Below, piece by piece: positions 1-23,597 of a DNA stretch of 23,597 nucleotides (positions are counted from its first letter, which is position 1; each line of letters starts with the position of its first letter). Both the position numbers and the translations under genes were made by a program. Location: positions 1-23,597 of the IMG/VR virus record IMGVR_UViG_3300043775_000707; one strand, 5' to 3'. The notes beneath the pieces were generated by a model that had not been told where the DNA came from, searched no databases, and was given only the letters and a program-made list of their open reading frames with translations. The stretch comes from a virus.

Positions 1-96
1 AAAGGTGAATACTGTAATGTTGTTTTGAATAGCGTTTTGGTACTCGTTTTTTAAATTTTTGAAGGTCGTCAAATCAAATGAAACTGTGTTGGACAT
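1..96 (-). CDS. Small protein of unknown function, 3' end beyond the window
   Basis: An open frame starts with ATG at 94-96 on the minus strand and runs 32 codons to the window edge without a stop. It begins MSNTVSFDLTTFKNL and is rich in Lys, Asn and Gln, as expected of a soluble helical start. Its ATG lies about 24 bases downstream of a well-formed Bacteroidota-type promoter (118-151), which is the main reason to call so short a piece a gene. I do not recognise a family with certainty. The start resembles small accessory proteins often seen in phage replication regions, but that is an impression, not a match. The A/T-rich leader has no Shine-Dalgarno sequence. Confidence 0.6.
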   Translation of the reverse strand, partial: MSNTVSFDLTTFKNLKNEYQNAIQNNITVFTF

Positions 97-117
97 AACT
101 TATTGTTTTAATGTTGG

Positions 118-151
118 GACAAAGTAACAACATTTATTTTACATATCCAAA
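118..151 (-). promoter_or_regulatory. Bacteroidota-type promoter before the small gene
   Basis: On the minus strand TTTG (148-151), a 20-base spacer (128-147) and TTACTTTG (120-127) follow the Bacteroidota sigma-ABfr arrangement TTTG-N19-21-TAnnTTTG, with one mismatch (TT for TA) in the -7 box. The predicted transcript starts about 15-20 bases before the ATG at 96. The motif shares TTTGGATAT and CTTTGTC, separated by exactly 18 bases, with the promoter before the primase at 2445-2478. That recurrence in two of the few intergenic gaps supports a real promoter over an AT-rich coincidence. Confidence 0.6.
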
Positions 152-176
152 TAAAATTTACTTTATTTTAAAATAA

Positions 177-854
177 TCATACAAAAGGTATTTCAGTAAA
201 AGGATGTATATGTTCAGAGAAAAGTTGTTTAACAAAGAAAAACGAAATTTGGTCTTGGATTCCACATTTAAGAATGTGATTATACCACATTTCGTTTAAT
301 TCTTTTATTTTTTTATGTTTCATATTTCTTATTAAAAATCCACACGCACAATGATGTTCAGTTGTATCACTTAACCCGTAAGAAATTTGTTCATTAATAT
401 ACTTAAGATATTTATCACTTTCTATGTTATATCGTTTTTGTAACATTGACTCTTTGTATTCTCTCCACACACTATTTTTTATGAACCAATGCTCTCGTAG
501 TAATAACATATAATTTTGTTCAATAAAATATTTAATAATAAAATTTTCAACAAAAAATTCATTAACCTTTTGTGATTTACTATCTATAAAACAAGTATAA
601 TCGTAATCCTGTAATTCTTTATATTCATGAGGTAATGTTTTTACTCTTTTTCCAACCATATTAGATTCAATTAAATCATCATTTGTTGGTTGATTATCAA
701 AAATACCTATCCATTTAGTGTTCTTTAGTCTTTCTAAAATTTCAAGATTATTTGTAAAATAATAACAATTATATTTTATTGATGGTATCTCCGGAATTTT
801 AAACGATTGGTTTTGATTTGACCCGTAAAAACAAGTGTAAAACGATAAATTCAT
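177..854 (-). CDS. Putative glycosyltransferase, DUF616 / TOD1-MUCI70-like
   Basis: This 225-aa soluble protein has no signal peptide or membrane segment. Its landmarks, in order, fit the DUF616 (TOD1/MUCI70) glycosyltransferase-like family: an early YYFTNN at about residues 31-36, a Trp at 48, R70 followed by LPHEY (74-78), YDYTCFIDSK (84-93) where a DxD-like metal/sugar site is expected, EHHCACGFLIRN (166-177) and DQISFF (201-206). The likely role is transfer of a sugar from a nucleotide donor; the acceptor cannot be read from sequence. It starts one base after the stop of the methyltransferase gene (TAATATG), so the two are probably translationally coupled and may modify the same target. 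It ends in TGA, and no hairpin terminator follows. Family assignment is by motif order only. Confidence 0.6.
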   Translation of the reverse strand: MNLSFYTCFYGSNQNQSFKIPEIPSIKYNCYYFTNNLEILERLKNTKWIGIFDNQPTNDDLIESNMVGKRVKTLPHEYKELQDYDYTCFIDSKSQKVNEFFVENFIIKYFIEQNYMLLLREHWFIKNSVWREYKESMLQKRYNIESDKYLKYINEQISYGLSDTTEHHCACGFLIRNMKHKKIKELNEMWYNHILKCGIQDQISFFFVKQLFSEHIHPFTEIPFV

Positions 855-855
855 A

Positions 856-1518
856 TTATTTAATTGATAATAAATGATATTGACATTCTATTTGTTCTTT
901 TCCATAGAAAGAGTTTATAATGTTAAATTTATTTGATAAATATTCTATAAATTCTCCCATCGTCCATTCTCTTACATGACAAACATTTTTTGGAGGACCA
1001 CTCCAATGTTGACGATAATGTGGAGAATATTTCTGACCTTTACAAAGTATTTCTCTACATGGCGTAGAAATTATATAATAATTAGCATTAAGACTAATTA
1101 AATAATCTAAAAGGATATCCGGGTCAATTATATGTTCAATCACATCACAACATAACACCATATTATTATTTTGGATTGAGTCGTAACCATTAAACGATTT
1201 TTCTTTCTCACCACTAATTAACCATTCCCTCTCCGGATATTTTGTTTTTAATAAAGAAAAACATGGCTCTGTTTCAACACCTATTGTTTTAAACTCACCA
1301 AGATATTTGATTAATTTATACCCACTACCACACCCTATGTCAACAACAGTATTTAATCCTTTTTCCAACATGAACTGACTACAAAATTGATACACTTCTT
1401 TTTGACCTTCATCTAACCAATTTGAGTCATCGTGATGTTCCGGATTATTATTTATAATATAATTCTTAATATTATAATCTTTATCAACATTAACATTTTT
1501 TAAAAAATTTTCTTCCAT
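856..1518 (-). CDS. Class I SAM-dependent methyltransferase
   Basis: This 220-aa protein has the Rossmann methyltransferase signature. Motif I is VVDIGCGSGYK (58-68), the acidic residue ending strand 2 is E82 in GVETEP, and a motif IV-like CDVIEHIIDPD spans 124-134. It resembles UbiG/Methyltransf_11-23 enzymes that act on small molecules or sugars. It lacks the DPPY/NPPY motif of adenine-N6 or cytosine-N4 DNA methyltransferases and the PC/ENV motifs of cytosine-C5 enzymes. The C-terminal third (STPCRE, HYRQHWSG, HVREWTMGEF) probably shapes the substrate site. It lies between the primase and the putative glycosyltransferase and is coupled to the latter, which suggests methylation of a sugar or related phage or host product. 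The ATG follows a 9-bp repeat array with no Shine-Dalgarno sequence. Confidence 0.75.
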   Translation of the reverse strand: MEENFLKNVNVDKDYNIKNYIINNNPEHHDDSNWLDEGQKEVYQFCSQFMLEKGLNTVVDIGCGSGYKLIKYLGEFKTIGVETEPCFSLLKTKYPEREWLISGEKEKSFNGYDSIQNNNMVLCCDVIEHIIDPDILLDYLISLNANYYIISTPCREILCKGQKYSPHYRQHWSGPPKNVCHVREWTMGEFIEYLSNKFNIINSFYGKEQIECQYHLLSIK

Positions 1519-1553
1519 TTTATTTATTTTATTTATTTTATTTATTTTATTTC
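1518..1553. repeat. Tandem 9-bp repeat TTTTATTTA, about 4 copies
   Basis: Three perfect copies of TTTTATTTA (1518-1526, 1527-1535, 1536-1544) and a fourth with one change (1545-1553). On the minus strand it reads as TAAATAAAA units. The array covers the last codons and the TAA stop of the primase gene, the whole 23-base gap, and the A of the methyltransferase ATG. It therefore supplies the A-rich leader where a ribosome binding site would lie. Confidence 0.85.
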
Positions 1554-2441
1554 ATAATAATATTCATCAATATTACCTCTTAAATCCGCAACATCCTTAT
1601 CATCAGTTAGTTTAATGATTTTTATTTTACCATATAATCTACCCCCATTTAACTGGTGATACAATTTAACCGAATCTTTCCAAGCATCAGAATCAAGACA
1701 AATGGTAATATTATTGATTGCCTTTTCATACAATGTCTCAAATAATAACTCCGACATATGTTTCCCTAACATAGGTATACTGTTGGGTAAAAACAATCCA
1801 TCAAATACACCCTCAACAATAAAAATAGGTTTAAACCAATCGATTAACTTTTCATTAAATATAATTTCATCCTTTGGTGTTTCAGGGTTTTTATATTTTG
1901 CTCGACTATTCGGGTCCCAACTTCTAGCAATAAAATAATTTAAATAACCTTTTTCATTATATGAAGGTATGATAACTCTACCACCGAAACTACCCTTATC
2001 ACAAAAACCAATACCATACTTTTCAATAATATCATCACCAATACCACGAATTTTAAGATAATTGTACGCCTGATTCCTAATTGGATATCTTGGGCTACTA
2101 TCTTTGAATAAAGTGAATCCTTCAGGAAGTGTTAATCTTTTCTTTTTTTCTTCTCTTGGTTTATACTCTTCCGGTTGGAGAACATTATAAATTTTCTTTT
2201 GTTTTTTATTACCATATAAGTCAAATAATTTACCTAAAGGACCTTTGGTATTATCCACATCTCCACAAGACCAGCACTTATAAACATGCTGAAAATAATT
2301 CACCTCTAAATTACCTTTGTGTTGTCCTTCATCACAATTAACACAATCAAACGATATTTGACCTTTATGTCCATAGTGTTGTTTCTCGTCTCCAAGTATT
2401 TCTCGTAATAATTCTATTAATATTTCCGCATCATCTGACAT
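1542..2441 (-). CDS. DnaG-type DNA primase (zinc ribbon plus TOPRIM)
   Basis: The protein makes RNA primers for lagging-strand synthesis. Numbered from the start chosen here (299 aa), it has a CxxC...CxxC zinc ribbon (C33, C36, C56, C59), then a DnaG-like core including GGRVIIPSYN near 153-162. The TOPRIM fold follows: the catalytic Glu in IVEGVFDG (E210) and the metal-binding DxD in CLDSDAW (D250, D252). The size is close to T4 gp61; there is no fused helicase. An upstream in-frame ATG at 2475-2477 would add 12 hydrophobic residues (MDIIKFIIIFVF). I reject it because it sits inside the predicted -33 box and ahead of the likely transcription start. The chosen ATG (2439-2441) gives an ordinary MSDDAEIL start. 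First gene of the minus-strand operon. Confidence 0.85.
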   Translation of the reverse strand: MSDDAEILIELLREILGDEKQHYGHKGQISFDCVNCDEGQHKGNLEVNYFQHVYKCWSCGDVDNTKGPLGKLFDLYGNKKQKKIYNVLQPEEYKPREEKKKRLTLPEGFTLFKDSSPRYPIRNQAYNYLKIRGIGDDIIEKYGIGFCDKGSFGGRVIIPSYNEKGYLNYFIARSWDPNSRAKYKNPETPKDEIIFNEKLIDWFKPIFIVEGVFDGLFLPNSIPMLGKHMSELLFETLYEKAINNITICLDSDAWKDSVKLYHQLNGGRLYGKIKIIKLTDDKDVADLRGNIDEYYYEIK

Positions 2442-2444
2442 AAA

Positions 2445-2478
2445 GACAAAGATAATAATAAATTTTATAATATCCAAA
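2445..2478 (-). promoter_or_regulatory. Bacteroidota-type promoter of the primase operon
   Basis: On the minus strand TTTG (2475-2478), an exact 20-base spacer (2455-2474) and TATCTTTG (2447-2454) match TTTG-N19-21-TAnnTTTG perfectly. The -7 box ends only five bases before the ATG at 2441, so the transcript would start at or next to the start codon and be nearly leaderless. It shares TTTGGATAT and CTTTGTC, in identical register, with the promoter at 118-151. Confidence 0.7.
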
Positions 2479-2528
2479 CTACAAAAGTTTTATAAACCCT
2501 TTATATTTATAAAATATATTATAAAAAG

Positions 2529-2744
2529 ATGCCAACACAAATAACGATTAACGATATCACCGGTACACCACCATTCAATATATATATATGTGATAACCCT
2601 ATCACAATATGTGTATATGAAGAAACCATAACATCATTCCCATATTTGTTTAATGTTCCATCTATAATACCAGAACAATCGTCTGTTAATTTAAAAGTTA
2701 TTGACAATAACGGTTGTGAATCAATTTTAAATTTAAATCTATAA
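2529..2744 (+). CDS. Small Ig-like structural protein, SprB-repeat-like
   Basis: This 71-aa protein has no signal peptide. It reads as one half to one SprB/Ig-like repeat: TGTPPFNIYICDN (11-23) resembles the G-(S/T)-PPY-x-Y strand of those repeats, and VNLKVIDNNGCES (53-65) resembles their VTVTDNNGC end. The neighbouring 857-aa protein at 6668-9241 carries seven such units. It is therefore probably a small virion or fibre accessory protein rather than an enzyme. Its TAA is followed immediately by the ATG of the next gene (TAAATG), so the two are likely translated together. A 73-codon-scale antisense frame across the same bases is rejected because it lacks any recognisable composition and would overlap two better genes. 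No clear promoter was found in the 50-bp divergent gap before it. Confidence 0.7.
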   Translation: MPTQITINDITGTPPFNIYICDNPITICVYEETITSFPYLFNVPSIIPEQSSVNLKVIDNNGCESILNLNL

Positions 2745-3563
2745 ATGGCTTGTAATTCAACATATTGTATAAGAAATACCGGTAATATCACGTATGATGA
2801 TTACTATATCAGTGGTGGGACACATAATTCAAATCTTTATTGGGTAGGTCAATCAAATGGTCTATTTATCTATTACTCAACAGAAGACACTCAATGGTGT
2901 TTATCATCAAATTTGGATGGGTTTTGTTTATTATCAGGAAAATCTCCTTGTGCGAGCGAATGCCCTGATTTATCCTACGCATATTTCTCATCAGGAATGT
3001 GTTTAACACCAACTCCATCACCAACAAATAATTGTAATTCGTTGGATTTTGTAGCTTTATTAGAATGTGATATAATCCCATCACCATCACCAACTCAAAC
3101 TAAAACACCAACACCGACACCAACCGTCACACCATCATTAAATTTATGTTTAACAATTAATATTGATGCAACAATTGAGAGTACTTCACCAACTCCGACA
3201 CCAACACTAACACCAACACCAACATCCTCATCAATAATAGAAAGAAATTGTAGTTTTGCGTCGCCAATAACCTATAATATCATCGATGATAATATAATAT
3301 GTCCTCAAAGTTATTTATTTAAAAATTGTTATAATAATGAGATATATTCAACAACAAATCTTACAAGCTCAATTGGTAATATTTCATTGACGAAATATCA
3401 AGTTTATTTAGCCATGGTAGATAATGTTAGAAAATGTATTTCATATTATGAAAAGAGCGACACTACTTTAGGTGGTTACGATATTGAATTGATTAGTGAA
3501 CCTTTTGGGTTGATTAGTCAAAATGGTTGCGATTATTGTAACCAAGAGTTAACAATACCATAA
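2745..3563 (+). CDS. Cys-rich structural protein with Pro/Thr linkers
   Basis: This 272-aa protein is modular. A Cys-rich N-terminal part (1-86, ending in a CLLSGKSPCASECPDL-type pattern near 61-76) is followed by three low-complexity linkers of SP/TP dipeptides (87-94, 112-130, 148-163) separating short Cys-containing segments. A C-terminal module (about 190-272) has FKNCYNN, a central Cys (C231) and a final CDYC (C262, C265). The same module type, with CxxC at its end, closes the 857-aa SprB-repeat protein on the other strand. Such extended Pro/Thr spacers suit fibre-like virion proteins that hold small binding domains away from the particle; this role is inferred. No signal peptide or membrane segment is seen. 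It starts directly at the stop of the 71-aa gene. Confidence 0.7.
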   Translation: MACNSTYCIRNTGNITYDDYYISGGTHNSNLYWVGQSNGLFIYYSTEDTQWCLSSNLDGFCLLSGKSPCASECPDLSYAYFSSGMCLTPTPSPTNNCNSLDFVALLECDIIPSPSPTQTKTPTPTPTVTPSLNLCLTINIDATIESTSPTPTPTLTPTPTSSSIIERNCSFASPITYNIIDDNIICPQSYLFKNCYNNEIYSTTNLTSSIGNISLTKYQVYLAMVDNVRKCISYYEKSDTTLGGYDIELISEPFGLISQNGCDYCNQELTIP

Positions 3564-3673
3564 ATAAAAGTGCAATAAAAAAAATAATATTACTTACACC
3601 CAACCTTTCTATATAATACTTGAGTTTTCAGTAAGATTAACAAATAAATTAATAATCACAATATTTATAATAC
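3564..3673. other. 110-bp AT-rich intergenic gap, no clear element
   Basis: The gap between two plus-strand structural genes holds A/T runs but no convincing hairpin terminator and no TTTG-N20-TAnnTTTG promoter. ATATTTATAA at 3661-3670 also occurs at 2503-2512 ahead of the first plus-strand gene. It lies only three bases before the ATG here, which is too close for an ordinary promoter of this gene. A late promoter for 3674-5914 may still lie in this gap, but I cannot point to it. Confidence 0.4.
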
Positions 3674-5914
3674 ATGGGATTCATATTAAAAAATACATCA
3701 GGGTTAATTAACACTAGATTAACAGACGCCGCAAGAAAAAAACTATCACAAGGTAGTTTTAACATCTCTTATTTTAAAATAGGCGATAGTGAAGTAACCT
3801 ATAACGCCTTTGGTGAATTAGATATATCAAGTCTTAATATATTAGAACCAAATTTTAATTCTCAAAATAAAACCGGTTATCCTCAAGAAAATAAACAAAA
3901 TATTAAATACCCTTACTATGTAGATGGAACCGGAGGTAATACATACGGAATACCTTATATGGCTTCCGATGTTAGCCCTATATACAACAGTGCAACAATG
4001 AGAGGTTTTTTTATTGGTAACACTACAAATGGAACTATAAGTAATTGGAGCGTGTTAACAGATAATCAACACGTAATTAATTCTAATTATGTTATTGATA
4101 TGTCATTATTAAATGGTGAAACTTCAATAACTATTGAATCTTCAGTCTGTAATACCAATATAGTTAGACAACCTTCCGTTGGTGATTTTATCACAATTTA
4201 TTACGATGGGAACGGAACGGAATGTTTTATGTCAGTTTCTGATTGTTACACAATGTTAACATATAAAATTGTAAATATTAGTAATTTAGTATTAACTGTT
4301 GATAGACCTTTACCAAATTTTACTAATTTACCTGGAAGTATTTATTACGCTAGAACATTAATATACCCACCAAACATGACATCATTATATGATAGTGTCA
4401 CACCTTCTCAACATTGGCGTAATGATGTCATTAATTTTGAATCCATTTGTACAACAGATGAATTTGATGTTAAAATTTGGAACATGAACATCCCTTGGTC
4501 TGAAAGTCCTGCCGGATTAAATGATGGAGCATATAAAGGTTACAAAAAATTTAATTCAACATCTTATTTAGGTACAAAAGAATATTTAGGGTATATGTCT
4601 AATAGTGGACAAACTATTAACAACACGGTTAATTATGTTAATTCACTTGGAGATATTATAATCTTACCGCCTAAAGACCAAAAGGCTATTTCAATCATTC
4701 ATTATACTAATCAAAGTATAGATTTGTTTTATGGTGAAAAATTTGCGTTAGAACCATACGATAATACAACCCCTGAAGGTACAACAGGTGAGGCTAGAAA
4801 CTTTAAATTACACATACCAACATTAATGTGGCATAAATCACCAACTTGTGGTAGTGGACAAACTTTTTGGGTTGACCCACCTGGATTTGATAATTTAACA
4901 TTATTTGATGTTCACTATATTAAATCAACCAAAAATTCTGAGATGAATCAACCTGGTATAAGATATTATAATTTATGGGACACAAACGCTAACGAATATA
5001 ATAATGGATACCCTAATAGAGTTGGTAAAGTGTTTCCTGACCAAAAAATCATTGTTATTGATGACGAGGAAATTATAGCTGCCTTATCTTATAAATCAAA
5101 TAGAAACTGGACATTACCATCACCAAGAATATCTTTAATCGCACCTAATACTTGTGAAATAAATAATGGGTCAATATCTGTAGATGGTGTTCTATCTGGT
5201 TCATCAGAATATATGTATGTCACATATAGATTAGGTAATAGTGAATTATTTACAAATTCATTACATTGTAATTACTATTCAAAAATACAAGGAACAGCAA
5301 TTACACCAACTAATCTTGGTACTAATAATGTTGGTATTAGATTTGGTAATGAATTTTCATATTTAAATCAAATACCTGAATCACCAATCCTTAACAATGG
5401 ATTCGTTGCCGACACATTTGAAATAATATGTCAGAAAGTAATTGGGGATGTTAGACCAGACCCTTCAGAGTGGAGAGTTATTGATTTTACATCAATGGTT
5501 AGTTCAACAACAATTAACGGATATATTACCGTAGAAGGTTTAACAGGAAGAACATTTGTTATTACATCTGACGATTATGATAATGCCGAAAACAACAATT
5601 ATACATTAGATTATCTTTCAATACCGAGTAAAAATTCGACTGGCACTTCGTTAAATTTTGGTGATGAATATTATTTTTATGGAGCGTTAGAAACCGATAT
5701 TCAAGCAACAATTTATGAAATGAAATATAAAATAAATCTAAGCGCAACTGAATTCCAAGCAAGTTCTAACCCTACATGGTCAAGCACTGTAAAACCATAT
5801 ATTTCAGAAATAGGTCTTTACGATACTGAAGATAATCTTATGATTATATCAAAGCTACAATCACCCGTTTTAAGACAAGGATTGCAACAGTTTTTAATTA
5901 AATTTGATTTTTAA
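3674..5914 (+). CDS. Tail-collar / fibre-like baseplate protein
   Basis: This 746-aa protein has ends like those of proteins anchoring fibres to the baseplate. The N-terminus (1-40) reads GLINTRLTDAARKKLSQG, then ISYFKIGDSEV, recalling the 'A...L..G....FTKIAIGDG' start of phage tail-collar fibre proteins (DUF3751, P2 gpH-type). The C-terminus (706-746) reads ISEIGLYDTEDNLMIISKL and ends FLIKFDF, like the 'EIGLYD..G.L' element of the same class. The long middle is Asn/Thr/Tyr-rich beta-type sequence with no enzyme motif, signal peptide or membrane segment. It is a probable peripheral baseplate or fibre protein. The resolvase gene follows after six bases, implying co-transcription. The central region may be a separate domain that I do not recognise. 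Confidence 0.6.
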   Translation: MGFILKNTSGLINTRLTDAARKKLSQGSFNISYFKIGDSEVTYNAFGELDISSLNILEPNFNSQNKTGYPQENKQNIKYPYYVDGTGGNTYGIPYMASDVSPIYNSATMRGFFIGNTTNGTISNWSVLTDNQHVINSNYVIDMSLLNGETSITIESSVCNTNIVRQPSVGDFITIYYDGNGTECFMSVSDCYTMLTYKIVNISNLVLTVDRPLPNFTNLPGSIYYARTLIYPPNMTSLYDSVTPSQHWRNDVINFESICTTDEFDVKIWNMNIPWSESPAGLNDGAYKGYKKFNSTSYLGTKEYLGYMSNSGQTINNTVNYVNSLGDIIILPPKDQKAISIIHYTNQSIDLFYGEKFALEPYDNTTPEGTTGEARNFKLHIPTLMWHKSPTCGSGQTFWVDPPGFDNLTLFDVHYIKSTKNSEMNQPGIRYYNLWDTNANEYNNGYPNRVGKVFPDQKIIVIDDEEIIAALSYKSNRNWTLPSPRISLIAPNTCEINNGSISVDGVLSGSSEYMYVTYRLGNSELFTNSLHCNYYSKIQGTAITPTNLGTNNVGIRFGNEFSYLNQIPESPILNNGFVADTFEIICQKVIGDVRPDPSEWRVIDFTSMVSSTTINGYITVEGLTGRTFVITSDDYDNAENNNYTLDYLSIPSKNSTGTSLNFGDEYYFYGALETDIQATIYEMKYKINLSATEFQASSNPTWSSTVKPYISEIGLYDTEDNLMIISKLQSPVLRQGLQQFLIKFDF

Positions 5915-5920
5915 TTAAAT

Positions 5921-6520
5921 ATGAAAAAAACACTTAAAGAAAGTCCTAAAGTTTTAGGTCTTGATGTATCTACCCGAACAATTGGATGGGCATTATTTGA
6001 TATACAAAGTAGAGAACTATTGGAATTAACCCATATCTCACCAGTACCTAAACCGAAAGAAGAAAATAAAATTAAAGAGTTATTACTTAAAAGTGAAATC
6101 TTTAAATCAAAACTTATTCAATATAAAGATTTAGGTATAACTAAAGTTATTATTGAGGAACCACTATTAAATTCTAATAATGTATATACAATTCAAACTC
6201 TATTAAGATTTAACACTTTAATCACTAAAGAAATTTACGATATATTAGGTATTGTCCCTGAATATATTTCAACTTACAACTCTCGTAAATTTGCCTTTCC
6301 GGAACTAGTTAAACAAAACGATAAAAATAAATTTGTATTGTTTGGTGGCCTTCCTAAAGATTGTGATAAAAAACAAATTATTTGGGATTTGGTTGCAAAA
6401 AGAGAACCTCAAATACAATGGTTATACACCAAAAATAATACACTTAAAAAAGAGAATTTTGACCAAACCGACGCTTATGCTTGTGTTTTAGGTCATATGA
6501 ATCAAGAAAATATTTGGTAA
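5921..6520 (+). CDS. RuvC-like Holliday junction resolvase
   Basis: This 199-aa nuclease of the RNase H-like fold has the full RuvC acidic quartet in order: D15 in VLGLDVSTRTIGWA, E79/E80 in KVIIEEP, and D181 plus D184 in the C-terminal DQTDAYACVLG. The size fits single-domain RuvC-type resolvases (E. coli RuvC is 173 aa; its residues are D7, E66, D138 and D141). It would cut four-way or branched DNA, which T4-like phages must clear before packaging (T4 uses the unrelated endonuclease VII for this). It is the last gene of the plus-strand block, six bases after the fibre-like gene, and is followed by a strong terminator, so it is probably expressed late. No zinc finger or RNA-guided nuclease features are present, arguing against TnpB or Cas relatives. 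Confidence 0.85.
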   Translation: MKKTLKESPKVLGLDVSTRTIGWALFDIQSRELLELTHISPVPKPKEENKIKELLLKSEIFKSKLIQYKDLGITKVIIEEPLLNSNNVYTIQTLLRFNTLITKEIYDILGIVPEYISTYNSRKFAFPELVKQNDKNKFVLFGGLPKDCDKKQIIWDLVAKREPQIQWLYTKNNTLKKENFDQTDAYACVLGHMNQENIW

Positions 6521-6525
6521 AAATT

Positions 6526-6550
6526 AACCCACCTTTATGGTGGGTTTTTT
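6526..6550 (+). terminator. Rho-independent terminator after the resolvase gene
   Basis: A perfect 8-bp stem AACCCACC / GGTGGGTT (6526-6533, 6539-6546) with a 5-base loop runs straight into TTTTTT, then ATTTT. It starts five bases after the resolvase stop. It is the only strong, GC-containing hairpin noticed between genes here. Genes converge on it, and the minus-strand reading of the stem is followed by AATTTTT, so it may also stop the long minus-strand operon. Confidence 0.9.
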
Positions 6551-6553
6551 ATT

Positions 6554-6652
6554 TTATTCTAACTGATTAACACAAGTATCATATGGAATAATCCAATCGT
6601 AATACTCAACAAATGAATCATTACCAAGATTTGTCGTGGGTACCGTTAAATT
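6554..6652 (-). pseudogene. Coding-like remnant in frame beyond the SprB-repeat gene
   Basis: After the TAA of the 857-aa protein the same frame reads GTT TGT GGT ATT, then TGA, then 32 sense codons to a TAA at 6554-6556. There is no usable start codon. The residues look protein-like (NDSFVEYYDWIIPYDTC near the middle) rather than the Lys/Asn/Ile/Phe runs of untranslated AT-rich DNA. It may be the old C-terminus of the tail protein or of a replaced neighbour, left after a nonsense mutation or a domain swap. Thirty-two open codons can arise by chance, so this is tentative. Confidence 0.35.
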
Positions 6653-6667
6653 TCAAATACCACAAAC

Positions 6668-9241
6668 TTAAATAGGTTTGTAATTTATACAATTAGTACA
6701 AGTTGTGAATACCTGATTTAATACTGGTGTAAAATAATTTCCGGAAATCCTTATCACAGTAAATAATGGATTTAATAATGGATAACCATTTGATATATAT
6801 CTAAATTCCCAACAAGTATTATCATTAGTTTTCCTTAAAATTTGACCAGGAACAATTGTAAGTCCCGGTAACTCTTGAATAACATATTGATTAGTGTTAG
6901 AACAATTTCTATATACATAGTATTTTTGTGGTGGCGATGGTGTAACAGTAGGTGTTTTCGTCATTGTTGGAGTTTGAGTTGGAGTTTTAGTAGGTGTCGG
7001 TGATAGAGATGCTCCTGGCGTCTGAGTCATTGTAGGTGTTCTAGTCATTGTAGGTGTTCTAGTCATTGTAGGTGATGGTGACGGTGATGGTGACGGTGCC
7101 GAACCACAATATTGACACGAAATAGTATAACTAATACGTAACTCAATAACAACATGGTTTGGAACTAAAAATTCCTCATCACATTTAGTTATAATTTGAA
7201 TTTGATTATCAACAGAGTCGATTATAGTTTCCCCAATTTGGTCAAAACTATCCACCATCCCCTTTAATTCATCATAAAAATAATTATCATATGGATAATC
7301 ATTTAATGAATAACTAGTATAAAAATCATTAAATTTTTCCTCTTCACCAATTGTAACAATTAAGCTAAAAATAGCAACATCTAAAACACAATTAGTAAAC
7401 TCCGACACTAAAGTATAATACCCATCATAATACATTTGATATATCCCATATTCACCTAACTCCCCAATATCTTCAAAATTACTATCACAAATAGTGTAAG
7501 ACTCATAAGACGATAATTTATCATACCCATAAATTGTTATTGAGTTTTCTTTAACACAATTATTCGAGTCAGTCACAGTTAATGTATATGTACCAGCACC
7601 TAAATTAGTTATACTATAACCGGTTTGCCCATTCACATTAGGACTCCATTGTAAATCAAATGTTGGTGTACCACCAGTTATTAATACATTAATTGTTCCG
7701 TCAGAACCATTTATTAAATCAGTTTTAACTAATATAAACCCAACATTCTCGGATGACTCTATTTCAAAATCTTTAGTTTGTTGACACGGAGTTGGGCTAG
7801 AATCTCTTACCTGAACAGTATATGAATCCGAAACTAAATTAGTAAATGTTACGGAACTTAATGACGTACCTATTATTGATTGAGACCCTATGTCAATTGT
7901 GTATGGAGGTTTACCCCCTACTACCACAACATTAACAGAACCATTAGGTGCATTACAAGTCGTTCCTGTAGTTAAAACATTAACCGTATATAAGGACTCA
8001 TTTATGATGGTATATGTGTTGGTATAAACACACACACCATTTGAAATGGTTAAAATATATGTGTCAGATTTTAAATTATTAAATGACCAACTTAAACTAC
8101 TAGTTATATTTTCTATTGAGTTGTTATTAGAATCTGTCAATTTATAGGTAATATTACCATTAGTACCATTAAGGAGTATAGATATAATACCATTTGAATT
8201 ACTACATTTTGAATTAGTAATATTAATTGAAACAACATTAAACCCTGAAGGTGTTTGTAATGTTGTTGAACTAACAAAACTACATAGACCAGCATCTTGG
8301 ACATATACCGAAATAATTCCTCCAGGTACATTAGTAAAAGTATATTGGGGTTCAAACGAAACATTTGATTCTCCAGTTGAGGCTGAATAATAATATGGTG
8401 TTGTACCGCCAGTTACAGAAACCGTTAACTCACCATTGTTTGTAAAACAACCTGGACTAACAGATGTAAACCCTCCTAAACCTATTTGAGGTACTTTAAT
8501 AACATTAACACTTTTAGATATTACACACCCTGAATTATCTGTTACGGTAACACTATATTCCCCATTTGTTAATCCTGTAATTGATGATAATGTACCCCCA
8601 TTAGACCATAGATAAGTATATGGTGGGCTACCCATTAATTCTGTTACAAATATCTTACCTGAGTTAACATTACAACCAGCATCATTAACAACATAAAAAT
8701 CATAATTTAAAGTGGTTGATGACTTAATTATACAAGTTTCTGATTTACCTGTACATCCAGCACCATCGTCGGCAACAACATAATAAGTTCCGGCCGATAA
8801 AGAATTAAAAGAAAAGTTGGAATTTAATGTAGACCCTGAAGATAAATATCCACTATTACTTTCATATAAATAATAACTTGCAACACCATATTGATTTTGT
8901 GTTTGAGCGAGTATAGAACCATTATTAAAATTACAAGTAGTATTTCGTTGGTTTATTATATTAACACAAGTACCGTTCGATATATAAATATTTACCGGAA
9001 GTATTGATACACCTGGACTATTACATGAATCAAGAATATTAAACGAGTATGTTCCCGTTGATAAACCATTAATACCATATTCGGTCACACCAGCGCCTAA
9101 CGGTATTATTCCATAATCTGGTGTTAACCATTCTATTGTATAGTCAGGAGCGGACCCCTGAATATCAATTAAGAAAGACCCTAATGAGAGATTAGAACAA
9201 TCTCCTTCTATACTAGATATATATGATAAACTACAAGCCAT
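6668..9241 (-). CDS. Tail/fibre protein with seven SprB-like repeats
   Basis: This 857-aa protein has seven tandem Ig-like units resembling the SprB repeat (PF13573) of flavobacterial gliding adhesins: about 1-88, 91-172, 179-248, 253-329, 334-413, 418-496 and 500-570. The clearest is the third (GSPPYTYLWSNGG, then TGLTNGEYSVTVTDNSGC). An Asp/Tyr-rich segment follows (571-714), then a 56-residue Ser/Pro/Thr spacer (715-770), then a C-terminal module (773-857) with RNC, CWEF and CTNC. There is no signal peptide and no recognisable T9SS sorting domain, as expected for a virion protein folded in the cytoplasm. It is the last gene of the baseplate operon and overlaps the stop of the wedge gene (TAATG). 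The probable role is a distal host-contact spike or fibre; this is inference from domains and position. Confidence 0.75.
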   Translation of the reverse strand: MACSLSYISSIEGDCSNLSLGSFLIDIQGSAPDYTIEWLTPDYGIIPLGAGVTEYGINGLSTGTYSFNILDSCNSPGVSILPVNIYISNGTCVNIINQRNTTCNFNNGSILAQTQNQYGVASYYLYESNSGYLSSGSTLNSNFSFNSLSAGTYYVVADDGAGCTGKSETCIIKSSTTLNYDFYVVNDAGCNVNSGKIFVTELMGSPPYTYLWSNGGTLSSITGLTNGEYSVTVTDNSGCVISKSVNVIKVPQIGLGGFTSVSPGCFTNNGELTVSVTGGTTPYYYSASTGESNVSFEPQYTFTNVPGGIISVYVQDAGLCSFVSSTTLQTPSGFNVVSINITNSKCSNSNGIISILLNGTNGNITYKLTDSNNNSIENITSSLSWSFNNLKSDTYILTISNGVCVYTNTYTIINESLYTVNVLTTGTTCNAPNGSVNVVVVGGKPPYTIDIGSQSIIGTSLSSVTFTNLVSDSYTVQVRDSSPTPCQQTKDFEIESSENVGFILVKTDLINGSDGTINVLITGGTPTFDLQWSPNVNGQTGYSITNLGAGTYTLTVTDSNNCVKENSITIYGYDKLSSYESYTICDSNFEDIGELGEYGIYQMYYDGYYTLVSEFTNCVLDVAIFSLIVTIGEEEKFNDFYTSYSLNDYPYDNYFYDELKGMVDSFDQIGETIIDSVDNQIQIITKCDEEFLVPNHVVIELRISYTISCQYCGSAPSPSPSPSPTMTRTPTMTRTPTMTQTPGASLSPTPTKTPTQTPTMTKTPTVTPSPPQKYYVYRNCSNTNQYVIQELPGLTIVPGQILRKTNDNTCWEFRYISNGYPLLNPLFTVIRISGNYFTPVLNQVFTTCTNCINYKPI
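7026..7074. repeat. Tandem 18-bp repeat in the Pro/Thr linker
   Basis: The unit gtcattgtaggtgttcta (plus strand) occurs at 7026-7043 and 7044-7061, with a partial third copy at 7062-7074. On the minus strand it encodes alternating TMTRTP hexapeptides of the spacer. Gain or loss of a unit keeps the frame and changes only the spacer length. Confidence 0.9.
7071..7094. repeat. Tandem 12-bp repeat in the Pro/Thr linker
   Basis: Two perfect copies of ggtgatggtgac (7071-7082, 7083-7094), encoding Ser-Pro pairs at the start of the spacer, adjoin the 18-bp array. Confidence 0.85.
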
Positions 9242-12200
9242 TAATTACATAAAATTTCAAAATTTATTCCGACATTTAATTCAAAGTTAACGTCAGTTGA
9301 GTTTACAGAACATATCGTATTATAAACCACTATTTGGTTAAATTGACCACCATCTTCTACGATAATATTATTTCTACTAAAATAATACGCATAACCATAA
9401 TTTAGTAAACTTTTTAAACTATTTACTAAAGCGACCGTCCATACACTATTACTAGGTACACTCATACTTGTGGTAAGCCCTGACCCTACAAAAAATGGGT
9501 CTTTTATAATATCGTCACCATTAAGTCTCATTTCAACATACCATACACTTTTTAAATTTTCATACAAACAATCATCTAATTCGTAAGTTGTACCTAAATT
9601 AGCATTTGTTGTACTTAAATAAGTATTTAATGTATTACTTAAAACAACACCAAAAGTGTCATCCGGATACGCATCACAAGACACTGATTGAATCGGACAA
9701 TCATATGTAAAAATATTTGATGTTAGAGAACAAGGTCTACAAAGAACAGGAATAAAATTACTACCTCCTTGTCTTCTCCATACAAATTTTTGTCTATGAA
9801 AAATAGAATTTTCATATCTAACGCCCGTATTCCATATGGTTGTTGCCGGTATCATTTGTTCAACTAATCTAACCCAATAATCACCAAGACCATTAACATA
9901 TTGAATCATCGTTTGATAATTAAAATTATTATTCTCCAATCCAACAAGTTTTTCCGATTCTAAATATTTCCAATAAATAGACTCTAATGTTGGATAACCC
10001 ATTGTTTTACCATCAGTAACATATTGTCTATTTCTAACATTAATTGTATTTAACCAAAAAGTCTGAGCAAACTCAAAAAATGTTTTATTCTTTGGTTGTG
10101 GATTAATTACCGTATTATCAACACCACTCCTATCAGGATAAATTGACTCTGTATTTGGAATACAATAAGTTGGTTTAACATAATTTAACCCCTCGTTTGG
10201 TATCGGGAAATTAAATTGTCTTGACATTACCCAAACATCATATAACAATCCTTGACCAGGATTTAAAAATAAATCAGTATTTTTAGCATTTAAAACTAAT
10301 TTATCACTTCCCGTATAATATCTTGCATTATAATTACCATCTAAATTTTGTCGTAAACCAATTTCATTATCAACCCAACTTTTATTATTGTCAATAGTTT
10401 GGGTAATGTTATACCCTAACGGCATAAACGGAAATTTAATAAATCTATCCAAATATTCTTGACCATAAGTATATGGACTTAATGTTGTTTGATAATCAGG
10501 GTTTGACCCTACAAAAACACTATTGGTAAGATTAACTTCTTCCGGTGCTCTATGTTGAGGTGTTGATTCAAACCATCCACTACCTTTTTCATAATAATAA
10601 TCTTCCGTATTTGGAGGTGTTGATGGGTATCCTTCACTATCAATAGGGTATTCACTTAATGAAACATTAACATCTTTTATTATTGTTGTTGAGGTAAACC
10701 TTATGTATTCTACACCCTGAAATCTAAATGTATTACCAACATCCGTTGTTGAGACATTTTTAACATATGTACCTCCAGATATTGCAGCATAACTAGAATT
10801 AAAATCACTAACACTAATTCTTTGGTCCGCCAAATATATGTATTCGTTAAAATCAACTAACGCATCCGGAGCTCCAATTAATCTTAATAATATCTCAACA
10901 GATTTTCTCGTTCCTTTAGATTTAAACAAATAAGCCGAATTAAGAATCAAATTTTTATAATATTGGTAATTTAATTCATCCGGAGTTTGTTGGTCACTAC
11001 TCCCCTCAAATTCAGGAACATTTTTGTTTTTCTCACCAAAAACTGATGTTAAAAATTCATCATTCGTTATTGGAGATATATTAGTATTCCACCCTAAAGT
11101 TTGCGCTAAATTTTTTAATAATTGAGATGGGATATCATTACCCACATTATAATTAACCGAATTCATGTATGCTAAAGCGTCTATGAATTTTTTTGTTTCG
11201 TCAAAACTTCTACCATATATTTGTAGAACAGACTCCATTTTTTGACCTATAGTATCAAAGTCTTTAAACGCCCCTGTCGTTAAAAATCTTGAAATTAAAT
11301 TTGTTTTATATAAATCAAACGATTCACTTAAACCATTTAATGTTGTCAAATAGTTGGTAAAGGATGGTGTAATAATATCAAGATTCCAATTACCATATAA
11401 TGGCCAAGTAACATTTTGATTTAAAACATAATATGTACCATCATCAGCATCTGCTGGTACTTGAAATGTTGCAGTATATTTTGGTACAACATTTCTATTT
11501 AATAAAAATCTTTGAACCTCATCTAAACTTTCATTAAACACCTGATTAACTTCAGAATCATTAGGTCTAATAACTAAATCATCATAAGTCATAGATTGAC
11601 CCGAAAATGGATTACCCTTAACATATATTTTTAATACTCCCGAAGACAATGATGTTGTTGGGACTATCGCAACCACATCAAATCCATTATTGTTATAATA
11701 TAACGAATACTTTGCGTATTGCATCGTCATATTTCTTAACACCGATACTTGAACCTCCCTTAATTGTAAATTTCTTGTGGCGTTAACCGTAAAATCAACA
11801 TCAAAAGGGTTTCTAATTCTAGAAACATTTAGTTCAAAACTAGTTTCATCATCAGAACAGATATATGTGACATTTGATGCCGTTTCACCAGTCACATAAT
11901 TTTCATCCATTAAAGTCACCTCTAATGCCGCAGGAAATTTACTAATAATAGTCTCAACTGATGTTGAGATTCTTTTAACCATTGACCCATATTGGGTGAA
12001 ATTGGTAACTTGGGTAAGGTCGAAATTTGGATATACTTTGAAATTATTCTCAAATATTAATCTAGATTGAGCAACACTACTAATCCCAAGACCGTCCAAA
12101 TTAATTGGTTCTGAAAAATTACCAGTGTTAAATGTCCTGTTGTTCTTTTCAGTAATTGATGTTGTAAATTCAAAATTCCCCTGCGTTAAACCACCTCCTT

Positions 12201-12288
12201 GGACTAATTGGAAACCAACTAAATCATCGGAAAATGTACCAGCACCTGTTGCCGATTGTGGGGGACAAGTATATTTTATTAACGCCAT
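9241..12288 (-). CDS. Baseplate wedge protein, P2 gpI / T4 gp7-like
   Basis: This 1,015-aa protein carries a segment (about 335-480) with the pattern of contractile-tail protein I: a helical stretch RFLTTGAFKDFDTIGQKMES, LLKNLAQTLGW, then KNLILNSAYLFKSKGTRKSVEILLRLIGAP. In the contractile-injection scheme gpI corresponds to T4 gp7, partner of gp6 in the wedge. The region after it ends in YWVRLVEQMIPATTIWNTGVRYENSIFHRQKF (quoted in parts: about residues 797-830), a style I associate with large wedge proteins of T4-like phages. The N-terminal third is beta-rich and unassigned, and the C-terminal tail (about 845-1015) is Cys-containing. It overlaps the 302-aa gene upstream (TAATG) and the SprB-repeat gene downstream (TAATG). 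The gp7 equivalence is reasoned from the gpI-like core and the gp6-like gene in the same cluster. Confidence 0.65.
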   Translation of the reverse strand: MALIKYTCPPQSATGAGTFSDDLVGFQLVQGGGLTQGNFEFTTSITEKNNRTFNTGNFSEPINLDGLGISSVAQSRLIFENNFKVYPNFDLTQVTNFTQYGSMVKRISTSVETIISKFPAALEVTLMDENYVTGETASNVTYICSDDETSFELNVSRIRNPFDVDFTVNATRNLQLREVQVSVLRNMTMQYAKYSLYYNNNGFDVVAIVPTTSLSSGVLKIYVKGNPFSGQSMTYDDLVIRPNDSEVNQVFNESLDEVQRFLLNRNVVPKYTATFQVPADADDGTYYVLNQNVTWPLYGNWNLDIITPSFTNYLTTLNGLSESFDLYKTNLISRFLTTGAFKDFDTIGQKMESVLQIYGRSFDETKKFIDALAYMNSVNYNVGNDIPSQLLKNLAQTLGWNTNISPITNDEFLTSVFGEKNKNVPEFEGSSDQQTPDELNYQYYKNLILNSAYLFKSKGTRKSVEILLRLIGAPDALVDFNEYIYLADQRISVSDFNSSYAAISGGTYVKNVSTTDVGNTFRFQGVEYIRFTSTTIIKDVNVSLSEYPIDSEGYPSTPPNTEDYYYEKGSGWFESTPQHRAPEEVNLTNSVFVGSNPDYQTTLSPYTYGQEYLDRFIKFPFMPLGYNITQTIDNNKSWVDNEIGLRQNLDGNYNARYYTGSDKLVLNAKNTDLFLNPGQGLLYDVWVMSRQFNFPIPNEGLNYVKPTYCIPNTESIYPDRSGVDNTVINPQPKNKTFFEFAQTFWLNTINVRNRQYVTDGKTMGYPTLESIYWKYLESEKLVGLENNNFNYQTMIQYVNGLGDYWVRLVEQMIPATTIWNTGVRYENSIFHRQKFVWRRQGGSNFIPVLCRPCSLTSNIFTYDCPIQSVSCDAYPDDTFGVVLSNTLNTYLSTTNANLGTTYELDDCLYENLKSVWYVEMRLNGDDIIKDPFFVGSGLTTSMSVPSNSVWTVALVNSLKSLLNYGYAYYFSRNNIIVEDGGQFNQIVVYNTICSVNSTDVNFELNVGINFEILCN

Positions 12289-13196
12289 TATTCAGTTATA
12301 TTTGTAAAGTTTTTACTATAATCAATATTACTACCTCTATCTTGTCTAACTTCATATAACAAGTTATTAAATTGGTCTCTAATTTCATATAAGTTATATT
12401 GTTTGTATATGTTATTAGATGTGTCATATAGAGTGTAAACTCCATCATCCATTGATTTAGTTTGATTACCAAATAATGCAATAGCCAATGTTGAGAAATC
12501 GTGTTCAGCAATTTCAATATCTAAAGTCATTGGATTAAAGAAAGTATTACTAATAATAATATTTTGATTTGGTTGACCAATATACGGTGTCGCATTTGGT
12601 TTATTCGTTGGTGATGAAGATGGGGACATAGTACAAAATATTAAATTAGTGCTATTATCTGTATATCTATATCTTATCGCCTTTTGAGATGTGTTAACTA
12701 AATTTTGAACAACCGGTTCACAAAAGAAAGAAGATGTAATTAATCTGAAAAAATTAGGTATTTTAGTGTTATCAGAATTTAAATATTCTACTCTAAACCC
12801 TACTAATCCTTGATTAACAAATTTGTTTTTATATTCCGCCGGTACAGCATTCAAGTCAATAATAATACCTTTAACATTAGGTAATGCCGACAACACCCCA
12901 CAATCTAATATAGTGGTTCTTATTTGAGCAGGTCTAATAAATAAGGTATAGATACCTATTTTGTTAAATTGGTCAGCAGGGAGTCTTAAATTGTATAATC
13001 CACCCAATATTTCAACATCTGCAACACCACCAGTGAGTTCACTATTAAAATATGGTCTTAATATATCAGTAGAATTTAATTTTGTTAAAACAAAATTATC
13101 TGTTTCATCTCTTGATGGAGTATAATTAAGTATTATCTCCACATCTGCCGGAGATACATCTGCCGGTCTTATAGTACCATACGTTCCTGTTGCCAT
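12288..13196 (-). CDS. Structural protein of the baseplate operon, unassigned
   Basis: This 302-aa protein begins MATGTYGTIRPADVSPADVE and has a compact alpha/beta N-terminal domain including GGLYNLRLPADQFNKIGIYT (65-84). A short Ser/Pro/Asn linker (189-206) follows, then a C-terminal domain ending in Tyr/Asn-rich sequence (YTLYDTSNNIYKQYNLYEIR). I see no enzyme motif, membrane segment or signal peptide. It lies between the PKD-like protein and the gpI/gp7-like wedge protein, with overlapping or near-overlapping ends on both sides, so stoichiometric co-translation as a virion part is likely. T4 gp8 or gp53 equivalents are conceivable by position, but I find no motif to support either. Confidence 0.6.
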   Translation of the reverse strand: MATGTYGTIRPADVSPADVEIILNYTPSRDETDNFVLTKLNSTDILRPYFNSELTGGVADVEILGGLYNLRLPADQFNKIGIYTLFIRPAQIRTTILDCGVLSALPNVKGIIIDLNAVPAEYKNKFVNQGLVGFRVEYLNSDNTKIPNFFRLITSSFFCEPVVQNLVNTSQKAIRYRYTDNSTNLIFCTMSPSSSPTNKPNATPYIGQPNQNIIISNTFFNPMTLDIEIAEHDFSTLAIALFGNQTKSMDDGVYTLYDTSNNIYKQYNLYEIRDQFNNLLYEVRQDRGSNIDYSKNFTNITE

Positions 13197-13197
13197 A

Positions 13198-14307
13198 TTA
13201 TATTGTTATTATATTAAAAAATCCGTAACCATATTTTTCAAGGTCACCTATATTATCAATTTCACCCATTCTTTCAAGTCGTTCTAAACCTGACTGTTTT
13301 CCTCTATCAATAAATACATTAGATTGCACTTCTGCTTCATCAATTACGTTTAATAATACCTCATTTTTTGTAATTATTGAGCAATCCGTCTCAATTGGTG
13401 CAACATTACTAACTACAAATATTGTTGTACCATCTTCATAGTCATAATAATCAATATTATTAATACTATATCCAATGTTTAAACCATCTCTTGATATTCC
13501 TGAATATATTCCAACAACACCCGATGTACCCGTAACTTGAATCCCTAATTTATAACCTCCATCCGTTAAATCAGATTTTTTACCATAAACTTGTAAATCT
13601 TTAACCGATGATTTAGTATATCCACTAATGATTAGAGGAGATGATGAAAATGGGTCTGTTTCACCTGGATAAACATCACAAGTCTCATCACCATTAAAAA
13701 TATAATCATACATTAATGGAGTTTCCGACCAATTACCACCAGCCGGAATAAAATAAGCCGTCCCTTTTGGGTTTGTAATTACACTATTAGTAAAAGGTAC
13801 CGTTACGGTTTTAACTATCACATTAGAACCCCATGGACTCATTCCCGACATAGTTATCGTATATTCTTTTGGTGTAGTTGTATATGGATATGAGTGAGAA
13901 TAAAAATTTGGTGAATTTTCTGTTATGGTTTTTTGGGATGTATTATCCCCCCAATCTATCTTATAACTAGAAAACTCCAAATATTTTTTAAATTCAGTAT
14001 CTGAAGTATTATAAAAATTATAAGTATTTGGTGATGATGTATTTGCCGAAAATAAAAAATTGGTCATAGTTTCTTTTTGTAAAACCATACCATCAAACAC
14101 TGAATAATACCCTATATCCACAGTATTTTCCGTAAATAAAATTGGGATTGTTAATCCTGTTAGTATTGAGTTTCCATTCGTACCTCCAGATAAAATCTGT
14201 GTCATAGATGAATACACATAAACATCGGTGTTTTGATACATAACTTTAAAAATATCACCCTTAATAACTTCCGGAGAAATTTTAATATAACGATTTCTAT
14301 CTTCCAT
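13198..14307 (-). CDS. Structural protein with a PKD-like domain
   Basis: This 369-aa protein contains a recognisable PKD/Ig-like domain at about 112-172: YKIDWGDNTSQ (115-125) matches the W-G-D-G turn, YSHSYPYTT (136-144) the H-x-Y strand, and KEYTITMSG with VIVKTVTVP the last strands. The flanking sequence is beta-type and Gly/Asn/Ser-rich. The C-terminus (about 340-369) is a charged helix with RGKQSGLERLERMGEIDN that could be an oligomerisation or docking end. PKD domains are common surface-binding modules in Bacteroidota proteins and in phage tail proteins. The gene sits in the baseplate operon: its ATG follows the stop of the 268-aa gene by two bases, and its stop is one base before the ATG of the 302-aa gene. 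Peripheral baseplate or fibre-attachment role inferred. Confidence 0.6.
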   Translation of the reverse strand: MEDRNRYIKISPEVIKGDIFKVMYQNTDVYVYSSMTQILSGGTNGNSILTGLTIPILFTENTVDIGYYSVFDGMVLQKETMTNFLFSANTSSPNTYNFYNTSDTEFKKYLEFSSYKIDWGDNTSQKTITENSPNFYSHSYPYTTTPKEYTITMSGMSPWGSNVIVKTVTVPFTNSVITNPKGTAYFIPAGGNWSETPLMYDYIFNGDETCDVYPGETDPFSSSPLIISGYTKSSVKDLQVYGKKSDLTDGGYKLGIQVTGTSGVVGIYSGISRDGLNIGYSINNIDYYDYEDGTTIFVVSNVAPIETDCSIITKNEVLLNVIDEAEVQSNVFIDRGKQSGLERLERMGEIDNIGDLEKYGYGFFNIITI

Positions 14308-14309
14308 AA

Positions 14310-15116
14310 TTAAGGATTAACATATTCATACCATTTTATGGAACTAGTCGTTCCCACTCTAACATCATTATTGTTAATATCTTTATCAAAAATTTGATAT
14401 GTTTTTTTATCTAAATCTAATTTCACCTTATAATAAAAATTTGAATCACTAAATTGAAATAAGGTTGGTTTCAACAATATTTGGGGAGTTTTACTCATTT
14501 TAACATATACTCCCAGTCTAGCATCAAAGAATTTTGCACTCATATAAAAAGTGTCTATATCTATAAAATCTTTTTTTCTTAACCAATATAAAAAGAATCC
14601 TTCTTTATCACCCACAAAATCTAATTGATATGACGGTATTTTTATATTAATATTTGAACCATATTCTGAAATACTAACAGATTCTGTAAAACCCTGTTGA
14701 ACCGGAATAATTACCGTGAAATAATTTGTCTGAGATTTACCTTCAGTTGTATCGTAAAAATCCAATTTAAAAAATGATTTAGTAAATGGTTTTTCATAAT
14801 AATACACCTCTGATGATGTAAACCCTTCTGTTAAATAACTAGTTACCCAATCAACAGATGATGAGGTTTTAATATTCACAGACTCATCAAAAAAATGAAA
14901 ATCATATTTAATATCTGTCTTTGTATTTTCATTATATGGTTCATGACTAAACCTAAACACCTCAAAATCGTAAGCGGTTCCAATAATTTCCTCAATAACC
15001 TCATGTTCATATATCTCAATACTGTCGTCTCTACCATAAAAGTCCCATTTTAACTCTATTGGTAAATCAATATACTTGTCGGTTGCCGGTAAAACAAATT
15101 TAAATTTATTACTCAC
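14310..15116 (-). CDS. Structural protein of the baseplate operon, unassigned
   Basis: This 268-aa protein is rich in Tyr, Phe, Asp and Lys, mainly beta in character, without signal peptide, membrane segment or enzyme motif. It uses a GTG start (15114-15116) that overlaps the end of the preceding gene by eight bases; no in-frame ATG lies nearby, and the residues SNKFKFVLPATDKYIDLP follow at once. It is the only gene in the operon with a non-ATG start, which could lower its output relative to its neighbours. I do not recognise the family. Its place between two structural genes with no gap is the only evidence for a virion role. Confidence 0.55.
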   Translation of the reverse strand: MSNKFKFVLPATDKYIDLPIELKWDFYGRDDSIEIYEHEVIEEIIGTAYDFEVFRFSHEPYNENTKTDIKYDFHFFDESVNIKTSSSVDWVTSYLTEGFTSSEVYYYEKPFTKSFFKLDFYDTTEGKSQTNYFTVIIPVQQGFTESVSISEYGSNINIKIPSYQLDFVGDKEGFFLYWLRKKDFIDIDTFYMSAKFFDARLGVYVKMSKTPQILLKPTLFQFSDSNFYYKVKLDLDKKTYQIFDKDINNNDVRVGTTSSIKWYEYVNP

Positions 15117-16929
15117 AATTATCTATTATTGGTTCAGCTATTATGTTCTGTTCATTATAATTAGTACCTTCTGGTATTATTCTAAAAATTATATTCTTAT
15201 ATGGGTAATGAACCCCATTTAAGAAAGGATAATCAACACCATTTCCTTTAGGGTCAATATAACCATAAGTGTATTTATCTCTCCATATAAATCTACCTTT
15301 ACTTTCCGAGTAATAAGAATAGTATGGAATATCAGTAACATTTATTTTATCACCCTCCTCAATGTAATCAGAATATTCACTTATCGTAATACTATTGTGG
15401 GGTTGGTAATAATAACCATAAGAGTTTGTTGTTTCCATTTGAAAATTTGTTGAACTCCTAGGTTTTCCAACATTAAACACCGTTGGATTATAAGTTAATT
15501 TGTGGTATAAATTTGATATAACTCGTTCTTTCTGTTCATAATCATTCCACTCACAAAAACCCCCATCTATCACATCACCTTTCTTTAAAGAACCCACATA
15601 TGAAAAATTTATTTTACTTCCATTAAGTTGTACACCTATAGATGTTGTATACGAACTCATTGGGAAATTAGTGTCAGATAATCCATTACTATCTTTCCAC
15701 CAATCAGTAGGTAATTTAGTTGTGGGGTCTAACGGTAAGTTAAAATTATAACCTTGTTTCATACCATATACACCTAACCCAGGACCTTTTGACCTACCAA
15801 ACATTAAACCAAAATACCCTTTCCAAATTGTTGTAAAAAATAATTCAGTTATTGGTCGTTTTTGATTATCTCTAATTGGACTAATATCAATGTCGGAATT
15901 AAACGATAAAGTATATGACTGCGAACCTTCTTTAATTGACACCCTTGACAATTTATTTGGTGTAAACCCACTACTTTCAAATTTTTTATTAACACCAAAA
16001 ATATTTTGGTCAAAACCCGCATTCACCAATACAGCATCATCAGGATTTGTTAATAACTTATGTCTTCTCACATAATATTTTGAAATGGTTTCATTAGGTA
16101 TTAAACTGTTTATTACCCTCCTAAATGTTCCTTTTTTATCATCATTAAAAGTAGTACCGGTAAACCCAACATTAAATAAATTAAAAATATATTCATTACT
16201 ACCATACGCCCCATCACCTAAAGAATAAACCTCAAATGTGTCCACACTATTATAGATGAACGCTGACGATAATTTAACAAATTCACCAACAGATAACCCA
16301 TGTTTAATAGGACACCTAAAAGAAATTGTATCTAAACCATTATATGTCGTATTTTCAATAATAAACGGAATACCGGTTGACGCCGACCAACTTAAAGTTT
16401 GTTTTGATTTACTCTCAATAGCCTGAAGTTGTTTATTATAATTATTTTCAAATGGATAACTAACAAAAAAATTCCAATTATAAGTTGACGCACTTTTATT
16501 AACAAAGGTTAAATGATTGTTAGGTGGTTGAGTATATCCACTAACATTATAATCACTTCTAATAAAATCAAACTCGTGATATTGGGGAAATCCTGACCAA
16601 GAAACAGCATTGGGATTAAGTTTACATTGGTCTATAGATGCTTGAGTTTCATTAACATAAACCAAATTATTTTCTAACGGTGTATAATTTGTTAATCCAG
16701 TATAAGAATTTTTAAATAAAATAGAGAATTTACAAGAAGGTCTGAATACTCCAGATTTTTGTCTCTCATCGTCAAACACTTGTGATAAAGAAATATCAAT
16801 ATTCCTATCAAATTCAATATTTTCTTTATTCGTTTGAACTAAAGGAACATTAAACATCAAATTAGTATTTGATGCTGTTTTATATCTTAACGACCCTAAA
16901 ACAACTCTAGTATCCGTTCTATTACCCAT
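15109..16929 (-). CDS. Large structural protein of the baseplate operon, unassigned
   Basis: The chosen start gives 606 aa beginning MGNRTDTRVVLGSLRY. A longer frame would start at 16977 with 16 extra residues, but that would overlap the preceding gene by 47 bases. The ATG at 16927-16929 lies one base after that gene's stop (TAATATG), the same arrangement as two other junctions here. The protein is rich in Tyr, Asn, Phe and Ser, predominantly beta, with no membrane segment or catalytic motif. Segments such as FSILFKNSYTGLTNYTPLEN and SYGYYYQPHNSITISEY have the look of virion beta-structure. I cannot assign a T4 counterpart; position between the giant protein and the 268-aa protein suggests a baseplate or tail-tip component. 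Confidence 0.6.
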   Translation of the reverse strand: MGNRTDTRVVLGSLRYKTASNTNLMFNVPLVQTNKENIEFDRNIDISLSQVFDDERQKSGVFRPSCKFSILFKNSYTGLTNYTPLENNLVYVNETQASIDQCKLNPNAVSWSGFPQYHEFDFIRSDYNVSGYTQPPNNHLTFVNKSASTYNWNFFVSYPFENNYNKQLQAIESKSKQTLSWSASTGIPFIIENTTYNGLDTISFRCPIKHGLSVGEFVKLSSAFIYNSVDTFEVYSLGDGAYGSNEYIFNLFNVGFTGTTFNDDKKGTFRRVINSLIPNETISKYYVRRHKLLTNPDDAVLVNAGFDQNIFGVNKKFESSGFTPNKLSRVSIKEGSQSYTLSFNSDIDISPIRDNQKRPITELFFTTIWKGYFGLMFGRSKGPGLGVYGMKQGYNFNLPLDPTTKLPTDWWKDSNGLSDTNFPMSSYTTSIGVQLNGSKINFSYVGSLKKGDVIDGGFCEWNDYEQKERVISNLYHKLTYNPTVFNVGKPRSSTNFQMETTNSYGYYYQPHNSITISEYSDYIEEGDKINVTDIPYYSYYSESKGRFIWRDKYTYGYIDPKGNGVDYPFLNGVHYPYKNIIFRIIPEGTNYNEQNIIAEPIIDNCE

Positions 16930-16930
16930 A

Positions 16931-19900
16931 TTATATTGTTGTATTAGTATTAACCCATTTTTTAGTAAATCTGTCAAAAGACGATTTACCCGTTTTTAAC
17001 CCAAAATAAAAATGAAAAGGGGCACCAACAGTAATATCATTAGGTTCATTCCCACCATTTTTATCCCATGAATTTACCGAAGCATCCAAAACATAATTAT
17101 TATTACTCGTATCACTTACTGAATAAATATGCGATTTAAAAAATTGCGTTTGACTAGCAACTTTAGTTCTGAAATATCTTGACGCTCCATTTAATCTATC
17201 CAAATCTTGGTATTTATAACTAAAAAAAGTATCACCTAATGGTTCAGTACTCCAATCATTTTTTTGAGTTCCAAAAATGTTATCACTATCTTGAACCCTC
17301 CATTGATAAAATGGTACTAATTGACTAAAAACATTAAAATTACTAACCCCACAACTGGACCCAACAGGGGTCCCATTATTAATTATTGTTCTTTTTGGTG
17401 AAATAAAATCCCGTATTCTAGTGTCTGATGAAAAGAAAATCCCAAAAATAACACTATTATCACTATCACTACCATTATAAAATACTGGGTCCTGACTATT
17501 ATCTACATCAGGATAATTTATCCCTTCAAAAGGCGATACACCCAATTCAGAATTAATTGATGTCATTTGAGAATAATCACCATCAATCATTAATTTATCC
17601 CTACTAAAAAAAGAAAGAATCCCAACGCCCGTTAAATTTTTTAAGAAAGATGTATTTGCCAATCTAGTAACAATTAACATATTTAATAATTCAGAAACAT
17701 CCCCAAATGTTGTTGAGTTTAAATCTTTTATAACATATCCATCAAAGTCATCAGACATTATAATTTCTTGTAGATAATCACTTCTAGGTCCTAAATCCAA
17801 CATAGTTGTTGGTGTTTTTAAATTATACGAATTACCTCCGTTATCATTTTTATCACCAATAAAACCTTCCCCTAATTTATATGGACTACTTCTATAGAAA
17901 AAATTATTATTATTTGGGTTAAACACAATAACATCTTTACAGTACCTATTTATCGGTGAATTTGGCGGTATTGAATCCGGACTACTATAAATCACATCAT
18001 TCTTAAATGTAAATGCATATAGAGTACCATTAATCCAATTATTAGTAAATAAATGTGAAAACACATTTCTACATGCCGCAAATATTGTTTGGATTCTACC
18101 CGTCCATTCAACCACCCGTTGAATGTCGCTAATCAAACTTATAACTGGAGATGTCATTAAAACATAACATCCATTAATAAAATCTGTTTTACCTCCATCA
18201 CCTTTCCAACAACCATTTGATTTTGGTTGGACCTTAATTTCATTATTTTCATTATAATAACAAGTTAATGGAGCCATATTACTACCACAACTAAAGGAAT
18301 CAATTATTGTAGTAAAAACTTTAGGTTCCTCAGTAGTATCATACGAACCTACCGTAAGATTTCCTGACCCCGTCGCAGCAACCGTTTGACTAGTTGACGA
18401 CCCATCATCCGATATAGTAAAAACTGAAAATTGAGTATTTGTATGTAAAGCAAAACTATTATTAATATTATTTTGGAGACTGGTTGATGTCGGTAATCTA
18501 TCTGACCTCATAATTATTTGTGTTCCAGATACACCTAATTTAATATTCATCCTTAAATTTATTGGATATTTTGGAGCGTAGTAAAAATTAATCGCCCTCA
18601 TTGGTTCAACACCTTCAACAGCCTTTATTATATCTAGTTTTTGATAAAATAAACTACCACCATCAATATTTTCACCAGGAAAATAACCTCTATTATTTGA
18701 CTCCGAATTATATCTACCAAATCGTCTATAATATAGGTTATAATTCGGACCCCCGCCGGGTCTAAATTGAAATTCTTGAACCGTATAACCTTCTTTCCAT
18801 TCAACAATAAACCCATTATTCCCTTGAACCCCAATTTGTGCACCACCTCCAGAAGAGTTGGATATCCTGGTAATACCACCCCCAAAGTCATATTGTAATA
18901 AATAATAACCTCTTAAAGAGTTTGGTGGATAAGTATTGACGGGATAATTTCTAACATTAAAGAAATAATCTAAACGATTCGCATATGGCATTCTCAAAAA
19001 TCCGTCGTTATTTCCTTGGAAACTTAAAGTAAGAGAATTGTTTGCTTCAATATTTGCAAATATTTTGACAATAATCCTATCTGCGTTTGCAAATGTGGTT
19101 GCAATTGTAGGTACACTAATAAAATACCTGTTCGCGATGCCCATTGTTAATTCACCAACAGGTTGTACTGGACTAGTACCTAATAAAATTTCAGCATCTT
19201 CAGAAAAATCATATCTATAAATTTTTACATATATTGACGAACCTCCAAGAATATTACTATCACCTTTAAATGCCCAAATTTGTACAGTAGAAGTTATTGC
19301 GGGAACACTAGAATTTAAATTTGGTAATGAAATTGGTGTCATAAATCCAGCCATATAAATATCCGTTTGTGGAGGCATGTTATCACTTGTACTATTTGTC
19401 CAAGTTTTATTAACTCTAAAGTAATTACCCGTTAATGCAAGATTGGTTGTATCACCAAGTGTTGGTGGAGTGTAAGTTACATCAGTATTATAAGTACCAG
19501 GCGTAAACGATATATTTTCTTTATCTAATCTAGAATAAAAAGTATGTAAATTAGTTGAGAAAGGGATAAAACTGAACGCCCCACTTATTGATGGTTTAAA
19601 ATGAAATGAATCATAATATAAATTTTGAGTAGTCAAACCGTCTAATGATATATTATCAACTAAATCATGAGTAACACATTTTAACCCCCCCTTTATAGGA
19701 TGATTTAATTTAAATCCCTTACCTTGAGATTTACTTTCAGTAATAATTGTTGATGCATTACCAAAATCATAACCAAATAAACGACTTAAATCATAACTTA
19801 CACTAACCCTAGATGAATTGGGGTCAACACCTCTAACCAAAAAAAGAACTCTTTGTTTATTTTGTTGATTAAATCTTAATACTGGAGAAAAATATCTATC

Positions 19901-22693
19901 ACCACCGTCAAAATTAGTTCTATCATTCCATTCATTAATACGATAAAACGACATTGTATTACTTAGAAATCTACTATTAAACGAATTAAAATTACTCCAA
20001 TCATTAGGTACTGATACTGTTGTTGTATTACACATACCTGTATATTCAACATATGTCATACCTGTAATAACTTGGAAATATTCAACATCCATTGGAAATT
20101 TAGCGTAATTAACGTCTCCGGATAATTGAGATATATTATACACAGTTCTAATGTTAGTGTTATCTCCTATAGGATTGGCATAATCAACATTTATTGTACC
20201 ATTAACATTAATTGGTGTCCCCTTCATCGAAAACGTCCCATATTCATTTAAAGACACACCATCTCCGTTAATATTTTTATCTTGAGACAAAGAAATGTCT
20301 TGAAAAGCTATAATCCCCCCTGACACAATATTATTTGATGATGGTCCACAAACAATCGCGATAACATTATCGAAATGAAATTTACCTGCATTCAGTTCCG
20401 GTTGGAACCTAACCTTTATTCTATTAACCCCGCCACCAGGATTATCTGGTGAATCATTAAAATATTTTCCTTTAGTATTAAAAAGATTTAATCTTTCCGA
20501 TACTGTTAAACTAGATGAGAAATAATTATATTGAATAGTATCGTCTGTTGGTGGTTCAGCGGTGGGGTCCCTATCCTCTGTTGTTGAAGAAAACATTTCC
20601 GGAACTCTAGTTGTCGGTGTTAATGTTTCATCGTCGGGAGAACCAAGAGCATCACCAGCAAAAATCGTCTGATATATTAAATCTTGTGTGTAAACACCAG
20701 TATCACTCTTCCTATTAAAGTAATTACCCATTATTTGATATTGACTTAAAATCGATGTTCCACCTCCTTCAACAACAGTTATTCCCTCGGTATCTACCTC
20801 CAACGCTTCAACACCTGTTGTGTCTGTTGGTAAACTTCCCGGGTCACCACAATCACAAAAAGAACAATCAGGGTAAGATAAATTAGGTATTTTAATATTT
20901 TTTAATTTATCAGGAAAAGATAAAATATCATTCGCAATTTTTTTAATATCCGCAACTGACATACAGCGCATCTTATCTCGTAATCTTCTAAACATTCTAC
21001 CACCAAGTGCTCTAGGTAATTTAGCCAATAAACCTAATATACCTCTAATGATATTACAAATAATTGACACTATCGCTAATATAGGTATAAGAATTATAAG
21101 ACAAATAATGGCCAAAACTTTTAAAACAAACCATAGAATATGTACAACAGGAATTAAAACAATTAAAATTGGTCTAAATAAAAATAACATTATCCAAAAC
21201 ACAAAATAAATTAAATCAAATCTAAATACTGAATCATTCGCAGGAAATTTATTATTATCACTCTCACAAGCATCATCTAAAATATTTTTTATACTAATAA
21301 TCTGATTAGAAAAACTACCATTCCTATATTGGTCAATTAATTGCGACACAGTATAAACTTTATTATATTGCATTAAATAAAATGTATCCTCACAATTAAT
21401 AGCGGATTGTATATCCGAATAATCATTCCAATCTAAACTAAATGAATATGATTTTAACGCTTCTCGATAATTCGTATTATTTACATTTGATAATGGGTCT
21501 TGAGTACTATTATCCCAACCGTATTCTCTAATATTAGGTACTAAAAAATATCCTCGTCTAACTGTCTCAGATAATGATGGTGATTGATTCCATTTTACTT
21601 TAAACCTATATTTGGCTTTAGTCGCTATTCCTTTTTTCGGGTCATTAGATATAACTTGTTCACCAAATTCATTAGTTATTAAATAATCCAAATTCATTGG
21701 TACATCCAATAACCAAGTACCGTTTTCATCAATCACTTGACCACCTTCTTCTAAATCAACAGTTTCAAGGATAGGGTATCCATCAGTATCTTTAAATATA
21801 GTTTGTCGTATCGCCAATATTTCTCCCGGACCAACAACTAAAGAACATTGAGCCCCTGATTTAACTTTTGGTTTACAATTTCGTTTAACAACATCATCAT
21901 TATTTGATGATATGATTGACCCCATAAAAATAGATGTTGGTCTAATATCAATACTAGCCTCAGATGATAAGTCAAAATCCGTTCTGGTTATACCCAAATT
22001 ACATATTTCAGGTTGACCCCATAATGGTTCAACCGTTATTACCTTATTAATAGAGATAATTTGAGGTAATTCCCGTAAATTAGTTGATGATTTAAAATCG
22101 ACCCCCGCAACTTGATTTGGTGTTGCAATACCCATTCTAATTAAATCTTGTGGAGATAATGAAAATTCACCTATATCAGATAAATCAACATCTAAAACTA
22201 TTGTTTGAGAACCAGGCGGCACCCCAAAAATCATATAATCACCACTATTATTAGTTGTTGTTGTGTATTTATAATACTTGTCAAAAACCTCAATCAAAGT
22301 TGGGTCAGTTAATACATCTTGTCTAGTAAAAAAAGTTCCTGTTGGATTATGTCCACTATGTGATTTAGTGTATGGTAGTAAATTGTATCTATATCCGTCT
22401 TCATTTAAGTCAATTAATGATTTATAAGGATATAATTCAGATATAACAGGATTTGATTCGTCCACACTGTCTAGTGGAATAAATACCGATACTTTAGCGT
22501 TTGGTATACCAAATCCATTATTAATACTAACACGACCAACAATAACCCCATAATCGGAGCATTGTCTAGTATAGATTTGACTTTGCAATACTTTCAAAGA
22601 AAGTATTTCCAAATACTCAAATTCTTGGTCTATTAAAACTTTAATTGAGGTATCAACACCGGGTTTGGTTCTTATTCTAAATGAATTGGACAT
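16931..22693 (-). CDS. Giant 1,920-aa baseplate-operon protein with hydrophobic block
   Basis: This is the largest gene in the window. The N-terminus has a carboxypeptidase-regulatory-like beta domain at about 48-170: YGVIVGRVSINNGFGIPNAKV, then TNNSGDYMIFGVPPGSQTIVL. At 492-556 (nucleotides 21026-21220) lies a strongly hydrophobic block able to form two or three membrane passes (for example YFVFWIMLFLFRPILIVLIP and AIICLIILIPILAIVSIICN), flanked on its C-terminal side by basic residues (GGRMFRRLRDKMR, 564-576). A Cys cluster, PDCSFCDCGDPG (608-619), follows. The remaining 1,300 residues are beta-rich and Asn/Ser/Thr-rich. There is no N-terminal signal peptide. Its place after the gp6-like gene suggests a baseplate component that could reach the host membrane during injection. 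That role is inference; a scaffold-like or periplasm-contacting protein is an alternative. Confidence 0.7.
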   Translation of the reverse strand: MSNSFRIRTKPGVDTSIKVLIDQEFEYLEILSLKVLQSQIYTRQCSDYGVIVGRVSINNGFGIPNAKVSVFIPLDSVDESNPVISELYPYKSLIDLNEDGYRYNLLPYTKSHSGHNPTGTFFTRQDVLTDPTLIEVFDKYYKYTTTTNNSGDYMIFGVPPGSQTIVLDVDLSDIGEFSLSPQDLIRMGIATPNQVAGVDFKSSTNLRELPQIISINKVITVEPLWGQPEICNLGITRTDFDLSSEASIDIRPTSIFMGSIISSNNDDVVKRNCKPKVKSGAQCSLVVGPGEILAIRQTIFKDTDGYPILETVDLEEGGQVIDENGTWLLDVPMNLDYLITNEFGEQVISNDPKKGIATKAKYRFKVKWNQSPSLSETVRRGYFLVPNIREYGWDNSTQDPLSNVNNTNYREALKSYSFSLDWNDYSDIQSAINCEDTFYLMQYNKVYTVSQLIDQYRNGSFSNQIISIKNILDDACESDNNKFPANDSVFRFDLIYFVFWIMLFLFRPILIVLIPVVHILWFVLKVLAIICLIILIPILAIVSIICNIIRGILGLLAKLPRALGGRMFRRLRDKMRCMSVADIKKIANDILSFPDKLKNIKIPNLSYPDCSFCDCGDPGSLPTDTTGVEALEVDTEGITVVEGGGTSILSQYQIMGNYFNRKSDTGVYTQDLIYQTIFAGDALGSPDDETLTPTTRVPEMFSSTTEDRDPTAEPPTDDTIQYNYFSSSLTVSERLNLFNTKGKYFNDSPDNPGGGVNRIKVRFQPELNAGKFHFDNVIAIVCGPSSNNIVSGGIIAFQDISLSQDKNINGDGVSLNEYGTFSMKGTPINVNGTINVDYANPIGDNTNIRTVYNISQLSGDVNYAKFPMDVEYFQVITGMTYVEYTGMCNTTTVSVPNDWSNFNSFNSRFLSNTMSFYRINEWNDRTNFDGGDRYFSPVLRFNQQNKQRVLFLVRGVDPNSSRVSVSYDLSRLFGYDFGNASTIITESKSQGKGFKLNHPIKGGLKCVTHDLVDNISLDGLTTQNLYYDSFHFKPSISGAFSFIPFSTNLHTFYSRLDKENISFTPGTYNTDVTYTPPTLGDTTNLALTGNYFRVNKTWTNSTSDNMPPQTDIYMAGFMTPISLPNLNSSVPAITSTVQIWAFKGDSNILGGSSIYVKIYRYDFSEDAEILLGTSPVQPVGELTMGIANRYFISVPTIATTFANADRIIVKIFANIEANNSLTLSFQGNNDGFLRMPYANRLDYFFNVRNYPVNTYPPNSLRGYYLLQYDFGGGITRISNSSGGGAQIGVQGNNGFIVEWKEGYTVQEFQFRPGGGPNYNLYYRRFGRYNSESNNRGYFPGENIDGGSLFYQKLDIIKAVEGVEPMRAINFYYAPKYPINLRMNIKLGVSGTQIIMRSDRLPTSTSLQNNINNSFALHTNTQFSVFTISDDGSSTSQTVAATGSGNLTVGSYDTTEEPKVFTTIIDSFSCGSNMAPLTCYYNENNEIKVQPKSNGCWKGDGGKTDFINGCYVLMTSPVISLISDIQRVVEWTGRIQTIFAACRNVFSHLFTNNWINGTLYAFTFKNDVIYSSPDSIPPNSPINRYCKDVIVFNPNNNNFFYRSSPYKLGEGFIGDKNDNGGNSYNLKTPTTMLDLGPRSDYLQEIIMSDDFDGYVIKDLNSTTFGDVSELLNMLIVTRLANTSFLKNLTGVGILSFFSRDKLMIDGDYSQMTSINSELGVSPFEGINYPDVDNSQDPVFYNGSDSDNSVIFGIFFSSDTRIRDFISPKRTIINNGTPVGSSCGVSNFNVFSQLVPFYQWRVQDSDNIFGTQKNDWSTEPLGDTFFSYKYQDLDRLNGASRYFRTKVASQTQFFKSHIYSVSDTSNNNYVLDASVNSWDKNGGNEPNDITVGAPFHFYFGLKTGKSSFDRFTKKWVNTNTTI

Positions 22694-22764
22694 AATATTC
22701 TTTTTTAATAAATAGTTTATATACTATTTTCAAAAGATAGTCCATATTATTTTAAAATAAATTG
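22694..22764. other. 71-bp AT-rich leader before the giant gene
   Basis: The only sizeable gap in the minus-strand late operon. It holds an inverted repeat AAATAGT / ACTATTT (22710-22716, 22723-22729) and a further ACTAT copy just upstream (minus strand, about 22736-22740), so two alternative pairings are possible. The minus strand also reads TATCTTTTG here, one base longer than a -7 box, but no TTTG lies 19-21 bases before it. There is no T-run terminator. A promoter or mRNA-processing element may be present; I cannot identify it. Confidence 0.35.
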
Positions 22765-23597
22765 CTAAGAGAAATTAACGGTTTTAAGATTTTTAACTCT
22801 AATGTTAATATCTTTACTAGAATATCTAACTTGATAAGTCTGTTTTGGTTCCGCAAAAATGGTGTCATCAACTAATTCAATTTGTTTTGTTTCTGAATCA
22901 GAATACCTTTGAGATGTTTGAGATGAAGAATATTGTCCCCCCACTTTATTAAAGAAAAGTATATCAGATAATGATATTACACCGTTTTCACTTTGAATTA
23001 ATCGTCTTAATTCGGAAACATTAACATTCTCACCCATTTGTCTGTTAGTAGGTGCGAAGTAATCCGAAACAATGTTTATCACTTTAGAAATGATTGCCCC
23101 CTGATTTTGTGTATTATCTAATACAATATCAACATTAACACCTAAATCAATTACGCTAGCCACCTCAATTGATATATAATCATTAATCATTCTATAGTTT
23201 GACAAATAGTTCGCCACATTATTTTTTAAAGTATTTGAAACAATTTCGGTAAGACTACCATTTTCATCATAAGATAACATTTGGATTTTTATCTTATTAT
23301 TTTCTTCAGTTATTGAGACTTTTGCCGGAGCCCCGAATTGAGATGGCATTAATCTAATTAATGACTCATAATCATTTATGGTTACCGCTCTATTTTGAGC
23401 TGCGAAATTATAAGTAACTAAATTTCTAACTTCTTCCGTTGTTGGGTAATTACCACCACCGATTGCCGCAGTAACATTCGTACATCTCAACGAATTAACA
23501 ACACTAGTATTAATAGAATCTGATGGTCCATTAACACTAAACGAAACATTACCAATTTGAGTAATAACATTAACACCTAAATTTGAACCTGTACCCC
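22765..23597 (-). CDS. Baseplate wedge protein, T4 gp6 / baseplate J-like (5' end beyond window)
   Basis: The frame is open to the right edge (about 277 codons visible, ending in TAG), so the gene begins outside the window; a TTG codon at 23490 is not its true start. The visible part matches the C-terminal half of gp6/baseplate-J proteins: PTTEEVRNLVTYNFAAQNRAVT followed by NDYESLIRLMPSQFGAP (near the TTG position plus 17-55), then repeated alpha/beta units such as NNVANYLSNYRMINDYISIE and VNIVSDYFAPTNRQMGENVN, and LRRLIQSENGVISLSDI. In T4, gp6 dimers and gp7 form the inner wedge around the tube hub, so this gene anchors the cluster as a contractile-tail baseplate module. It is the only gene here ending in TAG; five sense codons and a TAA follow. 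Confidence 0.85.
   Translation of the reverse strand, partial: GTGSNLGVNVITQIGNVSFSVNGPSDSINTSVVNSLRCTNVTAAIGGGNYPTTEEVRNLVTYNFAAQNRAVTINDYESLIRLMPSQFGAPAKVSITEENNKIKIQMLSYDENGSLTEIVSNTLKNNVANYLSNYRMINDYISIEVASVIDLGVNVDIVLDNTQNQGAIISKVINIVSDYFAPTNRQMGENVNVSELRRLIQSENGVISLSDILFFNKVGGQYSSSQTSQRYSDSETKQIELVDDTIFAEPKQTYQVRYSSKDINIRVKNLKTVNFS

Follow-up and report, generated by a model that had tools for sequence, protein, structure and literature searches.

A giant protein encoded beside gp6 in a family of environmental phages carries a predicted membrane-type helix and is a candidate for helping DNA through the host inner membrane

The route by which contractile-tailed phages, T4 among them, get their DNA into the cytoplasm is described as 'essentially unknown' in a 2024 article (PMC11054660). 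The stretch of DNA analysed here (the window), itself a virus record of 23,597 bases, encodes on its minus strand a giant protein of 1,920 aa (16931..22693) in which a long hydrophobic block had been noticed, and the question is what such a block does in a protein of a baseplate operon. The block exists as claimed: residues 492-556 map exactly to 21026..21220 (-), 49 of these 65 residues are I, L, V, F, W or A, and 58 are non-polar once M, C, Y, P and G are included. The best 65-aa stretch of the query has a Kyte-Doolittle mean of 2.44, beyond all of 2,000 whole-protein shuffles (maximum 1.54). On the biological hydrophobicity scale, applied in a simple form without positional terms, two 21-mers had clearly negative insertion scores, residues 526-546 (-5.2) and 494-514 (-2.0), and nowhere else in the protein did a 21-mer score better than +6.9. 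Judged from sequence, the block is a membrane-type segment whose hydrophobicity lies far above that of soluble proteins and which may insert into a bilayer.

The block follows a conserved N-terminal region (residues 1-470; 21284..22693 (-)), in which mean column identity among 33 relatives is 58-80% and which includes, at about residues 44-250, a CNA-B / carboxypeptidase-regulatory-like beta-sandwich. Just ahead of the block, C476 (codon at 21266..21268 (-)) is invariant in 33 relatives, and at the helix entry the motif NKFPxND (residues 481-487; 21233..21253 (-)) retains P484 in 116 of 117. Within the block, H518 (21140..21142 (-)) is near-invariant (112/117 relatives). The earlier note had also pointed to a basic patch and a Cys cluster C-terminal of the block. 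Both are present in the query, as eight K/R in residues 557-577 (20963..21025 (-)) and as the CX2CXC motif C610/C613/C615 (20849..20866 (-)), and they part ways across relatives: the three Cys recur in 115, 111 and 110 of 117 relatives, and the cluster is conserved within the clade of the query, whereas the patch is not a family feature, the 25 aa past the block carrying a net charge of -1.1 on average in the query's subgroup. A metal site formed by C476 and CX2CXC and stapling across the block was considered and set aside; the two tend to co-occur (both 109, neither 82, mixed 32), a pattern that tracks the tree and is suggestive only. The C-terminal part, bounded by NNWINGTLY (1551) and FYFGLKTGKS (1895) (16982..18043 (-)), can still be made out in a block-less relative. 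The giant protein falls in no Pfam, PHROGs or NCBIfam family: a PHROGs search gave no match, the sole Pfam match (CarboxypepD_reg) was sub-threshold, and none of 33 N-terminal regions matched in NCBIfam.

As an AlphaFold2 prediction with 33 sequences was too weak, a model built from 116 sequences was used (mean pLDDT 80.9). It places beta-sandwich domains in the N-terminal half, with pLDDT mostly 80-94 in the N-terminal region, and behind the CNA-B-like domains one long helix, residues 494-557 (pLDDT 84-88). VIA-align of the sandwich gave a best Z of 8.7 over residues 43-252 (2.6 A over 86 residues) and identified a beta-sandwich fold resembling CNA-B, pilin and carboxypeptidase-regulatory domains; no solved phage protein with the N-terminal fold was noticed among the matches listed. 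One clear homologue was found among viral models by structure comparison, the uncharacterized protein A0A8S5LA66 of the metagenomic myovirus Myoviridae sp. ctPuP5, 34% identical across 568 columns (E 1e-44). The block had been described as multi-pass. Its membrane-type character stands, whereas separate passes are unproven, AlphaFold2 giving a single helix; a continuous helix of 64 residues would measure about 96 A, three times a bilayer, so that a model with just two or three passes may not hold.

Directly upstream of the giant gene lies a gp6/gpJ-like baseplate wedge gene that is cut by the window edge (22765..23595 (-); phrog_219, E 4e-11), and a full gp6 copy in a close relative matches Baseplate_J (PF04865). 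The wider order was read in G001, a relative of 322 kb whose giant protein is 74% identical and whose gp6 matches the 276 aa present in the window at 99% identity. One strand of G001 encodes, in this order, sheath and tail tube, a tape-measure candidate of 645 aa and two very large proteins, followed at some distance by gp25, gp6 and the giant; tube, gp25 and gp6 are supported by PHROG or Pfam matches, and sheath and tape measure are putative, being named by sequence appearance and position. The giant gene thus adjoins gp25 and gp6 in a contractile-tail cluster, the gene context of a T4-type baseplate operon, and the baseplate-operon setting proposed in the earlier note holds. A gp6 homologue precedes the giant within 2.5 kb in 224 of 230 loci and slightly further off in two more. 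Downstream, the next gene (622 aa; 15109..16977 (-)) is syntenic with the giant gene, a homologue following in 142 of 150 loci. The two ORFs share a 47-base overlap (16931-16977), and the listed TTG start of the downstream ORF may be too early, an ATG lying 16 codons further in.

Two known tail roles were considered for the giant and set aside. A separate large baseplate-type protein of 1,015 aa (9241..12288 (-)), with a 'YLFKSKGT' region, matches a 1,265-aa protein of Flavobacterium phage immuto (BLASTP 3e-5, shared motif). Because this ORF corresponds to the large operon protein of immuto, the giant is regarded as an additional protein and not as the large gp7-type wedge protein, whose place the 1,015-aa ORF appears to suit better. 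When similarity to solved gp7 chains was sought by PDB sequence search, query A1 gave no match and query A3 a single non-phage one (E 0.29), and no Pfam support was found for a Tail_P2_I domain in ORF 9241-12288. A role as tape measure protein was likewise dismissed, the place beside the tail tube being held by the different, 645-aa gene.

An N-terminal profile search of IMG/VR matched at least 592 loci, so that this large, uncharacterised family of environmental phages is widespread in that collection; its well-delimited protein, with a segment of 65 residues, makes the entry of contractile-tailed phage DNA into the cytoplasm open to testing. We collected 253 non-redundant relatives, the complete ones being mostly longer than 1,500 aa. 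Three different queries found no cultured relative in 50,697 phage records; immuto, Mel-JY01 and LR756508 have gp6 in common with the family but no family-matching ORF in the 40 kb around gp6.

All 213 non-redundant gp6-adjacent relatives that were long enough to judge carry a hydrophobic segment in the expected place, defined as a 21-mer mean of at least 1.6 inside residues 330-760, compared with 10 of 570 other ORFs of at least 600 aa at the same loci; 1.6 is the lowest value among the positives, and the clean split owes something to that choice. The medians, 2.54 for the family and 0.92 for the other ORFs, are independent of it. A 21-mer mean above 2.2 occurs in 74% of the family and in 0.2% of the other ORFs (1,067, each at least 300 aa long). 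In the 140 kb of G001 that were read the giant has the top 21-mer among ORFs of at least 150 aa (3.17; next 2.24).

The earlier note held that homologues lacking the block would speak against its proposal, and such homologues exist: four relatives without detected gp6 (L085, L087, L088, L174) all fall below 1.6, L088 being too divergent to judge well, and the block is absent in three distant relatives, none with a detected gp6 neighbour, whereas those beside gp6 all keep it. That three relatives manage without the block counts against a function in delivery. In the tree the block-less rows are ungrouped and have long branches, so that the block may as well have been lost or replaced in a few lineages as gained late. 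L085, at 745 aa a short form of the protein, retains the N-domain and the two C-terminal motifs but skips the block and most of the part that follows. The block-less loci are L085:2870-5107, L087:10001-12181 and L174 from 6004; L087 adjoins an apparent contractile sheath gene on the opposite strand, and a search for viral relatives of L087 found none.

Among 33 relatives, column identity is 29-54% in the block compared with the 58-80% of the N-domain, hydrophobicity being kept as the sequence drifts, and some relatives carry extra, fully hydrophobic stretches. The relatives form three subgroups. In subgroup A, that of the query, the helix is longest and most hydrophobic (mean 2.15), with the near-invariant H518 and Cys motifs on both sides; block length ranges from 42 to 146 aa (10th-90th percentile 52-109), and purely hydrophobic runs, judged by eye, go down to about 33 aa (in L042). 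The helix of subgroup B, the second, aquatic one, reads like LFGHIVGFINGILNIINGL. That of subgroup C, whose contigs we take from their identifiers to be rumen samples, is shorter, more polar and less hydrophobic and includes K/R. The mean hydrophobicity profile over 36 residues peaked at 100 degrees per residue in all three subgroups, none of 500 column shuffles being as strong in any of them; the subgroups are related, so these tests are not fully independent. The shared peak points to an alpha-helix with one narrow polar/small face as the common element. For the query block taken whole, a polar stripe at 100 degrees (p 0.00075) was discarded, as it did not persist at 98 or 103 degrees or in most relatives taken singly, and for this reason we relied on the group-level periodicity over 36 residues alone.

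We rank first the reading that the giant is a baseplate-associated protein whose helix would insert into the host membrane during delivery; on sequence and model evidence we consider this quite possible, while stopping short of calling it probable. A membrane role is favoured because hydrophobicity is kept despite sequence loss, because the block is extended by whole hydrophobic stretches, and because such segments are nearly absent from neighbouring genes. In large contractile-tailed phages, the N-terminal beta-sandwich region would probably dock the giant in the baseplate near gp6, and right behind it would follow the hydrophobic helix, from a few tens of residues to about 146 long, with its one narrow polar/small face. 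Several copies may keep the helix packed and hidden within the particle; upon triggering it would enter a host membrane, in all likelihood that of the cytoplasm (the inner membrane), and the polar stripes of adjacent copies could face one another or a lumen, opening a way for the DNA. Location in the virion, copy number, timing, membrane insertion and the pore are all features that we infer. The giant is in this sense a good candidate for helping phage DNA through the host inner membrane. Of the undescribed delivery device proposed in the earlier note, the baseplate operon, the membrane-type block and its conservation are borne out, the multi-pass architecture is not, and the basic patch proves not to be a family feature.

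The tape-measure proteins bear on this reading in both directions. The candidate of G001 has a best 21-mer of 1.04 and its homologues in subgroups A and B reach at most 1.14, which suggests that there it is the giant, among the tail-operon proteins, that is equipped for a membrane. The homologues in subgroup C are longer, and one reaches 1.94, which counts against the delivery reading, as does the less hydrophobic, K/R-containing helix of that subgroup. Also against it, a ring of six single helices would be too narrow for dsDNA. A stronger, family-wide version is a pore borne on the baseplate, for which several giant copies would let out long helices and line a passage across the inner membrane with their polar stripes; we regard it as unlikely.

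Ranked second, and on balance somewhat improbable, is a buried structural helix: the block would form the hydrophobic core of an oligomeric baseplate bundle and make no membrane contact, with the stripe facing solvent or a partner. Helical bundles are built around gp6 in T4, AlphaFold2 draws a single long continuous helix here, and in the second and third subgroups that helix is visibly amphipathic. However, in the query's subgroup it is hydrophobic over most of its surface, with the mean of 2.15 given above, its sequence drifts freely, unlike that of a tightly packed core, and extra hydrophobic stretches come and go.

A membrane-type segment within a baseplate-operon protein would also suit an anchor that serves, within infected cells, to build or hold baseplates at a membrane. 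The precedent is Cis13 of the thylakoid contractile injection system (CIS) of Anabaena, a tail-fibre-like anchor in the producer cell whose transmembrane domain is needed for positioning (PMC8894136). Cis13 resembles the giant as a contractile-machine part with a transmembrane domain, but it acts in the producer cell, and the two are likened by description. We found no signal for such an anchor beyond hydrophobicity. Moreover, phage baseplates are not generally known to require a membrane for assembly, and we place this third and consider it distinctly unlikely. That the giant is a membrane protein for another task (e.g. superinfection exclusion or lysis), in the operon by chance, is conceivable in that its virion location is indirect, but is very improbable given its ties to gp6 upstream and to the next gene downstream and the size of the complete relatives.

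For membrane insertion by a tail protein itself there are partial parallels. Xu et al. in 2016 (cited in PMC11476376) reportedly described a pore-forming loop in the phi29 tail-knob protein gp9, proposed to act on the host membrane. On that account, gp9 shares with the giant a long hydrophobic segment between soluble parts of a tail-tip protein; it differs in that phi29 is short-tailed and the protein unrelated as far as known, whereas the giant belongs to a contractile-tail baseplate operon. The tape measure protein of TP901-1 has hydrophobic, predicted membrane-spanning regions, the first of which is essential for infection (PMC5099701). It is likewise a phage tail protein with such predicted regions, but here the tape-measure candidate is the 645-aa protein adjoining the tail tube gene, which is without them, and not the giant.

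As to the host, G001 carries a gene for ribosomal protein bS21 (G001:C1:243337-243495 (+)) on the strand opposite to its neighbours, and in freshwater Bacteroidetes phages as large as 331 kb ribosomal protein S21 is likewise encoded on the opposite strand (PMC9723584). In the window, ORF 6668-9241 contains SprB repeats (Pfam PF13573, 1.4e-17). Together, the S21 gene and the SprB repeats point to Bacteroidota hosts, and many phages of the family probably infect Bacteroidota. ORFs 6668-9241 and 2745-3563 both have PTPTPT/SPSPSP-type repeats. The fibre-like cluster of G001 encodes a second large protein (1,329 aa; L338:4670-8659, equal to G001:C1:184670-188659, minus strand) that has an internal hydrophobic block, whose 21-mer mean is 2.24 at residue 432, as well as a DUF5977 match below threshold.
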